From Microbacterium sp. MYb62 (GTDB lineage: Bacteria > Actinomycetota > Actinomycetes > Actinomycetales > Microbacteriaceae), in NCBI RefSeq assembly GCF_002979475.1, contig NZ_PCOY01000019.1, positions 1 to 64,000 on the forward strand: a stretch of DNA of 64,000 bases, written 5' to 3'. The notes below the pieces were generated by a model. The model was not told the DNA's origin. It saw nothing but the letters and a program-made list of their open reading frames with translations, and did no database searches. Positions 1 to 64,000 of the stretch are shown piece by piece. Position numbers and translations under genes: made by a program. Position 1 is the stretch's first letter. Each line of letters opens with the position of its first letter.

Positions 1-452
1 GGCCGGTTGGTGATCGTCGGGCTCGCCGCGAACCGGGCCAGCACCCGCCGGGTCACCTCGGGAGCGAGCATCCCGTCCCCCGCGGCGAGGGCACGGACGG
101 CGGTGATCAGGTCTTCCGCGCCGGCGTTCTTGAGCAGGAAGCCGCTGGCTCCGGCATCCAGCGCCTGGTACAGGTAGTCGTCGCGGTCGAAGGTCGTGAC
201 GATCGCGATCGCCGCCTCGACCTCGGGGTCGGCGACGATACGCCTGGTCGCCTCGATGCCGTCCATGTCGGGCATCTGCACGTCCATCGTGATCACATCG
301 GGGCGGAGCGCCGACGCCTTCGCCACGGCCTCGGCACCCGACGACGCCTCGCCGACGACGGTGATGTCGGGCTGGGTGTCGAGGATGGTGCGGAAGCCGG
401 CGCGCAGCAGTGCATGGTCGTCGACGAGCAGCACGCAGATCGGTACGGTCAT
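1..452 (-). CDS. NarL/LuxR-type response regulator, C-terminus cut by window edge
   Basis: This gene encodes a cytoplasmic DNA-binding response regulator. The 150 residues seen form a receiver domain. An acidic pair (VDDH) lies near residue 10, the likely phospho-acceptor Asp is in the MDVQMPDMDG stretch, a conserved Thr follows in IVTTFDRDD, and the Lys is in FLLKN. The helix-turn-helix half lies beyond base 1, so the NarL class is inferred from the receiver and its kinase partner. It starts 8 bases after the stop of the sensor kinase gene, so the two are co-transcribed and form one signalling pair. The stimulus cannot be read from the sequence. Confidence 0.9.
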   Translation of the reverse strand, partial: MTVPICVLLVDDHALLRAGFRTILDTQPDITVVGEASSGAEAVAKASALRPDVITMDVQMPDMDGIEATRRIVADPEVEAAIAIVTTFDRDDYLYQALDAGASGFLLKNAGAEDLITAVRALAAGDGMLAPEVTRRVLARFAASPTITNR

Positions 453-460
453 CGGAGCGG

Positions 461-1726
461 TCAACGGAGCACGCTCGATTCGCTCGAGAAGGGAAGCGGG
501 ACCCGGGCGCGCACCCGCAGCCCGCCGACGGATCGGGGCGTCACCTCGAGCGTGCCTCCGGAGGCCGCGGCGCGCTCCCGCATGCCCAGCTGGCCGAGTC
601 CCGGACGCACCTGGCCGACCGTACGGCCGGTGTTCACGATCTCGACCTCGACCCCGTCGTCGTCGTAGCGCACGCGGACGTCGGCCGTGGCACCGGAGCC
701 CGCATGCCGCCGCGCGTTCGTCAACGACTCCTGGGCGATGCGGTACAGGTTCACGGCGACGAGCGACGGCACGGGCACCGGGTCTCCGATCACGGCGTAG
801 TCGGTCGGCAGACCGGCCTCGGTCGACGCCTCGGCGAGCTCGGAGATGTCGTCGAGGGCGAGCGTCGAGGCGGCATCGGTCGTCTCACCGCCCGGTGTGC
901 GCAGCGTCTCCAGCAGCTGACGGAGCTCGTGGATCGCGTCGCGCGCCGACCCCTCGATCCCGGTGAGGATCCGTGCCGACTCCGCAGGGTCGCGTTCGAG
1001 CACGAGGCGCGCCGCCCCCGCCTGGACGCCCATGACAGACACATGGTGGGCGACGACGTCGTGCAGCTCGCGGGCGATGCGCACCCGATCGAGGGCGACG
1101 GCCTGCGCCGCCGTGACCTCGCGCTCGCGTTCCAACTCGGCCGTGCGCTGTTCGAGCACCGCGAGCTGCGCCGCAGCCGTCCAGGAGCGCTCGCCGAAGT
1201 AGTAGGCCCCGCCGAAGTAGAGCACGTTGAGCAGCAGCTGGATGAGCATGAACGCCACGTAGGGCGACATGGCCCCGGCGATGACGTCGGCCTTGTCGGC
1301 TTCGCGGATCGCATCGCGGTACATCGTGATCAGCAGCCACACGAACATGCCGACGATGATGCCGACGCGCACGACGACGGCGCGGCGACGGTTGTTCATC
1401 CAGGCGCCGACGGTGTAGATGGCGATGAACATCGCGATGTTGCCGACGTAGATCTCGGGGACGCGGATCGTCACCGCGGTGAAGTACGCGGCGACCACGA
1501 CGATGGCGACGATCCCCGGCCAGCGGCGGCGGAATGCGAGCGGTGCGGTCGCGAAGACGGCGTACACGAGAGCGGTCCAGAGCGGGGCCTGATCGTCGCC
1601 GTAGATCTCCGCGATCGAGGAGAGTCCCGCGCTGAGGACGGACCCGACGAACAAGACGGCTGCGAGGACGAGATCGCTCCGCCGTTCGCGCTCGGTCGCA
1701 ATGCGGGTGAACGGGGCAGCGGGCAT
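461..1726 (-). CDS. Sensor histidine kinase, HisKA_3 (NarL-type) family
   Basis: This 421-residue membrane kinase should autophosphorylate and pass phosphate to the regulator just downstream. About five hydrophobic segments fill residues 18-170, followed by a short coiled coil. The phospho-acceptor box RELHDVVAHHVSVMG follows, then an ATPase domain with the RIAQESLTNARRHA stretch and a Gly-rich GLGQLGMRER lid near the end. An earlier in-frame start would run through the opposite-strand VOC gene. I chose ATG 1726 because a TACGGT hexamer lies six bases upstream, the leaderless layout common in this window. No extracellular sensor domain is obvious, so the signal may be membrane-derived. Confidence 0.9.
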   Translation of the reverse strand: MPAAPFTRIATERERRSDLVLAAVLFVGSVLSAGLSSIAEIYGDDQAPLWTALVYAVFATAPLAFRRRWPGIVAIVVVAAYFTAVTIRVPEIYVGNIAMFIAIYTVGAWMNNRRRAVVVRVGIIVGMFVWLLITMYRDAIREADKADVIAGAMSPYVAFMLIQLLLNVLYFGGAYYFGERSWTAAAQLAVLEQRTAELEREREVTAAQAVALDRVRIARELHDVVAHHVSVMGVQAGAARLVLERDPAESARILTGIEGSARDAIHELRQLLETLRTPGGETTDAASTLALDDISELAEASTEAGLPTDYAVIGDPVPVPSLVAVNLYRIAQESLTNARRHAGSGATADVRVRYDDDGVEVEIVNTGRTVGQVRPGLGQLGMRERAAASGGTLEVTPRSVGGLRVRARVPLPFSSESSVLR

Positions 1727-1799
1727 CCCTCCACCGTAGGGCGGGGGCGACGGCGACGCATCCCCCGTGCGGCGGATCGGAAGGACGTGCGATGTGCCG

Positions 1800-1828
1800 T
1801 TGACAACCGTGCTTGTTTTTTGCAAGCT
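1800..1828 (+). promoter_or_regulatory. Promoter with inverted repeat ahead of the VOC-HxlR operon
   Basis: A perfect TTGACA (1800-1805) is followed, 17 bases later, by CAAGCT (1823-1828), an acceptable -10. An inverted repeat GCTTG-N7-CAAGC (1811-1827) overlaps the spacer and the -10, a position where a bound protein would repress. The HxlR-family regulator encoded in the same operon is the obvious candidate, by inference only. Confidence 0.5.
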
Positions 1829-1879
1829 GGTTTCGAGGGGCTCACCGACCGATGGGTCCGCATCGATAGAGGAGTCATC

Positions 1880-2317
1880 ATGACCAAGGTCTTCGTCAAC
1901 CTGCCGACCAGCGATCTCGAGCGCGCCAAGGCGTTCTACAGCGCCCTCGGCTGCGAGATCAGCCCGCAGTTCACCGATGAGAACGCCGCGTGCGTCGTGT
2001 GGAGCGAGGACATCTACTTCATGGTCCTCAAGCGCGAGTTCTTCGCCACGTTCACCGACAAGCCGATCGCCGACCCGAACGAGGTCGCCCAGGTCTCGGT
2101 CGCCTTCAGCCAGGACTCGCGCGAGGACGTCGACGCGATCCTCGCGAAGGGCCTCGCCGCGGGTGGCGCCGAGCCGAAGCCCGCGCAGGACTACGGCTTC
2201 ATGTACTCGCGCGACCTCGACGACCCGGACGGCAACTCGCTCGGCTTCCTCTACATGACCCCCGAGGCCGTCGAGAACGGCCCGGACCACGTGGCAGACA
2301 CCGCCACGTCGGCCTGA
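1880..2317 (+). CDS. VOC (glyoxalase/bleomycin resistance fold) family protein
   Basis: The 145-residue product has the vicinal-oxygen-chelate layout: an N-terminal strand and helix (VFVNLPTSDLERAKAFYSAL) and a second half ending in the RDLDDPDGNSLGFLYM stretch typical of metal-binding or degenerate VOC proteins. The substrate is unknown; close relatives are usually annotated as glyoxalase-like. The start is fixed by a GAGGAG site seven bases upstream of ATG 1880. It is the first gene of an operon with an HxlR regulator (1-base gap) and a RibD-C-type reductase, an arrangement that suggests a response to reactive electrophiles or oxidants. Confidence 0.85.
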   Translation: MTKVFVNLPTSDLERAKAFYSALGCEISPQFTDENAACVVWSEDIYFMVLKREFFATFTDKPIADPNEVAQVSVAFSQDSREDVDAILAKGLAAGGAEPKPAQDYGFMYSRDLDDPDGNSLGFLYMTPEAVENGPDHVADTATSA

Positions 2318-2318
2318 C

Positions 2319-3011
2319 ATGGCGGCGCGCAGCTACGGCCAGTACTGCGGCGTGACGACGGCCGTCGAGCTGATCGGGGAACGGTGGGCGCTGCTCATCG
2401 TCCGTGATCTGCTCGTCGGTCCCCGTCGCTACACCGACCTCAAGCAGGGCCTGCCGCGCATTCCGACCAACATCCTGTCCACGCGTCTGAAGGATCTCCA
2501 GGAGGGCGGGGTCGTCCGGAGGGTGCCGCTGCTGAACTGCGGCCTCGTCTACGAGCTCACTCCCTACGGCCACTCGTTCGAGCCGATCATGCTCGCGCTC
2601 GGACGCTGGGGGTTCCAGGCGATGGGAGACCCGGAGGAGGGCGACGTCGTCACCGCGGATTCCCTCACGATGGCGCTGCGCACGGCTTTCCAGACGGATG
2701 CCGCCGCGGACGCCGAGTACGAGCTCCACGTCGGCGATGTCGCCCTCCGTGCATCCGTGCGGGACGGCGAGCTCCGAGTCGCGCAGATCGCACCCCCGGC
2801 CCCACCCGTCGGCGGGCGTCCTCCCCGCGGCGAACCCGATGCGGTGATCGTCGCGGGTCCCGGCATCCGTCGTCTGATCGGCGGCGACATCACACCGGCC
2901 GAGGCGCTCGCGCAGGATGTCGTCGCGGTCGTCCGCGGCGACGAATCACTGCTGGACTCGTTCGCCGACACCTTCCACATCACACGACTGACCGTAGGGA
3001 GCACGACATGA
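2319..3011 (+). CDS. HxlR-family winged helix transcriptional regulator with C-terminal extension
   Basis: Residues 1-100 are a classic HxlR winged helix: a Cys near the N-terminus (QYCG), GERWALLIVRDLL, RYTDLKQGLPRIPTNILSTRLKDL and a basic wing. HxlR proteins usually have 100-130 residues. This one has 230, with an extra domain of about 120 residues that resembles a small sterol-carrier-like (SCP2) fold, a tentative reading. It begins one base after the VOC stop and overlaps the next gene by ATGA, so it is translationally coupled. The conserved N-terminal Cys makes redox or electrophile sensing plausible. It may act on the inverted repeat at 1811-1827. Confidence 0.85.
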   Translation: MAARSYGQYCGVTTAVELIGERWALLIVRDLLVGPRRYTDLKQGLPRIPTNILSTRLKDLQEGGVVRRVPLLNCGLVYELTPYGHSFEPIMLALGRWGFQAMGDPEEGDVVTADSLTMALRTAFQTDAAADAEYELHVGDVALRASVRDGELRVAQIAPPAPPVGGRPPRGEPDAVIVAGPGIRRLIGGDITPAEALAQDVVAVVRGDESLLDSFADTFHITRLTVGSTT

Positions 3012-3643
3012 ACAACCGCGCATCCGGTCGCATCCTGATCGATCTCTTCACCTCCCTCGACGGTGTCGCCCAGGGGCCGGGCGGCACCGAAGAGGACACC
3101 TCCGGCGGGTTCCGCTTCAGCGGCTGGCAGGCCGGATACCCCTCGTCCGGCGTCGGCCCCGAGATCGAGAAGGGCATGCGCGGACTCGATGCGCTGCTGC
3201 TCGGGAGACGCACGTACGACATCTTCGCCTCGTACTGGCCGCATCACACCGAGGGGGAGTCGGGCGACATCGGCACGCTCTTCAACCGCGTGCCGAAGTA
3301 CGTCGCGACGCGGGATGCGGATCTCGCGCTCGACTGGGAGGGCAGCACCCGTGTCGGGGGAGACCTGGCCGCAGAGATCGCGGCGATGCGGACGGCTCAC
3401 CGCGAGGTGCACGTGATCGGCAGCATCGACTTCGTCCACACGCTGCTCGCCGAGGGGCTCTTCGACGAGCTGAACCTCTGGGTGTATCCGCTGCTGCTCG
3501 GCGCGGGCAAGAAGGTCTTCGACGACGGTGCGCTGCCGTCGGTGCTGCGCCTGCTGCAGCCACCGGTCACCGACGAGGCGGGCGTGACCCTGCTCCGGTA
3601 TGGGCGGACGGATCGCGTGCCGGAGGTCGGGACGTTCGACTGA
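3008..3643 (+). CDS. Dihydrofolate reductase family protein (RibD C-terminal domain type)
   Basis: The 211-residue protein has the RibD-C/DHFR-like reductase fold: an N-terminal strand ILIDLFTSLDGVAQ, the MRGLDALLLGRRTYDIFASYW stretch, and a C-terminal VIGSIDFVHTLLAEGLFDELNLWVYPLLLGAG that forms the NADPH-binding half. The family is abundant in actinobacteria and mostly uncharacterised; it is not the folate enzyme. ATG 3008 overlaps the regulator's stop by four bases, so it is the last gene of the VOC-HxlR operon. A second member of the family lies at 23802-24395. The family call is firm and the substrate unknown. Confidence 0.85.
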   Translation: MNNRASGRILIDLFTSLDGVAQGPGGTEEDTSGGFRFSGWQAGYPSSGVGPEIEKGMRGLDALLLGRRTYDIFASYWPHHTEGESGDIGTLFNRVPKYVATRDADLALDWEGSTRVGGDLAAEIAAMRTAHREVHVIGSIDFVHTLLAEGLFDELNLWVYPLLLGAGKKVFDDGALPSVLRLLQPPVTDEAGVTLLRYGRTDRVPEVGTFD

Positions 3644-3736
3644 CCACGGGAGGCAGGGTCATCGAGTGAGGTGACGCGGGTCGTGGGGTGAAGACGAGTC
3701 CGTGGAACGGTCCACCGTCAGCGCTAGATTCTTTCC

Positions 3737-4216
3737 ATGACGATGACGAAGCGATTCGCGATCTTCGGGTCCATCGGGCTCATCGCTCTTGTCGGCGTGG
3801 TGGTTCTCGGCGTCGTCGTGATCGTGCCGGCGATCACGAAAGCACCAGGGCCAGGAGATCAGTTCGCGTATCCGATCGGTTGGCAGCTCTCTCGGCAACC
3901 TGATGCGGAGAACACGGCGACCGCAAGGATCACCCTCAACGAAGACGGGACCGCCGAGTTCGCAGGAACATCGATGGGACGAGTCGAAAGGTCACCTGAC
4001 GGGCGATCCTGTGTGTCCGAACCCGAGGAAGCCGTCTCGGGGGCAGGCAGTTGGGAGATGGATCAGGACGGAGCACTCCGCGTCCGCAGTGATGTCGGTG
4101 AAGCGGTCTTCCTTCCCGGGCAGGGGCGCTTCTCGGGTCGCGACTGGTCTGAGTTGAGCGGGCCGTTCTGCGATGGGACCTCTGCTGATTTCAGTCCCAC
4201 CGCGGCGACGCGGTGA
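3737..4216 (+). CDS. Hypothetical membrane-anchored extracytoplasmic protein
   Basis: I do not recognise a family. The 159-residue product has one strong hydrophobic segment at residues 8-33 with Lys and Arg before it and no clear cleavage site. It is therefore probably an anchored protein whose remaining 120 residues, mostly beta-like and with two Cys, lie outside the membrane. The start is supported by a TAGATT hexamer (3725-3730) six bases before ATG 3737, the leaderless arrangement. It stands alone between the RibD-C gene and a convergent phosphatase gene. The 215 bases after it hold no convincing terminator or further gene. Confidence 0.65.
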   Translation: MTMTKRFAIFGSIGLIALVGVVVLGVVVIVPAITKAPGPGDQFAYPIGWQLSRQPDAENTATARITLNEDGTAEFAGTSMGRVERSPDGRSCVSEPEEAVSGAGSWEMDQDGALRVRSDVGEAVFLPGQGRFSGRDWSELSGPFCDGTSADFSPTAATR

Positions 4217-4431
4217 GCACGGCCCAGGGTGCGTCGCTGAGGAGAGCAACGGCATCGAGGATGACATGACACGAACGGCGGATGCTCGGATGGAGGTTCG
4301 CAATTGAAGAAGAGAACCGGTCGATCAGTGCGCCTCGCCGCGCCGTGCGGGATGCCCAGCGCGTCGCGATGACGTGAGTGACCGAGGCTTGGCGCTCAGT
4401 GACACAAGGGAACTCACCCCTGCGGCGACCC

Positions 4432-5241
4432 TCAGCCGAGCAGCCGCTCGATCACCTGCGCCACGCCGTCGTCGTCGTTCGAGGCGGTCGTCTCGTCGGC
4501 CGCTTCCTGAACGAGCGGTTCGGCGGCGGCCATGGCGACTCCATGCCCTGCCCAGCGGAGCATCTCGACGTCGTTGAGCGCATCGCCGAAGGCCACGACG
4601 TCGGCGCGGTCGATGCCGAGGCGGTCGCAGAGGCGGGCGAGGCCGGTGGCCTTGGTGACGCCTTCTGCCATGACCTCGACGAAGGGTGCGCCGGAGAGTG
4701 TCGCCTCGAAGCCGGTGAGCCCGAGCGCGCGGACGGTGTCGAAGAGAGCGGCCGGGGCGAGCTCGGGGTGACGGATCACGAACTTCAGGCTGGGGGCCGA
4801 CAGCACCTGCTCCAGAGGCACGCCGCCCATCGTCCGGGGGTCGCGTTTGTGGTCGGCGAGAGCGGCGATCGCGGCGTAGCCGTCTTGCGCCACGAACGTC
4901 TCGCCGGCGTCGCGCACGCTGGCGAACAGCAGGCCGGGGATGCTGGCACGCAGGGCCTCGGCGAGCGAGCGGATCGTGTCGGCGGGAAGCTCTTCGGCGA
5001 ACAGCATCCGCCCGTCGTCGAGGCGCACCGCATAGGCGCCGTTGCTGCACAGCGCCCAGCCATCGAACCCGGCGTCGGCCGCGATCGCACGCAGACCGAT
5101 CGGCTGGCGGGCTGTGACCGGGACGACATGGATATCGCGCGCGCGGGCTGCGTCGAGAGCCGCGCGCGTGCGCGGGGTGACGGCGGAAGTCGAGTCGAGA
5201 AGGGTGCCGTCGAGGTCGGTGGCGATCAGCCGGACACTCAC
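4432..5241 (-). CDS. Cof-type HAD-superfamily phosphatase
   Basis: The 269-residue cytoplasmic hydrolase carries all HAD motifs: motif I ATDLDGTLLD with the nucleophilic Asp near residue 8, motif II (VTAR), the motif III Lys in EGVTKATGL, and motif IV GDALNDVEML. A C2B-type cap sits between motifs II and III. Such enzymes dephosphorylate sugar phosphates, FMN-like or PLP-like substrates; the sequence does not show which. The GTG start at 5241 is 11 bases downstream of the exonuclease III stop, so it is probably the second gene of that transcript. Confidence 0.9.
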   Translation of the reverse strand: MSVRLIATDLDGTLLDSTSAVTPRTRAALDAARARDIHVVPVTARQPIGLRAIAADAGFDGWALCSNGAYAVRLDDGRMLFAEELPADTIRSLAEALRASIPGLLFASVRDAGETFVAQDGYAAIAALADHKRDPRTMGGVPLEQVLSAPSLKFVIRHPELAPAALFDTVRALGLTGFEATLSGAPFVEVMAEGVTKATGLARLCDRLGIDRADVVAFGDALNDVEMLRWAGHGVAMAAAEPLVQEAADETTASNDDDGVAQVIERLLG

Positions 5242-5252
5242 GAGATCGGCGT

Positions 5253-6113
5253 TCAGGAGAAGATCATCGGCAAGTCGTCGTCGTCATCGGCGCCGCCCGT
5301 CCCCAGGCGGCGGCCGTCGAGGTCGACGACCACCGGGACGTGGTCGCTGGGCTGCTCGCCCTTGCGCTCGTCGCGGTGGATGGAGGCGCCCGTCACGGCC
5401 TCGGCCAGCGTGCGCGACCCCAGGACGAAGTCGATGCGGATGCCCTCGTTGCGCGGGAACTTGAGGCGCTGGTAATCCCAGTACGTGTATCCCTCGGGCA
5501 GCAACGGTCGCACGACGTCGGTGACCCCCGCGTCCTGGAACGCGAAGAACGCGTCGCGCTCCTGCGGGGACACGTGCGTGGACCGGCCGACCACGATGTC
5601 GGGGTCGCCGTTGTCGTGGTCGAACGGGATGATGTTGAAGTCGCCCACCAGGGCGAGAGGGAGGTCGGGGTTCGCCGACAGCTCGGCGGCCGTCGACTTC
5701 TTCAGCTGCTCCAGCCAGTGCAGCTTGTACGCGTAGTGCGGGTCTTCCAGCGAGCGGCCGTTCGGCACGTACAGGCTCCACACCCGCACCCCGTCGACCA
5801 TCACGCCGAGCGCACGGGCCTCGAGCGGCGCATCCGGACCCTCATGCCCCTTCGCGAAGCCCGGCATCCCGTCGAAGGCCGTGCGCACGTCGGTGATCGG
5901 CAGGCGGCTCGCGATCGCGACGCCGTTCCACTGGTTCAAGCCGTGCACCTCGACGTGGTACCCGGCCTCTTCGAACGGTCCGTAGGGGAACTGCTCGGGC
6001 TTGCATTTGATCTCCTGCATCGCCAGCACGTCGATGTCCTCACGGACGGCGAATTCGACGGTGCGGGCGACACGGGTGCGGATGGAGTTGACGTTCCAGG
6101 TGGCCAAGCGCAT
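5253..6113 (-). CDS. xthA: Exodeoxyribonuclease III / AP endonuclease
   Basis: The 286-residue protein is an exonuclease III-type base-excision repair enzyme that cuts DNA at abasic sites. Its key blocks are visible: TWNVNSIRTR at the start (catalytic Asn), the metal-binding Glu in AMQEIKCK, the YVPNGR loop, LVGDFNIIP (Asp and Asn), RIDFVLGS, and SDHVPVVVDL with the catalytic His. Length matches the family, with a short acidic tail of Asp residues. ATG 6113 lies six bases after a TAGGCT hexamer (6125-6120). The start is only 38 bases from that of the divergent pyrE gene. Confidence 0.95.
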   Translation of the reverse strand: MRLATWNVNSIRTRVARTVEFAVREDIDVLAMQEIKCKPEQFPYGPFEEAGYHVEVHGLNQWNGVAIASRLPITDVRTAFDGMPGFAKGHEGPDAPLEARALGVMVDGVRVWSLYVPNGRSLEDPHYAYKLHWLEQLKKSTAAELSANPDLPLALVGDFNIIPFDHDNGDPDIVVGRSTHVSPQERDAFFAFQDAGVTDVVRPLLPEGYTYWDYQRLKFPRNEGIRIDFVLGSRTLAEAVTGASIHRDERKGEQPSDHVPVVVDLDGRRLGTGGADDDDDLPMIFS

Positions 6114-6119
6114 GCGTCC

Positions 6120-6143
6120 AGCCTAGGCGTTGCCTCCTACACT
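6120..6143. promoter_or_regulatory. Two back-to-back leaderless -10 elements, xthA and pyrE
   Basis: The minus-strand hexamer TAGGCT (6125-6120) serves xthA and the plus-strand TACACT (6138-6143) serves pyrE, each placed 6-7 bases before its start codon. The -35 region expected for either gene falls on the -10 of the other, so the two promoters overlap and probably exclude each other. Confidence 0.6.
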
Positions 6144-6150
6144 GGATGCC

Positions 6151-6711
6151 GTGACCGCACTCGACGCAGACCGCCAGACACTCCTCGACCTCATCACGGA
6201 CGAGGCGGTGTTCCACGGTGATTTCACGCTCTCCAGCGGCAAGAAGGCGACGTACTACGTCGACATGCGCAAGCTCACGCTCGACCACCGGGCCGCACCC
6301 GCGATCGGCCGCATCATGCTCGACCTGATCGGCGACCTCGATGTCGTGGCCGTCGGAGGCCTCACGCTCGGCGCCGACCCGATCGCGAACTCCGTGCTGC
6401 ACGCCTCGGTGGCGACCGATCGCCCGCTCGATGCGTTCGTCGTGCGCAAGGAGCCGAAGGACCACGGCCGCGGCCGACAGATCGAAGGGGCAGACGTCAA
6501 GGGCAAGCGCGTCGTCGTGCTCGAAGACACCTCGACCACCGGCCAGTCGGCGCTCAAGGCCGTCGAGGCCCTGCGCAAGGAAGGCGCCGAGATCGTCGCG
6601 GTCGCCGTGATCGTCGACCGCAAGACCGGGGCGCAGGCCGCGATCGAAGCCGAGGGACTCGAATGGCGTGCCGCCTTCGACCTCGATGACCTCGGGCTCG
6701 CCCCCCAGTGA
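6151..6711 (+). CDS. pyrE: Orotate phosphoribosyltransferase
   Basis: This 186-residue enzyme should join orotate and PRPP to give orotidine monophosphate in pyrimidine synthesis. Residues after DFTLSSGKKATYYVDMRKL match the N-terminal OPRT block, and the PRPP loop VVVLEDTSTTGQSALKAVEAL with its acidic pair is clear. Some relatives have extra N-terminal residues, and an upstream TTG would add seven. GTG 6151 is preferred because TACACT lies seven bases before it and no ribosome site is present. The stop overlaps the start of a ROK-family gene. No other pyr gene is in the window. Confidence 0.93.
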   Translation: MTALDADRQTLLDLITDEAVFHGDFTLSSGKKATYYVDMRKLTLDHRAAPAIGRIMLDLIGDLDVVAVGGLTLGADPIANSVLHASVATDRPLDAFVVRKEPKDHGRGRQIEGADVKGKRVVVLEDTSTTGQSALKAVEALRKEGAEIVAVAVIVDRKTGAQAAIEAEGLEWRAAFDLDDLGLAPQ

Positions 6712-7610
6712 CCGGCTACGCGCTCGCCGTCGACGTCGGCGGCACGAAGATGGAGGCCGCGCTCGTCGCAGAAGACGGGATGCTCCTCGACGGCAGCCGC
6801 AGTCGGCAGGCCACCGGCCGCGAAGCAACGGTCGCGTCGTTGAACGCCGCGGTCGTCGCGATCGTCGAGCACGCGCTCGCCGCACTTCCCGCCGACGCCG
6901 ACCTGGTCGGTGCCGGAGTCGGCAGCGCCGGACCCATCGACCGCACCGTCGGTGCGATCATGCCGGTCAACATGCCTCTGGCGCGGGGTTTCGGCCTCGA
7001 GGCGGCCGTCCGCGCCGCGGCCTCGGCCGTGCTCGGGCGCGACGTGCCGACGATCCTCGGTCATGACGGCGGCGCGCTCGCGCTCGCGGAGTCCTGGCTC
7101 GGCGCCACGCAGGGGGCAGGAGCTTCGCTGTCGATCGTCGTGTCCACGGGAGTCGGTGGCGGCTTCGTCGCGGACGGCGCGTACATCCCGGGTGCCACCG
7201 GCAACGCCGGGCACCTCGGCCAGGTGCGTCGCGAGGGCGGGCTGACGCTCGAGGAGATCGCGTCGGGACCCGCGAGCGCCGCCTGGGCGCAACAGCAGGG
7301 GTGGACCGGCGCGACCGGCGAGGATCTCGCCCGGGATGCCGCCGCCGGCGATGCCATCGCACGAGCGGCGATCGAGCGGTCGGCACGTGCGGTCGGGGAG
7401 GCGCTCGCGGACGCCGCGACCCTCGTCGACCTCGACGTGGTGGCGATCGGCGGCGGGTTCTCCCGGGTGTCGGCGGACTACATCGAGCTCGTGCAGCAGG
7501 CGCTCACCGCGAGTGCCGTCCACGAATACTCCCGCCGCACACGCGTCGTGCGTTCGGGGCTCGGCGACGAGGGACCTCTCATCGGCGCAGCTGCTCTCGT
7601 GCTGCGGTAG
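6708..7610 (+). CDS. ROK-family sugar kinase-like protein
   Basis: The 300-residue protein has the ROK fold: VDVGGTKMEAALV at the N-terminus (phosphate 1), GAGVGSAGPID, the catalytic Asp in LGHDGGALALAE, STGVGGGFV (adenosine/phosphate 2), and GNAGHLGQV. The zinc-binding Cys cluster that normally follows the His of that motif is absent, so the substrate could differ from the glucose or N-acetylglucosamine of typical family members. GTG 6708 overlaps the pyrE stop (GTGA), so translation is coupled. The murQ-anmK genes 2 kb away make an amino sugar plausible, by inference. Confidence 0.85.
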   Translation: MTGYALAVDVGGTKMEAALVAEDGMLLDGSRSRQATGREATVASLNAAVVAIVEHALAALPADADLVGAGVGSAGPIDRTVGAIMPVNMPLARGFGLEAAVRAAASAVLGRDVPTILGHDGGALALAESWLGATQGAGASLSIVVSTGVGGGFVADGAYIPGATGNAGHLGQVRREGGLTLEEIASGPASAAWAQQQGWTGATGEDLARDAAAGDAIARAAIERSARAVGEALADAATLVDLDVVAIGGGFSRVSADYIELVQQALTASAVHEYSRRTRVVRSGLGDEGPLIGAAALVLR

Positions 7611-7641
7611 GTCTTCGGGGCGCGTCGTTCCGGGACGCTGC

Positions 7642-7911
7642 TCAGCGGCTCGTGGTGAGCAGGCGTCGCGGCGGCCCTTCGAGGCGCGCGACGGAGATCT
7701 TGAGGTCGGTGACGTCGGCGGCGACCGCGTCGATGCGGGAGCTGAGCTTCTCGTCGACCGCGTCGATGCGGGAGCTGAGCTTCTCGTCGACGGCGTCGAT
7801 GCGGTCGTCGATGCGGTGGATCATCCACGCGCCGGCGGCGAAGAGACTGGTGCCGAGGGTGAGGACGATCCCGATGGCGCTGAGGATGATGGTGAGGGTC
7901 TCCGTGGTCAT
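7642..7911 (-). CDS. Small membrane protein with 11-residue coiled-coil repeats
   Basis: No named family is recognised. The 89 residues comprise one transmembrane helix (about residues 5-31) and a charged helix built from two identical 11-residue units (RIDAVDEKLSS) plus a diverged third. That is the hendecad spacing of a right-handed or straight coiled coil. The C-terminus ends PPRRLL. Overall it resembles XhlA-type holin-associated proteins, but no phage genes are near. It is a paralogue of the next gene upstream (7916-8110). A GAAGCT hexamer lies six bases before ATG 7911, so it may have its own leaderless start. Confidence 0.7.
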   Translation of the reverse strand: MTTETLTIILSAIGIVLTLGTSLFAAGAWMIHRIDDRIDAVDEKLSSRIDAVDEKLSSRIDAVAADVTDLKISVARLEGPPRRLLTTSR

Positions 7912-8015
7912 GGCCTCAGCTTCTTCCCGTGGTGAGCAGGCGCCGCGGCGGCCCTTCGAGGCGCGCGACGGAGATCTTGAGGTCGGTGACGTCGGCAGCG
8001 ACCGCGTCGATCCGG
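7651..8015. repeat. Direct repeat of about 88 bp shared by two tandem paralogues
   Basis: Bases 7651-7738 and 7928-8015 differ at only a few positions. They encode the conserved C-terminal half of the two small coiled-coil proteins, while the rest of these genes is more diverged. This indicates a tandem duplication with recent exchange between the copies. Confidence 0.85.
7726..7804 (-). repeat. 33-bp in-frame tandem repeat, two full units plus part
   Basis: Bases 7726-7758 and 7759-7791 are identical, and a partial third copy follows. Each unit encodes 11 residues of the coiled coil in the 7642-7911 protein. The paralogue lacks the extra units, so the coil length is variable. Confidence 0.9.
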
Positions 8016-8110
8016 CGGACCATCCACGCGGCGCCGACGAAGACGCTCGTGCCGAGCGTCACGACGACACCGACGGCGCTGATGATGATCGCGAAAACCT
8101 CCGTGGACAC
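7916..8110 (-). CDS. Small membrane coiled-coil protein, shorter paralogue
   Basis: The 64-residue product repeats the plan of its neighbour: one transmembrane helix (about residues 4-29), then a single RIDAVAADVTDLKISVARLE coil and a near-identical PPRRLL ending. It lacks the 11-residue repeats. GTG 8110 is preceded by AGGAGAG at five bases, one of the clear ribosome sites in this stretch, so it may be the first gene of a two-gene unit (gap of 4 bases to the paralogue). The function is unknown; a membrane scaffold or holin-like role is only a possibility. The 189 bases between this gene and the regulator at 8300 hold no other gene. Confidence 0.65.
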   Translation of the reverse strand: MSTEVFAIIISAVGVVVTLGTSVFVGAAWMVRRIDAVAADVTDLKISVARLEGPPRRLLTTGRS

Positions 8111-8299
8111 GCGTGCTCTCCTTGCTCGGATGGGTGTGTCGACGACGTTACGCCGCACGGGCCGGTGTGTGCGCCGGTATTCCGGCATCTGTGAAGAGGT
8201 CGCCGGCGTCGCGAGGTGCGGAGGAGATGTCGGCTCGACGTCCACGTCGAGCGGGAGTGCCACGGCGAACAGCCGGGCCTGCACCCTGCGCCCCCTGCG

Positions 8300-9202
8300 T
8301 CACACCCCTGCCGTCCGCCCGCGGCGCACCGCGTCGAACGTGTCACGCAGCGCCTCCATCGAGCGGTCGTAGTTCGACTGGGCGACGCCGATGAAGATGC
8401 AGTCGACCACCATCAGCTGCGCGATCCGGCTGCCCAGTGCGCCGGAGCGGAAACCGGTCTCGCGGGCAGCCGTGGTCAGCACGATGTCGGCCTGATCGGC
8501 GAGCGGCGCGCCGGCGTGGTTCGTGATCGCGATCGTGGTCGCCCCGGCCTCTCGCGCGAGCAGCAGGAACTCGATCGTGTCGGTGGTCGCACCGCTGTGG
8601 GACACCGCGATCGCGACGTTGCCGGGGCCGAGCGTCGCCGCCGAGGTCCAGGCGGCGTGCGGGTCCGACCATTCCAGCGCCGTGCGTCCGATGCGGGTGA
8701 GTTTGCGCTGCAGGTCGAGGCCGACGATGGCGCTGGCCCCGACGCCGAAGATGTCGACCCTGGTCGACGAGGTGATCGCCTCGACGGATGCCCGCAGCGC
8801 CTCGGTGTCGAGCACTTTGGCGGTGTCGGCGAGGGACAGGGTTTCCGCGAGCGAGACCTTCGCGACGATGTCGGCGAGGGTGTCGTCGCTGTCGATGTCT
8901 CCCGACACGGCAGGGAGGGCCGCCGTGTCGAACGTCTCGCGCTCCACCTCGCGCAGTACGTGGTTGCGCAGCTCGCGCACGTGCTCGTAGCCGAGGCGCT
9001 TGCAGAATCGCACGACCGAGGTGGTCGAGGTGTCGCAGCGCCGGGCGAGCTCGGCGATCGAGAGTCCTGCCGTTCCCGCCGGATCTGCGAGGAAGAGGTC
9101 GGCGATGCGCTGCTCGCTCGGTCGCAGCTCGGGGCGGACCGCGCGCATGCGGACGAGCACGGGGTGCGCGCCGACGGTGTCACGGACGGCTTCACGGGGC
9201 AT
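8300..9202 (-). CDS. RpiR/MurR-family transcriptional regulator with SIS domain
   Basis: The 300-residue protein has an N-terminal RpiR helix-turn-helix (SIAELARRCDTSTTSVVRFCKRLGY, about residues 47-72) and a C-terminal sugar isomerase (SIS) domain with IFGVGASAIVGLDLQRKL and AVSHSGATTDTIE, which binds a phosphorylated sugar. It diverges from murQ-anmK, so the likely effector is N-acetylmuramate 6-phosphate, as for E. coli MurR. That is an inference from position and family. ATG 9202 has GGAG nine bases upstream. The probable operator is the inverted repeat at 9250-9263. Confidence 0.88.
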   Translation of the reverse strand: MPREAVRDTVGAHPVLVRMRAVRPELRPSEQRIADLFLADPAGTAGLSIAELARRCDTSTTSVVRFCKRLGYEHVRELRNHVLREVERETFDTAALPAVSGDIDSDDTLADIVAKVSLAETLSLADTAKVLDTEALRASVEAITSSTRVDIFGVGASAIVGLDLQRKLTRIGRTALEWSDPHAAWTSAATLGPGNVAIAVSHSGATTDTIEFLLLAREAGATTIAITNHAGAPLADQADIVLTTAARETGFRSGALGSRIAQLMVVDCIFIGVAQSNYDRSMEALRDTFDAVRRGRTAGV

Positions 9203-9246
9203 AGGGCGGTCTCCGATCGATGTCTCATACACTAGAGGAACGTCTG

Positions 9247-9275
9247 TTACATCAGAAGTGATGGACGGGTACTTT
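9247..9275 (+). promoter_or_regulatory. murQ promoter with inverted-repeat operator
   Basis: TTACAT (9247-9252) and TACTTT (9270-9275) are 17 bases apart and read toward murQ. A perfect inverted repeat CATCA-GAAG-TGATG (9250-9263) overlaps the -35 and the spacer, where the divergently encoded RpiR-type regulator could repress. Transcription would begin near 9282, giving murQ a leader of about 44 bases. Confidence 0.5.
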
Positions 9276-9325
9276 TGATACACGCCTGACCGGCGATGTC
9301 GAGAAGGCATCAGGAAGCGGTGACC

Positions 9326-10225
9326 ATGGAGGACCTCGGCGGGCTGGCCACAGAGGCCAGCGATCCCCGCTATGCGGAGCTCGATCTGATGAGCGTCGCC
9401 GAGCTGGCGCAGACGATGAACGAGGCGGATGCCACGGTGCCGGCCGCCGTGCAGCGCGCACTCGGGCAGATCGTCCCGGCGATCGAGGCGACGGCCGCAC
9501 GCATGGCTCAGGGCGGGCGCCTGGTCTACGTCGGCGCGGGAACCCCCGGCCGCATCGGCGTGCTCGACGCCTCGGAGTGCCCACCCACGTTCAGCACCCC
9601 GCCCGAGCTCGTGTTCGCGATCATGGCCGGAGGCCCCGGAGCGATCGTGAACCCGGTCGAAGGCGCCGAGGACGACGCGGATGCCGGAGCGGCAGCCATC
9701 GACGCGGCGGCCATCGGCCCGCTCGACACCGTGGTCGGCATCGCCTCGAGCGGACGCACGCCCTATGTGATCGCCGCCGTCCGCCGGGCGCGGGAGCGCG
9801 GTGCTCTCAGCGTCGGACTGTCGTGCAACCTCGGGACCGCGCTCAGCGCGGTGGCCGAGCACGGGATCGAGGTCGAGGTCGGGCCGGAGGTGCTCTCCGG
9901 CTCGACGCGGCTCAAGTCGGGCACCGCCCAGAAGCTCGTGCTGAACATGTTCTCGACCATCTCGATGGTGCGGGGCGGCAAGGCCTACGGCAACCTCATG
10001 GTCGATGTGAAGGCCACGAACCACAAGCTGCGCGAGCGGGCGATCCGGATGGTGCAGACCATCGCGGATGCCGACCGTGACGCGGCGGTGGCCGCGCTGG
10101 AGACGGCTTCCTACGACGTGAAGCTCGCGTCGATCATGATCCGCCGCAGCGAGGACCTCGCTGCGGCCACCGCACGACTGGCCGCCGGCGACGGTCGCCT
10201 GCGCACCGCACTGGAGGAGAACTGA
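9326..10225 (+). CDS. murQ: N-acetylmuramic acid 6-phosphate etherase
   Basis: MurQ cleaves the lactyl ether of N-acetylmuramate 6-phosphate to give GlcNAc 6-phosphate during cell-wall recycling. The SIS fold shows YVGAGTPGRIGVLDASECPPTF, with the catalytic Glu in ECPP and a second one in EGAEDDAD, then SSGRTPYV and STRLKSGTAQKL. The usual Ser in GAGTSGR is Pro here. With ATG 9326 the product has 299 residues, the family length, and AGGAAG lies eight bases before it. ATG 9296 or GTG 9320 would give slightly longer forms without a site. It overlaps anmK by one base. Confidence 0.93.
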   Translation: MEDLGGLATEASDPRYAELDLMSVAELAQTMNEADATVPAAVQRALGQIVPAIEATAARMAQGGRLVYVGAGTPGRIGVLDASECPPTFSTPPELVFAIMAGGPGAIVNPVEGAEDDADAGAAAIDAAAIGPLDTVVGIASSGRTPYVIAAVRRARERGALSVGLSCNLGTALSAVAEHGIEVEVGPEVLSGSTRLKSGTAQKLVLNMFSTISMVRGGKAYGNLMVDVKATNHKLRERAIRMVQTIADADRDAAVAALETASYDVKLASIMIRRSEDLAAATARLAAGDGRLRTALEEN

Positions 10226-11409
10226 TGCGCGTCCTCGGACTGATCTCCGGCACCTCGCACGACGGGATCGACGCCGCCGTCGTCGACTTCACGACCAGCG
10301 GTGGATTCACGGCCCACGGTGTGGATCTGCACGGCACGGTGCTCGCGGCGACGAGTGTGCCGTATGCCCCCGAGCTGCGGGCGCGGCTGATCGCCGCCCT
10401 CCCGCCGGCGCAGACGACGCTCGCCGAGGTCGCAGAGCTCGACACCCTCATCGGGCAGGCCTTCGCCGAGGTCGCGGCCGACATCGCCGCCGAGGTCGGC
10501 GGCGTCGACGCGGTCTGCTCGCACGGCCAGACCGTGTACCACTGGGTCGACGGCGCGCACGCGCGGGGAACCCTGCAGATCGGGCAGCCCGCCTGGATCG
10601 CCGAGAAGGTCGGTGCTCCGGTGGTGTCCGACATCCGCATCCGTGACATCACGGTCGGTGGCCACGGCGCCCCGCTGGTGTCGTTCCTCGACGAGCTGCT
10701 GCTGCGCTCGCGCGCCGGGATCTCTGCGGCATTGAACCTCGGCGGCATCTCGAACATGACGGTGGTGCGGCAGGGTGGCCTGGTCGCGTACGACATCGGC
10801 CCCGCGAACGCGCTCGTCGACGCGGTCGTCGTGGAGCACGGCCTCCACCCGCTCGGCTACGACGACGACGCCGCGATCGCCCGCACCGGACAGGTCGACG
10901 AGGCGCTGCTGGCGGCACTGCTCGACGACCCGTACTACGCCCTCACCCCGCCCAAGAGCACCGGCAAGGAGCACTTCCACCTCGGCTACGTGCACGAGCA
11001 CCTGGCCGCACAGGGCCGGGAGATCGAGGTCGCCGACATCGTGCGCACCCTCACCGAGCTCACCGTGCGCACGGTCGCGCGTGACGTGGAAGCCGCCGGC
11101 ATCGGGTTCCTCGCCGTGTCGGGCGGCGGGTGCCGCAACCCGCTGATCCTCGATGGACTGCGCGCCGCGCTGCCGGGGACCGAGGTCGTGCTGGCCGACG
11201 AGCTGGGCGCCGCTGCGGACAGCAAAGAGGCGATCCTCCTCGCGCTGATCGGCTGGTCGACGATGCACGGTGTTCCCGCGATCGTCCCCGGCGGCACCGG
11301 TGCGCGTGAGCCGCGCATCCTGGGGACGATCACCCCCGGGGCCGGCCCGCTGCAGATGCCCGAGCCGGTCGTGGCGATCGAGACCCTGGTGCTGACCGAG
11401 GCCCCCTGA
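10225..11409 (+). CDS. anmK: Anhydro-N-acetylmuramic acid kinase
   Basis: AnmK opens the 1,6-anhydro ring of anhydroMurNAc while phosphorylating it, making the substrate of MurQ. The 394-residue protein has the acetate-kinase-like fold with GLISGTSHDGIDAAVVDF at the start, DIRIRDITVGGHGAPLV (catalytic Asp nearby), LNLGGISNMTV, YDIGPANALVDA and VSGGGCRNPLIL. ATG 10225 shares a base with the murQ stop, so the two genes are coupled and complete the muramate branch. No uptake transporter or amidase is adjacent, so the substrate probably comes from the cell's own wall turnover. Confidence 0.95.
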   Translation: MRVLGLISGTSHDGIDAAVVDFTTSGGFTAHGVDLHGTVLAATSVPYAPELRARLIAALPPAQTTLAEVAELDTLIGQAFAEVAADIAAEVGGVDAVCSHGQTVYHWVDGAHARGTLQIGQPAWIAEKVGAPVVSDIRIRDITVGGHGAPLVSFLDELLLRSRAGISAALNLGGISNMTVVRQGGLVAYDIGPANALVDAVVVEHGLHPLGYDDDAAIARTGQVDEALLAALLDDPYYALTPPKSTGKEHFHLGYVHEHLAAQGREIEVADIVRTLTELTVRTVARDVEAAGIGFLAVSGGGCRNPLILDGLRAALPGTEVVLADELGAAADSKEAILLALIGWSTMHGVPAIVPGGTGAREPRILGTITPGAGPLQMPEPVVAIETLVLTEAP

Positions 11410-11432
11410 CCGGGATTCCGGCGTCCGCGGGC

Positions 11433-11600
11433 TCAGCGCTTGCGGTCGTCGTCGTCCCAGGGGCCCTCCCACCAGCCCGCGCGGCCGTCGTCCGAGCCGC
11501 CGCGCCCTCGGCGGGAGCGCACGAACTGCACGATGAACACGGTCAGCGAGCTGAGCAGGATCAGGAAGACGACGAGGAACAGCAGGTCGTTCTGATTCAT
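11433..11600 (-). CDS. Small single-pass membrane protein
   Basis: This 55-residue product has one transmembrane helix at residues 5-27, a basic stop (RSRRGRGG) and an acidic, Trp-containing tail (WWEGPWDDDD). No family is recognised; small proteins of this type are common in Microbacteriaceae. ATG 11600 overlaps the end of the YdeI-like gene by four bases, so it is the third gene of the operon running from 12991. The tail ends on the inside by the positive-inside rule. Confidence 0.6.
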   Translation of the reverse strand: MNQNDLLFLVVFLILLSSLTVFIVQFVRSRRGRGGSDDGRAGWWEGPWDDDDRKR

Positions 11601-12175
11601 GGGCGCTTCCCCTCCGCGGCATCCGCCACGATCTTCGCGATGCGCGCCGACCGGGTCTCCGGGCGCTTGGCCATCGCGATGTGCGTGAGCCCGAACTTCT
11701 TGACCGACTTCGGGAACGCATCCCAGTTCTCGCGCGCGGCGGGGACGGCGTCGAGCGCAGCCGAGAACTCGGCGGGCTCGATCCCGGCCTCGGGGCCGTC
11801 GAGCACGGTCCAGGAGCCGTTCGCCTTGGCGACCTCCAGCACCCGGATGCCGGCGGGGGCGAGCAGTCCCGCCGCTTCGAGCTCGGCGATGCGCGCCTTG
11901 TTCGTCGCCGCCCAGCCGCTGCCGGGACGACGGGGAGAGAACCACTGTCCGTTGGCGCGTCCGTCCGTCCCGTCGTTGAACACGCGCACGGGTCCGTCGA
12001 TCCAGCCGAAGCAGAGCGCCTGTCGCACGGCATCCTCGTAACCGACACCGTCGGAATCGCCCCGAACGCTCAGCAGCCAGACGCCCGCAGCCCGCTCGTG
12101 GTTCTCCTCGAGCCACGCGCGCCAGGCCGCAGCATCCGCTGCCCTGAGCCGCTCGCCGTCGTCCAGTGCGCCCAT
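11597..12175 (-). CDS. YdeI/OmpD-associated family protein
   Basis: The 192-residue soluble protein matches the YdeI family by its AWRAWLEENHERAAGVWLL start, YEDAVRQALCFGWIDGPVR core, RPGSGWAATNKARIAEL block and a C-terminal NWDAFPKSVKKFGLTHIAMAKRPETRSARI segment. Family members are small cytoplasmic proteins linked in places to peptide or bacteriocin tolerance, but no reaction is established. It begins three bases after the stop of the HAD gene and overlaps the next small membrane gene, so it is the middle gene of a three-gene operon. Confidence 0.85.
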   Translation of the reverse strand: MGALDDGERLRAADAAAWRAWLEENHERAAGVWLLSVRGDSDGVGYEDAVRQALCFGWIDGPVRVFNDGTDGRANGQWFSPRRPGSGWAATNKARIAELEAAGLLAPAGIRVLEVAKANGSWTVLDGPEAGIEPAEFSAALDAVPAARENWDAFPKSVKKFGLTHIAMAKRPETRSARIAKIVADAAEGKRP

Positions 12176-12178
12176 GGG

Positions 12179-12991
12179 CTACTTCTTGGTCTTCACCGTC
12201 GTGATCGTCTCGGTGATCCGCGGCAACAGGTCGGCCACGGACTGCACGATCTCGTCGGGGCGGAACGGGTACTTCTCGATCTCGGCCTGGTCGCTGATGC
12301 CGGTGAGCACGAGCACGGTGTGCAGCCCCGCTTCGATGCCGGCGACGACGTCGGTGTCCATGCGGTCGCCGATCATGCCGGTGCGCTTCGAGTGTGCGCC
12401 GATCTTGTTCAGCGCCGAACGGAACATCATCGGGTTCGGCTTGCCGACGACGTAGGGCTCCTTGCCGGTGGCCTTCGTGATGAGCGCGGCGATCGCACCG
12501 GTGGCCGGCAGCGGCCCGTCGGTGCTCGGGCCCGTGGCATCCGGGTTCGTGACGATGAAGCGCGCGCCGCCGATGATGAGGCGGATCGCCTTCGTGATCG
12601 CCTCGAAGGAGTAGTTGCGCGTCTCGCCGACGACCACGAAATCGGGGTTCGTCTCGGTCATGATGAAGCCCGCGTCATGCAGGGCGGTGAGGATGCCGGC
12701 TTCGCCGATCACGAAGGCCGAACCGCCGGGGAGCTGCTGCTTCAGGAAGTCGGCGGTCGCGAGAGCCGAGGTCCAGATGTGCTCCTCCGGCACGTGCAGT
12801 CCGCTGATGCGGAGGCGCGCAGACAGGTCGCGCGCGGTGAAGATCGAGTTGTTGGTGAGCACCAGATAGGGGATGCCCGCCTTCTCCCACCCGGCGAGCA
12901 GCTCGGATGCTCCGGGGATGGCGTCGTTCTCGTGGACGAGCACGCCGTCCATGTCGGTGAGCCAGCATTCGATGTCGTCACGTTGTGCCAT
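12179..12991 (-). CDS. NagD-like HAD-IIA family phosphatase
   Basis: The 270-residue enzyme shows HAD-IIA motifs: LTDMDGVLVHEN (motif I), VLTNNS (motif II), a cap, VGKPNPMMFRSAL (motif III Lys) and MIGDRMDTDVVAGIEAGLHTVLVLTG (motif IV). Relatives hydrolyse nucleotide or sugar phosphates such as UMP, GMP or glycerol phosphate; the substrate here is not visible. A GTG six bases upstream is in frame, but ATG 12991 fits because TAGGCT (13003-12998) lies exactly six bases before it. It heads the operon with the YdeI-like gene and the small membrane gene. Confidence 0.9.
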   Translation of the reverse strand: MAQRDDIECWLTDMDGVLVHENDAIPGASELLAGWEKAGIPYLVLTNNSIFTARDLSARLRISGLHVPEEHIWTSALATADFLKQQLPGGSAFVIGEAGILTALHDAGFIMTETNPDFVVVGETRNYSFEAITKAIRLIIGGARFIVTNPDATGPSTDGPLPATGAIAALITKATGKEPYVVGKPNPMMFRSALNKIGAHSKRTGMIGDRMDTDVVAGIEAGLHTVLVLTGISDQAEIEKYPFRPDEIVQSVADLLPRITETITTVKTKK

Positions 12992-13044
12992 GTGCACAGC
13001 CTAGAGGCCGCAGGCGACGCGCACCTGACCGTGTCGGCGCCGCG

Positions 13045-13677
13045 TCAGGCGCTGAGCCAGACGACCTGCGCCGCCCCGTCGGGCAACGCCGATCCGAGGC
13101 CGTCGATCTCGACCCCGGATGCCCTGACGGTCACGGTCGAGGCGACCGCGAGGCCCAGCGCATCGAGGGCGCGCAGCAGCTCCGGATCGCGGTCGTCCAC
13201 CCGGAGCACGCGGCCCGTGTGGCCGTCGGGTGCATCAGCCAGCAGGACGAAGGGAACGCGCTCGATGTGGCCGTCGGCGTCGGGGATCGCGTCGCCGTGC
13301 GGGTCGAAGCGAGGGCGGCCCAGGCGCGCGTCGATGCCCTCCAGCAGCCGGTCGCTGATGGTGTGCTCGAGCACCTCGGCCTCGTCGTGCACCTCGTCCC
13401 ACCCGTAGTCGAACTCCTGCACCAGCCAGGTCTCGATCAGGCGGTGCCGGCGCACCATCGCGAGCGCGCGGACCGTGCCGGCGTCCGTCAGCCGCACCGC
13501 GCCGTAGGGCACGTGCGAGACGAGGCCGGCGGCGGCGAGCTTCTTCACCATCTCGGTCACCGAGGACGGCGCGATGCCGAGCTTCGCGGCGAGCACCGAC
13601 GGGGTGATCGGTGCGTCCTGCCACTCGGTGTGCGCGTAGACGGTTTTCAGATAGTCGTCAGCTGCCGGGGATGCCAC
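13045..13677 (-). CDS. DtxR/MntR-family metal-dependent repressor
   Basis: The 210-residue protein has a winged helix (ITPSVLAAKLGIAPSSVTEMVKKLAAAGLV), a dimerisation and metal-binding domain with the His and Glu residues of HDEAEVLEHTISDRLLEGID, then a C-terminal SH3-like (FeoA) domain. This is the DtxR/IdeR/MntR layout. The nearby Nramp manganese transporter with two operator-like sites suggests it senses Mn2+ and represses uptake, so MntR is more likely than iron-sensing IdeR. GTG 13677 follows TAAGCT (13689-13684) by six bases. The next gene upstream starts at 13994 and its stop is close to this -10. Confidence 0.88.
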   Translation of the reverse strand: MASPAADDYLKTVYAHTEWQDAPITPSVLAAKLGIAPSSVTEMVKKLAAAGLVSHVPYGAVRLTDAGTVRALAMVRRHRLIETWLVQEFDYGWDEVHDEAEVLEHTISDRLLEGIDARLGRPRFDPHGDAIPDADGHIERVPFVLLADAPDGHTGRVLRVDDRDPELLRALDALGLAVASTVTVRASGVEIDGLGSALPDGAAQVVWLSA

Positions 13678-13691
13678 CGCTCCAGCTTAGG

Positions 13692-13994
13692 TCAGGCGTT
13701 CGCCACGGCCACCAGGATGCCGAACGCGGCCTGGCCGGCGAAGAACACCACGAGGAAGCCGAGGAGGGCGGCGGCCAGAGAGAGCCGGCCGTCGAACCCC
13801 TCGATCTCGGCGATGCCGATCTTGCGGGCCCGGAACGCGAGCACGAGAGTGGCGACGCCCAGTGCGAGCTGCACCCAGGGGCTGGCGAGGTCGATGACCT
13901 TCGGGAACGCGATCAGCACACCGCCGATGATGCCGGTCGCGAAGCCGATCCACGTCAGGATGCGGACGTTGCGGCGGGCGTTCTCGGCGGACAT
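13692..13994 (-). CDS. Small three-helix membrane protein in the manganese locus
   Basis: The 100-residue product has three hydrophobic segments (about residues 10-28, 38-54 and 70-97) and no recognised domain. The middle loop is basic (RARKIG) and an acidic turn (EIEGFDGR) precedes the last helix. It sits between the Nramp gene (20-base gap) and the metal repressor gene (14-base gap). ATG 13994 is preceded by TAGGCT (14006-14001) at six bases, so it has its own leaderless start although it may also be read from the transporter promoter. A link to metal transport is inferred from position only. Confidence 0.65.
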   Translation of the reverse strand: MSAENARRNVRILTWIGFATGIIGGVLIAFPKVIDLASPWVQLALGVATLVLAFRARKIGIAEIEGFDGRLSLAAALLGFLVVFFAGQAAFGILVAVANA

Positions 13995-14013
13995 GTGTCG
14001 AGCCTATCCGGGC

Positions 14014-15306
14014 TCACGCTCCCGTCAGCACCAGCCACAGCAGGGCGCCGTTGAGCGCGATCAGCAGCACGGAGGCCAGGACCCCGGCCGCCGTCGTCCA
14101 CCGTCGGTTGACCCAGGCACCGAGGGTGCGACGCTGTGCGGTGAGCACGACCAGCGGGATCAGCGCGAACGGGATGCCGAACGACAGCACCACCTGGCTG
14201 AGGACCAGGGCGAGTGTGGGGTCGAAGCCGATCCCGAGGATCACGAGCGCGGGGATCAGGGTCACCAGTCGACGAGCGAGCAGCGGGATGCGCACGTGCA
14301 GCAGGCCGTGCATGATCTCCGCCCCGGCGTACGCGCCCACCGAGGTCGATGCCAGACCCGAGGCGAGCAGTCCGACGGCGAAGAAGGTCGCGACGACCGG
14401 CCCGAGGCCTGCGGCGAGAGCGGCATGGGCGCCCTCCAGCGAATCGGTGCCCTCGACGCCGGCGAGGTTCGCGGCGGCGAGCAGCAGGATGCAGAGGTTC
14501 ACGGACCCGGCGATCACCATGGCGATCGAGACGTCCCAGCGGGTGGCCGTGAGGAGTCGGCGGATGCGCGAGGTCTCGGTGCGCAGGGCCTCGTCGCCGG
14601 CGTGCGCGGTCGTGGCGCCGAAGCGGTCGCGAGCGAGGGAGGAGTGTGCGTAGATCGCGTGCGGCATGATCGTCGCGCCGAGGATGGACGCGGCCAGCAG
14701 GACCGAGCCGGTGTCCTCGAAACGCGGAACCATCCCGCCGAGAACTCCCGCCGGGTCCGGTGGGGCGACGAACACTCCCGCGACGAATCCGATCGTGATG
14801 ATCGCCATGAGCCCGATGATCACGAACTCGAACGGACGGGCGCCCCGGCGGCTCTGCACGGTGAGCAGGATCATCGAGACCGCGCCGGTGATGAGACCGC
14901 CCAGCAGCAGTGGCACGTCGAACAGCAGGTTCAGGGCGACGGCGCCGCCGATGACCTCCGCGAGGTCGGTCGCCATCGCGACGAGCTCGGCCTGCAGCCA
15001 GTAGGCGCGACGGGCCCAGGGTCGCGTCAGCCGTGCGCCCAACAGCTCGGGAAGACTCCGCCCGGTGACGACGCCCAACTTCGCCGAGAGGTATTGGATC
15101 AGCCACGCCATCACGTTGCCGGCGAGCACCACCCACACCAGCAGGTAGCCGTACTGCGCCCCCGCGGTCATGTTGCTGGCGACGTTGCCGGGATCGAGGT
15201 AGGCGACGCCGGCGACGAGCGCCGGTCCGAGCAGCCAGAGACTGCGGGGTGCGGTCGCCGGGGTCGCGTGGCGGACCGTCACCGGGAGCGAGGAATTTTT
15301 AGGCAC
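14014..15306 (-). CDS. mntH: Nramp-family manganese/proton symporter
   Basis: The protein (430 residues from the chosen start) is a multi-pass Nramp transporter importing Mn2+ with protons. Both metal-site motifs are present: DPGNVASN in the first helix, and MPHAIYAHS in the sixth. About eleven helices follow the family spacing. The start is uncertain. GTG 15336 lies inside an operator and upstream of the likely transcription start, so I prefer GTG 15306; GTG 15282 is possible. TACGCT (15323-15318) is the probable -10, flanked by two operators. The repressor gene at 13045 completes a manganese control loop. Confidence 0.9.
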   Translation of the reverse strand: MPKNSSLPVTVRHATPATAPRSLWLLGPALVAGVAYLDPGNVASNMTAGAQYGYLLVWVVLAGNVMAWLIQYLSAKLGVVTGRSLPELLGARLTRPWARRAYWLQAELVAMATDLAEVIGGAVALNLLFDVPLLLGGLITGAVSMILLTVQSRRGARPFEFVIIGLMAIITIGFVAGVFVAPPDPAGVLGGMVPRFEDTGSVLLAASILGATIMPHAIYAHSSLARDRFGATTAHAGDEALRTETSRIRRLLTATRWDVSIAMVIAGSVNLCILLLAAANLAGVEGTDSLEGAHAALAAGLGPVVATFFAVGLLASGLASTSVGAYAGAEIMHGLLHVRIPLLARRLVTLIPALVILGIGFDPTLALVLSQVVLSFGIPFALIPLVVLTAQRRTLGAWVNRRWTTAAGVLASVLLIALNGALLWLVLTGA

Positions 15307-15341
15307 ACCGAAACCGTAGCGTATTTTTCGGCACACCTAAA
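15298..15341 (-). promoter_or_regulatory. mntH promoter with two MntR-type operators
   Basis: Two 16-bp sites lie at 15298-15313 and 15326-15341. Each has the form TTT(A/C)GG-N4-CC(T/G)AAA, and each joins one TTTAGG-type half to one TTTCGG-type half, in opposite orientation. They flank and partly cover the -10 TACGCT (15323-15318). The symmetry and position fit repression by the DtxR/MntR-like regulator at 13045-13677. Confidence 0.7.
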
Positions 15342-15402
15342 TATCCTGGGGTGACATTTCTTCCCTGCGTCGACCGCCCGTCCTGCGCGCCGACGCGCAC
15401 GG

Positions 15403-15471
15403 TGCAGGCCGACACGCCAGATGTCGGCCATGGTGTGCTCGCGAGTCCGACATCTGGCGTGTCGGCATGCA
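15403..15471. repeat. Long inverted repeat between divergent mntH and trmH-like genes
   Basis: Bases 15408-15427 and 15447-15466 are perfect 20-bp inverted copies around a 19-base loop. The arms extend to 25 bp (15403-15427 and 15447-15471) with one mismatch. No gene ends here, so it is not a simple terminator. The right arm covers the -35 region of the trmH-like gene. Confidence 0.9.
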
Positions 15472-15497
15472 GAAAGCGGCGGCGATAGCCTGGCGGG

Positions 15498-16295
15498 ATG
15501 GATGATGCCGCGCCGGAGAGCCCGAACCCCGAGGCCCCGGCGGCCTCAAGGAGCCTGCGCCCTGAAGCCCCGGCGGCCTCAAGGAGCCCGAACCCCGAAG
15601 CCCCGGCGGCCTCAAGGAGCCTGGGTCCTGCCACGACGAGCCCTGCCGCGACGGGCCCTGCCGCGACGGGCCCGGGATCGAGCACCCAGCCCGGCTACGG
15701 CGTCGGCCCCTGGCCCGGGGGAGAGGATGCCTGGCCCGAGGGGGACCAGTACGACCGGGAACTCCTCGCTGTCGGCGACACCCGCAACGTGATCGACCGC
15801 TACCGCTACTGGCGGATGGAGGCGATCGTCGCGGATCTCGACACCCAGCGGCATCCGTTCCACGTCGCCATCGAGAACTGGCAGCACGACATGAACATCG
15901 GGTCGATCGTGCGCAGTGCCAACGCGTTCCTCGCCGACACCGTGCACATCATCGGTCGCCGCCGCTGGAACAAGCGCGGTGCCATGGTCACCGACCGGTA
16001 CCAGCACGTCGTGCATCACGAAGACGTCGAGGCGTTCGCGGCGTGGGCCGACGCCGAGGGGCTGCCGATCATCGCGGTCGACAATGTCGACGGCGCCGTC
16101 CCCGTCGACAAGGCGGATCTCCCGCAACGCTGCGTCCTGCTGTTCGGCCAGGAGGGGCCGGGGCTGTCGGCCGAAGCGCTCGCCGCGGCGTCCGCCCACA
16201 TCGAGATCACCCAGTACGGGTCGACGCGCTCGATCAACGCCAGCGCCGCCGCCGCCGTGATCATGTACGAGTGGTGCCGCAGATACGCGCGCTGA
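15498..16295 (+). CDS. TrmH/SpoU-family RNA 2'-O-methyltransferase with repeat-bearing N-terminal tail
   Basis: The C-terminal 160 residues form a SPOUT methyltransferase knot. Motif 1 is the Asn/Arg stretch NIGSIVRSANAF, motif 2 is VLLFGQEGPGLS, and motif 3 is QYGSTRSINASAAAAVIMYEW. It should methylate a ribose in tRNA or rRNA using SAM. The first 100 residues are Pro/Ala-rich and disordered, including three copies of EAPAASRS-x2-P, and are absent from the family core. ATG 15498 lies six bases after TAGCCT (15486-15491), so the tail is probably really translated. It is a single-gene unit. Confidence 0.88.
   Translation: MDDAAPESPNPEAPAASRSLRPEAPAASRSPNPEAPAASRSLGPATTSPAATGPAATGPGSSTQPGYGVGPWPGGEDAWPEGDQYDRELLAVGDTRNVIDRYRYWRMEAIVADLDTQRHPFHVAIENWQHDMNIGSIVRSANAFLADTVHIIGRRRWNKRGAMVTDRYQHVVHHEDVEAFAAWADAEGLPIIAVDNVDGAVPVDKADLPQRCVLLFGQEGPGLSAEALAAASAHIEITQYGSTRSINASAAAAVIMYEWCRRYAR
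15531..15629 (+). repeat. 33-bp tandem repeat, three units, in the trmH-like gene
   Basis: Units 15531-15563, 15564-15596 and 15597-15629 are nearly identical and in frame. Each encodes 11 residues of a Pro/Ala/Ser-rich linker ahead of the methyltransferase domain. Confidence 0.9.
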
Positions 16296-16362
16296 CGCTG
16301 CAGGTGCCTCTCGACAGGCGGTGACCGCGGGCGTAGCGTGAGTGCCGATCGAGGAGGCCGAC

Positions 16363-16830
16363 ATGGCAGGCGTCACACCCATCCGTCCGTATCTGTGGTT
16401 CGTCGACACCGCGCAGGAGGCGATGGACTACTACGTCTCGGTGTTCCCGAATTCGTCGATCGACAGTGTGACCTTCTATCCGGATGAGAACCTCAGCACG
16501 CATTTCGAGGGGATGTCGGGGAAGATCATCAACGGCGAGTTCACTCTGAACGGCACGCGGTTCGGCTGCATCGACGGAGGACCGGCGTTCGCCTTCAACG
16601 AGGCGATCTCCTTCGTGATCGAGTGCGCCGACCAGGCGGAGATCGACCACTACTGGGCGGCGCTCTCGGCGGTGCCGGATTCCGAGGCGTGCGGCTGGTG
16701 CAAGGACCGGTTCGGTGTCAGTTGGCAGGTGGTCCCCGCCGGCCTCGACCTGCTGCAGCAGCGGCCGGAGCAGATCCAGACGCTGATGCACATGAAGAAG
16801 ATCGTGATCTCGGAGCTCGAGAACGCCTGA
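16363..16830 (+). CDS. PhnB-like VOC family protein
   Basis: The 155-residue protein belongs to the PhnB/3-demethylubiquinone methyltransferase-like VOC group: IRPYLWFVDTAQEAMDYYVSVFPNS at the start, GEFTLNGTRFGCIDGGPAFAFNEAISFVIEC in the middle, and CGWCKDRFGVSWQVVP near the end. Despite the family name, these proteins are not established methyltransferases and the ligand is unknown. A strong GAGGAGG site (16351-16357) lies five bases before ATG 16363, so an upstream GTG is not used. It is a single gene, convergent with a small membrane protein. Confidence 0.85.
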   Translation: MAGVTPIRPYLWFVDTAQEAMDYYVSVFPNSSIDSVTFYPDENLSTHFEGMSGKIINGEFTLNGTRFGCIDGGPAFAFNEAISFVIECADQAEIDHYWAALSAVPDSEACGWCKDRFGVSWQVVPAGLDLLQQRPEQIQTLMHMKKIVISELENA

Positions 16831-16871
16831 TCCCGCACCTCCGCCCCCGCAGCCGAGCGCTTCCGCAAGGG

Positions 16872-17126
16872 TCAGCCGCGGTCGATGCCGAACAGGTGAC
16901 GCGAGATCGCGTTGACGTCGCGATCCAGATGGTCGATGCGCCCGTGGAGGGCGCGGATATCGGTTCGTGCGCTTTCGATTCCGCTGCCGAACTCCGCCCG
17001 CATACCTTCGAAGCCGTTCTGCATCGATCGCAGGAGCATCGTCGACATGAGCGTCATCGTGCCGAACATCCCGGCGGCGAACACGCCGATCAGTGTCCAG
17101 ACCTGTGGTTCCGTCATCCCCAGCAT
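16872..17126 (-). CDS. Small membrane coiled-coil protein, third of this type
   Basis: The 84-residue product has one transmembrane helix (about residues 9-32) followed by a charged helix with Ile and Leu at coiled-coil spacing (IRALHGRIDHLDRDVNAISRHL). It has the same plan as the two proteins at 7642-8110 but different sequence. No named family is recognised. ATG 17126 follows a GACACT hexamer by six bases; ATG 17117 is an alternative that would drop three residues. The 146 bases between it and the next gene hold nothing that I can identify. Confidence 0.6.
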   Translation of the reverse strand: MLGMTEPQVWTLIGVFAAGMFGTMTLMSTMLLRSMQNGFEGMRAEFGSGIESARTDIRALHGRIDHLDRDVNAISRHLFGIDRG

Positions 17127-17272
17127 CCCTTCAGTGTCCCCCGATCATCGCCGATGGCGCCAGGTTCGGCGGCCTAGTATTCCGCGGAATCCGGCTGTTG
17201 TGAGGAAGTCGCTTCCTGCCGAGTCGGTGCAGTTTCAGATGCGGCCCGGCGATGCGTCGTCGACCGCGCCTC

Positions 17273-18196
17273 TCAGCTCAATCGAGCGGCGATCGTGATC
17301 TCGTCGTCGACCGTGATGCGCACGTCGTGCAGGCGCGGACCGGAGTCGCCGATGCCGAGGCTCTCGTTCAGGTCGTGGGTGCGTCCGATCTCGGCGCGGA
17401 TCGTCTTGCGTGCCGTCCGCAGCGCGAGGGCGATCAGCGGGTTGCCGCTGCTCACCTGCACGTCGCGCACGGTGACGATGCCGTCGGGGTGCACGCCGAT
17501 GCGGGCCATCGCGCGCGCGGAGGCGGGGACGACCCGCCAGCGGACGCTCGCCGCACCATCGACGCGGATGCCGTCGGCTCCGTCCGGCGCGACGGTCACC
17601 GTGAGTCGTCGCAGACGCACGCCACCGGCCCTCAGCGCGGGGCGGAGGACGGCGGTCAGCAGCGGGGTCAGATCCGACGCCGCCAGCGACGCCAGGAACG
17701 AGCCGCGCATCCCGGCTCCGTCTCCGGCGATCTCGATACCGAATCGACTCTCCGGCCGGCCGGCGACGGCGGGCGCCGCATGAACGAGCCATTCGATCGG
17801 GGCGTCGTGCACCTGGGCGTCGACCACGAGCGGAATGCCCTCGACGCGGACGGGCTGCGCGGTCAGTCGTATCCTGCGGGCGGTTCCCGTCCGACGGCGC
17901 AGAACCGCGGGGGTCGGCGAGGGGACGGATGCGGACGGGACGGATGCGGACGGGACGGATGAGGACGGGACGGATGCGCCCTGTTTCGGGGCGCGCACAC
18001 GGAGTCCCACCGCGCTCGCGTCGAGCGTCAGATGCTCCAGGTCGTCCCCGTCGAGCTCGCACGAGACGCGCACGTCGTCGAGTCCGCGCACCTCGATCTC
18101 CGACTCGTCGGGGCGGAGCGAGGCTCGCATCCATCGGGTGACGGTGGCGGCATCCCCCGGCCACTCCTGATCTTCCCGCCAGGTCGTCGTCGTCAT
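17273..18196 (-). CDS. Conserved hypothetical protein, LmeA/DUF2993-like
   Basis: The 307-residue protein has no signal peptide or membrane helix. Its second half (about residues 170-305) alternates strands and resembles the lipid-binding LmeA (DUF2993) fold, with the ending GPRLHDVRITVDDEITIAARL; this family call is tentative. Residues 75-95 are a low-complexity Ser/Val/Pro/Ala hinge made by a 15-bp repeat. The start overlaps the stop of the MATE gene by four bases (ATGA), so it is the second gene of a two-gene operon. A role with the transporter is possible but unproven. Confidence 0.6.
   Translation of the reverse strand: MTTTTWREDQEWPGDAATVTRWMRASLRPDESEIEVRGLDDVRVSCELDGDDLEHLTLDASAVGLRVRAPKQGASVPSSSVPSASVPSASVPSPTPAVLRRRTGTARRIRLTAQPVRVEGIPLVVDAQVHDAPIEWLVHAAPAVAGRPESRFGIEIAGDGAGMRGSFLASLAASDLTPLLTAVLRPALRAGGVRLRRLTVTVAPDGADGIRVDGAASVRWRVVPASARAMARIGVHPDGIVTVRDVQVSSGNPLIALALRTARKTIRAEIGRTHDLNESLGIGDSGPRLHDVRITVDDEITIAARLS
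17924..17980 (-). repeat. 15-bp in-frame tandem repeat, three units plus part
   Basis: Units begin at 17924, 17939 and 17954, with a partial fourth at 17969. Each encodes five residues of the Ser-Val-Pro-Ser-Ala hinge in the LmeA-like protein. Confidence 0.85.
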
Positions 18197-19515
18197 GCGG
18201 CAGCTCCCACCCAGCGTCCCGATCGCACGCGCCAGCCGAGAGTGCCGAGCCGCGCGAGCAGGTAGATGCCGAAGAACGCGACGGCGAGCCAGATGAGGCC
18301 GGCCGTGCCGTCGACGCCCGTGGCGGCGATGATCCACAGCGCGGGCAGGAACGGCACCAGGTTCAGACCGCCGGCGATCGCGAGGTACCGCGCGTCGTTC
18401 GCGCCCATGAGCACCCCGTCGAGGACGAACACGACGCCGGCGATCGGCTGGGCGATCGCGAGGACGAGCAGCGCCGGCTGCACGAGGGCTGCGATCTCCG
18501 CGGAGCCCGTGAACACGATGCCGAGCACGCCCGACAGGGCGGCGATCAAACCCCCGACGATCACGCCGAACCAGGCGCCCCAGGCGACGGTGCGGGCCAG
18601 CACGCGGTGCACCTGCTGTTCGTCGCCGGCTCCCAGCTCCTTGCCGATGAGCGCCTGCGCCGCGATCGCGAGTGCGTCGAGCGCGAAGGCCGCGGCCGAG
18701 AAGATCGTGAACACGATCTGCCATCCCGCAAGCTCCTCGGTGCCGATGCCGGTGGCGACCCCGACGGTCGCGAGCAGGGCCACACGCAGGCTCACGGTGC
18801 GCAGGAAGAGCCATCCACCCGAGGTCGCGGTGCTGCGGATCCCGGCCCGCTGGGCACGCAGCGATGCGCTGTGGCGGGTGGCCAGGCGGCGGACCACCAG
18901 CACGTAGGCGGCGACCATGCCCCACTGGGCGGTCACGGTGCCGGCGGCGGAACCCGCGATGCCCCAGCCGAATCCGTAGATGAACAGCCAGTTGAGCAGG
19001 GCGTTGACGCCGAAGCCGAGCCCCGCGATCCACAGCGGCGTCATGGTGTCCTGCATGCCGCGCAGCAGTCCGGTCGCCGCGAAGACGATGAGCATCGCCG
19101 GCAGTCCCCACATCGAGATGACCAGATACTCGTTCGCCTGCGCGGCCACGGCGTCGCTCGCACCGAACAACGACACGAGCCACGGCGACGAGACGGCGCC
19201 GACCACGGCGAGCACGGCGCCGAGCCCCAGCGCCAGCCACATCCCGTTGACGCCGACGGACACGGCCTCGCCCGGCTGCCCCGCACCGAAACGACGGGCG
19301 ACCGCCGGAGTGGTCGAGTAGGCGAGGAAGACCATGAGCCCGACGATGGTCTGCAGCACGGCGCCGGCGATGCCGAGCCCGGCGAGCGGCGTCGTGCCGA
19401 GGTGCCCGACCAGCGCCGCATCCACGATCAGGAACGCGGGTTCTGCGATGAGCGCGCCGAGTGCGGGGACGGCGAGGCGCAGGATCTCTCGGTTGAGGGA
19501 GGCGCGCGCGATCAT
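18193..19515 (-). CDS. MATE-family (DinF-like) efflux transporter
   Basis: The 440-residue protein has twelve hydrophobic segments in two six-helix halves, as in MATE exporters that expel cationic drugs by proton or sodium antiport. The opening EILRLAVPALGALIAEPAFLIVDAALVGHLG and the GxGxAT-like loops match the DinF branch. ATG 19515 follows TAGGCT (19527-19522) by six bases, although the six bases themselves contain GGAGG and could also act as a ribosome site. It is coupled by ATGA to the downstream LmeA-like gene. No regulator is adjacent and the substrate is unknown. Confidence 0.9.
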   Translation of the reverse strand: MIARASLNREILRLAVPALGALIAEPAFLIVDAALVGHLGTTPLAGLGIAGAVLQTIVGLMVFLAYSTTPAVARRFGAGQPGEAVSVGVNGMWLALGLGAVLAVVGAVSSPWLVSLFGASDAVAAQANEYLVISMWGLPAMLIVFAATGLLRGMQDTMTPLWIAGLGFGVNALLNWLFIYGFGWGIAGSAAGTVTAQWGMVAAYVLVVRRLATRHSASLRAQRAGIRSTATSGGWLFLRTVSLRVALLATVGVATGIGTEELAGWQIVFTIFSAAAFALDALAIAAQALIGKELGAGDEQQVHRVLARTVAWGAWFGVIVGGLIAALSGVLGIVFTGSAEIAALVQPALLVLAIAQPIAGVVFVLDGVLMGANDARYLAIAGGLNLVPFLPALWIIAATGVDGTAGLIWLAVAFFGIYLLARLGTLGWRVRSGRWVGAAA

Positions 19516-19648
19516 CCTCCGAGCCTATGACCTCGTGCCGACCTCGCCGCTCCGTCTGCCGGGTGCCGGAGCCTGCGACGGGTGCCGGACGTGGGGATCG
19601 GGGGCCCGTCGTAGTGTGGAGGGGAACTCGATGCCACGGAGGTGCATC

Positions 19649-20200
19649 ATGACCGATCCCAGGGAAGCGGCGGCACGATACCTGGCCGCGCAGCAGCAGG
19701 ATCAGAACGCGGACGGCGACGAGGAGTCGGGGACACCGCCCGGGATCGCCGCGGCCGTCGATCGCGCCGCCTTCATCGAGACGGCCATCCAGGTGGCGAT
19801 CCGCCGCGGCGAGTTCGACGATCTGCCCGGTGCCGGCAAGCCCCTCGAGGGCCTCGGCACCCACCACGACCCGGACTGGTGGATCCGCCGCAAGATCGAG
19901 ACCGAGAACCTGACCGGTCTCGGACCACCCGCCATCTTGCTGCGCACCGAGGACCAGGAGCTGAACGATCAGCTCGACCTGCTCGGCCGGGAGTCGGATG
20001 TGCGGGATGTGCTTGACGACTTCAACCGCCGTGTGCGGGAGGCGCGACGTCAGCTCCAGGGCGGCCCTCCCGTGGTGACCGAGCCGCGCGACGTCGACGT
20101 CGAGGTCGCCGCGTGGGCGGAGCGCCGAGCCGCGCGGCCGATCGCCCCGCCGGTCGAGCAGCAGCGGCGACGGCGCTTCGGGATACGTCGCCGGGGCTGA
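19649..20200 (+). CDS. DUF1992 (DnaJ C28-like) domain protein
   Basis: The 183-residue protein carries the DUF1992 core, residues 35-110: the FIETAIQVAIRRGEFDDLPGAGKPL stretch and DWWIRRKIETENL. The domain is found in bacteria and as DNAJC28 in animals; no J-domain is present here and no activity is established. ATG 19649 has GGAGGT five bases upstream. ATG 19631 would add six residues and is less likely because it is only 14 bases after the -10-like TAGTGT (19612-19617). The C-terminus is highly basic. It stands alone. Confidence 0.82.
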   Translation: MTDPREAAARYLAAQQQDQNADGDEESGTPPGIAAAVDRAAFIETAIQVAIRRGEFDDLPGAGKPLEGLGTHHDPDWWIRRKIETENLTGLGPPAILLRTEDQELNDQLDLLGRESDVRDVLDDFNRRVREARRQLQGGPPVVTEPRDVDVEVAAWAERRAARPIAPPVEQQRRRRFGIRRRG

Positions 20201-20271
20201 CCGGTACCCGGAGCCGTGCGATCCGCCGCGATCCTCCCCGAGTGGGGGAGGCGGGTCATAGGCTGGAGCGC

Positions 20272-22236
20272 ATGACTGACGTTCTTCCCGTGGGCCTCGC
20301 CCTTGATGAGTTCAGCTCCGACATCCGCCCGCAGGACGACCTCTATCGCCACGTGAACGGCGCCTGGCTCGCCCGCACCGAGATCCCCGGCGACAAGGCG
20401 CGGTGGGGCTCGTTCCACCTTCTCGCCGAGCAGGCCGAGAAGGATGTGCGCACGATCATCGAGGAATCGCAGGATGCCGCGGAGGGCACGCTCGCCCGCA
20501 AGATCGGCGATCTGTTCGCGAGTTTCATGGACACCGAGCGCATCGATGCCGCCGGGGTCACACCGCTGGCCGAGACCCTCGCCGAGATCGACGCGATCGA
20601 CGGCATCCCGGCATTCCTGCGCACCGTCGGCACCTACGACCGCGACGGCCGTGCCGCCGTCATCGGGCTCTACGTCGACGGAGACCCCGGCGACCCCGAG
20701 CGCTACCTGCCGGTGCTCGTGCAGGCCGGCCTGTCCCTGCCGGACGAGAGCTACTTCCGCCTCGACACGTTCGCCGACACCCGGGCGGCGTACCGCGCGC
20801 ACCTCGAGCGTCTGCTCGGACTGGCCGGCATCGCGGGCGCCGCGGCGAACGCCGACCGGGCGATCACGCTCGAGACCGAGCTCGCGGGACACCATTGGGA
20901 CAACGTGCGCAGCCGCGACGCGGTGGCCACCTACAACCTCAAGAAGTGGGACGAGCTGCAGGCGCTCGCGGGCGTCGACCTGACTCCGTGGCGCGAGGCG
21001 GTCTCGCCGTCGAACCCCGCGGCCTTCGACGAGGTCGTCGTCTCGCAGCCCAGCTTCTTCGAGGGCCTCGGCTCACTGCTGACTCCCGAGCGTCTGGACG
21101 ACTGGAAGGCGTGGCTGCGGGCCAAGGCCGTGCACGCGGCGGCCCCGTACCTGACCGACGACCTCGTGCAGGAGAACTTCTCGTTCTACGGCACCGAGCT
21201 CACCGGCGTCCCGACGATCCGTGAGCGCTGGAAGCGGGGTGTCTCGCTCACCGAGGGCGCGCTGGGCGAGGCGATCGGCAAGGTCTACGTCGAGCGGCAC
21301 TACCCGCCGACGGCGAAGGCCGCGATGGACGAGCTGGTCGCGAACCTCATCGAGGCCTACCGGCAGAGCATCACCGAGCTCGAGTGGATGACGGCCGAGA
21401 CGCGCGAGCGCGCTCTCGCGAAGCTCGATTCCTTCACGCCGAAGATCGGGCACCCCGAGGTGTGGCGCGACTACTCGAGCCTCGAGATCGATCGGGCCGA
21501 CCTGTTCGGCAACGTGCGCCGTGCGTCGATCTTCGAGCATGACCGCAACGTCGACAAGGTGGGCAAGCCCATCGACCGCACCGAGTGGCACATGCCCCCG
21601 CAGATGGTCAACGCCTACTACAACCCGTCGATGAACGAGATCGTGTTCCCCGCGGCGATCCTGCAGTACCCCTTCTTCGACGCCGGTCGGGATGCCGCCG
21701 CCAACTACGGCGGCATCGGCGCGGTCATCGGCCACGAGATCGGTCACGGCTTCGACGACCAGGGCAGCCGCTACGACGGCGACGGCCGGCTGCAGGACTG
21801 GTGGACGGACGCCGACCGCTCGGCGTTCGAGGAGCGCACGAAGGCGCTCATCGCGCAGTATGACGCGCTGGTGCCCGAGGGTCTCGACGCCGAGCACCAT
21901 GTGAACGGCGCTCTCACGATCGGTGAGAACATCGGCGACCTCGGGGGACTGGGCATCGCGCTCAAGGCCTACGAGCTGTCGCTGAACGGCGCCGAGGCGC
22001 CCGTGATCGACGGCTATACGGGCGTGCAGCGGCTGCTGCTGTCGTGGGCGCAGGTGTGGCAGCAGAAGAGCCGGGACGCCGAGACGCTGCGGCTGCTGAC
22101 GATCGACCCGCACTCGCCGAACGAGTTCCGCTGCAACCAGATCGTGCGCAACATCGGCGCCTTCTACGAGGCGTTCGGCGTGAGCGAGACCGATGCGCTC
22201 TGGCTGCCGGAGGCATCGCGAGTGACCATCTGGTGA
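20272..22236 (+). CDS. M13-family (neprilysin/PepO) zinc metallopeptidase
   Basis: The 654-residue enzyme is an M13 oligopeptidase. The catalytic site is intact: GHEIGHGFDDQGS (HExxH), the third zinc ligand in GENIGDLGGL, and the NAYYNPSMNEIVFPAAIL substrate-binding block before it. The C-terminus WLPEASRVTIW fits the family. No signal peptide or membrane anchor is present, so it is cytoplasmic, as is common in actinobacteria, and probably degrades small peptides. ATG 20272 follows TAGGCT (20259-20264) by seven bases, ruling out the longer frame. It is a single gene. Confidence 0.95.
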   Translation: MTDVLPVGLALDEFSSDIRPQDDLYRHVNGAWLARTEIPGDKARWGSFHLLAEQAEKDVRTIIEESQDAAEGTLARKIGDLFASFMDTERIDAAGVTPLAETLAEIDAIDGIPAFLRTVGTYDRDGRAAVIGLYVDGDPGDPERYLPVLVQAGLSLPDESYFRLDTFADTRAAYRAHLERLLGLAGIAGAAANADRAITLETELAGHHWDNVRSRDAVATYNLKKWDELQALAGVDLTPWREAVSPSNPAAFDEVVVSQPSFFEGLGSLLTPERLDDWKAWLRAKAVHAAAPYLTDDLVQENFSFYGTELTGVPTIRERWKRGVSLTEGALGEAIGKVYVERHYPPTAKAAMDELVANLIEAYRQSITELEWMTAETRERALAKLDSFTPKIGHPEVWRDYSSLEIDRADLFGNVRRASIFEHDRNVDKVGKPIDRTEWHMPPQMVNAYYNPSMNEIVFPAAILQYPFFDAGRDAAANYGGIGAVIGHEIGHGFDDQGSRYDGDGRLQDWWTDADRSAFEERTKALIAQYDALVPEGLDAEHHVNGALTIGENIGDLGGLGIALKAYELSLNGAEAPVIDGYTGVQRLLLSWAQVWQQKSRDAETLRLLTIDPHSPNEFRCNQIVRNIGAFYEAFGVSETDALWLPEASRVTIW

Positions 22237-22347
22237 CCAATCGTCCGACTCTGTGAAGCATCCCCCGGCGGTGGGGTTACGATAGCCCTGCCGCCGGGGA
22301 GAGTCTCCCCTCGGTATCCCGCACATCCACCCCCCTTAAGGATCAGC

Positions 22348-23313
22348 GTGGGCGCTCTCGAGCCTGGTGAAGGGTTCCGCAACTCCTCGGCCCCCGAGTC
22401 CCTCGGAGGTGCCCAGGAGGCCTCGGGCACGGGTCGCCGGTCGCAGCGAACCAGTCGGCGGCTCCCTCGACGCGCCGCCGCCGGACGCCGCTCGTTCACC
22501 GCGACGCTCCGCTCGCTGGAGGGCCTGGTCGATTCCGGTGCGCAGGTCTCCGTGCACGTCGTCGACCTCGACAACCACGTGCACGTGCTCGCCGGCGACG
22601 ACCATGTGACGATGCCCGTCGCAGGCCTCGGCGTGGTCCCCTTGCTCATCGAGGTCGCCGCAGGGTTCCAGAGCGGGGCGCTCGACCCGTTCGAGATCGT
22701 CGAGCGCGAGAGCGTCGAGGCCGTGGAGACCTCGGGGCTGTGGCGGCATCTGCATGCGCCGGCGCTGCCTCTGGAGGATCTCGCCGTGCTGGCCGCGACC
22801 GCCGGCGACCCCATCGCGGTGAACGCCCTGCTGCAGAAGGTCGGACACGACCGGGTCCGCGAACGCATCGAGGCGCTGGGACTGCGCCGCACCGCGCTGC
22901 TCGACCGCTTCCGCGACCGCCGTGGTCCCGATGACGCCCCGCAGGTGGCCGTGGGTTCCGCGCGAGAGCTCGCCGGACTCTTCTCGGCCCTCGTGAACTC
23001 GCAGGTCGTCGACGCCGCGGTCAGCGCCCAGGTGTCGGAGTGGCTGAGCCTCAACCAGGATCTGAGCCTGGTCGCGGCATCCACGGGCCTCGACCCGTTC
23101 GCACACGATCACGATGCGCACGGCCTGCTGTTCGTGAACAAGACCGGCCGCGACCGCGGCGTGCGTGCCGAGGCCGGCGTGCTGGCCGGACCGCGTGCCG
23201 GTGTCGCCTACTCGCTCATCGTCTGCTTCGACGATCTCTCGATCACGCACCGTCTGCGCGCGCACGATGCCTTCCGGGTGCTCGGTGTCGAGCTCATGGA
23301 GTACACGCACTGA
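22348..23313 (+). CDS. Class A beta-lactamase-like protein lacking the catalytic Ser and Lys
   Basis: The 321-residue protein follows the serine hydrolase/class A beta-lactamase fold after a 50-residue Arg/Ser-rich tail. In such proteins the nucleophile motif reads S-x-x-K. Here the aligned stretch is MPVAGLGVVPLLIEV, with Gly and Val instead of Ser and Lys. The SDN motif has become GDP (ATAGDPIAVNALL), yet the KTG motif survives (FVNKTGRDRG). It therefore looks like a fold-preserved pseudoenzyme, perhaps a binding protein. No export signal is seen. GTG 22348 is preceded by AAGGA. TACGAT (22278-22283) is the probable -10. Confidence 0.72.
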   Translation: MGALEPGEGFRNSSAPESLGGAQEASGTGRRSQRTSRRLPRRAAAGRRSFTATLRSLEGLVDSGAQVSVHVVDLDNHVHVLAGDDHVTMPVAGLGVVPLLIEVAAGFQSGALDPFEIVERESVEAVETSGLWRHLHAPALPLEDLAVLAATAGDPIAVNALLQKVGHDRVRERIEALGLRRTALLDRFRDRRGPDDAPQVAVGSARELAGLFSALVNSQVVDAAVSAQVSEWLSLNQDLSLVAASTGLDPFAHDHDAHGLLFVNKTGRDRGVRAEAGVLAGPRAGVAYSLIVCFDDLSITHRLRAHDAFRVLGVELMEYTH

Positions 23314-23342
23314 CCCTGTCGTCACCTCGCTAACATCGAGGG

Positions 23343-23744
23343 ATGCCCCGACCTGACTGGACCCCGCACCGCCGCGACGACGGCGAGCTGCTCGGGTGGA
23401 TCCACCCCGCCGGCGACGACTGGGTGGCCGTCGATGTACTCGGGCGCCCCGCATCCGCTCCGACCGAGTGGCTCGATGCCGAGGCGGCGCTGGAGGAGCA
23501 CGGCATCGCCTGGCTCGCCGATCCGTGGATGCTGGAGGGCGAAGAGGCGCGTCCGCTGCGGGTGCGCATCCTCGAGGTGACTCCCGACGAGGAGGGGGTG
23601 CCCGGTCGGATCGTGGTGAAGATCGACGACTTCGGCGACATGACCCGCCCGGCGACCGCGCAGTTCATCCTGTCGTGGCCCATCCCCGATCGGCTGCGCC
23701 CGCCACGCGAGGGTGATCCGGACCCGCGCACGATCTCTCGTTGA
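23343..23744 (+). CDS. Conserved hypothetical protein
   Basis: I do not recognise a family. The 133-residue soluble protein starts with a WTPHRRDDGELLGWIHPAGDDWVAVDVLGR segment and is rich in Trp, Asp and Pro, with alternating strands that suggest a small beta-rich fold. No Cys, signal peptide or membrane segment is present. TAACAT (23331-23336) lies six bases before ATG 23343, so this short gene has its own leaderless start, which supports its being real. The preceding gene ends 29 bases upstream and the next has a separate ribosome site. Confidence 0.65.
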   Translation: MPRPDWTPHRRDDGELLGWIHPAGDDWVAVDVLGRPASAPTEWLDAEAALEEHGIAWLADPWMLEGEEARPLRVRILEVTPDEEGVPGRIVVKIDDFGDMTRPATAQFILSWPIPDRLRPPREGDPDPRTISR

Positions 23745-23801
23745 CGGCGGGCTTCGACTCCCGTAGACCGGAGGGCGACCGCATCGGATGAGGAGCACCG
23801 T

Positions 23802-24395
23802 ATGGGAATCGTCTTCAGCGACATCGCCGTCTCGGCCGACGGCTACGCGACCGGCCTGAACCAGACCGAGGAGAGGCCGTTCGGCGATGTCGACGACGGC
23901 TGGCTGCACAACTGGATGTTCGACGCGTACGAGGAGAACAAGGCGGAGGTCGACGCGATCGTCACCTCGGGCGCGACCATCATGGGTCGCAACATGTTCG
24001 GCCCCGTGCGCGGCGAATGGGATCGGGAATGGCGCGGCTGGTGGGGCCCGAACCCGCCGTACCACAACCCGGTCTTCGTGCTCACGCATCACCCGCATGC
24101 GCCGATCGAGATGGAGGGCGGGACGACCTTCCATTTCGTGACGGAGGGGATCGAGGTGGCGCTCGAGAGGGCGCGGGCGGTCGCCGACGATCAGGACATC
24201 TCGATCGCGGGCGGTGCGCGCACCGTGAACCAGTACCTCGCCGCCGGGCTCCTCGACGAGCTGCGCCTGCACATCACCCCGTGCATCATCGGCGCCGGGG
24301 AGCGCGTCTTCGAGGGCGTGCCGCCGCAGCGGCTCGAGCGGGTCTCGGTGCGCGCGACCTCCCTGGTGACCCACATCACCTACCGCCGGCTCTGA
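23802..24395 (+). CDS. Dihydrofolate reductase family protein (RibD C-terminal domain type)
   Basis: The 197-residue protein has the RibD-C-type reductase fold: IVFSDIAVSADGYATG, VTSGATIMGRNMF, then ISIAGGARTVNQYLAAGLLDELRLHITPCIIGAGERVFEG, the NADPH-binding half. It is a distant paralogue of the 3008-3643 product and is unlikely to act in folate synthesis. ATG 23802 is preceded by GAGGAG at seven bases. The last bases of the gene, including the stop, are duplicated just downstream (24384-24417). It converges on an MFS transporter gene. Confidence 0.85.
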   Translation: MGIVFSDIAVSADGYATGLNQTEERPFGDVDDGWLHNWMFDAYEENKAEVDAIVTSGATIMGRNMFGPVRGEWDREWRGWWGPNPPYHNPVFVLTHHPHAPIEMEGGTTFHFVTEGIEVALERARAVADDQDISIAGGARTVNQYLAAGLLDELRLHITPCIIGAGERVFEGVPPQRLERVSVRATSLVTHITYRRL

Positions 24396-24417
24396 CCTGT
24401 CGCCGGCTCCGACCAGT
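24384..24417 (+). repeat. 17-bp tandem duplication across the stop codon
   Basis: Bases 24384-24400 contain the TGA stop of the reductase gene and are repeated at 24401-24417 with two mismatches (15 of 17 identical). In the second copy the stop has become CGA. Confidence 0.75.
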
Positions 24418-24433
24418 CGGGTGAAGTCCGTCC

Positions 24434-25876
24434 TCAGCCCGGGAGCGAGGGATGCTGCTCGGTGGAGCGCTGCTTCGGGATGAAGAGCGAGAGCACCACG
24501 GCGATCACGCCGGCCGCGATCGCGAGCCAGAAGCACACCTCGAAGGCGGCGCGCGTGGGAACGGCGACCCCGCCGACGTCGATGCTCATCGCGGCGAGCA
24601 CGCCGCCCATCACCGCGGAGGCGCTCGAGGTGCCGACCGAGCGGAACAGCGCGTTGAGACCGTTGGAGGCGCCGGTCTCGTTCGCCGGGACCGAGCGCAT
24701 GATGATCATCGGCATGGCGGCGAACGTGAACCCGATGCCGACGCCGATGAAGATGTTGGCCACGAAGATGTGCCAGACCTCGGAAGACCACAGCAGCACG
24801 AAGACGTAGGCGAGCACGATCGCGACGGCGCCGAACGTGAACAGCGGGCGTGGTCCGACCGTGCGCTCGAGCCACCCGGACAGCGGCGAGATCACCATCA
24901 TCACGAGACCGGCGGGCATGATCACGAGGGAGGCTGCGAGCATGTCGAGCCCGAACCCGGCGCCGCCGACCGTCGGCATCTCGAGCAGCTGCGGGAACGT
25001 CACGTTCGAGGCGAACAGCGCGAAGCCCATGCCGATCGCGGCGATGTTCGTGAACAGCACGGCGGGGCGCGCGGCCACGCGCAGGTCGAGCAGGGGATCC
25101 TTCGTGCGCAGCTGGTACCAGCCCCACACCAGCAGCACGGCGAGTCCGCCGATGATGCAGACGAGGGTGAGCGGCGAGGTCCATCCCCACTGCGCACCGC
25201 GGGAGACGAAGAGCAGGATGCCGGTGAGTCCGATCGCGAGGCCGACGGCGCCGAGCACGTCGAGTCGACCGGGGGAGCGGAGCACGTCCTCGGGGATCAC
25301 GGTCAGCACGAGCGCGAGGCCGACGACGCCGAGTGCGGCCGCGAGCCAGAACAGCATGTGCCAGTCGGCGTTCTGGGCGAGGAGGGCGGCGACCGGCATC
25401 CCGATCGCACCGCCGACGCCCATCGTGGCGCTCATGAGGGCCACAGCGGTGCCGAGCCGTTCGGGCGGCAGCACGTCGCGCATGATCGCGATGCCGAGCG
25501 GGACGACCCCCGTCACGGCGCCCTGCAGCGCGCGGCCGACGATCACGCCAATGATCGAGCCGGAGACCGCGGCGATCACGGAGCCGAGGATCAGGATCGC
25601 CAGCAGCGCGATCACGACCCGGCGCTTGCCGTACATGTCGCCCAGTCGGCCGGAGATGGGGGTGGCGACCGCGGCGACGAGCAGCGTGATCGTGACGACC
25701 CAGGTGGTGTCCTCGCGGGAGGCGTTCAGCAGCTGCGGCAGCTCGGCCTGCAGTGGGACGACGAGCGTGAACATGAACGACGAGCACAGGCCCGCGAAGG
25801 CGAGCACGGCGACGATCGCCCACTTGGGTGGGGTGCGGGAGAGGCGCTTCCTGGCTCTGTCATCACTCGCACCCAC
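24434..25876 (-). CDS. MFS drug/proton antiporter, DHA2 (14-helix) type
   Basis: The 480-residue transporter has fourteen predicted helices. It shows the MFS loop GRLGDMYGKRRVV between helices 2 and 3 and the antiporter-type motif GVVPLGIAIMRDVLPPERLG with the following GGAIGMPVAALLA. DHA2 exporters expel drugs, dyes or host compounds using protons. GTG 25876 lies six bases after TAGCCT (25888-25883). A Lys/Gln-rich tail (PKQRSTEQH) follows the last helix. No TetR or MarR-type regulator is adjacent, so its control is unknown. Confidence 0.9.
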   Translation of the reverse strand: MGASDDRARKRLSRTPPKWAIVAVLAFAGLCSSFMFTLVVPLQAELPQLLNASREDTTWVVTITLLVAAVATPISGRLGDMYGKRRVVIALLAILILGSVIAAVSGSIIGVIVGRALQGAVTGVVPLGIAIMRDVLPPERLGTAVALMSATMGVGGAIGMPVAALLAQNADWHMLFWLAAALGVVGLALVLTVIPEDVLRSPGRLDVLGAVGLAIGLTGILLFVSRGAQWGWTSPLTLVCIIGGLAVLLVWGWYQLRTKDPLLDLRVAARPAVLFTNIAAIGMGFALFASNVTFPQLLEMPTVGGAGFGLDMLAASLVIMPAGLVMMVISPLSGWLERTVGPRPLFTFGAVAIVLAYVFVLLWSSEVWHIFVANIFIGVGIGFTFAAMPMIIMRSVPANETGASNGLNALFRSVGTSSASAVMGGVLAAMSIDVGGVAVPTRAAFEVCFWLAIAAGVIAVVLSLFIPKQRSTEQHPSLPG

Positions 25877-25938
25877 CGGCTCAGGCTATCGGCGATCGCC
25901 CCTGGTCGGCGCGGATCGGGCATGGCTAGCATGTGGTC

Positions 25939-27264
25939 ATGGTCACGAGCAGCGTCGCTCCGGACGATCCCGCCGCCCGCCGCGGCATCTCCCGGCGCAC
26001 CCAGTCCGACATCTACCGCGCGGGTATCAGCGGCACGAAGCCCGCCGTGCCGGTCGATCCCGCAGGACTGGAAGCGGCGGCCCGCAAGGCGCTGAGCGCA
26101 GAGGCCTTCGCGTACATCGCCGGTGGTGCCGGCGCCGAACGCACCATGACGGCCAACCGCCGGGCGTTCGACCATTGGCAGGTGTGGCCGCGGCCGCTGC
26201 GCGACGTCTCGACCCGCGACCTCGGCGTGGAGTTCCTCGGGAAGCGGCGGCCGACCCCCCTGCTGCTCGCTCCGCTCGGGGTGATGGAGTTGGCGCATGC
26301 GGAGGCCGACCTCGCGGTCGCCCGTGCCGCGGCCTCCCTCGGCGTCCCCTACACGCTGTCTAACCAGGCATCGTTTCCGATGGAGCAGGTGGCGGATGCC
26401 GCGCCGCAGGGCTCCCGGCTGTTCCAGCTCTATTGGTCGGCGTCGGACGACCTCAACCGCTCCCTGCTCGCCCGTGCCGAGGCGTCCGGATGCGAGGCGA
26501 TCGTCGTCACGCTCGACACGCACCTGCTCGGGTGGCGCACCCGCGACCTCGATCTCGCGTACCTGCCCTTCACGCGGGGGATGGGGATCGCGCAGTACAC
26601 GAGCGACCCGGTGTTCCAGCAGCTGGTGCGGGAGCGTGCGGCTGCCCCGAAGGACGAGGCCCCGGGTGTCAAGGTCACCCCCAAGGCGGTCGCGGCCGCC
26701 GTCACGATCGCCCGCAAGGGCGCGGCGCTCACGGGCGGAGGATCCCTGCGCGACAACCTCCGCTCGCCGCTGCCGCGCGCCGCCGTCGAGACCTTCCTCG
26801 ACGTGTTCTCCACGCCGGCGCTCACCTGGGACGACCTGGCGAAGGCCCGGGAGTGGACGGGCCTGCCGATCATCCTCAAGGGGATCGTGCACCCCGATGA
26901 CGCGCAGGCCGCCCTGGATGCCGGAATGGACGGCATCTGGATCTCGAACCACGGCGGGCGCCAGATCGATCAGTCGGTGCCGACGCTCGATGTGCTGCCC
27001 GAGATCGCCGGGCGCGTCGCCGGTCGGGTTCCGGTCGTCTTCGATTCCGGAGTGCGCGGCGGGGCGGATGCGGCGATCGCTCTCGCGTTGGGAGCCACGG
27101 TCGTCGCCCTCGGCCGCCCGTACGCGTACGGCCTCGGCATCGCGGGTGAGACCGGCGTGCGGGAGGTCGTGCGCAACGTGCTCGCCGAACTCGACATCAC
27201 GCTCGGGCTCGCCGGGCTCACGTCGGTGTCGCAGCTCGATCGCGACGCGCTGCGGGAGCTCTGA
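25939..27264 (+). CDS. FMN-dependent alpha-hydroxy-acid oxidase, lactate 2-monooxygenase-like
   Basis: The 441-residue enzyme is a TIM-barrel flavoprotein. FAYIAGGAGAERTMTANRRAF, LLLAPLGVMEL, the FMN-contacting Lys in LPIILKGIVHPDDA, and SNHGGRQID with the catalytic His and Arg are all visible. The segment TLDTHLLGWRTRDLDLAYLPF and the RGM...YTSDPVFQ block resemble mycobacterial lactate 2-monooxygenase more than L-lactate dehydrogenase, so lactate is the likely substrate. ATG 25939 lies six bases after TAGCAT (25927-25932). It may be read on into the HIT gene 32 bases downstream, which has its own start signal. Confidence 0.88.
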   Translation: MVTSSVAPDDPAARRGISRRTQSDIYRAGISGTKPAVPVDPAGLEAAARKALSAEAFAYIAGGAGAERTMTANRRAFDHWQVWPRPLRDVSTRDLGVEFLGKRRPTPLLLAPLGVMELAHAEADLAVARAAASLGVPYTLSNQASFPMEQVADAAPQGSRLFQLYWSASDDLNRSLLARAEASGCEAIVVTLDTHLLGWRTRDLDLAYLPFTRGMGIAQYTSDPVFQQLVRERAAAPKDEAPGVKVTPKAVAAAVTIARKGAALTGGGSLRDNLRSPLPRAAVETFLDVFSTPALTWDDLAKAREWTGLPIILKGIVHPDDAQAALDAGMDGIWISNHGGRQIDQSVPTLDVLPEIAGRVAGRVPVVFDSGVRGGADAAIALALGATVVALGRPYAYGLGIAGETGVREVVRNVLAELDITLGLAGLTSVSQLDRDALREL

Positions 27265-27296
27265 CCCCCGAGAGGTCCGCATGATTGCATGGGGGC

Positions 27297-27917
27297 ATGA
27301 GCGACGACGCCACGATCGAACAGCACCCTGCCGACTCCGCATACCACCGCAGGCTCCCGATCGGCGAAGTGCTCGATGCCTCCGCCATCGCCGACGGACT
27401 GCCCTGGGCGTTCGAGACGGTCACCATGCGGCCGTTGGAGCCGATGCTGGTGCCGGAGAAGCCGCGCGGCGGTGAGCGGAACCCCGACGAGTGCGGGCCC
27501 TGCGCCCCGAGCGAGTTCACGATCTGGCACGACGAGCACTGGCAGGTGCGCGCCGGCTGGGAGATCGGCGGGCTGCCCTTCATCGGGGCCATCGCGCCTC
27601 GGGAGCACTGGCTGCTCGAGAACGCGCCGCACGAGGTGCTTGCGGCGCTGGGGCCGCTGATGCAGCGCGTCTCACAAGCGGTGAAAAGCGTCCCCGGTGT
27701 CGCACGCTGCCACTTCGGCCGCTGGAACGACGGCTCCGCGCACCTGCACCTGTGGGCGATGGGCCGCCCCGCCGGCATGATGCAGGGGCGAGGCGCGGTG
27801 CTCGCATTCTGGGACGGGATCCTCCCTCCGATCCCGCAGGAGATGGCCGAGGAACACATCCGCATCGTCGCCGACGCCCTCGCCGCGGGTGGCGGAGAGG
27901 CGTTCCCGACGCGCTGA
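27297..27917 (+). CDS. HIT-like family protein
   Basis: The 206-residue protein resembles the histidine-triad superfamily: a Cys pair (ECGPC), a strand-rich core WQVRAGWEIGGLPFIGAIAPREHW, and the SAHLHLWAMGRP segment in place of the usual HxHxH nucleotide-binding motif, with only two of the three His. It might bind or hydrolyse nucleotides, but activity cannot be assumed. ATG 27297 follows TTGCAT (27285-27290) by six bases. The next gene begins 50 bases later from a separate -10. Confidence 0.7.
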   Translation: MSDDATIEQHPADSAYHRRLPIGEVLDASAIADGLPWAFETVTMRPLEPMLVPEKPRGGERNPDECGPCAPSEFTIWHDEHWQVRAGWEIGGLPFIGAIAPREHWLLENAPHEVLAALGPLMQRVSQAVKSVPGVARCHFGRWNDGSAHLHLWAMGRPAGMMQGRGAVLAFWDGILPPIPQEMAEEHIRIVADALAAGGGEAFPTR

Positions 27918-27967
27918 CATCCCCGTTCCGATTCCTCGAACGGGCCGAGGAGGGGCAGACTGGGTGC

Positions 27968-28657
27968 GTGCGAACCATCCGTGATCTCGACACCGTTGAA
28001 CTCATCCTCGACGCGCAGGGCCTGCTCGACTCCATCCGGGGTCCGCAGCGCGTGGTGGATGCCGGCACCCTGCGCGCCCTGCAGCAGTCGGGCAACTACG
28101 TCGTCGGCTTCTTCGACGGTGAGGGCGACGAGGAACGCATGGTCGGCGCATCGATCGCCTTCTTCGGCGAGCCCGCCCGCCGTGCGATGCACTCGCACAT
28201 CACGGCCCTGCTGCCCGAGTACCGCGGGCGCGGCTGGGGGCGCGAGCTCAAGGAGCACCAGCGCCAGTGGGCGTTCTCTCGCGACGTGGGCCGCATCACG
28301 TGGGTGTTCGATCCGCTCGTGGCGCGCAACGCGCACTTCTTCTTCACGGTGCTCGGGGCACGCGCCACGGGGTACTCGGTCAACCGCTACGGCATCTTCG
28401 GCGGGGGCGACGCGGGCGATGAGAGCGATCGCCTCGACGTCGAGTGGGCACTGGCCGACATCGCCAAGCCCCCGGCCGACGACGCGGTCGTGGAGACGCT
28501 GGAGATCCCGGCCGACATCGAGGCGCTGCGCGTCTCCGATCCGGAAGCCGCCCACGAGTGGCGCCTCCGTCTGCGCGCGCAGATGGAGGGTCTGCTCAGC
28601 AGCGGCCTGAAGATCGCCGGCTACGACAACGCGCGCGGGTACCTCTTCACCGCGTGA
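27968..28657 (+). CDS. GNAT-family acetyltransferase
   Basis: The 229-residue protein has a GNAT core in which HSHITALLPEYRGRGWGRELKEHQR provides the acetyl-CoA pyrophosphate loop (RGRGWG). It is followed by WVFDPLVARNAHFFFTVLGARATGY, as in the COG3375-type predicted acetyltransferases. The acceptor is unknown. GTG 27968 lies six bases after CAGACT (27956-27961), a -10 variant shared with two other genes here. The sequence around its stop codon occurs almost three times in tandem (28651-28700). Confidence 0.85.
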   Translation: MRTIRDLDTVELILDAQGLLDSIRGPQRVVDAGTLRALQQSGNYVVGFFDGEGDEERMVGASIAFFGEPARRAMHSHITALLPEYRGRGWGRELKEHQRQWAFSRDVGRITWVFDPLVARNAHFFFTVLGARATGYSVNRYGIFGGGDAGDESDRLDVEWALADIAKPPADDAVVETLEIPADIEALRVSDPEAAHEWRLRLRAQMEGLLSSGLKIAGYDNARGYLFTA

Positions 28658-28700
28658 GGAGCGGTCTCACCGCGTGAGGAGCGGTCTCACCGCGTGAGGA
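28651..28700 (+). repeat. 20-bp tandem repeat spanning the stop codon, two and a half units
   Basis: Bases 28651-28670 include the TGA stop of the GNAT gene. They recur exactly at 28671-28690, and the first ten bases recur again at 28691-28700. Each unit also contains the small palindrome GCGGT-CTC-ACCGC across its junction. Confidence 0.95.
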
Positions 28701-28714
28701 TCGGCACCGGGTGT

Positions 28715-30184
28715 TCAGCGCACTCCGCGCATGAGCTTCAGCACGGGCTTCACGCTCAGCAGCAGTCCGATGCCGACGACGATGGCGATCCCGCCGAGGA
28801 TGGCGAAGAAGGGCACCTCGTCGTCGGGGTTGTAGAACTGGACGAGCCAGCCTGAGATCGCCGTGCCCAGGGCGATCGACAAGAAGAACAGCGCGACCAT
28901 CTGCGTGCGGAACACGGTCGGTGCGAGCTTGGTCGCGGCCGAGAGACCGACCGGCGAGATGAGCAGCTCCGCCACCGTGAACACGAAGAGGATCCCGACG
29001 ATCGCGAGCAGCGGCGTGGAGTTCTCCCCTCCACCGGCGAACGGGAGGAAGAGCAGGAACGCCGATCCCATGATGATCGCCGCCAGCGCGAACTTGACCG
29101 GTGTTGACGGCTGGCGTGTGCCCAGGCGGGTCCAGATCGCCGCGAAGACGCCGGACAGGATGATGATGAACACCGGGTTGATCGACTGCACCCAGGACAC
29201 CGGCATCGTCCAGCCGAAGAGATTCCGATCCAGGCGCTGGTCGGAGTAGATCGTCAGCACCGTGAACTGCTGCTGATACAGCGACCAGAACGCGACGCTG
29301 GTGATGAAGAGCGGCAGGAACGCCCACACCCGGGAGCGTTCGGTGGCGTCGATGCGGCGGCTGCCGAGGATCACCGAGAAGTAGGCGACCGCGGCGACGA
29401 TCGTGACGCCGATCACCAGGGCGGCCAGGTTGTCCGGGCGGATCACGCCGGTGAGCACGAGGACGGCGATGAGCACGATCGCGCCGCCGGCGATGAGCCC
29501 GACCAGCAGGTAGCGGGACTTCGGGAGCGGGTTCGGCACCTCGCGCGCCGAGGCGGGCAGCGACTTGCGGCCGAACGCGTACTGGATGAGTCCCAGCGTC
29601 ATCCCGATGGCCGCGAGCCCGAAGCCGTAGTGGAAGCCGAGACTCGACTGCAGGATCCCGGTGAGGATCGGTCCGAGGAACGCGCCGAGGTTGATGCCGA
29701 GGTAGAAGAGCGAGAAGCCGGCATCCCGTCGCGGGTCGTCGGCGCTGTAGAGGCTGCCCACGACCGAGGTGGCGTTCGCCTTGAGTCCGCCGGATCCGAG
29801 TGCCACGAGCACGAGGCCGACGCCGACGCCGACCGCGCCGGGGAGCAGGGCGAGGGCGAGGTGCCCCGCCACGATCACCATCGCGCTGACGAACAGCACG
29901 CGCTCCGCCCCGAACAGGCGGTCGGCCAGCCAGGCTCCGAGGATCGTCGACAGGTAGACCGACCCTCCGTACGCGCCCACGATTCCGCCCGCGATCGCCT
30001 TGGGGATGCCGAGGCCGCCTTCGGTCACCTCGAAGTACAGATAGATGAGCAGGATGCCCTGCATGCCGTAGAAGCTGAACCGCTCCCACATCTCCACGCC
30101 GAAGATGTGCACCAGTGCCCAGGGCTGTCCGAAGAAGCGGGTGTCCTCGTCGCGGGTCTGCCGGGTTCGTGCGGGAGTGCTCAT
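28715..30184 (-). CDS. POT/PTR-family proton-dependent oligopeptide transporter
   Basis: The 489-residue protein has fourteen hydrophobic segments and POT hallmarks. WERFSFYGMQGILLIYL (an ExxER-type first helix, here EMWERF), GAYGGSVYLSTILGAWLADRLFG, and the PTR signature FSLFYLGINLGAFLGPILTG are present. It should import di- and tripeptides with protons. ATG 30184 follows TACCGT (30196-30191) by six bases. It converges on the GNAT gene and diverges from glyS, so it is a single transcription unit. Confidence 0.92.
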   Translation of the reverse strand: MSTPARTRQTRDEDTRFFGQPWALVHIFGVEMWERFSFYGMQGILLIYLYFEVTEGGLGIPKAIAGGIVGAYGGSVYLSTILGAWLADRLFGAERVLFVSAMVIVAGHLALALLPGAVGVGVGLVLVALGSGGLKANATSVVGSLYSADDPRRDAGFSLFYLGINLGAFLGPILTGILQSSLGFHYGFGLAAIGMTLGLIQYAFGRKSLPASAREVPNPLPKSRYLLVGLIAGGAIVLIAVLVLTGVIRPDNLAALVIGVTIVAAVAYFSVILGSRRIDATERSRVWAFLPLFITSVAFWSLYQQQFTVLTIYSDQRLDRNLFGWTMPVSWVQSINPVFIIILSGVFAAIWTRLGTRQPSTPVKFALAAIIMGSAFLLFLPFAGGGENSTPLLAIVGILFVFTVAELLISPVGLSAATKLAPTVFRTQMVALFFLSIALGTAISGWLVQFYNPDDEVPFFAILGGIAIVVGIGLLLSVKPVLKLMRGVR

Positions 30185-30298
30185 CCCAGGACGGTACTCC
30201 GGCGCGGCCTCCGAGGCCAGGGAGCGCGCGGGAACCACGGATAGAATGAGATGCCCGTGTTCACGGGTTTCCTCCCGCATCCGACCATTGGAGCCGCC

Positions 30299-31684
30299 AT
30301 GGCCGAACAGTCCCGCCTCGACAAGGTCATCGCCCTCGCCCGCCACCGCGGGTTCGTGTTCCAAGCGGGTGAGATCTACGGCGGTTCTCGGTCGGCCTGG
30401 GACTACGGCCCCCTCGGCACGGAGCTCAAGGAGAACATCCGTCGTCAGTGGTGGCAGACGTTCGTGCGCGGCCGTGGCGACATGGTCGGCCTCGACTCCA
30501 GCATCATCCTCCCCAAGCGCGTGTGGGAGGCGTCGGGTCACGTCGCGACGTTCACCGACCCGCTGGTCGAGTGTCTGCAGTGCCACAAGCGCTTCCGTGC
30601 CGACAACCTCATCGAGGACTTCGAGGCGCGCAAGGGGCGCAAGGCCGAGAACGGCCTCGCCGACGTGCCCTGCCCGAACTGCGGCACCAAGGGGCAGTAC
30701 ACCGAGCCCAAGGCCTTCTCCGGCCTGGTGAAGACGTACCTCGGCGTCGTCGACGACGAGTCGGGCCTGTACTTCCTGCGCCCCGAGACCGCGCAGGGCA
30801 TCTTCGTGAACTTCTCGAACGTGCTCACCGCCAGCCGCAAGAAGCCGCCGTTCGGCATCGGCCAGGTCGGCAAGGCGTTCCGCAACGAGATCACCCCCGG
30901 GAACTTCATCTTCCGCACCCGCGAGTTCGAGCAGATGGAGATCGAGTTCTTCACGCCGCCGGCGGAGGCGCAGGAGTGGTTCGAGCACTGGGTCGAGGCC
31001 TGCTGGAACTGGTTCATCGATCTCGGTATCGACCCGGAGAACATGCGTCAGTTCGACGTGCCGGAAGATGACCGCGCGCACTACTCGGCAGGCACGATCG
31101 ACGTCGAGTACAAGTTCGGCTTCGCGGGCAAGGAGTGGGGCGAGCTCATGGGCGTCGCCAACCGCACCGACTACGACCTCTCCAGCCACAGCGAAGCGTC
31201 CGGCCAGAGCCTGACCTACTTCGACCAGGCCACGGGTGAGCGCTACACCCCGTACGTGATCGAGCCGTCGTTCGGCCTCACGCGCGCCATGATGGCGTTC
31301 CTCGTCGACGCGTACCGCGAGGAGCAGGTGCCCAACGCCAAGGGCGGCACCGACGTGCGCACCGTGCTCAAGCTCGACCCGCGCCTCGCTCCGGTCAAGG
31401 CCGCGGTGCTGCCGCTGTCGCGCAACGAGAAGCTGTCGCCGCTCGCCCGCGAGGTCGCCGACACGCTCCGCAGCTCCTGGGCCGTCGACTTCGACGACGC
31501 CGGCGCGATCGGCCGCCGCTACCGTCGTCAGGACGAGATCGGCACCCCGTTCTGCGTCACGGTCGACTTCGACTCGCTCGACGACCGTGCCGTCACGGTG
31601 CGCGACCGCGACACCATGGCGCAGGAGCGCGTCTCGATCGACGAGCTGCACACGTACCTCGCGGAGCGCCTGCGCGGCGCCTGA
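30299..31684 (+). CDS. glyS: Glycine-tRNA ligase (single-chain, class II)
   Basis: The 461-residue enzyme charges tRNA-Gly. It is the homodimeric type, with a class II core: [27 protein letters not shown], motif 2 around [23 protein letters not shown], motif 3 [10 protein letters not shown], and a C-terminal anticodon-binding domain (VAVLPL-like segment [17 protein letters not shown]). Two CxxC pairs (CLQCHKRF and CPNC) in the N-terminal insertion may bind zinc. TAGAAT (30242-30247) is the -10. A leader of about 45 bases ends with GGAG five bases before ATG 30299. Confidence 0.96.
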
Positions 31685-31685
31685 G

Positions 31686-32405
31686 ATGTCATCGCCGGGG
31701 GGAGACGGCACGCGGGACCGGCCGGGCTCCCCGGTGCGGCCGGTCGCCGCGATCGTCATCGGAGCGCTCGCGATCGTCTGGATGATCCTGACGATGCTCG
31801 ATCTCCGCGAGAACGACGGCATCGCCCCGCTCATCGCGATGTTCGGCGTGCCTGCGCTCGCCGCCGCCGTCATCATCCAGATCGTGATGACGCGCGTGCG
31901 GGGCAAGGAGCGGGTGGGCGGTGCCGTGTTCTGGTGGGTACTCGTCGTGCTCCCGCTCGGGACGCTCGCCGCCTTCATCGTGGCGATCCTGCGTGACCCC
32001 GACTACTTCATCGGGGATGACGGCCCGTGGATGCTGATCTGGGTGCCGATCTTCATCTGCCTGGCGATACTGCTCGGCGCGCTCGTCTGGTTCTTCTTCG
32101 TCTTCCCCGCGGTCATGCTGGTCGAGGTGACCGGCAGGATCCTCCGCGGCGAGGCGAAGCCGACCGCGATCATCCCGTCGCTGGTGCTGCTCGCTCTGGG
32201 GGTGCTGTGCGTCGTCGGAGGCCTGTCGATCGACACCGACAGCAGCGGCCGGGCATCGTGGGGCGCGATCATCGCAGCCTTCCTCGGTGTCCCCGGCGGC
32301 TACGACGTGGTCTGGCCACCGGGTCTCTGGATCGTCCGGGGCATCATCCTGGCGATCGTGCTGGTGTTCGCGGTCCCCGCGATCTCGCGGCGAATCCGCT
32401 CCTGA
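31686..32405 (+). CDS. Polytopic membrane protein of unknown function
   Basis: No family is recognised. The 239-residue product has about seven hydrophobic segments: residues 19-37, 47-65, 76-97, 110-140 (one or two), 160-177 and 213-233. A short Gly/Arg-rich N-terminal tail precedes them and the protein ends in ISRRIRS. ATG 31686 begins one base after the glyS stop, so the gene is co-transcribed with glyS and has no promoter of its own. A functional link to the synthetase is not implied, because such tail genes vary between species. Confidence 0.75.
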   Translation: MSSPGGDGTRDRPGSPVRPVAAIVIGALAIVWMILTMLDLRENDGIAPLIAMFGVPALAAAVIIQIVMTRVRGKERVGGAVFWWVLVVLPLGTLAAFIVAILRDPDYFIGDDGPWMLIWVPIFICLAILLGALVWFFFVFPAVMLVEVTGRILRGEAKPTAIIPSLVLLALGVLCVVGGLSIDTDSSGRASWGAIIAAFLGVPGGYDVVWPPGLWIVRGIILAIVLVFAVPAISRRIRS

Positions 32406-32432
32406 GGGCCGCGTACAGGCCGGAGGGGGCTC

Positions 32433-32461
32433 TTGCATTCGGGGAGGGTGGCTGGTAACGT
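32433..32461 (+). promoter_or_regulatory. Promoter of the ABC-F leader
   Basis: TTGCAT (32433-32438) and TAACGT (32456-32461) are separated by exactly 17 bases and read toward the ABC-F gene, partly overlapping nothing coding. Transcription would begin near 32468-32470, at the GTG of a six-codon ORF. Confidence 0.65.
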
Positions 32462-32469
32462 CGCCGCCC

Positions 32470-32490
32470 GTGGGTACTCTGATCCGATAG
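32470..32490 (+). CDS. Six-codon leader ORF upstream of the ABC-F gene
   Basis: GTG GGT ACT CTG ATC CGA TAG would encode fMet-Gly-Thr-Leu-Ile-Arg. The GTG lies eight bases after the -10 TAACGT, so the transcript would start at or almost at this codon (leaderless). Such micro-ORFs control several ABC-F resistance genes by ribosome stalling; here that is an inference from layout. The stop codon lies within a small hairpin, CCGAT-AG-ATCGG. Confidence 0.4.
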   Translation: MGTLIR

Positions 32491-32498
32491 ATCGGGAC

Positions 32499-32560
32499 GC
32501 CGCGTCGAGTCTTCTCCGCGGCGGGTCCTGAGCGAGCACGGCGTCTGACCGTCGTGCTCG
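32499..32560 (+). promoter_or_regulatory. Two leader hairpins, possible attenuator, before the ABC-F gene
   Basis: Hairpin 1 pairs GCCGCG (32499-32504) with CGCGGC (32517-32522). Hairpin 2 has an 11-bp stem (32533-32543 with 32550-32560, one G-U pair) and a six-base loop, followed by a short T-containing stretch. The second could terminate or pause transcription about 75 bases before the ABC-F start. Confidence 0.45.
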
Positions 32561-32633
32561 AGGTCCGTTTCAGACACGCATCCGAGGATGCACCGTCCCC
32601 CGCTGCGCAACCGCGTCGCGGAGAGGAGACCTC

Positions 32634-34316
32634 ATGTTCCCCGTACTCCCTGTCCCCGCCCATCCACCGCTGGCCTATCGGGTCTGCGAACTCCGCGCCG
32701 CCACTGTGCGCTTCGCCGATCGAGTCGTTCTCGACCGCGTCGACCTCGTCATCGGCTCCCGGGATCGACTCGCGATCATCGGCGACAACGGTGCCGGCAA
32801 GTCCACCCTGCTCGACCTGCTCGCCGGACTGCTCACCCCGACGGCCGGCAACGTCCGAGTCTCGATCCCCGGTGGGGTCGCGCACGCCGCGCAGGCCCCG
32901 CGAGTGGCCGATGACGCGACCGTGTCGGAGGCCCTCGACGTGTTCCTCGCCGAGCTGAGGACGCTCGAACGGGCGATCCAAGACGCCTACGAGGGGCTCG
33001 CCGAGGGGGACGAGATCCAGCGACCCGTGATCCTCGACCACCTCACCGCGCTGCTCGAGCAGTTCGAAGCGCGCGAGGGCTACGACGTCGACCGACGCGT
33101 GGACGCGGCCCTCGGACGACTCGGCCTCGGCGGGCTGGACCGTGAGCGTCCGTTCATCACCCTGTCCGGAGGCGAGCGCGCTCGCGTCGCGCTCGCCGCT
33201 GCCCTCTCTTCGAAGGCTGAGCTGCTGCTGCTCGACGAGCCGACGAATGATCTCGACGAGGGTGCCCTCGCCTGGTTGGAGGGGCGGATCCAGGCTCATC
33301 GCGGAGCTCTCGTCGTGGTGACGCACGACCGCGCCTTCCTCGAGCGGTTCGCGCGCGACATCGTGCATGTGGAGAGCGGCGCGCTGAGACGTTACGGCGA
33401 CGGATATCACGGGTACCTGGTTGCGCGTGCGGTCGAACGTCAGCGGATGACGGAACGCCACGAAGCCTGGAAGATCGAGATCGCGCGCCAGGAGAACCTG
33501 CTCGCGGCCAACGCGTTCCGCCTCGACGCGATCCCGCGCAAGCTCGAACTCGACGGGTTCGGCCACGGTGCCTTCCGTGCACGCAGTCGCGATCACGGGG
33601 CCGTGGGGCGTATCCGGATGGCGAAGGAACGGCTCGCGCGCCTCCATGCCGACCCGTGCCCGCCGGCACCCGAGCCGCTGAGCCTCGTGGTCGACCTGCA
33701 CGGAGACGCCGTCGACGTGGAGGGGCCGTTGATCGTGCTGGAAGGCATCCGCATCGACGACCCGTCGACGCAGATCGTCGTGCCGCCGTTGTCGCCGGGG
33801 ACGCGGCTGCTGGTGACCGGAGCCAACGGTGCGGGCAAGACGACGCTGCTGCGGCTCCTCGCGAAGGAACGTCGACCCGATGCCGGTGCGGTGCTCTGGC
33901 GCGACGGCCTGCGGGTCTCGTGGCTGCGGCAGGAGGTCTCGCCTCCTGTTCCGGGTACTCTCGCCGAGACGTTCGCACACTCGGCGGGGGTGCACCCCTA
34001 CGATGCCGCCGAGATCCTGCTGCGCTTCGGCCTCTTCGCCGAGGACGACCTCGCACGAGAGGTGCGTGCGCTCTCGGTGGGGCAGCGCCGCCGTCTCGAC
34101 CTCGCCGTCGTGCTCGCAGACCCGGGGGACGTGCTGCTCCTCGACGAACCCACGAACCATCTGGCGCCCGAACTCATCGAGCAGCTGGAGGCGGCGATCG
34201 AAGCACACCCCGGCGCGGTCGTCACCGTCACCCATGATCGGCACTGGATCGACGCGGCGCGCAGACGCGGCGCACAGACCCTCCACCTCGACCGGGGGGA
34301 GCCGGCAGCCGGGTAA
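32634..34316 (+). CDS. ABC-F family ATPase, possible antibiotic-resistance ribosome protection protein
   Basis: The 560-residue protein has two ABC domains and no membrane helices. Domain 1 has GDNGAGKST, LSGGERARVALAAAL and LLLDEPTNDLD. A charged linker of about 80 residues (260-340) follows. Domain 2 has GANGAGKTT, LSVGQRRRLDLAVVL and LLLDEPTNHL. ABC-F proteins bind the ribosomal E site and either aid translation or dislodge antibiotics. The leader with a micro-ORF and hairpins argues for an inducible resistance type, which is an inference. A strong GGAGAGGAG site precedes ATG 32634. Sequence around its stop is duplicated. Confidence 0.88.
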   Translation: MFPVLPVPAHPPLAYRVCELRAATVRFADRVVLDRVDLVIGSRDRLAIIGDNGAGKSTLLDLLAGLLTPTAGNVRVSIPGGVAHAAQAPRVADDATVSEALDVFLAELRTLERAIQDAYEGLAEGDEIQRPVILDHLTALLEQFEAREGYDVDRRVDAALGRLGLGGLDRERPFITLSGGERARVALAAALSSKAELLLLDEPTNDLDEGALAWLEGRIQAHRGALVVVTHDRAFLERFARDIVHVESGALRRYGDGYHGYLVARAVERQRMTERHEAWKIEIARQENLLAANAFRLDAIPRKLELDGFGHGAFRARSRDHGAVGRIRMAKERLARLHADPCPPAPEPLSLVVDLHGDAVDVEGPLIVLEGIRIDDPSTQIVVPPLSPGTRLLVTGANGAGKTTLLRLLAKERRPDAGAVLWRDGLRVSWLRQEVSPPVPGTLAETFAHSAGVHPYDAAEILLRFGLFAEDDLAREVRALSVGQRRRLDLAVVLADPGDVLLLDEPTNHLAPELIEQLEAAIEAHPGAVVTVTHDRHWIDAARRRGAQTLHLDRGEPAAG

Positions 34317-34348
34317 GAGGACGCGAATCGGGTACGAGGACGCGAATC
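34311..34348 (+). repeat. 19-bp tandem duplication across the ABC-F stop codon
   Basis: Bases 34311-34329 contain the TAA stop and are repeated at 34330-34348 with one mismatch (18 of 19), which turns TAA into TAC in the second copy. Confidence 0.85.
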
Positions 34349-34406
34349 GGAGAACGCTATGTATGCTGTCGCCTACGCACGGGGACAGCGACCAGATCGG
34401 AAGACG

Positions 34407-37235
34407 ATGACGTTCAAACGACGGAACGCAGGCACGGAGTCCCGGGGGCGTCGCTGGAGGGCGGGGCTGGCGCTGAGTGTGGCGGCTGCCCTCCTCGGCG
34501 GCGTTCTCGGAGTGGGCGCATCCTTCGTGACCGCCGCTCCGGCGCAGGCCGCGGTTCCCGCATTCGAGTGCACGAGTTCCACGTATGTCGTCACGGCGGA
34601 CGGTGCGATCTCCCGAGTGGATCCGACGACCGGCGCTGCCACCGCCAACGGTCAGTTCACGGTTCCGGCCGGTGACACGGTCAATGCGCTCGCATTGGAC
34701 GAGGGCGGAGGGCGCTACATCTGGGGGTATGACCGCACCGCGGGTCAGGTGCTGAGGTTCGATTCGACCACGGAAGCCACGGACGCCTACCCGGGGTTGC
34801 CGAACACCTCCGGCGTCGTGGCGGGCGCGATCAACCCGGACACGGGGATCTATTACTTCGCGACCTCGGGTGTCATCTGGACCCTGTACGCGTTCGATAC
34901 CAGCACCAACACCCTCATCGGTCAGGTCGCGACCATCTCCGGTCTCTCCGCCAACGGTGACATGGCATTCGACTCCGTCGGGAACCTGTACGCCGTCTCC
35001 AATGCCGATGCGACCGCAGCGGGCGTCTTCGCGCGCGTGCCCGGTCCCATCCCTGCGGTCGCCGGCACGGCGGCCCTGTCTGCCGAGGTCATCACCACGA
35101 CCCCTCCCAACCTGGGGCAGTACCACTCGGTCGCCGTCGTGTCTGACGGCTCTATCGCGATCGGTGCCGGCTCCACGATCACCCGAGTCCGCCCGGAGAA
35201 CGGTGCCACTCTCTCGCAGTCGAACACCGGCATCGGCTTCGTGGACGTCGCGAGCTGTGCGTACCCCAATCTGGTGTACGCGCAGAAGGTCCTCCCGAAC
35301 GGGCGGTATCTGCCGACGGATCAGTTCCGGCTCGACGTCACCTCGCCGATTCTGCCGAGAGAGTACATCGGGATCACCGAGGGGACGGAGCCCGGTCGGC
35401 AGGACCTGCCGGGGGAGACCGCCGGGCCGGTGCTCGGACTCGACAGTGCGACGTTCACTCTGACCGAGGGGGCAGTCGGAACGACGGACTTCGCGAACTA
35501 CGAGACGTCGTGGACATGCACGAACAACACCGACGGCGCCGTGTTGTCCTCCGGAACCGGGCGGGTCGCCGACGTCACGCTCCCTACGGGTTCGAACGCT
35601 GCAGACGTTCGCTGCGATTTCGTGAACCTCGCACTTCTTCCGGCGCTCACGCTCGTCAAGCGGGTCGTCGACGTGCTCGACGTGAATGGGAACGGCTACA
35701 ACGACCTGGGCGACCAGATTCTCTGGGCGTTCGATCTCCACAACACGGGCAACACCGATCTCAGCGACCTCACGGTCGCCGACGACGTCCTCGGCGCCGC
35801 GGGTATCGGAGTCACCTGCGATCCCGACTCGCTCACGCCCGATGGGCGCGTCACGTGTGAGGCGGACGCGCGCTACACGATCACCCAGGCGGACGTGGAC
35901 AACGGTCAAGTTCTCAACACCGCCACCGCGACAGGTACTCCGCCCACTCAGCCGCCGGTGACGACGCCTCCGTCGTCGACGACGACCCCTGTCGGCGACT
36001 ACACGGTGACGAAGACATCCGACCCGTCTTCGGGTTCCGTCGTCGCGATCGGCGACGAGATCACCTACACCGTCACCGTCGAGCACGTCGGAACCGCCGA
36101 CGTCCCCGGTGCGAACTTCCTGGACGATCTGTCCGATGTGCTGGATGATGCCACCTTCAACGGCGACGCCACGGCTTCGGGAGGAACGGTCGACTTCGAC
36201 GCGGCCAGCGGCGAGTTGACCTGGCTCGGCGATCTGGTCAGTGGGGACACGATCACGATCACCTACTCGGTGACGGTGACGAACGACGGCAACTCCACCC
36301 TGGCGAACGTCGTGACCAGCCCCGGGTGCACGGAATCCTGCACGACGGAGAACCCCGTCGGCGACTACTCGGTCTCGAAGTCCTCTGATCCGGTTTCGGG
36401 GACGAGTGTCGCGGTCGGCGATCGCATCGCCTACACGATCACGGTCGGACAACTCGGGAGCGCGGCCGTCACGGGCGCCCTCTCCGATGACCTCTCCCGA
36501 GTCCTCGACGATGCGACGTTCAACGGCGATGCCACGGCATCTTCCGGACTGCTTTCCTTCGACCCCGAGACCGAGGCGTTGAGCTGGTCCGGGAACCTGG
36601 CTGTCGGCGAAGTCGTCACGATCACTTACTCGGTGACGGTGACCGGAGAGGGCGACGGGGTCCTCGACAACGCCGTCACCAGCGACAAGTGCGAAGACTC
36701 CTGCGTCACGACGCACACGATCGGCGGGTTCGTGTTCGCCAAGGTCGCGGATCCGGTCTCGGGGGAGACCGTCCGCACCGGCCAGAGGATCACCTACACC
36801 GTCACCGTCACCCAGACCGGTGTCGGCCCGGTCACTGGGGCCGACGTCACGGATGACCTCTCCGGTGTGCTCGACGATGCGACATGGAACGACACGGCGG
36901 TCGCGAGTTCCGGCACGGTCGCGCGCTCGGGGAACTCTCTTGTCTGGAGCGGTGACCTCGCCAGAGGTCAGGTGGTCTCCATCACCTACTCCGTCACTGT
37001 GAAGGAAGGTGGCGACCGTGCGCTCCGGAACGTCGTGACCACGACCGATCCTCTCGGTGCCTGCGATCCTTCCGCGGCCTGCTTCACACAGCACTTCGTC
37101 CCGCCTCCGCCGGGACTTGCGGCCACCGGTGGGACGATCGCGTGGACGGCCGCCGGGTTCGGAGCTCTGGCGCTGATGGTGGGTGCAGGGATGATGCTTG
37201 CTGCGCAGCGCCGACGGTTCATCCGCCTGGACTGA
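34407..37235 (+). CDS. LAxTG-anchored cell-surface protein with DUF11-type repeats
   Basis: The 942-residue protein has a signal peptide (residues 1-49, basic start, cleavage after AQAA). A beta-propeller-like domain follows (about 52-290, DUF6923-type), then a DUF11-like domain near 415-520. Three tandem repeats of about 120 residues start near 530, 651 and 772, each with SDPxSG, ITYTVTV, LSxVLDDATxN and YSVTV. The end is a Pro stretch, LAATGG, a hydrophobic helix and RRRF, a sortase signal of the LAxTG kind used by class E sortases. It is probably a wall-anchored stalk or adhesin. ATG 34407 was chosen over 34359 because TATGCT near 34364 looks like the -10. Confidence 0.85.
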   Translation: MTFKRRNAGTESRGRRWRAGLALSVAAALLGGVLGVGASFVTAAPAQAAVPAFECTSSTYVVTADGAISRVDPTTGAATANGQFTVPAGDTVNALALDEGGGRYIWGYDRTAGQVLRFDSTTEATDAYPGLPNTSGVVAGAINPDTGIYYFATSGVIWTLYAFDTSTNTLIGQVATISGLSANGDMAFDSVGNLYAVSNADATAAGVFARVPGPIPAVAGTAALSAEVITTTPPNLGQYHSVAVVSDGSIAIGAGSTITRVRPENGATLSQSNTGIGFVDVASCAYPNLVYAQKVLPNGRYLPTDQFRLDVTSPILPREYIGITEGTEPGRQDLPGETAGPVLGLDSATFTLTEGAVGTTDFANYETSWTCTNNTDGAVLSSGTGRVADVTLPTGSNAADVRCDFVNLALLPALTLVKRVVDVLDVNGNGYNDLGDQILWAFDLHNTGNTDLSDLTVADDVLGAAGIGVTCDPDSLTPDGRVTCEADARYTITQADVDNGQVLNTATATGTPPTQPPVTTPPSSTTTPVGDYTVTKTSDPSSGSVVAIGDEITYTVTVEHVGTADVPGANFLDDLSDVLDDATFNGDATASGGTVDFDAASGELTWLGDLVSGDTITITYSVTVTNDGNSTLANVVTSPGCTESCTTENPVGDYSVSKSSDPVSGTSVAVGDRIAYTITVGQLGSAAVTGALSDDLSRVLDDATFNGDATASSGLLSFDPETEALSWSGNLAVGEVVTITYSVTVTGEGDGVLDNAVTSDKCEDSCVTTHTIGGFVFAKVADPVSGETVRTGQRITYTVTVTQTGVGPVTGADVTDDLSGVLDDATWNDTAVASSGTVARSGNSLVWSGDLARGQVVSITYSVTVKEGGDRALRNVVTTTDPLGACDPSAACFTQHFVPPPPGLAATGGTIAWTAAGFGALALMVGAGMMLAAQRRRFIRLD

Positions 37236-37252
37236 GGTCGTCTGGCTCCACG

Positions 37253-37304
37253 TATGCGCGTGGCGGGAACATGTCTGTCATGATCCCGCCACCGCGCGCG
37301 CATA
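37253..37304. terminator. Bidirectional terminator between convergent genes
   Basis: A 13-bp stem with one mismatch (37261-37273 with 37279-37291) closes a five-base loop. An outer stem (37253-37260 with 37297-37304) is separated by a five-base bulge. It lies just after the surface-protein gene and overlaps the end of the WYL regulator gene, so it can serve both strands. Confidence 0.7.
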
Positions 37305-38234
37305 CCTCTCGGAGAGCAGCTGCAGGCGGGGGATCAGCTCGGGCGGGCTCTCGACCGTGAAGTCCATCATCAGCATCCCGATGTACGCGGCGACGGTGTC
37401 GAGGCTGTCCGCGCCCGTGACCAGGATGCAGTGCTGGTCGTCGACCGGCTCGACCACCCCGACCGCAGCGTGGATCCGGTCGAGCACGGCCGCAGCAGGC
37501 GCATCGATGCGCAGCCGGGCGTGCACGATCCAGCCGCTCACCGCGATGGTCCTCATCGCGAAGGCCGTGTAGTCGCCGCCCGGGAGCGGCTGCGGGTCGA
37601 AGCGGCGATGCGTCGGCATCCGCAGCTCCATCCAGTCGACCCGGTACGTGCCCCACTCCGCGGTCTGCGGGTCGCGCGCCACGAGGTACCAGCGCCGCAC
37701 CCAGGTGAGCAGTCGGTACGGCTCGACCAGCACGGGCGCGCCCTCGTAGTCGAAGCGCAGCCACTCCTCGTTGCGGATCGCCCCCGCGATGGCCTGCAGC
37801 GATGCGGCGTCGACCTCGGGATCGGGGGCGTCGGTGTCGTTGTTCTCCGGCGCCCGGTCGACGCTCGATCGGAGCGCGTCGACCGTGGGGCGCAAGTGCG
37901 ACGGCAGCACCTGTTCGAGCTTGGCCAGTGCTCTGGCCCCCGACTCCGCGATCCCGGCGATGCCGGCCGCGGCGCGGAGCCCGACCGTGACCGCCACGGC
38001 TTCCTCATCGTCGAGCAGCAGTGGCGGGAGCCTGCCACCGGCGCCGAGACGATATCCACCGACCGAGCCTCTCGTGGCGTCGACCGGGTAGCCGAGGTCG
38101 CGCAGTCGCTCGACGTCGTGCCGCACGGTGCGGGATGAGACGCCGAGCCTCGAGGCGAGCTCTGTTCCGGAGCGCTCGGGACCGGTCTGCAGCAGGGCCA
38201 GCAGCGCGAGCAGTCGAGCGGTCGGATCGGCCAT
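37278..38234 (-). CDS. WYL-domain transcriptional regulator (DeoR-like helix-turn-helix)
   Basis: The 318-residue regulator has an N-terminal winged helix (GTELASRLGVSSRTVRHDVERLRDLGYPVDA, about residues 24-55). A linker follows, then a WYL domain (residues 140-220, with WLRFDYEGAP and RRWYLVARDP) and a C-terminal WCX extension. WYL domains bind nucleic acid or small ligands. It is divergent from the epoxide hydrolase gene 69 bases away and may control it. ATG 38234 has GAGGAG five to six bases upstream; an earlier in-frame ATG lacks such a site. Its 3' end lies in the terminator hairpin. Confidence 0.9.
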   Translation of the reverse strand: MADPTARLLALLALLQTGPERSGTELASRLGVSSRTVRHDVERLRDLGYPVDATRGSVGGYRLGAGGRLPPLLLDDEEAVAVTVGLRAAAGIAGIAESGARALAKLEQVLPSHLRPTVDALRSSVDRAPENNDTDAPDPEVDAASLQAIAGAIRNEEWLRFDYEGAPVLVEPYRLLTWVRRWYLVARDPQTAEWGTYRVDWMELRMPTHRRFDPQPLPGGDYTAFAMRTIAVSGWIVHARLRIDAPAAAVLDRIHAAVGVVEPVDDQHCILVTGADSLDTVAAYIGMLMMDFTVESPPELIPRLQLLSERYARAVAGS

Positions 38235-38261
38235 CGGAACTCCTCGAAAGTCATGCATCCA

Positions 38262-38296
38262 TTAGGAACGAATCCAACCTAATGCCCTCATACCTT
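38262..38296 (+). promoter_or_regulatory. Shared upstream region of WYL regulator and epoxide hydrolase
   Basis: TTAGG-N11-CCTAA (38262-38282) is an imperfect palindrome with AT-rich flanks. TACCTT (38291-38296) lies six bases before ATG 38303 of the hydrolase, so that gene looks leaderless and the palindrome sits near its -35. The WYL regulator is the natural candidate to bind it. Confidence 0.45.
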
Positions 38297-38302
38297 CGAG
38301 AT

Positions 38303-39460
38303 ATGGAAAACACGACGCTCACCTTCAGCCCCTTCGCCGTCTCGGTCTCCGCCGCCGAGGTCGCCGATCTCCAGGATCGCCTCGCCCGCACCCGCCTTCC
38401 GCAGCCGTCGCCGACGGATGACTGGGATGCCGGCACCCCCAACTCCTACCTGCGCGAGGCAGTCGCCGCCTGGCGCGACTTCGACTGGGCAGCCGCCCAG
38501 GAGCGGATCAACGCCGTCCCGCACTTCACCACCGAGGTCGACGGCCAGACGATCCACTTCATCCACGTGCGCTCCGCTCACGAGGGCGCGACGCCGCTGC
38601 TGCTCGCCCACACCTATCCCGGCTCCTCCGTCGACTACCTCGATGTGATCGACCGGCTCGTCGACCCGGTGGCCCACGGCGGCCGTGCCGAAGACGCGTT
38701 CGACGTCGTGATCCCGGATGCGCCGGGCTACGGCTTCTCGCAACCCCTGGCTTCGGCCGGGTGGACGACCGCTCGGGTCGCGGAGGCGTACGACCGCCTC
38801 ATGCGCGGCCTCGGCTACGACAGCTACGGCATCCACGGCTCGGACAACGGTGCCATGGTCGCCCGCGAGCTCGGACTGCGGAACCCGGAGGGCTTCCTCG
38901 GGCTCCACGTGCTGCAGCTGTTCTCGTTCCCCTCCGGCGACCCCGCCGAGTTCGAGAAGCTCGAACCCGCGGACTACGCCGGCCTCGAGCACATGCAGTG
39001 GTTCCAGTCGGTCGGCGGGTACAACACGATGAACGCCTCGCGCCCGCAGACCGTGTCCGTCGGGATCAGCGACTCCCCGGTCGGGCTGCTCGCCTACAGC
39101 GAGCTGTTCAACTCGTTCGGCAACGGCACCTCTCTGGTGCCACTGGAGAAGATCCTGCTCGAGGTCAGCGTGAACTGGTTCGCGAACGCGGCGTCGGGAA
39201 TGAGCCGCAGCTATCTGGAGAACGCCAGGGCCGATGCCGCCGCCGAAGGGGCGGAGAATGCCGCGCCGCCGGTCAACGCCGCGCGGACCGGGGTCGCGGT
39301 CTTCGCCGACGACTTCCAGACGATCCGGGTCTTCGCCGAGCGCGACAACTCGAACATCGTGCACTGGAGCCGCTTCGACGAGGGCGGGCACTTCGCCGCT
39401 CTGGAGCGGCCCGACCTGCTCGCCGACGACATCCGCGCGTTCTTCGCCACCCAGTCTTGA
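38303..39460 (+). CDS. Epoxide hydrolase-type alpha/beta hydrolase
   Basis: The 385-residue enzyme has the N-terminal EHN region (FAVSVSAAEVADLQDRLARTRLP) and an alpha/beta hydrolase core. The oxyanion motif is HTYPGS, and the nucleophile elbow is GIHGSDNGAMVARELG with Asp as nucleophile. A late acidic residue and the catalytic His in DEGGHFAALERPD complete the triad. These are features of microsomal-type epoxide hydrolases, which open epoxides to diols. HGWPGS and GGDWG in typical members are altered to HTYPGS and GSDNG. It is probably under control of the divergent WYL regulator. Confidence 0.87.
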   Translation: MENTTLTFSPFAVSVSAAEVADLQDRLARTRLPQPSPTDDWDAGTPNSYLREAVAAWRDFDWAAAQERINAVPHFTTEVDGQTIHFIHVRSAHEGATPLLLAHTYPGSSVDYLDVIDRLVDPVAHGGRAEDAFDVVIPDAPGYGFSQPLASAGWTTARVAEAYDRLMRGLGYDSYGIHGSDNGAMVARELGLRNPEGFLGLHVLQLFSFPSGDPAEFEKLEPADYAGLEHMQWFQSVGGYNTMNASRPQTVSVGISDSPVGLLAYSELFNSFGNGTSLVPLEKILLEVSVNWFANAASGMSRSYLENARADAAAEGAENAAPPVNAARTGVAVFADDFQTIRVFAERDNSNIVHWSRFDEGGHFAALERPDLLADDIRAFFATQS

Positions 39461-39529
39461 CACCTCGCCCTGGTTCTTCATCCAGACCCACCCGTGCGAC
39501 CGTCGCGCGGGTGGGTCTAGCATGACGGC

Positions 39530-40012
39530 ATGTTCGAGTCGTGGAGCGAGTTCAACGTCGCGATGGCGGGAGCGACGGCCGCGCTCGCCGGACTCGTGAT
39601 CGTCGCCGCGAGCGTGAACATCGCCGAGATCGTCAAATCGCGCACTCTGACCGCGCGGCTCCTCGCCGGGATCGCCGCACTGCTCCTGGCCCTCGCGGTG
39701 TCGGCGCTGGGACTGATCCCCGGCATCGACGGCCCCTGGTTCGGCGCTGCGGCCGTCGCCGCGACGTTGCTGGCCGCGGTGTTCCAGGTGCATGCGACGC
39801 GACTCATCGCGACCGACCCGAGCCCCGAGGACCGTGCCCGACCGCTCAAGTACCTGGTCGGCTTCCTGCCGATCTTCGCCTACCTCGCCGCGGGTGTGCT
39901 GGTGGGGATCGGGCATCCGGCCGGGCTCTACCTCGCGGCGGCGGGCTGCCTGCTCGCGATCGTCTCGGCCGTGGTGGTGTCGTGGGTCGCGCTCGTCGAG
40001 GTCTTGCGCTGA
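39530..40012 (+). CDS. Four-helix membrane protein of unknown function
   Basis: The 160-residue product has about five hydrophobic stretches (residues 10-28, 42-63, 71-88, 112-129 and 133-155), with EIVKSR and RPLKY as cytoplasmic loops. No named family is recognised, though the FNVAMAGATAALAGLVIVAASVNI opening is common in actinobacterial integral membrane proteins. TAGCAT (39518-39523) lies six bases before ATG 39530, which gives a leaderless start. It converges on the DUF1801 gene with a gap of 30 bases. Confidence 0.75.
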   Translation: MFESWSEFNVAMAGATAALAGLVIVAASVNIAEIVKSRTLTARLLAGIAALLLALAVSALGLIPGIDGPWFGAAAVAATLLAAVFQVHATRLIATDPSPEDRARPLKYLVGFLPIFAYLAAGVLVGIGHPAGLYLAAAGCLLAIVSAVVVSWVALVEVLR

Positions 40013-40042
40013 GCGTGTGCTCGCGGAGACGGGAGTCGCGCG

Positions 40043-40468
40043 TCAGCCCGTGACGGTGAGCTGCACCTCGGGGGTGCCGCCCGCCTCGACCCAGGCCAGC
40101 GAGCGCTCGAGGATGCCGCGCAGCACGTCGAGGTCGATCTGATCGAGGTCCTTGATGTAGAGGCAGCCGACGCCGGTGGTGTGCGGGCCGAGCTTCGCCA
40201 GGGCCTCGGTGTGCTCGGCGACGCCGTCGAACAGATAGATCGTGGTCGCGGCCTTGCGCGGTGCGAAGCCGAGCAGCCCGCTGTCGCCCTCGGTGCCGGT
40301 GGGGTAGCGGTAGTGGCACGAGCCGAACCCGATGATCGTGCCCCACGTCTGCGGCTCGCGTCCGGTGATCTCCTGCATGAGCGCGGTCAGGGTCTCGGCA
40401 TCCCGGCGCCGGATGGCGGGGGAGGAGCGGGCGATGAGCCCCGCGACGTCGTCCCCTGTCGGCTTCAC
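40043..40468 (-). CDS. DUF1801 domain protein
   Basis: The 141-residue soluble protein has the DUF1801 (YdhG-like) fold: LTALMQEITGREPQTWGTIIGFGSCHYRYPTGTEGD, then FAPRKAATTIYLFDG and a KLGPHTTGVGCLYIKDLDQIDLDVLRGILERSL ending. The domain is widespread and without known activity, possibly iron or nucleotide related in a few lineages. ATG 40468 overlaps the stop of the HhH-GPD gene by four bases (ATGA), so the two are co-transcribed and coupled. That suggests, without proving, a shared role in DNA maintenance or stress. Confidence 0.85.
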   Translation of the reverse strand: MKPTGDDVAGLIARSSPAIRRRDAETLTALMQEITGREPQTWGTIIGFGSCHYRYPTGTEGDSGLLGFAPRKAATTIYLFDGVAEHTEALAKLGPHTTGVGCLYIKDLDQIDLDVLRGILERSLAWVEAGGTPEVQLTVTG

Positions 40469-41037
40469 TTCGGGGCCTTCGCCGCGGCCTTCATGGCCTT
40501 CTTGTGCTCGCGCACCTTCGTGAGCGAATCGGGCGAGACGATGTCGGCGACGCTGCGATACGAGCCGTCGTCACCGTACGGAGCGGATGCTTCGCGCCAG
40601 CCCTCTCCCGTGAAGCCGTACTGCTTGCCGAGGAGCGCGAGGAAGATCTTCGCCTTCTGCTCGCCGAACCCGGGGAGGGCCTTCAGCCGCTTCAGCACCT
40701 CGGGCCCCGAGGGGGCGCCCTGGGTCCACAGGGCCGCGGCGTCGCCGCCCCAGTCGTCGACGAGGGTCTGACACAGCGTCTGCACGCGCGTCGCCATGGA
40801 CCCGGGGAACCGGTGCACGGCCGGAGTCTGTTTGAAGGCCTCGAGGAACTCGTCAGGGTCCATGCCAGCGATCGCCGTGGCATCCGTCGCTCCGGTGCGC
40901 TGCTCGATCTTGAGAGGACCGGCGAACGCGGTCTCCATCGGAACCTGCTGGTCGAGGAGCATCCCCACCAGCAGGGCCAGCGGGTTGTCGGTCAGCAGCT
41001 CGTCGGCGGCGGTGTCTCCGGTGATGTGAAGGGCCAT
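40465..41037 (-). CDS. HhH-GPD-type base-excision DNA repair protein
   Basis: The 190-residue protein shows the compact actinobacterial HhH-GPD family: NPLALLVGMLLDQQVPMETAFAGPLKIEQRTG near the start, and LKRLKALPGFGEQKAKIFLALLGK, the helix-hairpin-helix (LPGFG) that contacts DNA. The catalytic Lys/Asp of large glycosylases is not obvious, so the lesion handled is unknown. ATG 41037 has GGAGG in the six bases before it and CACACT beyond them, so it might be initiated either way. It is the first gene of a two-gene unit with the DUF1801 gene. Confidence 0.85.
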   Translation of the reverse strand: MALHITGDTAADELLTDNPLALLVGMLLDQQVPMETAFAGPLKIEQRTGATDATAIAGMDPDEFLEAFKQTPAVHRFPGSMATRVQTLCQTLVDDWGGDAAALWTQGAPSGPEVLKRLKALPGFGEQKAKIFLALLGKQYGFTGEGWREASAPYGDDGSYRSVADIVSPDSLTKVREHKKAMKAAAKAPK

Positions 41038-41133
41038 GCCTCCAGTGTGCCACTGGGGAGGCAGAGCAACAGGTCATCAAACGGTTCATCTCGCGCTAAT
41101 GCTAGTTCTCGGCCATTTAAGCAAAGTAAATGC

Positions 41134-41150
41134 TACTCTACTGGCAGTAG
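41134..41150 (+). promoter_or_regulatory. Palindromic operator at the hipBA promoter
   Basis: CTACTG-G-CAGTAG (41138-41150) is a perfect 13-bp palindrome that overlaps the likely -10 TACTCT (41134-41139), in a conspicuously AT-richer stretch. Autorepression by the HipB-like protein is the expected function. Confidence 0.55.
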
Positions 41151-41163
41151 TGAGAGGGGTATT

Positions 41164-41448
41164 GTGGCGTATAACATCACGCGGCAGAGGGGCACGTTCG
41201 GTGAGCACCTGCGGGCTTGGCGCATGGTCCAGGGATTGACTGCTCAGCAGGTCTGCGAACGGGCGGAGATCTCGCTCACGACCCTGCGCAATCTCGAGCG
41301 GGGCGACGGGGGTGTTCGTCTCGAAGCGGTGCTGCAAGTGGCCAGGGCGTTGGGTGTCCTCGATTCTCTGGTGGAGAGCGTCGACCCGTTGCGCACCGAC
41401 CTCGGGCGCGCACGCGCCGATCTCATCCATCGAAAGCGTGTGCGATGA
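41164..41448 (+). CDS. hipB: HipB-like XRE-family antitoxin/regulator
   Basis: The 94-residue protein is mostly a helix-turn-helix domain (FGEHLRAWRMVQGLTAQQVCERAEISLTTLRNLERGDGGVRLEAVLQVARALGVL), followed by a short tail ending in RKRVR. As HipB does, it should bind its operator and neutralise the adjacent kinase. The GTG start at 41164 is set by GAGAGGGG six bases upstream. The stop overlaps the hipA-like start by four bases, the usual antitoxin-first, coupled order. Upstream DNA is less GC-rich than the neighbourhood. Confidence 0.85.
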   Translation: MAYNITRQRGTFGEHLRAWRMVQGLTAQQVCERAEISLTTLRNLERGDGGVRLEAVLQVARALGVLDSLVESVDPLRTDLGRARADLIHRKRVR

Positions 41449-42695
41449 CCGACGTCGTCGTGCGCGTGAGTCGTCGAGGCGAAACGATCGTGGCCGGCAC
41501 CGCGCACTTCACCCGGGAACGCCGGACCGTCACGACCACATTCACCTATGACACGGCCTACCTCGCCGCTGCGGGCAACCTGCCGATCGACCCGGCTCTG
41601 CCGCTCTTCTCCGGGAACCAGTACCTCCCTCGCCTTCCCGGCGCATTCGGTGATAGTGCGCCGGATCGGTGGGGGCGGAACCTCCTCGTCCGGAGGGAGC
41701 GGCAGCTCGCGACCGAGGAGAGGCGAACGGTGCGCTCTTTCGACGACGTCGACTTCCTCCTGGGGGTCAACGATGAGACCCGCCAGGGTGGGCTGCGGTA
41801 CTCCCTTCCCGGCAGTGATGTGATGCTCTCTCCACACACCGATGTGCCTCGACTGGTCGCCCTCCCCGCACTCCTGCGCGCCAGCGACGAGGTCGCCGCC
41901 GATGGCGAAGAGGTCGCCGCCTACAAGAGGCTCCTCGCCGCTGGTACGGCTTCCCTCGGTGGCGCACGACCCAAGGCCACCGTGCAACTCGCTGATGGTG
42001 CGCTGGGAATCGCGAAGTTCCCCCACCAATCGGATGAGAGAGATGTCATGGCATGGGAATGCGTGTCGCTCGACCTCGCCGAGGTGGCGGGGATCGATGT
42101 GCCGCGTCGCCAGCTGGTCAAGGTGGGCGATCGCCACGTGCTGCTGCTCGCGCGGTTCGATCGCTCGGGGACCGTGCCCGGCGCTGAGCGCATCGGGTAC
42201 ACGAGCGCGATGACGATGCTCGAGGAGACGGATGGCGTCTCCCGCGACTACATCGACATCGCGGAGCATCTCGCAGACTTCTCCGCAGCTCTTCGCTCCG
42301 ATCGGAGGGAGCTCTTCGACCGGGTCGTGCTGAGCATCGCACTGCACAACACAGACGATCATCTTCGCAACCACGGCTTCCTCGAAGTCCCGGGAGGGTG
42401 GCGGCTGAGCCCCGTCTTCGACGTCAACCCGAACCCCGATCTCGCTGAGGAACGCGCCACCTCCATCGCCGGAGCGACGAGTGCGAGCGACGAGGCCGCG
42501 GGTCTGCACGAGCTCGCCGCAGTCATGGGTATCAAGGATGAAGAGGCGCAGGCGCGCGTGCAACGCGTGGTCGAGGCCGTGGGGGAGTGGAGAGGAGTCG
42601 CGATCCGATACGACGTTCCTGACTCGGAGCAGCGGGCGATGGGGGCGGTCATCGACGACCGCGTCGCGCATCTGCGTAGCCGATTCGGCCTGTAG
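41445..42695 (+). CDS. hipA: HipA-family serine/threonine kinase toxin
   Basis: The 416-residue protein has the HipA N-terminal subdomain (residues 1-130, ending near FDDVDFLLGVNDETRQGGLRY) and a kinase core. A Gly-rich SLGGARPKATVQL loop with its Lys, the ATP-side KFPHQSD, the catalytic NTDDHLRNHGFL (HNxDxHxxN type) and FDVNPNP (the DFD-like metal site) are all visible. E. coli HipA phosphorylates glutamyl-tRNA synthetase and triggers persistence; the target here is unknown. The motifs look intact. It is followed at once by the convergent hemA gene. Confidence 0.9.
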   Translation: MTDVVVRVSRRGETIVAGTAHFTRERRTVTTTFTYDTAYLAAAGNLPIDPALPLFSGNQYLPRLPGAFGDSAPDRWGRNLLVRRERQLATEERRTVRSFDDVDFLLGVNDETRQGGLRYSLPGSDVMLSPHTDVPRLVALPALLRASDEVAADGEEVAAYKRLLAAGTASLGGARPKATVQLADGALGIAKFPHQSDERDVMAWECVSLDLAEVAGIDVPRRQLVKVGDRHVLLLARFDRSGTVPGAERIGYTSAMTMLEETDGVSRDYIDIAEHLADFSAALRSDRRELFDRVVLSIALHNTDDHLRNHGFLEVPGGWRLSPVFDVNPNPDLAEERATSIAGATSASDEAAGLHELAAVMGIKDEEAQARVQRVVEAVGEWRGVAIRYDVPDSEQRAMGAVIDDRVAHLRSRFGL

Positions 42696-42738
42696 CGCAG
42701 GATCCGATCGGCGATCGAGCGGGGATTCCGTTCGGCAG

Positions 42739-44049
42739 CTACGCGATGGACGGGGCTCTGCCGGCTTCTTCTCCGTCGGCGTCGGCCTCGGGCGCGATGC
42801 CGTACAGGGCGGCGAGTGCGGCGGTGAACTCGTCGGCACGGCCGGCAGCGGCGAGCTCGTGCGCCCGCACGGTCGGGGTGTGCAGCAGCACGCCGGAGAG
42901 GTGACGCAGAGCCTGTTCGACCTTGCCGTCCTCATCGCCCCGCGCGCGGGCACGGTCGATCTCGCGCTCCAGCAGCTCGAAGATGTGCGAGCGGAAGGCC
43001 ACGACCGACGGGGTGACGCTCTGGCGTGCGCCGACCACGTGGAAGGTCTCCGCAGCTTCGCGGACGACGGAGCGCGCGGCATCCGTCGCCTGCAGCTCTT
43101 CGAGCGGGGCGTGCAGGCGGATGGTCTCGAGGTCGAGCAGGGCCACGCCCTCGAGCGCGGCGACCGCGGGGTCGACGTTGCGCGGCATGCCCAGGTCGAC
43201 AACGAGCTGGCTGTGCGCACCGACGGGGCAGCCGGCGGCTGCGGGGCCGGTCGGCAGCTGCAGGTGCTCGGGGCCGAGCACGGGCTCCGTGGCCGTCGTG
43301 CAGGTGATGAGCAGGCTCGACCGTGCGGCGGTGCGGGCGTACTCGTCGGCGGTGATCGGACGGATGCCGTGCTTCGCGGCGAAGACCTCGGCGCGGCCGG
43401 AGGGCGAATACACCGAGATGTTCACGGCGCCGCGTTCGCGGAGCGTGGCGAGGGTGACGGCGGCATAGGCGCCGGTGCCCACCAGCAGCACGCGCTCGGC
43501 GGACCAGTCGGCGATGCGGCTGTCGGCCAGCTCGAGCGCGAGACGCACGAGCGAGCGACCGGCACGACCGAGGGCGGTGACGTTCTTGACCTTGCGCTGC
43601 GCCTGGCTGGCGCGCTGGAAGAGACGCTCGAGCTCGGGTGAGGTGGTGCCGTCCTTGCGGGCGGACGTGAGAGCGCGGCGCACCTGACCGGCGATCTCGC
43701 CCTCACCGGAGACGACGGATTCGAGGCCGGAGGCGACGGAGAAGAGGTGCTCGGCCACGCGGCGCCCGGAGTGCACGGTGTAGGCACCGTCGAGGTCGGC
43801 GGCGGGGATGCCGGTCGCGGACTCGACCGCCTCGATCACGGCTTCGACGCCGATGGCGCCGGCGGCGGTGACCGGTTCGTCCATCTCCACGTACGCCTCG
43901 AAACGGTTGCACGTCGCCAAGACGACCGCACCCTGCACGCACGGCGTCAGGCCCACGATGGTGGGTGCGACGTCGTCGGGGGTGCGGCTCAGGCGTTCGA
44001 GCAATTCGAAGGAGGCGGTCTTGTGACTCGCCGTCACACACAGCAGCAC
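42739..44049 (-). CDS. hemA: Glutamyl-tRNA reductase
   Basis: HemA reduces glutamyl-tRNA to glutamate-1-semialdehyde, the first committed step of heme synthesis in this C5 pathway. The 436-residue protein has the catalytic Cys at about residue 47 (ATCNRFEAY), [13 protein letters not shown], the NADPH-binding [21 protein letters not shown], and a C-terminal dimerisation helix. A longer frame upstream runs into hemE. GTG 44049 is chosen because TACAAT (44061-44056) lies exactly six bases before it. It is transcribed away from hemE, whose start is 88 bases away. Confidence 0.95.
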
Positions 44050-44136
44050 AGATCGATTGTACCGGAGCGGCTGCGGGCGGAGGTTCGCGCGGTCGAACTC
44101 GGCGGCTCCATAAGGGTCGGATGGGAGGATGGGGGC

Positions 44137-45159
44137 ATGGCCCTCTCCGACGCCCCGCTCCTGCGCGCCCTCGCCGGCGACCGTCCCGCCCACGCTCCGG
44201 TGTGGTTCATGCGGCAGGCCGGGCGGTCCTTGCCCGAGTACCGCGATCTGCGTGTCGGGACGCGGATGCTCGACGCCTGCCTCACCCCCGACCTCGCCGC
44301 CGAGATCACCCTGCAGCCGGTGCGCCGCCACGGGGTCGACGCGGCCGTCTTCTTCAGCGACATCGTCATCCCGTTGCGCCTGGCCGGCGTCGAGGTCGAG
44401 ATCGAGCCCGGTCGCGGCCCGGTCTTCGCGAACCCGGTGCGCACGGCGGCCGACGTCGACCGCATCACCGCGATCGACCCGGACGGCCTGGACGGCACGG
44501 CCATCGCCGAGGCCGTTCGGCTCGTCACGGCGGAGCTCGGCGACACCCCGCTGATCGGTTTCGCCGGCGCGCCCTTCACGCTCGCGGCCTATCTCGTCGA
44601 GGGCGGCCCCTCCAAGGAGCACCTGCGCGCCAGGGGAATGATGCACGCCGACCCCGAGTCGTGGAACCGTCTCGCGGGCTGGCTCGCCCAAGTCTCGCGC
44701 CGATTCCTGGAGACGCAGCGCGACGCCGGAGCATCCGTCGTGCAGCTCTTCGACAGCTGGGCCGGGTCTCTCAGCACCGCCGACTACCGCACATTCGTCG
44801 CCCCGCACTCGCACGCGGCGCTTGCGGGAATCGGACTCCCGACCATCCACTTCGGCGTCGGGACCGGACCCTTCCTCGCCGACATGCGCCTCGACGGTGT
44901 GGCCGACGGGGTGGGTGTCGATTGGCGGCAGCCGCTCGACGAAGCCGCCGCGATCCTCGGACCCGATGTCACGGTGCAGGGCAACATCGACCCGGCGCTG
45001 CTCTCCGCCCCGTGGCCGGTGCTGGAGGCGCACGTGCGCGACGTGCTCGAGCGCGGCCGTGCGGCGCGTGCCCACATCCTGAATCTCGGCCACGGCGTTC
45101 CGCCGGAGACCGATCCCGACCAGCTCACCCGCATCGTCGAACTGGCGCACACGGTCTGA
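44137..45159 (+). CDS. hemE: Uroporphyrinogen decarboxylase
   Basis: HemE converts uroporphyrinogen III to coproporphyrinogen III by removing four carboxyl groups. The 340-residue enzyme has the signature [16 protein letters not shown] near residue 22, the substrate Asp in [25 protein letters not shown], and the C-terminal [16 protein letters not shown] 44137 has a G-rich stretch before it and GAGGAT six bases upstream, so the start could be leaderless or use a weak ribosome site. It is separated from the cgoX gene by the SDR/ArsR pair, which is unusual for an otherwise compact hem locus. Confidence 0.95.
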
Positions 45160-45162
45160 CGC

Positions 45163-46065
45163 TCAGGCGCCCCGCGTCCGCCGCAGGCGACGCGTGACCC
45201 GCAGGTCGTCGAGGGTGAAGCGGCCGACCGGGAGCGCATCGCGGATGCTCTGGTCGTCGAACGGGCGCGAGGGGCGGATGCCGAGGGGAGCCTCTGGTGC
45301 GAACGGCACCGCCTCGCTCACGCCCTCGGCGAGCATCCGCGCCTGGGCCTTCGCGACGAGCGGGACCACCATCGTCCACTCGGTCAGCTGGGCGAGCACC
45401 CGGACCATCCACGTCGGCACGGGGAGGAATGCGGGGCGACGTCCGGCGACGCGCGCGATGCGACGGATGGCCTCGCCGAGCGTGACCTCGTCGGCTCCCA
45501 GGACCGCGATCGTCGGCTCCGCGATCCGCCCCTCGAGCGCCGCGAGGAGCACGTCGACGGCGTCATCCACCGGCACCGGTCGAGCCGTGCGCTCGCGGTA
45601 GCCGACGGTCCAGAACAGCGGCAGGGTCCGGACCGCCTTGGTCACGTGGTCGACCATGTGGTCGCCGGGACCGTAGATCATGCCCGACTTGAGGATCGTG
45701 TGCGCGATACCGGAGGCGCGGACGATCTCCTCCGCCTCCCACTTCGACTCGTGATAGCCGGACCCGCAGTCGGGGCGCGCCCGGAGGAAGCTGACCAACA
45801 CGATGCGCTGCACCCCTGCGCGGCGGGCGGCCTCCACCACAGCCTTCGTGCCGTCCACGTGCACCCGGCGGAAGGTCTGCTCGCCGAGCTCCCGGTTGAT
45901 GCCCGCGCAGTGGGCGACGGCGTCGCAGCCCTCGAAGGCTGCGGTCAATGCGTCGACGTCTGTGATCTCGACGCCGCTGCGCCGGGAGATCACGACCGTG
46001 TCGTCGAGACGCTCTGCGAGATTCCTTCCGACGAATCCCGTGCCGCCCGTGATCGCAACCCTCAT
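45163..46065 (-). CDS. NAD(P)-binding SDR/NmrA-type oxidoreductase
   Basis: The 300-residue protein is an extended or atypical short-chain dehydrogenase. The Rossmann motif ITGGTGFVGRNLAERL is at the start, followed by VAHCAGINRE, and GYHESKWEAEEIVRASG contains a Tyr-x3-Lys-like pair (YHESK). Substrate and cofactor preference are not visible; some relatives act on quinone-linked or sugar substrates. AAGGAGAT lies seven bases before ATG 46065. It diverges from an ArsR-type regulator, with which it shares the two-operator region 46085-46126. Its stop is three bases from that of hemE. Confidence 0.82.
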   Translation of the reverse strand: MRVAITGGTGFVGRNLAERLDDTVVISRRSGVEITDVDALTAAFEGCDAVAHCAGINRELGEQTFRRVHVDGTKAVVEAARRAGVQRIVLVSFLRARPDCGSGYHESKWEAEEIVRASGIAHTILKSGMIYGPGDHMVDHVTKAVRTLPLFWTVGYRERTARPVPVDDAVDVLLAALEGRIAEPTIAVLGADEVTLGEAIRRIARVAGRRPAFLPVPTWMVRVLAQLTEWTMVVPLVAKAQARMLAEGVSEAVPFAPEAPLGIRPSRPFDDQSIRDALPVGRFTLDDLRVTRRLRRTRGA

Positions 46066-46084
46066 GGTGCATCTCCTTCGCTCA

Positions 46085-46126
46085 TTAGCTACGCGGCTAA
46101 AGACTATCTAGCGAAAGTGCTATATT
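46085..46126. promoter_or_regulatory. Twin TAGC-N6-GCTA operators in a divergent promoter
   Basis: TTAGC-N6-GCTAA (46085-46100) and TAGC-N6-GCTA (46109-46122) are inverted repeats of the same core, with centres 23 bp apart. TATATT (46121-46126) is the -10 of the ArsR gene, six bases before its ATG. On the other strand TAGTCT with TTGCAA 18 bases upstream can serve the SDR gene. Confidence 0.65.
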
Positions 46127-46132
46127 GCAACC

Positions 46133-46465
46133 ATGGCAGACAGCGCGACCGACATCTTCGCAGCGCTCGCGCATCCGACGCGACGCCAGATTCTCCAGGA
46201 CCTCAAAGACGGCGAGCTCGCGGCCGGGGAGATCGCCTCGCGGTTCTCCGCGAGCGGCCCGACCATCTCCCGCCACCTGAGCGTGCTCCGCCAGGCAGGC
46301 CTCATCAGCGAGCGTCGCGACGCCAACCGCATCCTCTACTCCCTCGTCGGCGAAAGGCTCGCGCTCTCGGTCGGGGACTTCCTCTCGACGGTGTGTCCCG
46401 AGCAGATCGTGCTGCGCGAGGTCCGCAAGCGCGGACGCGGCACCGCCGAGCCCGTCGAGGCCTGA
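46133..46465 (+). CDS. ArsR-family winged helix repressor
   Basis: The 110-residue protein has the ArsR/SmtB fold: FAALAHPTRRQILQDLKDGELAAGEIASRF and SASGPTISRHLSVLRQAGLISERRDANRILYSL, which includes the recognition helix and wing. The usual metal-binding ELCVCDL box is replaced by ELAAGEI, and the only Cys is in TVCPE near residue 86. It may therefore sense something other than arsenic or zinc, as in the aminoglycoside- or heat-type relatives. ATG 46133 follows TATATT by six bases. It probably represses itself and the SDR gene. Confidence 0.88.
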   Translation: MADSATDIFAALAHPTRRQILQDLKDGELAAGEIASRFSASGPTISRHLSVLRQAGLISERRDANRILYSLVGERLALSVGDFLSTVCPEQIVLREVRKRGRGTAEPVEA

Positions 46466-46518
46466 TCGCCCCCTCGCGCCGTCGAGGCCGGAACCGGCCC
46501 GGTGCGAGAATTGAGGGC

Positions 46519-48201
46519 ATGACCACTGAGCCGTCTTCCGCCGAGCCCTCTGTCGCCGAGCCATCCGACCTCGCCGCCCGCGCGGCGGAAAAGCACGTCG
46601 TCGTCGTCGGCGGCGGGATCGGCGGACTCGTCGCGGCACGGGAGTGCGCGAAGGTCGGCATGCGCGTCACCCTCCTCGAGGCGACGGACGACCTGGGCGG
46701 CGCGATCCGCCGTGTCGAGCTCGGCGGCGTCGTGGTGGATGCCGGGGCCGAGAGCTATGCGACCAGGGGCGGCCTCGTGCGCGCGCTCGTCGAAGAGCTC
46801 GATCTGGCCGATCGCATCGTGGTCCCGCAGGGCAGTGGTGCCTGGCTCGCCGGCATCCCGGGCGTCGGTGCCGCGCCTCTGCCGGCGGGTGGCATCCTCG
46901 GGATCCCCGCCAATCCGTTCCAGGACGACGTCCGTCGCATCATCGGCTGGTCGGGTGTCTGGCGTGCCTACCTCGATCGCGTGCGTCCGCCGCTCACGAT
47001 CGGACACCAGCTCAGCCTCGGCAAGCTCGTCGCCTCGCGGATGGGCGCGAAGGTGCGCGACCGCCTCGTCGCGCCCGTGACGACAGGCGTGTACTCGGCA
47101 TCCCCCGACGACGTCGACATCGACGTCGCCGCCCCCGGGCTCAACGCCGCCCTCACCCGTGTCGGCTCCCTCTCCGGTGCGGTGCAGACCCTCCGCGATG
47201 ACGCGGCGGCGAAAGCCTCGGAAGCGCGCGCGGCGGCGAAGACGCCCGGTGCGGCCGTCGAGGGGCTCTCCGGAGGCATGAGCACACTCGTCGATGCGCT
47301 CGCCGCCGACCTGGTGCGCCTCGGTGCCGAGGTGCGCACGGGCGTGCAGGTGCGCACCGTGCGCAAGACGGGGGCGCACTGGTCCGTCGAGGCGGTGGTC
47401 GACGTCCCTGCTGATGTCGCCGTCGACGTCCCTGCTGATGTCGCCGCCGACGTCCCTGCCGATGTCGCCGTCGACGTCCCTGCTGATGTCGCCGCCGACG
47501 TCCCTGCAGATTTCTCCGCCGATGTCTCCGCTGAGGCGCTCGTCGCCGAGCTGCACGCAGCCGAGGTCGACACCGCGCCGCCGATCACGGAGGAGATCAC
47601 CGCCGACGCCGTCATCGTCGCGACCCCCGAGTCCGCGGCGCGGATGCTCCTTGCGGCGGCCGTCCCGGCGCTCGCGAAGACGGAGGCCGCGGCATCGCCC
47701 GAGATCGAGATCGTCACGCTCCTCCTCGACGCTCCCGAACTGGCTGCGGCACCGCGCGGCACCGGTGTGCTCACGGTTCCGGGCAGCCACACGGCCAAGG
47801 CGCTCACGCACTCGACGGCGAAGTGGACCTGGGTGCGCGATGCCGCGGGGCAGAAGCAGATCGTCCGGGTGTCGTTCGGCGCCCAGGGAGAGCCGGCGGC
47901 CACGGCGGACCTGAGCGACGACGCGGCCGCCGATCTCGCGCGGGTCGAGGCCTCGACCCTGCTCGGCGTCGCCCTCGCCCCCGAGTCGGTCCTCGCCTCG
48001 CATCGCGGTCGCTTCGTCCAGTCGCAGCCGGCATCGGTCATCGGCTCCGGAGAGCGCCGCACCGCGGCGCGTGCGGCGATCCAGGCGGTGCCGGGGGTGG
48101 CCGCGGTCGGCGCCTGGCTCGCGGGCACCGGGCTCGCGCAGGTGATCCCGGATGCGCGTGACGAGGCCGATCGTCTGCGGCGCGCGCTGTTGTGGGACTG
48201 A
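46519..48201 (+). CDS. hemY: Coproporphyrinogen III oxidase (HemY/CgoX type) with repeat insertion
   Basis: This FAD enzyme oxidises coproporphyrinogen III to coproporphyrin III in the pathway that ends with HemQ. It shows VVVGGGIGGLVAARECAKVG, LLEATDDLGGAIRRVELGGVVVDAGAESYATRGG and the C-terminal VGAWLAGTGLAQVI FAD block. At 560 residues it is about 80-90 longer than usual. Residues 295-334 are five copies of an eight-residue Asp-Val-Pro-Ala unit inserted in the middle of the protein, and the N-terminus adds an acidic tail. GAGAAT (46506-46511) lies seven bases before ATG 46519. Confidence 0.92.
   Translation: MTTEPSSAEPSVAEPSDLAARAAEKHVVVVGGGIGGLVAARECAKVGMRVTLLEATDDLGGAIRRVELGGVVVDAGAESYATRGGLVRALVEELDLADRIVVPQGSGAWLAGIPGVGAAPLPAGGILGIPANPFQDDVRRIIGWSGVWRAYLDRVRPPLTIGHQLSLGKLVASRMGAKVRDRLVAPVTTGVYSASPDDVDIDVAAPGLNAALTRVGSLSGAVQTLRDDAAAKASEARAAAKTPGAAVEGLSGGMSTLVDALAADLVRLGAEVRTGVQVRTVRKTGAHWSVEAVVDVPADVAVDVPADVAADVPADVAVDVPADVAADVPADFSADVSAEALVAELHAAEVDTAPPITEEITADAVIVATPESAARMLLAAAVPALAKTEAAASPEIEIVTLLLDAPELAAAPRGTGVLTVPGSHTAKALTHSTAKWTWVRDAAGQKQIVRVSFGAQGEPAATADLSDDAAADLARVEASTLLGVALAPESVLASHRGRFVQSQPASVIGSGERRTAARAAIQAVPGVAAVGAWLAGTGLAQVIPDARDEADRLRRALLWD
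47401..47520 (+). repeat. 24-bp tandem repeat, five in-frame units, inside hemY
   Basis: Units start at 47401, 47425, 47449, 47473 and 47497. The first four differ at one or two bases and alternate the last codons (GTC or GCC); the fifth is more diverged. Each codes for eight residues of the pattern Asp-Val-Pro-Ala-Asp-Val-Ala-(Val/Ala). Confidence 0.95.
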
Positions 48202-48220
48202 GAGATGTGGGAGTGAGAGG
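48191..48220 (+). repeat. 15-bp tandem duplication across the hemY stop codon
   Basis: Bases 48191-48205 include the TGA stop and are repeated at 48206-48220 with two mismatches (13 of 15). The second copy keeps a TGA. Confidence 0.65.
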
Positions 48221-48249
48221 TCGCTCCGTGTCAACCCTCTGACCCATAG

Positions 48250-48278
48250 ATGCCGAAATCGGCATACGGGGTTACGCT
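48250..48278 (+). promoter_or_regulatory. Palindrome and -10 upstream of the membrane-envelope operon
   Basis: ATGCCGA-AA-TCGGCAT (48250-48265) is a perfect 16-bp inverted repeat. TACGCT (48273-48278) follows as a likely -10, so the palindrome covers the -35 position. Transcription would start about 80 bases before the YtxH-like gene, which has AGGTGAGGAG ahead of its ATG. Confidence 0.5.
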
Positions 48279-48366
48279 GGGTACCTGGTCGCGGGGAGCA
48301 GATGCCTGTGGTCGGTCCCAACCGGGCGAATCTGGCCGGACAACCGGAACAAGGTGAGGAGACCCC

Positions 48367-48846
48367 ATGAAGGGGAAGATCGGACTCGTCGTCGGGCTCG
48401 GCGTGGGCTACGTCCTCGGCACCCGTGCCGGGCGTGAGCGCTACGAGCAGATCAAGACGCAGTGGCTGAAGGTGTGGCACCTCGATCCCGTGCAGGAGCA
48501 GGTCTCCAAGGTCAAGGGCTTCGTCGGCGATAAAGCCGCGGCCGTGCCAGGAGCGCTCTGGACCGGTGTCGTGAAGGTCGCGAAGTCGGTCAGCGGCTCC
48601 GGCACTCCCGGTCAGCGACTCGACTCCGCCATCGCCACCGGCCGTGAGGCGGCAGAAGACCTCGCCGAGGCGACCGAAGAGGCCGTCGAGGCCGCGAAGG
48701 CGACCGCGTCGTCGTCCTCCTCCGCGTCGAAGTCGGCTGCGTCGAAGTCCTCGGCGTCGAAGGCGACCGCGTCGAAGTCGACCACGTCGAAGCCGGCCGC
48801 CAAGAAGCCCGCCACCAAGTCCGCCCCCAAGAAGTCCGGCGCCTGA
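48367..48846 (+). CDS. YtxH-like protein with Ser/Lys/Ala-rich tail
   Basis: The 159-residue protein begins with a short hydrophobic Gly-rich segment (residues 4-19, IGLVVGLGVGYVLGTRAG), then RERYEQIK, the arrangement typical of actinobacterial YtxH-like proteins. The last 50 residues are low complexity (Ser, Lys, Ala, Thr, Pro), resembling a histone-like tail that could contact DNA or cell-wall polymer. No activity is known. A GAGGAG-type site precedes ATG 48367. It is the first of three genes (YtxH-like, holin-X-like, DUF3618-like) that often travel together in actinobacteria. Confidence 0.78.
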   Translation: MKGKIGLVVGLGVGYVLGTRAGRERYEQIKTQWLKVWHLDPVQEQVSKVKGFVGDKAAAVPGALWTGVVKVAKSVSGSGTPGQRLDSAIATGREAAEDLAEATEEAVEAAKATASSSSSASKSAASKSSASKATASKSTTSKPAAKKPATKSAPKKSGA

Positions 48847-48847
48847 C

Positions 48848-49255
48848 ATGCCCCGCGGATACCGAGATCGTGCCGACGACAGCCTGCTGACCCTCCTCGG
48901 GGATCTGCCGGAACTCGTCACGAATCTGGTCAAGGCCGAGATCGACGCCGCGAAGGCGTGGATCTCGCGCACCTCGAAGGATGCCGGCATCGGTTCCGTG
49001 TGGTTCCTCGTCGCGCTGTTCTTCCTGTTCTGGGCCGTGCCCGTGATCCTCGTCTTCGCGATCGCCGGCCTCTCCTCGTGGTGGCCCGTGTGGCTCTCGG
49101 CGATCGCGGTGTTCGGCATCCTGATCCTGGCCGTCCTGCTGTTCGCACTGCTCGGCATCCTGAAGTTCCGCAAGGTGCTCGCGCGCCAGAACCCGGCGCA
49201 GGCCGTCGCCGAGGACATCCGACTCGTGAAGGAGGCCGGCGATGACGAACTCTGA
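48848..49255 (+). CDS. Phage holin family / holin-X (DUF1469) membrane protein
   Basis: The 135-residue protein has a polar N-terminus (DDSLLTLLGDLPELVTNLVKAEIDAAKAWI) and two adjacent transmembrane helices (about residues 50-75 and 81-107). The Lys-containing FRKVLARQNP segment and an acidic end follow. This is the actinobacterial holin-X superfamily. The name comes from similarity to holins; no phage genes are near, so an envelope-stress role is more likely. It starts one base after the YtxH-like stop and overlaps the next gene by 14 bases. Confidence 0.82.
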   Translation: MPRGYRDRADDSLLTLLGDLPELVTNLVKAEIDAAKAWISRTSKDAGIGSVWFLVALFFLFWAVPVILVFAIAGLSSWWPVWLSAIAVFGILILAVLLFALLGILKFRKVLARQNPAQAVAEDIRLVKEAGDDEL

Positions 49256-49514
49256 GTCGATGCCGCGCACCGCCGTCCCCGGAGGGATCGTCGATCCCGT
49301 CGCCTCGGCCCGCGCGGAGCTCAAGGCCGCCCTCGCGGCGATCGAGGTCAAGGGGAACGTCCCTCGTCGCCTCGAGAAGGCGTCGACGCGTGCGGCGGCG
49401 AAGGCGCGGGTGTTCGCCGATCGCAATCCGCTCGGCGCGATCGCTGCTGCCGTCGGCGTCGCCGCGGTCGTGGGAGGCGCGGTCTGGGCGATCGCGCGCG
49501 CGATCTCGCGCTGA
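49242..49514 (+). CDS. DUF3618-like small membrane protein
   Basis: The 90-residue product has an N-terminal helix (SARAELKAALAAIEVKGNVPRRLEKASTRAAAKARVF), then one hydrophobic segment (residues 63-86) ending AIARAISR. The pattern matches DUF3618-type proteins, which lie behind holin-X genes in many actinobacteria. The 14-base overlap with the holin-X gene implies translational coupling. Its function is unknown. The end of the gene, including its stop, is partly duplicated downstream (49502-49560). Confidence 0.7.
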   Translation: MTNSESMPRTAVPGGIVDPVASARAELKAALAAIEVKGNVPRRLEKASTRAAAKARVFADRNPLGAIAAAVGVAAVVGGAVWAIARAISR

Positions 49515-49560
49515 GCTGAGATCTGACGTCGAGCCGGGATCTCGCGCTGAGTGGGATCTG
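49502..49560 (+). repeat. Duplicated gene end including stop codon
   Basis: A 14-base segment containing the TGA stop of the DUF3618-like gene (49502-49515) recurs exactly at 49538-49551. The similarity continues for about nine further bases with one gap (49516-49525 against 49552-49560). Confidence 0.7.
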
Positions 49561-49659
49561 GCGCCGCGATCCGGAGCCGGGGTGCAGCATTCCAGGATGC
49601 CCCTGGCCCGCCCCTGTCGGTGATTAGCGGCTCCTCCGCAAACGAGGCAGACTGGGGTC

Positions 49660-50340
49660 ATGATGTCCGAAGAGCGCGATGAGAACCCGTCCGGCTTCAC
49701 CCTCTGGGCTGTCTGGCGACGAAACCCCGACGTTCCCGTGACGGAGAACGACTCGACCGAGCTCGAGACGATCGTCTCCTACATCGAGGACTCCGGCGTC
49801 ACCGTCCGCGGCTTCTACGACGTCTCCGGCCTCAAGGCCGAAGCCGACCTCATGGTCTGGCTGCACGGCGAGACCGCCGAGGAGCTGCAGAAGGCGCTGC
49901 GTCGTCTTCGTCGCACCGAGCTGCTGCGCCCCCTCCTCCCGGTGTGGAACGTGATGGGTGTGCATCGCGATGCCGAGTTCAACCGTGCGCACGTGCCGGG
50001 CTTCCTCCGCGGCGTCGAGCCCAAGGACTGGCTGTGCCTGTACCCGTTCGTGCGCACGCCGGAGTGGTATCTCGCCCCGGAGGAGGAGCGTCGCAAGATG
50101 CTCGCCGATCACGGACGCAAGGGCGCTGCCTTCACGGGCGTGCTCGCCAACACCGTCGCCTCGTTCGCTCTCGGCGACTACGAGTGGCTGCTTCCGCTCG
50201 AGGCCGATGAGCTCACCGACCTCGTCGATCTGATGCGCGACCTCCGCTACACCGATGCCCGCCTGTACGTGAAGGAGGAGGTGCCCTTCTACACCGGGCG
50301 CAGGCTCCGGTTCGACGAGATCGCGGACGTCCTCCAGTAA
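49660..50340 (+). CDS. hemQ: Coproheme decarboxylase (chlorite dismutase-like HemQ)
   Basis: HemQ (ChdC) removes two carboxyls from coproheme with peroxide to form heme b, the last step of this pathway. The 226-residue protein has the two ferredoxin-like halves of the family. It includes GFTLWAVWRR, LYPFVRTPEWYLAPEEERRKMLADHGRKG (with the Tyr used in radical chemistry) and ANTVASFALGDYEWLLPLEAD. The ATG at 49660 follows CAGACT (49648-49653) by six bases; a second ATG is the next codon. It opens a tight run hemQ-hemC-hemD-hemB with gaps of 5, -4 and -4 bases. Confidence 0.95.
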   Translation: MMSEERDENPSGFTLWAVWRRNPDVPVTENDSTELETIVSYIEDSGVTVRGFYDVSGLKAEADLMVWLHGETAEELQKALRRLRRTELLRPLLPVWNVMGVHRDAEFNRAHVPGFLRGVEPKDWLCLYPFVRTPEWYLAPEEERRKMLADHGRKGAAFTGVLANTVASFALGDYEWLLPLEADELTDLVDLMRDLRYTDARLYVKEEVPFYTGRRLRFDEIADVLQ

Positions 50341-50345
50341 GCGCC

Positions 50346-51341
50346 ATGAGCACCCCCATCCGTCTGGGTACCCGTCGCAGCGCGCTCGCGCAGGCGCAGT
50401 CGGGCCACGTCGCCACAGCCCTCGAGAAGCTCTCGGGGCGTCCTGTCGAGCTCGTCCCCATCACCAGCGAGGGCGACACCAACCGTGCCTCCCTCTCCGA
50501 GATCGGCGGCCAGGGCATCTTCGCCACGCGGCTCCGCGAGGCGCTCTTCGCGGGGGAGTGCGACTTCCTCGTGCACTCTTTGAAGGATCTGCCGACGGCC
50601 ATCCCCGATGGACTCGTGATCGCGGCGACCCCGAAGCGGGAAGATCCGCGCGACGTGGTCCTGACGCGCGACGGCGTCCCGCTGCACGAACTGCGCACGG
50701 GCAGCACGGTCGGCACCGGCTCGCCGCGCCGCATCGCGCAGGTGCACCGGCGCGCGCCGGGCGCCGAAGTCGTCGACATCCGCGGCAACGTCGATTCCCG
50801 TCTCGCACGAGTCGTCTCCGGGGAGCTGGATGCCGTGATCCTCGCGGCGGCGGGTCTCTCCCGGCTGGGGGCGGAGTCCCCGCTGCGGCGTGAGGAGCTC
50901 GGCCTCGGCGAGTGGCCGACCGCGCCCGGACAGGGCTCTCTCGCCGTCGAGACGCGGGCGGACGCCCCGGAGGAGCTGCTCTCGGCGCTCGCCGGCCTCG
51001 ACGATGCGCAGACCCGTCTGGCCATCACGGTGGAGCGCGCGATCCTCGAAGGACTGGACGCCGGATGCCAGGCGCCGATGGCCGCGCACGCCGTGGTCGA
51101 CGGCTCCTCCGTGCGCGTCAGGGCGGTCGTCTATGCGGTCGACGGAGGGCGCCGGATCGGCCTCGACGTCACCGAGGAGCTGAACGGGGAGTATATTCGT
51201 CGGAACGGCAGTGGCAATGGAGCGGATGCTGCCGATGGTGCAGACCCGATGCACGCAGCGCGCGAGCTCGGGTTCACTGTTGCCCGTCGGCTGCTCGATC
51301 AAGGGGCGGCCGGCCTCGTATCCCGAGAGCAATCCTCATGA
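50346..51341 (+). CDS. hemC: Hydroxymethylbilane synthase (porphobilinogen deaminase)
   Basis: HemC links four porphobilinogen molecules into hydroxymethylbilane. The 331-residue enzyme has the IRLGTRRSALAQAQSGHVA start, VHSLKDLPTAIPDGL with the catalytic Asp nearby, IRGNVDSRLARV, GQGSLAVETR, and the dipyrromethane-cofactor Cys in LDAGCQAPMAAHA (about residue 241). A small C-terminal insertion rich in Gly and Asn lies near residues 284-297 and is not common. It begins five bases after hemQ and overlaps hemD by ATGA. Confidence 0.96.
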   Translation: MSTPIRLGTRRSALAQAQSGHVATALEKLSGRPVELVPITSEGDTNRASLSEIGGQGIFATRLREALFAGECDFLVHSLKDLPTAIPDGLVIAATPKREDPRDVVLTRDGVPLHELRTGSTVGTGSPRRIAQVHRRAPGAEVVDIRGNVDSRLARVVSGELDAVILAAAGLSRLGAESPLRREELGLGEWPTAPGQGSLAVETRADAPEELLSALAGLDDAQTRLAITVERAILEGLDAGCQAPMAAHAVVDGSSVRVRAVVYAVDGGRRIGLDVTEELNGEYIRRNGSGNGADAADGADPMHAARELGFTVARRLLDQGAAGLVSREQSS

Positions 51342-52135
51342 CCACTTCCGAAATCAAGCAGGACCGACCGCTGGACGGCTGGCGCATTCTGGTGCCCCGT
51401 GGCGGGCCGTGGGGCGATGGCGTCGCCGCGAGTCTCCGCGCCCAGGGCGCCGTGCCCGTGGTGGCTCCCCTCATCAACTTCGCTCCGACGACCGACCAGG
51501 CGGCGCTCGACGCCGCCCTGGAGGAACTGGCCTCCGGAGCCTTCGACTGGCTCACGATCACGAGCGCGACGACGGTCGACGTGCTCTTCGCGCATCGCGC
51601 CGTCGTTCCGCGCGGGACGAAGATCGCCGCCGTGGGTGAGACGACGGCCGCCGCTCTCCAGGCCGTCGGTTACGAGGTCGCTCTGGTCCCCGAGCAGGAC
51701 AACTCGGCGGAGGGGATGGCGCAGCAGCTGATCGCGCTGGAGACCGAGCCGCGTCGCATCCTGGCTCTGCGCAGCGAGATCGCGAAGCCGGTCCTGAGCA
51801 AGCAGCTCTCCAAGGCCGGGCACGATGTCGCGAGCGTCGTCGCCTACCGCACGGTCGGCGTTCCCGTGACGGAACGCATCCGCCGCGACGTCGAGAACGG
51901 TCGCATCAACGCGATCCTCATCACCAGCGGGTCGGTCGCCGAGCAGGTGCGGGAGCAGTTCCCGGAGATCCCCGACGAGACGCTGCTCGCCGCGATCGGA
52001 CCGCGCACCGCGAAGGATGCTCAGCGTGCGGGTCTGCCCGTGTCGGTCGTCGCCGACCGTCAGACCGTCGACGCGCTGATCGACGCGGTCTCGCACTTCA
52101 CCCTCCCGCACGCGGCCGACGAGTTCGCGCCGTGA
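51338..52135 (+). CDS. hemD: Uroporphyrinogen-III synthase
   Basis: HemD cyclises hydroxymethylbilane with inversion of ring D to uroporphyrinogen III. The 265-residue protein has two alpha/beta domains. WRILVPRGGPWGDGVAASLRAQGA opens the first, WLTITSATTVDVLF and VAAVGETTAAALQAVG follow, and AILITSGSVAEQV and LAAIGPRTAKDAQRAGL lie in the second, as in the weakly conserved family. ATG 51338 overlaps the hemC stop and its own stop overlaps the GTG of hemB, so all three genes are coupled. Confidence 0.93.
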   Translation: MTTSEIKQDRPLDGWRILVPRGGPWGDGVAASLRAQGAVPVVAPLINFAPTTDQAALDAALEELASGAFDWLTITSATTVDVLFAHRAVVPRGTKIAAVGETTAAALQAVGYEVALVPEQDNSAEGMAQQLIALETEPRRILALRSEIAKPVLSKQLSKAGHDVASVVAYRTVGVPVTERIRRDVENGRINAILITSGSVAEQVREQFPEIPDETLLAAIGPRTAKDAQRAGLPVSVVADRQTVDALIDAVSHFTLPHAADEFAP

Positions 52136-53109
52136 GCTTCCCCGAAGTCCGGCTGAGGCGGCTGCGTCAGTCCCGAGCCGTGCGCGATCTCGTGCGCGAG
52201 ACCTCACTGCAGCCCCGACAGCTCGTGCTGCCCCTGTTCGTCCGCGAAGGCATCGCGGAATCCGTGGAGATCGGGTCGATGCCCGGGGTCGCGCAGCACT
52301 CGCTCGACTCGCTGCGCGCCGCAGCCGTCGACGCTGCGGAGGCCGGTGTCGGCGGCGTGATGCTGTTCGGTGTGCCGGCCGTGCGTGATGCTCGTGGATC
52401 CGGGGCCGACGATCCCCGGGGCATCCTGAACATCGCCACCGAGGCCCTGGCCTCCGAGGTCGGGGATGCTCTCGTGGTGCAGACCGACCTGTGCCTGGAC
52501 GAATTCACCGACCACGGCCACTGCGGCGTGCTCGCGGTCGACGGCTCGGTCGACAATGACGCGACGCTCGAACGGTACACCTCGATGGCGCTCGCCCAGG
52601 CGCGCGCGGGCTCGCAGCTGCTGGGCCTTTCCGGGATGATGGACGGCCAGGTGGCGGTCATCCGCGCCGCGCTGGATGCCGAGGGCTTCACCGACACGCT
52701 TCTGCTCGCCTATGCGGCGAAGTACGCGAGCGCCTTCTACGGACCGTTCCGCGAGGCTGTCGACTCGCAGCTGACGGGCGACCGCCGCACGTATCAGCTG
52801 GACCCCGGCAACCGGCGCGAAGGCGTTCTCGAAGCTGTGGTCGACGAAGCCGAGGGCGCGGACATCGTGATGGTGAAGCCGGCTATGGCTTTCCTCGATG
52901 TGCTGCGCGAGGTGCGGGATACCGTGCGTATTCCGGTCTGGGCATACCAGGTGTCGGGCGAGTACGCCATGATCGAGGCCGCCGGTGCGAACGGCTGGAT
53001 CGATCGCCGTGCCGCTGTCCTCGAGTCCCTGCTGTCCATCCGCCGTGCGGGCGCCGACGCGGTGCTGACCTACTGGGCGACCGAGGCCGCCGGCTGGTTG
53101 CGCGACTGA
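52132..53109 (+). CDS. hemB: Delta-aminolevulinic acid dehydratase (porphobilinogen synthase)
   Basis: HemB condenses two 5-aminolevulinate molecules to porphobilinogen. The 325-residue enzyme has both Schiff-base lysines, in [17 protein letters not shown] and [13 protein letters not shown]. The metal loop reads [16 protein letters not shown]: two of the three Cys of the zinc type remain, with Asp in place of the middle one, a mixed form also typical of actinobacteria. GTG 52132 overlaps hemD. A 37-base gap with GAGGAG follows before hemL. Confidence 0.96.
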
Positions 53110-53146
53110 TCCCTCGGCGATCATTCGCCGCTGTGAGGAGCTTTTC

Positions 53147-54469
53147 ATGACCGATCGCAATGACGACCTGTTCTCCGCCGCTCGCGCGGTGATCCCCGGC
53201 GGGGTCAACTCCCCGGTGCGCGCCTACGGTTCGGTCGGTGGGACGCCGCGATTCCTCGCCTCGGCGAAGGGCGCGACCGTGACGGATGCCGCCGGTCGGG
53301 AGTATGTCGACCTCGTCGCGTCCTGGGGCCCGGCTCTGCTCGGCCATGCGCACCCGGAGATCGTCGCCGCCGTGCAGGAGGCCGCATCCCGAGGGCTGTC
53401 GTTCGGTGCTCCGACCGAGGGCGAGGTCGAGCTCGCCGCGCTCATCGCCGACCGTGTGCGTTTCGGCTCGATCCGTCCGGTCGAGCGTGTGCGTCTGGTC
53501 TCGACCGGCACCGAGGCGACCATGACGGCGATCCGTCTCGCGCGCGGGGCCACCGGTCGCGATCTGCTCGTGAAGTTCGCCGGGCACTACCACGGTCACT
53601 CGGACGGCCTTCTCGCGGAGGCCGGTTCGGGCGTCGCGACGCTGGCGCTTCCCGGTTCCGCCGGTGTTCCGGCGCCGATCGCCGCACAGACCCTGGTGAT
53701 CGGCTACAACGACCCGGAGGCGCTGGCCGCCGTGTTCGCCGAGCACGGCGACCGCATCGCCGCCGTGATCGTCGAAGCCTCCGCCGCGAACATGGGTGTC
53801 GTCGCCCCGCTCCCCGGCTTCAACCGCCTCATCGCCGAGACCGCACACGCCCATGGCGCCCTCATGATCCTGGACGAGGTGCTCACCGGTTTCCGTGTGC
53901 ACCCCGCGGGCTTCTGGGGCCTGCAGGCAGCAGCCGGCGAGGACTACTCGCCGGACATCTTCACCTTCGGCAAGGTCGTCGGCGGGGGAATGCCCCTGGC
54001 CGCGCTCGGCGGACGCGCAGAGGTCATGGACCTGCTCGCTCCCCTCGGACCGGTGTACCAGGCAGGGACGCTCTCCGGGAACCCGCTGTCGGTCGCGGCG
54101 GGTCTCGCGACGCTGCGGCTGGCGACGCCGGAGGTGTACGCGACCGTGGATGCGGCTGCCGCCCGGGTGTCGGCGGCGCTCGATGCCGCGCTCTCCTCCG
54201 CAGGCGTCACGCATTCGGTCGCCTCGGCGGGCAGCCTGTTCAGCGCGTCCTTCCGCGCGTCGGCTCCTCAGAACTACGCCGAGGCGCAGGCGCAGGAGTC
54301 GTTCCGATATGCCCCGTTCTTCCACTCGCTGCGGGAGCAGGGCGTCGCGCTTCCGCCGAGCGTCTTCGAGGCCTGGTTCCTCACCGCCGCACACGGCGAC
54401 GCGGAGCTGCAGCAGATCGAGAATGCCCTCCCCGCCGCAGCGGAGGCGGCGGCAGCCGCACGACCGTAG
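53147..54469 (+). CDS. hemL: Glutamate-1-semialdehyde 2,1-aminomutase
   Basis: HemL is a PLP enzyme that converts glutamate-1-semialdehyde, the HemA product, to 5-aminolevulinate. The 440-residue protein has [21 protein letters not shown], the substrate-gating [22 protein letters not shown] with the PLP Asp, and the PLP-binding Lys in [18 protein letters not shown] (about residue 276). GAGGAG precedes ATG 53147. It is the last gene of the hem operon. The bases around its TAG stop are duplicated in tandem (54466-54499). Confidence 0.96.
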
Positions 54470-54499
54470 CCGAGGCCCGGTCGTAGACGAGGTCCGGTC
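54466..54499 (+). repeat. 17-bp tandem duplication across the hemL stop codon
   Basis: Bases 54466-54482 contain the TAG stop and recur at 54483-54499 with two mismatches (15 of 17). The second copy keeps a TAG. Confidence 0.75.
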
Positions 54500-54520
54500 G
54501 ACGTCGCCGGGACTGTGCGC

Positions 54521-56035
54521 TCAGACGAACATGACGCGGCGCGGCGACGCATCGGAGTAGACGCGACCGAGCGGGCTGGTCCACTCGATGTCGCCTCCAG
54601 CCAATTGTCGAGCGCGCCACCGATGCTGGTCGGCGATGTCGGGATGCTTCAGTGCGTGGTGTCCGCGGCAGAAGTGGCTCAGATTGTCGATCGATGTTCG
54701 TCCGCCCCGGGCATGATCGTGGTTGTGATCGATCTGACACCGATGGACGGGCGTTCGGCAACCAGGGAATCGACAGTGTTGATCGCGTGCCTGGAGATGT
54801 CGACGCATCGCCGCGGTCGGAGCATAGGCGGCGGTGGCGGTCACCATGCCGAGGTCATCGAGGAAGAGGCGCGACCATCCGCCGTTCCGTCCGGCGAGAT
54901 CGCGGGCGACGTCGGGGTGGAGCGGACCGACGCCGTCGAGCTCCGCCGGCCGGCCGTCGGCTCCGAGCAGGGTCTCGGCCGCGATCGTGACCTGGATGCG
55001 GGCCTGGATGCCCTCGAGCCCGGTGCCGTTCGCGGCCGACGGATCGCTGGCGAGAAGCAGGTCACTGAGCAGGTCGGTACGAACCTCATCGATTCCGCGG
55101 TCGTCGACGGCAACATGGCCGGCATCGCGCGACGGGTCGGTCGTGTAGGTACCGCTCTCGCCGAAGATGACGTGTGGGTCGAGCGGGGCCTCTCCGAAGC
55201 TGACCCCTCCGAATCGTGGATCGTCGTATCGGGGATCGCCGAGGTGGTGGTCGTCGAGGAGAGGATCGTCGCGGAAGACGGCATCCGCGGTCAGATCCTG
55301 GAGGAAGACCGGATCATCGCCCGAGTCGAGGTCGTCCGAGGAGAGCATCGGCTCGTGGTCGACAGGGAGGCTCCGGTCGGATCGCGTGGCGATGACCTGC
55401 TGCGCGAGTCGGGTCAGGCGGTCGAGGATCGCGTGGGCGAGATGCTCCGGCAGAACCACCTGCAGCAGAGCGAGTCCGTCGTCGAGCGAGCGCACGGTCA
55501 CCGAGCGCTCACCCCGCGCGCGCCGATGCCGCTCGACGACAGTCTCACTCGCGAGGGAGGACGCGATCTGCCGCACCATCGCGCGGGTTCGCGCGGGGGA
55601 GTCGTGCTCGGCCACGACGAGCGCCGCTGCGTCATAGAGCGAGACGGTGTCCGGGGCTGCCCGCCCCTCGCGGACCGCCAGGCGAACGACCATGCCCTCG
55701 CGGATGATCTCCCGGACGTGGGCGGCACTGATGGATCCACGGTGGAACGAGTCCCGTACCGCCGGATGCTCGGCTTCGAGGAGGCGGGCGTCGGCGAAGG
55801 CGTACTCGATGCTGCCCTTGGACACGCGCCCGGCGGCGGAGTACTCGGCGATCATCGACCGATGGATGGCCTCACGATGCTGCGGAAGTTCGCGCACGTC
55901 GTCGTCGAGCACGTGCAGACGATCAGCCAGGAGCGCTGACGCTTCTGCCTCGAGCGCGGCGATCGCCCGCCTCTTCTCGACCCACGCGTCGAGGAGCATC
56001 TCGCGCTGCTCGAGGTGGTTCGTGGAGGATGCCAT
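54521..56035 (-). CDS. DUF222 / HNH endonuclease domain protein (13E12 repeat family type)
   Basis: The 504-residue protein has a long helical DUF222 region (residues 10-250), a variable acidic stretch (residues 240-330, rich in Asp with DDP-type repeats), and a C-terminal HNH nuclease. CRFPGCRTPVHRCQIDHNHDHARGG and DNLSHFCRGHHALKH give the Cys zinc knuckle and the HNH residues. Such genes are multicopy in many actinobacteria, and in mycobacteria the 13E12 members belong to the LexA regulon. ATG 56035 follows TATACT (56047-56042) by six bases. A LexA-like site overlaps this -10. Confidence 0.9.
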   Translation of the reverse strand: MASSTNHLEQREMLLDAWVEKRRAIAALEAEASALLADRLHVLDDDVRELPQHREAIHRSMIAEYSAAGRVSKGSIEYAFADARLLEAEHPAVRDSFHRGSISAAHVREIIREGMVVRLAVREGRAAPDTVSLYDAAALVVAEHDSPARTRAMVRQIASSLASETVVERHRRARGERSVTVRSLDDGLALLQVVLPEHLAHAILDRLTRLAQQVIATRSDRSLPVDHEPMLSSDDLDSGDDPVFLQDLTADAVFRDDPLLDDHHLGDPRYDDPRFGGVSFGEAPLDPHVIFGESGTYTTDPSRDAGHVAVDDRGIDEVRTDLLSDLLLASDPSAANGTGLEGIQARIQVTIAAETLLGADGRPAELDGVGPLHPDVARDLAGRNGGWSRLFLDDLGMVTATAAYAPTAAMRRHLQARDQHCRFPGCRTPVHRCQIDHNHDHARGGRTSIDNLSHFCRGHHALKHPDIADQHRWRARQLAGGDIEWTSPLGRVYSDASPRRVMFV

Positions 56036-56041
56036 GAATCG

Positions 56042-56061
56042 AGTATAGTACGTATGTTCGA
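56042..56061 (-). promoter_or_regulatory. Leaderless promoter with SOS-box-like site for the DUF222-HNH gene
   Basis: TATACT (56047-56042, minus strand) is the -10. Bases 56046-56061 read TAGTAC-GTAT-GTTCGA, matching 10 of the 12 defined positions of the actinobacterial LexA box TCGAAC-N4-GTTCGA. One half is perfect. The overlap with the -10 fits repression. Confidence 0.45.
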
Positions 56062-56169
56062 ATATCGAAAGGGGAATCCGGATGACTGGTGCCGACCGAC
56101 AAGGGATCGTTGCGTTCCTGTGAGCAACTTCCAGACAACTGGCAGGGCGGCGCTGGCAGACTGGGTGGC

Positions 56170-56619
56170 ATGGTGACGTTGCTGCTGGACCAGACGCAAC
56201 TCGAGGTCGTGCTCTCGCCGATCGAACGTGCCGCCACCTTCCACAGGGACAACCTCCGGATCGCCCGCGACACCATCACCAAGGTCCAGCTGACGGAAGA
56301 CGCCTGGACCTGGCTCCGCGGCGTGCCGAACCCGGGGACTCACATTCCCGGTGTGCTCGCTGCCGGCAGCTGGAAGGCTGCCGGCAGCCTCGACTTCGTG
56401 CTGATCCGCCGACGCCGTCCGAGTGTCGTGATCGACCTCGAAGGCGATGAACAGTACGGTCGCCTCATCCTCACCACGCGGCACGGGCTCGCGCTCACTC
56501 AGGCGCTGCGACTCGACGTGTCGTCCGAGCCGGCGAGCGTCGAGGAGATCGTGGCCACCGCGCCGACCCCCGTCTCGAAGGGGAGTCGTCGGCCCGTCAT
56601 CCGCCCCCGGCCCGCCTGA
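56170..56619 (+). CDS. Conserved hypothetical protein
   Basis: No family is recognised with confidence. The 149-residue soluble protein opens with strands (MVTLLLDQTQLEVVLSPIERAATFHRD), contains WTWLRGVPNPGTHIPGVLAAGSWKAAG and a strand pair RRRRPSVVIDLEG, and ends in a basic Pro/Arg tail. The layout recalls a small lipocalin- or PH-like barrel, a weak impression only. CAGACT (56157-56162) lies seven bases before ATG 56170, so the start is probably leaderless. It diverges from the DUF222 gene and converges on the ABC gene at a strong terminator. Confidence 0.7.
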   Translation: MVTLLLDQTQLEVVLSPIERAATFHRDNLRIARDTITKVQLTEDAWTWLRGVPNPGTHIPGVLAAGSWKAAGSLDFVLIRRRRPSVVIDLEGDEQYGRLILTTRHGLALTQALRLDVSSEPASVEEIVATAPTPVSKGSRRPVIRPRPA

Positions 56620-56629
56620 CATCAGACAC

Positions 56630-56668
56630 AGAACGCCCTCCGCGACCCGAAGGTCCGGAGGGCGTTCT
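56630..56668. terminator. Strong bidirectional terminator hairpin
   Basis: A perfect 13-bp GC-rich stem (56630-56642 with 56656-56668) closes a 13-base loop, directly between two convergent genes (stops at 56619 and 56684). No long T-tract follows, as is usual in high-GC actinobacteria. Confidence 0.85.
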
Positions 56669-56683
56669 CGTCAGCGGAACCGC

Positions 56684-59065
56684 TCAGCCGTGGTGATTCT
56701 GGCCATCGTGATGGTCGTCGCCATCGTGGTGATTCTGGCCATCGTGGTGATTCTCGCCATCGTGATGGTCGTCGCCCGGGTGCTCTTCCTCGGAGGGCTC
56801 GCCATCCGTGCCGGTGTCGGCGTCACCGTCGAGGTGCTCATCGCTGTCACGATCGTGGTTCTCACCGTCGGTCGATCCCTCGGGGGCTGTGTCCGCATCG
56901 GTCGCGTCGTCGTCGGTCGCGTCCTCGTCGGTCGCGTCCTCGTCGGTCGCGTCCTCGTCGGTCGTCTCGTTGTTCGTCGCCCCGTCCGCGGTACCCACGG
57001 CGTCATCGTCGCTCGCAGGCTCGTCGGTGCTCGTTTCGGCGGTACTGGTCTCTTCGGCCGCAGGCTCGTCGGCCGCAGGCTCCTCGGTGCCGGCTTCCTC
57101 GATGCCCGTTCCGTCGGAGCTGGTCTCGTCGTTCACGGAGGCGTCGGTGTCGGTTTCGTCGGTACCGACCTCTTCGACGGCGTCATCCGCGGACTCCGAT
57201 ACCGAGACGGTGTCGATGACACCGGTGGATGCGACCGTCCAGTGCGTACCTTCATCCGAGGCGCCTTCGTCCGAGGTGCCTTCGTCCGAGGTGCTTTCGT
57301 CCGTGGTGCTTTCGTCCGTGGTGCTTTCGTCCGTGGTGCTTTCGTCTGTGGTGCTTTCGTCCGTGGTGCCGTCTTCCGAGGCGTCTCCCTGCGAGGCGCG
57401 GGCGTCCGCACGCAGCGGGTAGTCCCGCGGCTCGTCCTCGTAGTACGCACGCGCGGCTGCGGCGAGCATCGAGCTCACTGCTGCCGATCGGGGGTCGTCC
57501 TCGGCATCGGACATGTCGCTCGCCGTGTCGGCATCCTCGTCGGCGGAATCGGGGGCCCCATCAAGCTCGGCGAAGATCTCGACCCCGCTGTGGTCGTCAT
57601 CGCCTGACGCGGCGTGTGCCGGCGACTCCGCTGCTGAATCCGCGGATGCGGGATCGGCGGCACCGAACGGCGTCGTCGCGGCGGCGGCAGGCGCCGAGGA
57701 ACCGAACAGGATCTCATCGAAGGACTGGGGCGAAGCCCCCTCCGTCGACGCTGCGTCGGCGGAGGCGTCCTCGGTCTGGGCGTCGTCGCCTTGCTCGTCA
57801 TCCGACTCGGACGCGTCTGCGTCGACCGCACTCGCCTCGTCGGCCGACGCCTCGGCGCCGTTCGCCTCGTCGGCAGGTGCCTCGTCGGCAACCGACACCG
57901 ATTCCTCGTCCGTCGAGTCCTCGTCCGTCGAGTCCTCGTTCACCGCACCGGCGGCGGCGGAGGCGAGGTCATCGCCCACGGCCTCGTCGGCAGGAGTGGC
58001 GGCGGCCTCGGCAGCCCAGGCGGCGGCCGCCGCGACCGGGATGGCGACCACGGAATCGGCAGGTGCCGGAGGAACGTCCGCATCTGCATCTGCATCGGCG
58101 TTTGCGTCAGCGTCGGGGCCGGTCGGAGCCGGTGCGACGAGGGGTGCCGCGACATCGGCGTTCGGCAGGAGCCGGCCTCCGCGCATCAGATCGATGAAGA
58201 CGTCTTCCAGCGTCGGTCCGCGCTGCACGAGCGTGCTCAGGGCGATCCCGGCGTCGGCGGCGACCGCGCCGACCGTGCCGGCGTCTCCGCCGCGCACGGT
58301 CAGTCCGGAGCGCAGCACCTCGATGTCGAAGCCGGCAGCGGACAGGGCCGCCGTCAGTGCACCGCGATCCGCGGCATCCACGATCACGGAGCCGCCCTTC
58401 GTGTCGGCGAGCGTCTCGATGCCGCTGGCCAGCACCAGCTTCCCCTTCGAGAGGACGAGCACGTTGTCGGCAACCTGCTCCACCTCGCTGAGGACGTGCG
58501 ACGACACGAGCACCGTGCGTCCTTCGTCGGCGAGACGACGCATCAGCAGTCGCATCCAGCGGATGCCCTCGGGGTCGAGTCCGTTGGCGGGCTCGTCGAA
58601 GACGAGGGCGCCGGGGTCGCCGAGGAGTGCGTGTGCGACGCTGAGCCGCTGGCGCATACCGAGGGAGAAGCCGCCGATCCGCGAGTCGCCCTCGCCCTCG
58701 AGGCCGACCAGCGAGAGGACCTCGCTCACGCGGGCCAGCGGGATGCCGTTCGCCTTCGCGGCGATGGTCAGCTGGCGTTCGGCCGTACGGCGGGGGCGGT
58801 AGACGGTCTCTTCGAGAACCGCACCGATCGTGCGCAGCGGCTGGCGGAGCTCGGCATAGGCCGTGCCGCCGATCGTCGCGGTTCCGGATGTGGCGCGCAC
58901 CTGGCCGAGCAGGATGCGCAGCGTGGTGGTCTTGCCGGCTCCGTTCGGGCCGAGGAAGGCGGTGACGGCGCCGGGCTCGACGCGCGCGGAGAAGTCCGAG
59001 ACAGCGGTCACCTCATTGAAGCGCTTCGTCACGTGCGTGAACTCGAGCACCTGTCCTTCAGGCAT
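56684..59065 (-). CDS. ABC-type ATPase with a 490-residue acidic, His-rich disordered tail
   Basis: Residues 1-300 are a complete ABC-2-type ATPase: LGPNGAGKTTTLRIL (Walker A), FSLGMRQRLSVAHALL (signature), GALVFDEPANGLD (Walker B) and VSSHVLSEVEQVAD (H-loop). Such ATPases normally end near residue 310. Here about 490 more residues follow, very rich in Asp, Glu, Ala, Ser and Thr. They contain five-residue repeats (TDEST, ATDED), and the last 40 residues are made of His-His-Asp-Gly units that could bind metal. No permease is adjacent. ATG 59065 has a GAGAGG-type site upstream. Confidence 0.88.
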   Translation of the reverse strand: MPEGQVLEFTHVTKRFNEVTAVSDFSARVEPGAVTAFLGPNGAGKTTTLRILLGQVRATSGTATIGGTAYAELRQPLRTIGAVLEETVYRPRRTAERQLTIAAKANGIPLARVSEVLSLVGLEGEGDSRIGGFSLGMRQRLSVAHALLGDPGALVFDEPANGLDPEGIRWMRLLMRRLADEGRTVLVSSHVLSEVEQVADNVLVLSKGKLVLASGIETLADTKGGSVIVDAADRGALTAALSAAGFDIEVLRSGLTVRGGDAGTVGAVAADAGIALSTLVQRGPTLEDVFIDLMRGGRLLPNADVAAPLVAPAPTGPDADANADADADADVPPAPADSVVAIPVAAAAAWAAEAAATPADEAVGDDLASAAAGAVNEDSTDEDSTDEESVSVADEAPADEANGAEASADEASAVDADASESDDEQGDDAQTEDASADAASTEGASPQSFDEILFGSSAPAAAATTPFGAADPASADSAAESPAHAASGDDDHSGVEIFAELDGAPDSADEDADTASDMSDAEDDPRSAAVSSMLAAAARAYYEDEPRDYPLRADARASQGDASEDGTTDESTTDESTTDESTTDESTTDESTSDEGTSDEGASDEGTHWTVASTGVIDTVSVSESADDAVEEVGTDETDTDASVNDETSSDGTGIEEAGTEEPAADEPAAEETSTAETSTDEPASDDDAVGTADGATNNETTDEDATDEDATDEDATDDDATDADTAPEGSTDGENHDRDSDEHLDGDADTGTDGEPSEEEHPGDDHHDGENHHDGQNHHDGDDHHDGQNHHG
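56691..56780 (-). repeat. 18-bp tandem repeat coding for His-His-Asp-Gly units
   Basis: Five units start at 56691, 56709, 56727, 56745 and 56763. They encode the His-rich C-terminus of the ABC ATPase; units alternate between Gln-Asn, Asp-Asp and Glu-Asn spacers. Confidence 0.85.
56901..56960 (-). repeat. 15-bp tandem repeat, four units, acidic tail
   Basis: Units start at 56901, 56916, 56931 and 56946 and are identical apart from one base in the first. They encode Ala-Thr-Asp-Glu/Asp-Asp units of the ABC ATPase tail. Confidence 0.85.
57251..57370 (-). repeat. 15-bp tandem repeat, eight units, acidic tail
   Basis: Eight units run without gaps. The middle ones are identical or differ at one base, and the outer ones are more diverged. 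They encode Thr-Asp-Glu-Ser/Gly-Thr units of the ABC ATPase tail. Confidence 0.92.
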
Positions 59066-59177
59066 CCGTGACCTCTCGTCGCATTTGAACAGTTCCTCCC
59101 TATCCTGCCGGAAAAGCCTGTCGGATCCCGCATTTCGCGCGGAATACCGCCCTTGGAGAGGAGGTAGCCTGGCACGC

Positions 59178-60239
59178 GTGACCGATTCTCAGGCTGCGTC
59201 CCGTGTCCTCGTCCGCACCGAAGGGGCGCTCGGGCGACTCACCCTCAACCGTCCGGAGGCGATCAACGCCCTCGATGAGGAGATGATCCAGATCCTCACC
59301 GAGACGCTCGACGCCTGGCGCGACGACACCGACGTGCAGATCGTGCTGATCGACGGCGCGGGAGACCGCGGCATGTGCGCCGGTGGTGACGTGCGCGTGC
59401 TGCACGCGCAGATCGTCGCAGGACAGGCGGAACGCACGGCGGAGTTCTTCCGGGCCGAGTACGCGTTGAACGCGATGATCGCGGAGTATCCCAAGCCGAT
59501 CGTCGCCTTCGCCGACGGCATCACGATGGGCGGCGGCATCGGTCTGGCCGGTCACGCGGCGATCCGCATCGTGACGGAGCGCTCGAAGCTCGCCATGCCC
59601 GAAACCCGCATCGGCTTCACCCCCGACGTCGGGGGCACCTGGCTGCTCGGGCGGGCGCCCGGCCGCTTCGGCGAGTACTTCGGCCTGACCGGCGCCGCCA
59701 TGAGCGGAGCGGATGCCGTATACCTCGGCTTCGCCGACCATTTCGTGCCGTCGGACCGTCTGGACGCGCTCAGCGAGGCACTCGCGTTCCGCGCGGACCC
59801 CACCGGCCCCAGCGAGATCGTGCTGCTCTTCGACGAGACACCCGAGCCCACGCAGCTGCCGGCGGCGAAGGAATGGATCGACGAGGCGTTCTCGGCGCCG
59901 ACCGTGAGCGAGATCATCGAGCACCTGCACGCGCGGGGAACCACGGATGCCGCGGCCACCGCCGACCTCCTCGAGGGGCTCGCACCGACCGGCCTCACCG
60001 TCACGCTCGACGCCGTGCGCGAGGCGCGCGAGCTGCCGGGACTGCGTGCCGCGCTCGAAGGCGAGTACCGACGGGTGCTGTGGTTCGTCAACGAGCACCC
60101 CGACCTGGTCGAGGGCATCCGGGCGCAGCTCGTCGACAAGGATCGCAACCCGAAATGGGACCCGCCGACGCTGGCGGAGCTGTCCGCGGACGCCGGTGCC
60201 CCCGCCCGGGCGTACGTGCCGCAGCCGCCGCTGTTCTGA
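59178..60239 (+). CDS. 3-hydroxyisobutyryl-CoA hydrolase-like enoyl-CoA hydratase family protein
   Basis: The 353-residue protein has the crotonase fold with an oxyanion hole (MCAGGDVRVLH and ITMGGGIGLAGHAAIRI) and PETRIGFTPDVGGTWLLGR, a block typical of 3-hydroxyisobutyryl-CoA hydrolases of valine breakdown. The C-terminal 130 residues fit that subfamily better than simple hydratases. Catalytic Glu and Asp are both present (PETRIG, PDVGG). GTG 59178 follows TAGCCT (59165-59170) by seven bases and replaces any longer frame. No other valine catabolism gene is adjacent. The start of the gene's stop region is echoed downstream (60230-60256). Confidence 0.85.
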   Translation: MTDSQAASRVLVRTEGALGRLTLNRPEAINALDEEMIQILTETLDAWRDDTDVQIVLIDGAGDRGMCAGGDVRVLHAQIVAGQAERTAEFFRAEYALNAMIAEYPKPIVAFADGITMGGGIGLAGHAAIRIVTERSKLAMPETRIGFTPDVGGTWLLGRAPGRFGEYFGLTGAAMSGADAVYLGFADHFVPSDRLDALSEALAFRADPTGPSEIVLLFDETPEPTQLPAAKEWIDEAFSAPTVSEIIEHLHARGTTDAAATADLLEGLAPTGLTVTLDAVREARELPGLRAALEGEYRRVLWFVNEHPDLVEGIRAQLVDKDRNPKWDPPTLAELSADAGAPARAYVPQPPLF

Positions 60240-60256
60240 GGCGAGCTGTTCCGGGG
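60230..60256 (+). repeat. 12-base near-repeat spanning the stop codon
   Basis: Bases 60230-60241 include the TGA stop and recur at 60245-60256 with two mismatches (10 of 12), spaced by three bases. This is the weakest of the stop-spanning repeats. Confidence 0.35.
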
Positions 60257-60338
60257 TCAAGCGCGGGGCGGGGGAAGTCACCGCTTCGTAAGGAGTATTC
60301 CGGGACGGCGGCGACCGGTCTTGCGTAGCGTCGGGGTC

Positions 60339-60803
60339 ATGACGTCTTTCACAGTGAATCTCCTCAAAGCGGAACCGGACATCTACCGCGCACTCGACGC
60401 CTTCTCGGACTCCGTCGACGAGGCGTGCGCGGCCAACGGCATCGATGAGAGGTTGAAGGAGCTGACGACCGTGTACACGTCGCAGTTGAACGGATGCGCG
60501 TACTGCAACCGCGCGCACTCGGAAGACGCGATCGCCGCCGGTGTGGAAGCCGACACTCTCCTGCAGCTCGCGACCTGGCGGGAGAGCGGGGTGTTCAGCG
60601 AACGGGAGCGGGTCGCCCTCGAGACCGCCGAGGCGTTCGTCCACATCCCCTCCGGGGCGCTCCCCGAAGAGCTCGGACGGCGTGCTCTGGCCGTCTTCAC
60701 CGAGAAGGAGTTCGCCGCGCTCTCGTGGCTGTGCGTGGCCTACAACGCGATCAATCGCGCCATCGTCGTGAGCGGGCTCCGCGTGGCCCCGCAGTCGGCC
60801 TGA
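60339..60803 (+). CDS. Carboxymuconolactone decarboxylase / AhpD-like protein
   Basis: The 154-residue all-helical protein has the AhpD-type motif GCAYCNRAHSEDAIAAG (Cys-x2-Cys plus His), the peroxidase and disulphide-reductase site of alkylhydroperoxidase-like members. It probably reduces organic peroxides; an aromatic decarboxylase role is less likely because the Cys pair is intact. ATG 60339 follows TAGCGT (60326-60331) by seven bases. It converges on the GntR gene with a gap of 29 bases and is not linked to an ahpC gene here. Confidence 0.85.
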   Translation: MTSFTVNLLKAEPDIYRALDAFSDSVDEACAANGIDERLKELTTVYTSQLNGCAYCNRAHSEDAIAAGVEADTLLQLATWRESGVFSERERVALETAEAFVHIPSGALPEELGRRALAVFTEKEFAALSWLCVAYNAINRAIVVSGLRVAPQSA

Positions 60804-60819
60804 TCCGTCGGAATCGTCT

Positions 60820-60843
60820 TCTCGTCCTCGGTCTAGTCCTCGG
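60820..60843 (-). repeat. 12-bp tandem duplication across the GntR-gene stop codon
   Basis: On the minus strand, bases 60843-60832 contain the TAG stop and are repeated at 60831-60820 with one mismatch (11 of 12), which removes the stop from the second copy. Confidence 0.6.
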
Positions 60844-61249
60844 CCTCGTCCGTGTCTTCGGCGGTGGTCGCCGCCTCGGAGTCCGGGCGTGGCTGCCAGA
60901 TCGTCCGGAACACATCGACGACGTCATCCGGATCGGCACCGACGGCCCCGGCCTCGTCGACGAGCTCGCGGATGCGCCGCATCACGGATGCGGGGAGCAC
61001 GCCGGCCGACTCGGCGACCCTGGTGCCTGCGGCTGTGCGCGAGATCACGAGACCTTCCCCCTCGAGCATCTTGTAGGCGCGGGCGGCGGTGCCGGGGGCC
61101 ACCCCGAGATCGCTCGCCGTCTGGCGGACGGTCGGCAGCCGCTCGCCCGCGCCGAGCTGCCCGGAGACGATGAGTCCGCGCAGCTGGCGGTAGATGTCGA
61201 GCGCCGGGTTGGCCTCGTCGGCGGGCGACAGCTTCGGATTCGAGCTCAC
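60833..61249 (-). CDS. GntR-family regulator, YtrA type
   Basis: The 138-residue protein has a GntR winged helix (LDIYRQLRGLIVSGQLGAGERLPTVRQTASDLGVAPGTAARAYKMLEGEGLVI, residues 17-70) and only a short helical extension with an acidic tail. This is the YtrA subfamily, which usually regulates neighbouring membrane-protein or ABC transporter genes. It overlaps the upstream membrane protein gene by four bases, as YtrA operons do. Direct repeats at 62318-62348 are possible binding sites. Its own stop is tandemly duplicated. Confidence 0.88.
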   Translation of the reverse strand: MSSNPKLSPADEANPALDIYRQLRGLIVSGQLGAGERLPTVRQTASDLGVAPGTAARAYKMLEGEGLVISRTAAGTRVAESAGVLPASVMRRIRELVDEAGAVGADPDDVVDVFRTIWQPRPDSEAATTAEDTDEAED

Positions 61250-62301
61250 CGTGCGGCCTCCGCGTCTGCCGTGCTCTCGACCGGAGCATCCGAGAGCGGG
61301 CCGTACCCCAACTGTGCCGTCACGAGGAGCAGCAGCACGAACGCCGTGATCTCCAGGGCCGGCGCCAGCCAGCCGCCGATGGCGGCGATCTCCCCGTATC
61401 GCCAGAAAACCTCATAGGACTCGCTGCCGCCGTCGCTCTGGATGGTCAGCCCGGTGAGGGTGCCGGCCTCGGCGATGAAGCGCCACGCCCCCGCGAGGGC
61501 GAGCAGGGCGCCGGAGGTCACGATCCGCGTGACCCCCTTCGCGATGTCGCGGCGTTCGCGCTGCTCGGCGATCACGATCTCGGGGTGGAGGAACGCGCGC
61601 GCCGCGTTGGCGTGCAGAGCGGCCGCGGTCACCGCCACGAGGACGGCGGTGCAGATCAGGACGGGGATGCCGTAGGCCCACCCGTAGAACCAGGGGCGGA
61701 TCGGGTCGATGGACTCGTTCGAGACGCCGATCTCGAGGTAGACGTAGGGGCCGTCGCCGATGCGCGAGGAGGCCATGCCCGCGGCGACCGAGGTGGCGAT
61801 GAGGGAGAGCAGTGCGGTGACCGCGCCCAGGGAACCGATGCGGGGACTGAAGGTCAGCCAGGTGCGACGGGAGGAGAGGGCCGGGCGCTCCGGTCGGGAG
61901 CTGCCCCGTGTGGCGATGAGCACCAGCAGGACGCCGATGCCGATGGACGCCGTGAACACGGGTGCCGCGTACCGCCACCAGGACACGACGCCGTTGAGGT
62001 TCAGGGCGTAGCCGGTGATCAGGTTCTCGGCGAGGAAGACGGCGATGACGGCGATCGCGGAGATGCCGAGCATCCGATGCTCGGGCGCGTAGCGGGCGAC
62101 GATTCCGCCGGTCGCGGTCGCGGGGAGTCGCGCACCGCTCTCCTGGCGTGCACGCCGACGGGGAGAGGCGACGATGCCGACGGCGATGATCGCCGCGAGG
62201 ATCAGCGAGACCCACGGCATCGAGAGGACGGCGCCCAGCAGCTGTGCGGGATCGCCTGACCAGAGGTCGGGTGCGGGCGGGGAGGCGATGATCGCGGGCA
62301 T
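61246..62301 (-). CDS. Polytopic membrane protein, co-transcribed with GntR regulator
   Basis: No family is recognised with confidence. The 351-residue product has about eight hydrophobic segments (near residues 32-48, 76-96, 112-133, 157-180, 211-236, 260-276, 305-320 and 322-336), and its loops hold several Trp, Tyr and Arg residues. It starts at ATG 62301 and is followed without a gap by the GntR regulator, so the pair is probably autoregulated. A role in membrane stress or antibiotic sensing is suggested by the YtrA-type context and by the ABC exporter on the other side, an inference. Confidence 0.75.
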   Translation of the reverse strand: MPAIIASPPAPDLWSGDPAQLLGAVLSMPWVSLILAAIIAVGIVASPRRRARQESGARLPATATGGIVARYAPEHRMLGISAIAVIAVFLAENLITGYALNLNGVVSWWRYAAPVFTASIGIGVLLVLIATRGSSRPERPALSSRRTWLTFSPRIGSLGAVTALLSLIATSVAAGMASSRIGDGPYVYLEIGVSNESIDPIRPWFYGWAYGIPVLICTAVLVAVTAAALHANAARAFLHPEIVIAEQRERRDIAKGVTRIVTSGALLALAGAWRFIAEAGTLTGLTIQSDGGSESYEVFWRYGEIAAIGGWLAPALEITAFVLLLLVTAQLGYGPLSDAPVESTADAEAAR

Positions 62302-62317
62302 GGGGTGTCCGTTCTGT

Positions 62318-62348
62318 TTGTATCATAGGTCTATCACAAGTTGTATCA
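62318..62348. promoter_or_regulatory. Direct repeats in the promoter region of the GntR operon
   Basis: TTGTATCA occurs at 62318-62325 and again at 62341-62348, with starts 23 bp apart, in an AT-rich stretch. On the minus strand TATGAT (62327-62322) could be the -10 for the membrane protein gene. GntR/YtrA binding is a plausible reason for the repeats. Confidence 0.4.
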
Positions 62349-62432
62349 GTGAGTAAACACAACATGGACCGCCGGTTCTGTCCTCCTGTTGTTCGCCCGC
62401 GTGCAGAAACCGCTGATCGCACGAGAAACCGG

Positions 62433-62447
62433 TTCGCTGTCAGCGAA
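62433..62447 (+). promoter_or_regulatory. Leader hairpin before the ABC exporter
   Basis: TTCGCT-GTC-AGCGAA is a perfect 15-base inverted repeat in the leader of the ABC exporter, 24 bases before a possible 28-residue ORF. It could be an RNA element or an operator. Confidence 0.35.
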
Positions 62448-62470
62448 GGTCCACCGTCAGGGGGATACGA

Positions 62471-62557
62471 ATGTCGGTGCTTCGTGGCACTCTGTCTTGT
62501 GGCCGGTTGTCGGTCGGCATCCGTCTGCCGAGAAACCCGCCGCTTCATCCTTCCTAG
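62471..62557 (+). CDS. Possible 28-residue leader peptide upstream of the ABC exporter
   Basis: ATG 62471 has a strong GGGGGA site seven to eight bases upstream. It encodes 28 residues (basic, with one Cys and several Pro near the end) before a TAG at 62557. The exporter start follows 11 bases later. The layout fits a leader peptide that couples translation or controls attenuation, as described for other multidrug ABC exporters, but it could be chance in GC-rich DNA. Confidence 0.35.
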   Translation: MSVLRGTLSCGRLSVGIRLPRNPPLHPS

Positions 62558-62568
62558 AAAGTCCGCCT

Positions 62569-64000
62569 GTGCTGGGAAAAATCCTCGTCCGCTATCTCTC
62601 TCGATATCGATGGCTCCTGCTCGCCGTGCTGGTCTTCCAGCTCGCCAGCGTGGCAGCGACCCTCTATCTCCCGCGCCTCAACGCCGACATCATCGACAAG
62701 GGCGTCGCCCGGGGTGACACCGCCTACATCTGGGGCACCGGCCTGTTCATGCTCGCCGTGTCGCTGGGGCAGATCATCGCCTCGGTCACCGCGACCTACT
62801 TCGCGGCACGCGCCGCGATGGGCGCCGGCCGCGACATCCGCGCCGACGTCTTCGGCAAGGTGAGCGGCTTCTCCGAGCGCGAGGTGTCGCAGTTCGGCGC
62901 CGGCTCGCTCATCACCCGCAACACCAACGACGTGCAGCAGGTGCAGATGCTCGCCATGATGGGCGCCACCATGCTCGTCACGGCGCCGCTGCTCGCCATC
63001 GGCGGCATCATCTTCGCCGTGCAGACCAACGTCGGCCTCAGCTGGCTGATCGCCGTCTCGGTGCCGTTGCTGCTGATCCTCGCCGCGCTCGTGATCGGGC
63101 GCATGGTCCCGCTGTTCCGCAGCTACCAGGGCAAGCTCGACAACGTCAACCGCATCATGCGCGAGCAGCTCACCGGCGTCCGCGTCGTGCGGGCGTTCGT
63201 GCGCGAGCGCATCGAGGAGGAGCGCTTCCGCGGTGCGAACACCGACATCATGGTGGTCGGCCGCAAGGTCGGCTCGCTGTTCGTCCTGCTGTTCCCGCTG
63301 TTCATGCTGATCCTCAACGTGACCGTCGTCTCGGTCATCTGGTTCGGCGGCATCGAGGTCAACAACGGCACCGTGCAGGTCGGCACGCTCTTCGCCTTCA
63401 TGCAGTACATCGGCCAGATCATGGGCGGCGTCATCATGGCGAGCTTCATGGCGATGATGATCCCGCGCGCCGCGGTCTCGGCCGAGCGCATCGGCGAGGT
63501 GCTCGACTCCGAGTCCACGCTGATCCGTCCGGAGGACGGCGTCACCGCGTTCCCGGTCCCCGGATCCGTGGCGCTCGACGACGTCGAGTTCACCTACCCG
63601 GGCGCCGACTCCCCGGTGCTCACCGGCATCAGCTTCGCGGCGGAGCCGGGCGAGACGGTCGCGATCGTCGGATCCACCGGATCGGGCAAGACGACCCTGA
63701 TCTCGCTCATCCCGCGGCTCTTCGACGTCTCGGGTGGTGCCGTGCACGTGGGCGGCACCGATGTGCGCGAGGCCGACGTCGAGTCGCTGTGGGACAGCAT
63801 CGGCCTGGTGCCGCAGCGTCCGTTCCTCTTCACCGGCACCGTCGCATCGAACCTGCGCTACGGGCGTGAGGAAGCCACGGACGAAGAGCTCTGGAAGGCG
63901 CTCGAGATCGCGCAGGGCCGCGACTTCGTCGAGGAGATGCCGGATGGCCTGGAGTCCCGTATCGCCCAGGGTGGCACGAACGTCTCGGGCGGTCAGCGGC
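62569..64000 (+). CDS. Multidrug-type ABC exporter, fused permease and ATPase, C-terminus cut by window edge
   Basis: The reading frame is open from GTG 62569 to the window end (477 residues seen). Residues 1-310 form a six-helix type-1 exporter domain, opening VLGKILVRYLSRYRWLLLAVLVFQ and including the coupling-helix region ITRNTNDVQQVQML. The ATPase follows with GSTGSGKTT (Walker A), VPQRPFLF (Q-loop) and the start of the NVSGGQR signature where the window ends. Such half-transporters act as homo- or heterodimers; a partner gene is expected just beyond. No good ribosome site precedes the GTG, so the exact start is uncertain. The 267-base leader holds a hairpin and a possible leader ORF. Confidence 0.9.
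   Translation, partial: MLGKILVRYLSRYRWLLLAVLVFQLASVAATLYLPRLNADIIDKGVARGDTAYIWGTGLFMLAVSLGQIIASVTATYFAARAAMGAGRDIRADVFGKVSGFSEREVSQFGAGSLITRNTNDVQQVQMLAMMGATMLVTAPLLAIGGIIFAVQTNVGLSWLIAVSVPLLLILAALVIGRMVPLFRSYQGKLDNVNRIMREQLTGVRVVRAFVRERIEEERFRGANTDIMVVGRKVGSLFVLLFPLFMLILNVTVVSVIWFGGIEVNNGTVQVGTLFAFMQYIGQIMGGVIMASFMAMMIPRAAVSAERIGEVLDSESTLIRPEDGVTAFPVPGSVALDDVEFTYPGADSPVLTGISFAAEPGETVAIVGSTGSGKTTLISLIPRLFDVSGGAVHVGGTDVREADVESLWDSIGLVPQRPFLFTGTVASNLRYGREEATDEELWKALEIAQGRDFVEEMPDGLESRIAQGGTNVSGGQR

Follow-up and report, generated by a model that had tools for sequence, protein, structure and literature searches.

The leader of an actinomycete ABC-F gene suggests that drug-jammed ribosomes at the tip of an RNA may switch the gene on

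In translational attenuation of the ErmC type, a stalled ribosome displaces an RNA strand, opening the ribosome site of the resistance gene. Attenuation through drug-held ribosomes on short frames upstream of ABC-F genes is established, including in Streptomyces (PMC12421871, PMC8546547, PMC10201436). In the known cases of inducible resistance via stalled ribosomes, the leader frames lie inside an ordinary 5' UTR. Translation of leaderless messages follows a separate route of initiation, by 70S ribosomes. Leaderless transcripts are reported to be common in mycobacteria (PMC4633059), and the polycysteine frames of mycobacteria provide another example of leaderless leader peptides (PMC13236596).

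The locus described here lies in a 64,000-nucleotide stretch of DNA from Microbacterium sp. MYb62 (the window). A preliminary description had noted a promoter, a six-codon open reading frame and a series of hairpins upstream of an ABC-F gene, and had read them as a ribosome-sensing attenuator. The observation was confirmed, with the micro-ORF, hairpins 1 and 2 and the ABC-F ribosome site at the positions given there. The features of the leader are as follows.

32433-32438, + strand: weak -35-like TTGCAT (3/6 bases match the consensus)
32453-32461, + strand: extended -10, TGG TAACGT (TGnTAnnnT in 16/16 genus leaders)
32470-32490, + strand: micro-ORF GTG GGT ACT CTG ATC CGA TAG (MGTLIR*), probably leaderless, present with 16/16 orthologues
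32478-32496, + strand: hairpin 0 at the micro-ORF stop, a predicted fold, probably incidental
32498-32523, + strand: hairpin 1, CGCCGCG-UC-GAG-UCUU-CUC-CGCGGCG with a two-nucleotide bulge and compensatory pairs; arms 32498-32504/32517-32523 plus GAG/CTC 32507-32509/32514-32516; core CGUNGAG...CUCCG conserved in the 28-leader alignment A4
32510-32523, + strand: anti-ribosome-site strand UCUUCUCCGCGGCG, part of hairpin 1, pairing with 32614-32627
32533-32560, + strand: hairpin 2, with compensatory pairs within the genus; the outer GG.CCU/AGG.CC helix extends to 32524-32566
32578-32591, + strand: hairpin 3, a variable inverted repeat, seen by eye in several genus leaders
32614-32628, + strand: ABC-F ribosome-binding site plus upstream flank, which the A2 consensus fold pairs with the strand of hairpin 1
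32620-32628, + strand: ABC-F ribosome site GGAGAGGAG
32634-34316, + strand: ABC-F ATPase, 560 aa, ATG at 32634, nearest to the TlrC/CarA/OleB/SrmB family

The ABC-F protein (560 residues) contains two ABC_tran stretches by domain search. Its best NCBIfam match is NF000171 (ABCF_producer), with 559.9 bits, below the cut-off of 800, and the wider model NF000355 gave 350.6 bits, below its cut-off of 380. All 16 genus members match the three models found for the window protein, NF000171 included, at 1e-80 or better (best for NF000171, 2e-176). The protein is nearest to the TlrC/CarA/OleB/SrmB ribosome protection proteins, below the family cut-off, and its gene is a probable antibiotic-resistance gene. 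Upstream of the gene lie a glycine--tRNA ligase gene (653.5 bits, cut-off 312) and a hydrophobic frame without a family match. PADLOC matches look like generic ATPase matches and were set aside, and a 1801-codon open frame on the minus strand (31689-37094), antisense to the ABC-F gene and its neighbours, probably just reflects codon usage at high G+C. In genome G585, from another genus of the same family, the same kind of ABC-F gene is divergent to an Erm 23S rRNA methyltransferase gene (226.6 bits, above the cut-off of 212), which occupies 4851-5624 (+) of locus L146.

The promoter had been described as TTGCAT-17-TAACGT. Both hexamers are present (TTGCAT at 32433-32438, 17 nt, TAACGT at 32456-32461, 8 nt, GTG at 32470), but the -35 is weak, and among the other genus leaders TTGCAT recurs, by eye, only in the nearest relative, L011 (spacer 18). 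The conserved promoter part is instead the extended -10 TGnTAnnnT, which precedes the start codon by 8 nt in the genus leaders and by 7 nt in L020 (16/16); most of the bases between the -10 and the start codon vary among the 16. Promoters of the WhiB7/WblC regulon carry an AT-rich box directly 5' of the -35; by eye no such box is present here, where GGCCGGAGGGGGCTC precedes TTGCAT. A scan of 31800-35000 found no consensus promoter and no terminator-like or intrinsic terminator site, and an Rfam search of the window matched nothing at gathering threshold.

Of 366 genomes of the genus, 16, among them that of the window, have an ABC-F orthologue (E <= 1e-120), and all 16 orthologues are preceded by the micro-ORF, which encodes MGTLIR in 12 and MGTLIL, MGTLIH, MGTLAS and MLIL in one each, the last (L014) being two codons shorter, in frame. 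Within codons 2-5, only L020 and L014 have non-synonymous changes; the synonymous swaps seen are ACT/ACG/ACC, ATC/ATT and CGA/CGC, and start codons exchange GTG and ATG. Gly2 and Leu4 are invariant across the wider set, where some third bases differ; only third bases and the choice of codon 3 are informative in the 44-locus set, where the search pattern fixed most first and second codon positions. The conserved frame, the synonymous changes and the whole-codon length changes support the view that the micro-ORF is translated. A ribosome site, sought in the 13 bases ending 3 nt before the micro-ORF start codon, is lacking in 40 of 43 leaders, window included, and the three exceptions, with site-like GAGG (one) or AAGG (two), touch the -10. 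Among the leaders not selected for a -10, 24/26 have a TAnnnT ending 6-8 nt before the start. Judged from the sequence, the micro-ORF is very probably leaderless, with a transcript starting at its GTG; the earlier notion of a sensor ORF without 5' leader holds insofar as a ribosome site is lacking and a leader would seem to have no space, the transcription start site itself being a predicted one.

Hairpins 1 and 2 show two-sided changes at 7/32 pairs of the predicted structure in the genus alignment, and the stem of hairpin 2 holds overall, with some inner pairs broken. Hairpin 0, previously noted at the micro-ORF stop, is indeed predicted there, but its 7 pairs show no two-sided change in the genus and it is disrupted in L020 and, by eye, in L146; it was therefore dropped as a functional part. 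Outside the frame itself, too, a large part of 32470-32530 is conserved. An alignment of the leader across relatives, as the preliminary description had suggested, shows the ORF and hairpins 1 and 2 conserved in all 16 genus carriers, and this conservation proved wider than the genus (see below). The reading as a ribosome-sensing attenuator thus keeps the conserved leaderless-looking ORF, two stems and the TlrC-type ABC-F, but not hairpin 0.

Sequence comparison supports the frame and its position behind the -10, as well as hairpins 1 and 2 and the ribosome-site complementarity, and a ribosome-mediated attenuator with a leaderless sensor frame and a ribosome-site switch is tentatively proposed, the full mechanism being given slightly less than an even chance, with putative transcription start, translation, polarity, drug and protein function. 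RNA polymerase would start no more than about 2 nt from 32470, giving a transcript that opens with the GTG of the six-codon frame, and a ribosome would bind the 5' end without a Shine-Dalgarno site. With no drug, ribosomes would reach the TAG and the leading edge would cover the 5' arm of hairpin 1, freeing its 3' strand UCUUCUCCGCGG to pair with the ABC-F ribosome site (OFF). A large-subunit drug would hold the ribosome on the first codons, in which case hairpin 1 would stay and the ribosome site would be freer (ON); the ABC-F protein would then clear the drug, restoring repression. By this geometry, a leader that has lost the GTG should show higher uninduced expression, and not merely fail to be induced. 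Loss of the uORF2 start in lmrC is reported to give strong constant expression (PMC8546547), a precedent for the polarity proposed here, in which passage to the stop is OFF.

Folding calculations bear on this switch in several ways. The 181 bases of 32470-32650 fold better than 199/200 dinucleotide shuffles (z -2.99). The loop and 3' strand of hairpin 1 (32510-32523) are complementary to 32614-32627 (14 nt, 86%), a match absent from the preliminary description. In all 16 genus leaders the ribosome-site region pairs best with the segment that contains the CUCC of the hairpin 1 strand; in 13/16 this pairing is matched by no more than 14 of 1000 shuffled strands (23 in L013, 20 in L015 and 87 in L020). 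The A2 consensus fold of the whole genus leader picks the state with the hairpin 1 strand on the ribosome site; covariation between these two was looked for by permutation and none was detected (p 0.82).

Ribosome states were modelled by blocking the RNA up to the ribosome edge at the start or stop codon. When the window RNA stops at the ABC-F start codon, hairpin 1 stands at 0.87 in the free, 0.74 in the start and 0.00 in the stop state, and the anti-site pairing at 0.03, 0.00 and 0.92, respectively. In 130-base RNAs from the 16 genus leaders, hairpin 1 goes from a mean of 0.77 in the start state to 0.20 in the stop state, with a drop of more than 0.25 in 15/16. The stop-state anti-site pairing of the window depends on the RNA end, being 0.92 at the start codon, 0.31 with 9 further bases and 0.02 with 30, at which length the ribosome site is no less accessible in the stop than in the start state; the switch, if real, would therefore have to operate while little of the gene has been transcribed, or the proposal is wrong. 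This pairing is at least 0.69 in 7/16 genus leaders for RNA ending near the ABC-F start, and at least 0.7 in 3/16 (L002, L003, L012) for longer RNAs. In L002 and L012 the start state already shows values of 0.5-0.6, and in L003 the accessibility of the ribosome-site core rises, rather than falls, in the stop state. The ribosome-site accessibility of the window in the ON state reaches only 0.33-0.37. Outside the genus, the hairpin 1 strand is the best ribosome-site partner in 2/27 leaders, and a ribosome at the stop lowers hairpin 1 by more than 0.25 in 7/27; most of the four-codon frames stop too far short of the hairpin. With these counts, the ribosome-site switch was rejected as a general read-out outside the genus; the sensor would be shared, and the read-out probably differs by lineage, or there is another common mechanism.

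The leader extends well beyond the genus. Homologues of about 50% identity from Actinomadura, Nonomuraea and Streptomyces plasmids carry an MGSL* or MGSLIFL* frame after a -10-like site, and this frame together with the hairpin core CGUNGAG...CUCCG is present in 5/7 distant loci read, the leaders from the contig search having been read for the best 4 of 80 loci (49-52% identity). Locus L028 has a frame MLIRGR after a ribosome-site-like stretch, and no micro-ORF was seen in the leader of L030. Homologues were found in 63/121 genomes of one further genus (E <= 1e-95) and in 15/258 genomes of an order-level search (E <= 1e-90); the MGxL pattern matched in 17 of the 44 loci from these genus and order searches (L149-L192), among which L186 has too short an upstream sequence for its leader to be read. 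In one of them, L180 (G602), the match to the ABC-F homologue contains one TGA, and the leader (MGTLIFQ) nevertheless looks intact.

Leader searches were made with two models. Model R1, run on 398 family genomes and 31 fetched loci, gave 4 matches in the genomes, those in the window and G585 being real and those in G043 and G750 (26 bits) having by eye no such leader; on the 31 loci it gave a clear match to L022 (65.6 bits), weak ones to L109 (16.7 bits) and L107 (13.2), and 12.2 bits for L044, the other distant leaders among these loci going unrecognised. A loose pattern matched in 74/394 class genomes, as did its reversed control in many, and eight new places were picked by eye (G811, G1094, G995, G1042, G1113, G1077, G991, G602), with G1077 (L145) dropped after re-reading gave no pattern match. 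Model R2 (frame plus hairpin core), built from the 28 leaders of alignment A4, matched at E <= 0.05 in 53 of 296 class genomes. All ten matches of at least 35 bits lie 5' of ABC-F homologues, eight of them already in the model's alignment and two, L197 (MGYLFL) and L201 (MGTLLFFL), being independent new leaders. Five loci read with matches below 35 bits (L203-L206, L208) have no ABC-F homologue; by eye, L203 and L204 resemble the beginning of a NUDIX-type gene.

In a 72-protein tree (quick method, midpoint root, clade support 83), the 39 rows bearing the leader, defined as an MGxL frame or its two-codon-shorter form, are all inside one ABC-F clade of 45 rows, and leader presence requires 7 changes, versus a mean of 23.9 with shuffled labels. 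The clade rows not counted as carrying the leader are L028, L030, L150, L156, L163 and L182, the last with a leaderless-looking frame MGGWYYFYI. Over 38 distinct versions of hairpin 1, 259/342 cells are paired versus 229 +/- 4.9, with none of 2000 shuffles as high, a result inflated by relatedness and including L144 and L182, which look wrongly anchored. Start codon and hairpin core lie 33-35 nt apart in 33/39 distinct leaders, a count that leaves out L014 with its shorter frame and correspondingly shorter distance (28), and frame length (four to seven codons) has a correlation of 0.04 with core position.

These leaders may belong to a class-wide family of actinomycete drug sensors whose leaderless MG[S/T/A]L frame would be read by a ribosome at the extreme 5' end, a reading that is possible though rather doubtful. 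It draws on the near constancy of the start-to-core, rather than the stop-to-core, distance, in which case sensing would take place at initiation and during formation of the first peptide bonds. At residue 3, 40/41 distinct MGxL leaders have Ser, Thr or Ala (Tyr in L197, the exception; Thr in L201), partly by selection, the search pattern having admitted only Ser, Thr, Ala and Pro. Arrest by chloramphenicol and linezolid is favoured when the penultimate residue of the chain is Ala, Ser or Thr (PMC8987054), which would predict arrest with Leu4 in the P site; Ala is the strongest of the three yet rare here, which speaks for another drug.

Other ABC-F genes have leaders of different kinds. Within the genus, other ABC-F relatives (L007-L010) have leaderless-looking micro-ORFs encoding MHLYSL, MHLYFL, MHPFFL and MHLYFL, and L174, L175, L176 and L178 have MAFYFFL, MAFYYFR, MRSYYFFR and MTFYFFL; none of these last four leaders matched the hairpin 1 pattern. 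Leaderless sensors may be a general trait of ABC-F genes in actinomycetes. By eye, L160, L162, L163, L165, L168, L170-L173 and L177 have no such micro-ORF upstream and carry GAGACG...CGTCTC-type inverted repeats near the promoter, resembling TetR operators. The L197 leader by eye combines its MGYLFL micro-ORF with a GACGAGACGGACCGTCTTG-type repeat in the promoter, and the two forms of control may coexist there. The frames ATG AAG TCT TGA, ATG AAG TCC TAG and ATG GAT AAC TAA were seen by eye before the ABC-F homologues of L184, L185 and L188, respectively.

Four other explanations of the conserved leader were considered. The same leaderless sensor might be read out by premature transcription termination, either Rho-dependent or at a hairpin without U-tract, with hairpin 1 as an antiterminator or pause hairpin. 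Such termination is reported for the related Streptomyces ABC-F genes lmrC and are5sc (PMC12421871, PMC8546547), and would suit the distant leaders where ribosome-site pairing fails; it leaves the ribosome-site complementarity of 16/16 genus leaders unexplained, and the scanned region 31800-35000 contains no terminator-like site, and we consider it unlikely, though a serious contender. The near-fixed start-to-core distance (33/39) in frames of four to seven codons would fit a role in message stability. In Bacillus, a drug-held ribosome protects the 5' end of the ermC and ermA messages; here, a drug-held ribosome on the first codon could cap the 5' end and, with hairpin 1, stabilise the message. 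This is improbable, as such protection needs neither the conserved CUCC nor the ribosome-site match of the genus, and in L014, outside the distance count, the distance (28) shrinks along with the frame.

The remaining two explanations dispense with the drug or with the frame. The frame might be translated and sense no drug, tuning basal ABC-F expression through ribosome loading or translational coupling, which would fit with the frequency of leaderless transcripts in mycobacteria (PMC4633059); the conserved MG[ST]L and hairpin core, which go with a single ABC-F clade, exceed the needs of basal loading, and we give this version a similarly small probability. Alternatively, the conserved stretch could be promoter-proximal sequence or RNA structure only, without a regulatory frame, as the conservation of 32470-32530 largely beyond the frame would allow, but the mostly third-position changes, the ATG/GTG swaps and the length differences of whole codons make this highly improbable.

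If the attenuator with a leaderless sensor is correct, it would use a different initiation route from that of ordinary leaders and could report drugs or stresses that those do not. The element also offers a compact test of leaderless initiation in actinomycete drug sensing. One frame-finding tool includes a search for a Shine-Dalgarno sequence before the start codon (PMC10219788), and may thereby miss leaderless frames. In literature titles and abstract beginnings, no leaderless frame 5' of an ABC-F gene was found among the matches listed; MGTLIR, MAFYFFL and MHLYFL were absent from literature text among the matches listed, where the occurrences of MGTL or MGSL look like other meanings, e.g. 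the mgtL leader.

The closest described systems are lmrC, tiaA and are5sc, which, like the gene here, are related actinomycete ABC-F genes with a short leader frame (PMC8546547, PMC12421871). Translation of uORF2 is needed for repression of lmrC (PMC8546547), and a premature terminator acts there, whereas here none was found in 31800-35000. The tiaA and are5sc frames have their own ribosome binding sites, a usual though perhaps not a defining trait of such attenuators, and lie inside 5' UTRs of 194 and 232 bp, whereas the frame here seemingly opens the transcript; they encode MVGDDDISG and MLV, compared with MG[ST]L... in the present family. The Firmicutes genes cplR, vmlR, vmlR2 and lsaA are likewise preceded by very short frames (MRI, MIN, MK[L/Q], MAGN), and in cplR alternative folds hide the ABC-F ribosome site, as proposed here (PMC10201436). 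In cplR the site is hidden by a U-tract terminator in a 212-nt leader, whereas no such terminator was found here and the frame is apparently without a leader. The actinomycete attenuators of the leuL, trpL and ilvL type have a leaderless frame and competing hairpins (PMC8079986), as the present locus probably does, but their frames contain codons of the reported amino acid and precede biosynthetic, transport or tRNA-ligase genes. MGTLIR*, by contrast, is without a run of codons for a single amino acid and precedes a resistance-type gene. As in ErmC-type attenuation, the position of a ribosome would decide whether the ribosome site is hidden; there the stall opens the site, whereas here stopping short would keep the hairpin that leaves the site open. 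Leader-frame attenuation and leaderless leader peptides are each known, and what appears new, by the literature matches listed, is the combination of a leaderless frame, as the sequence very probably specifies, with an ABC-F gene.
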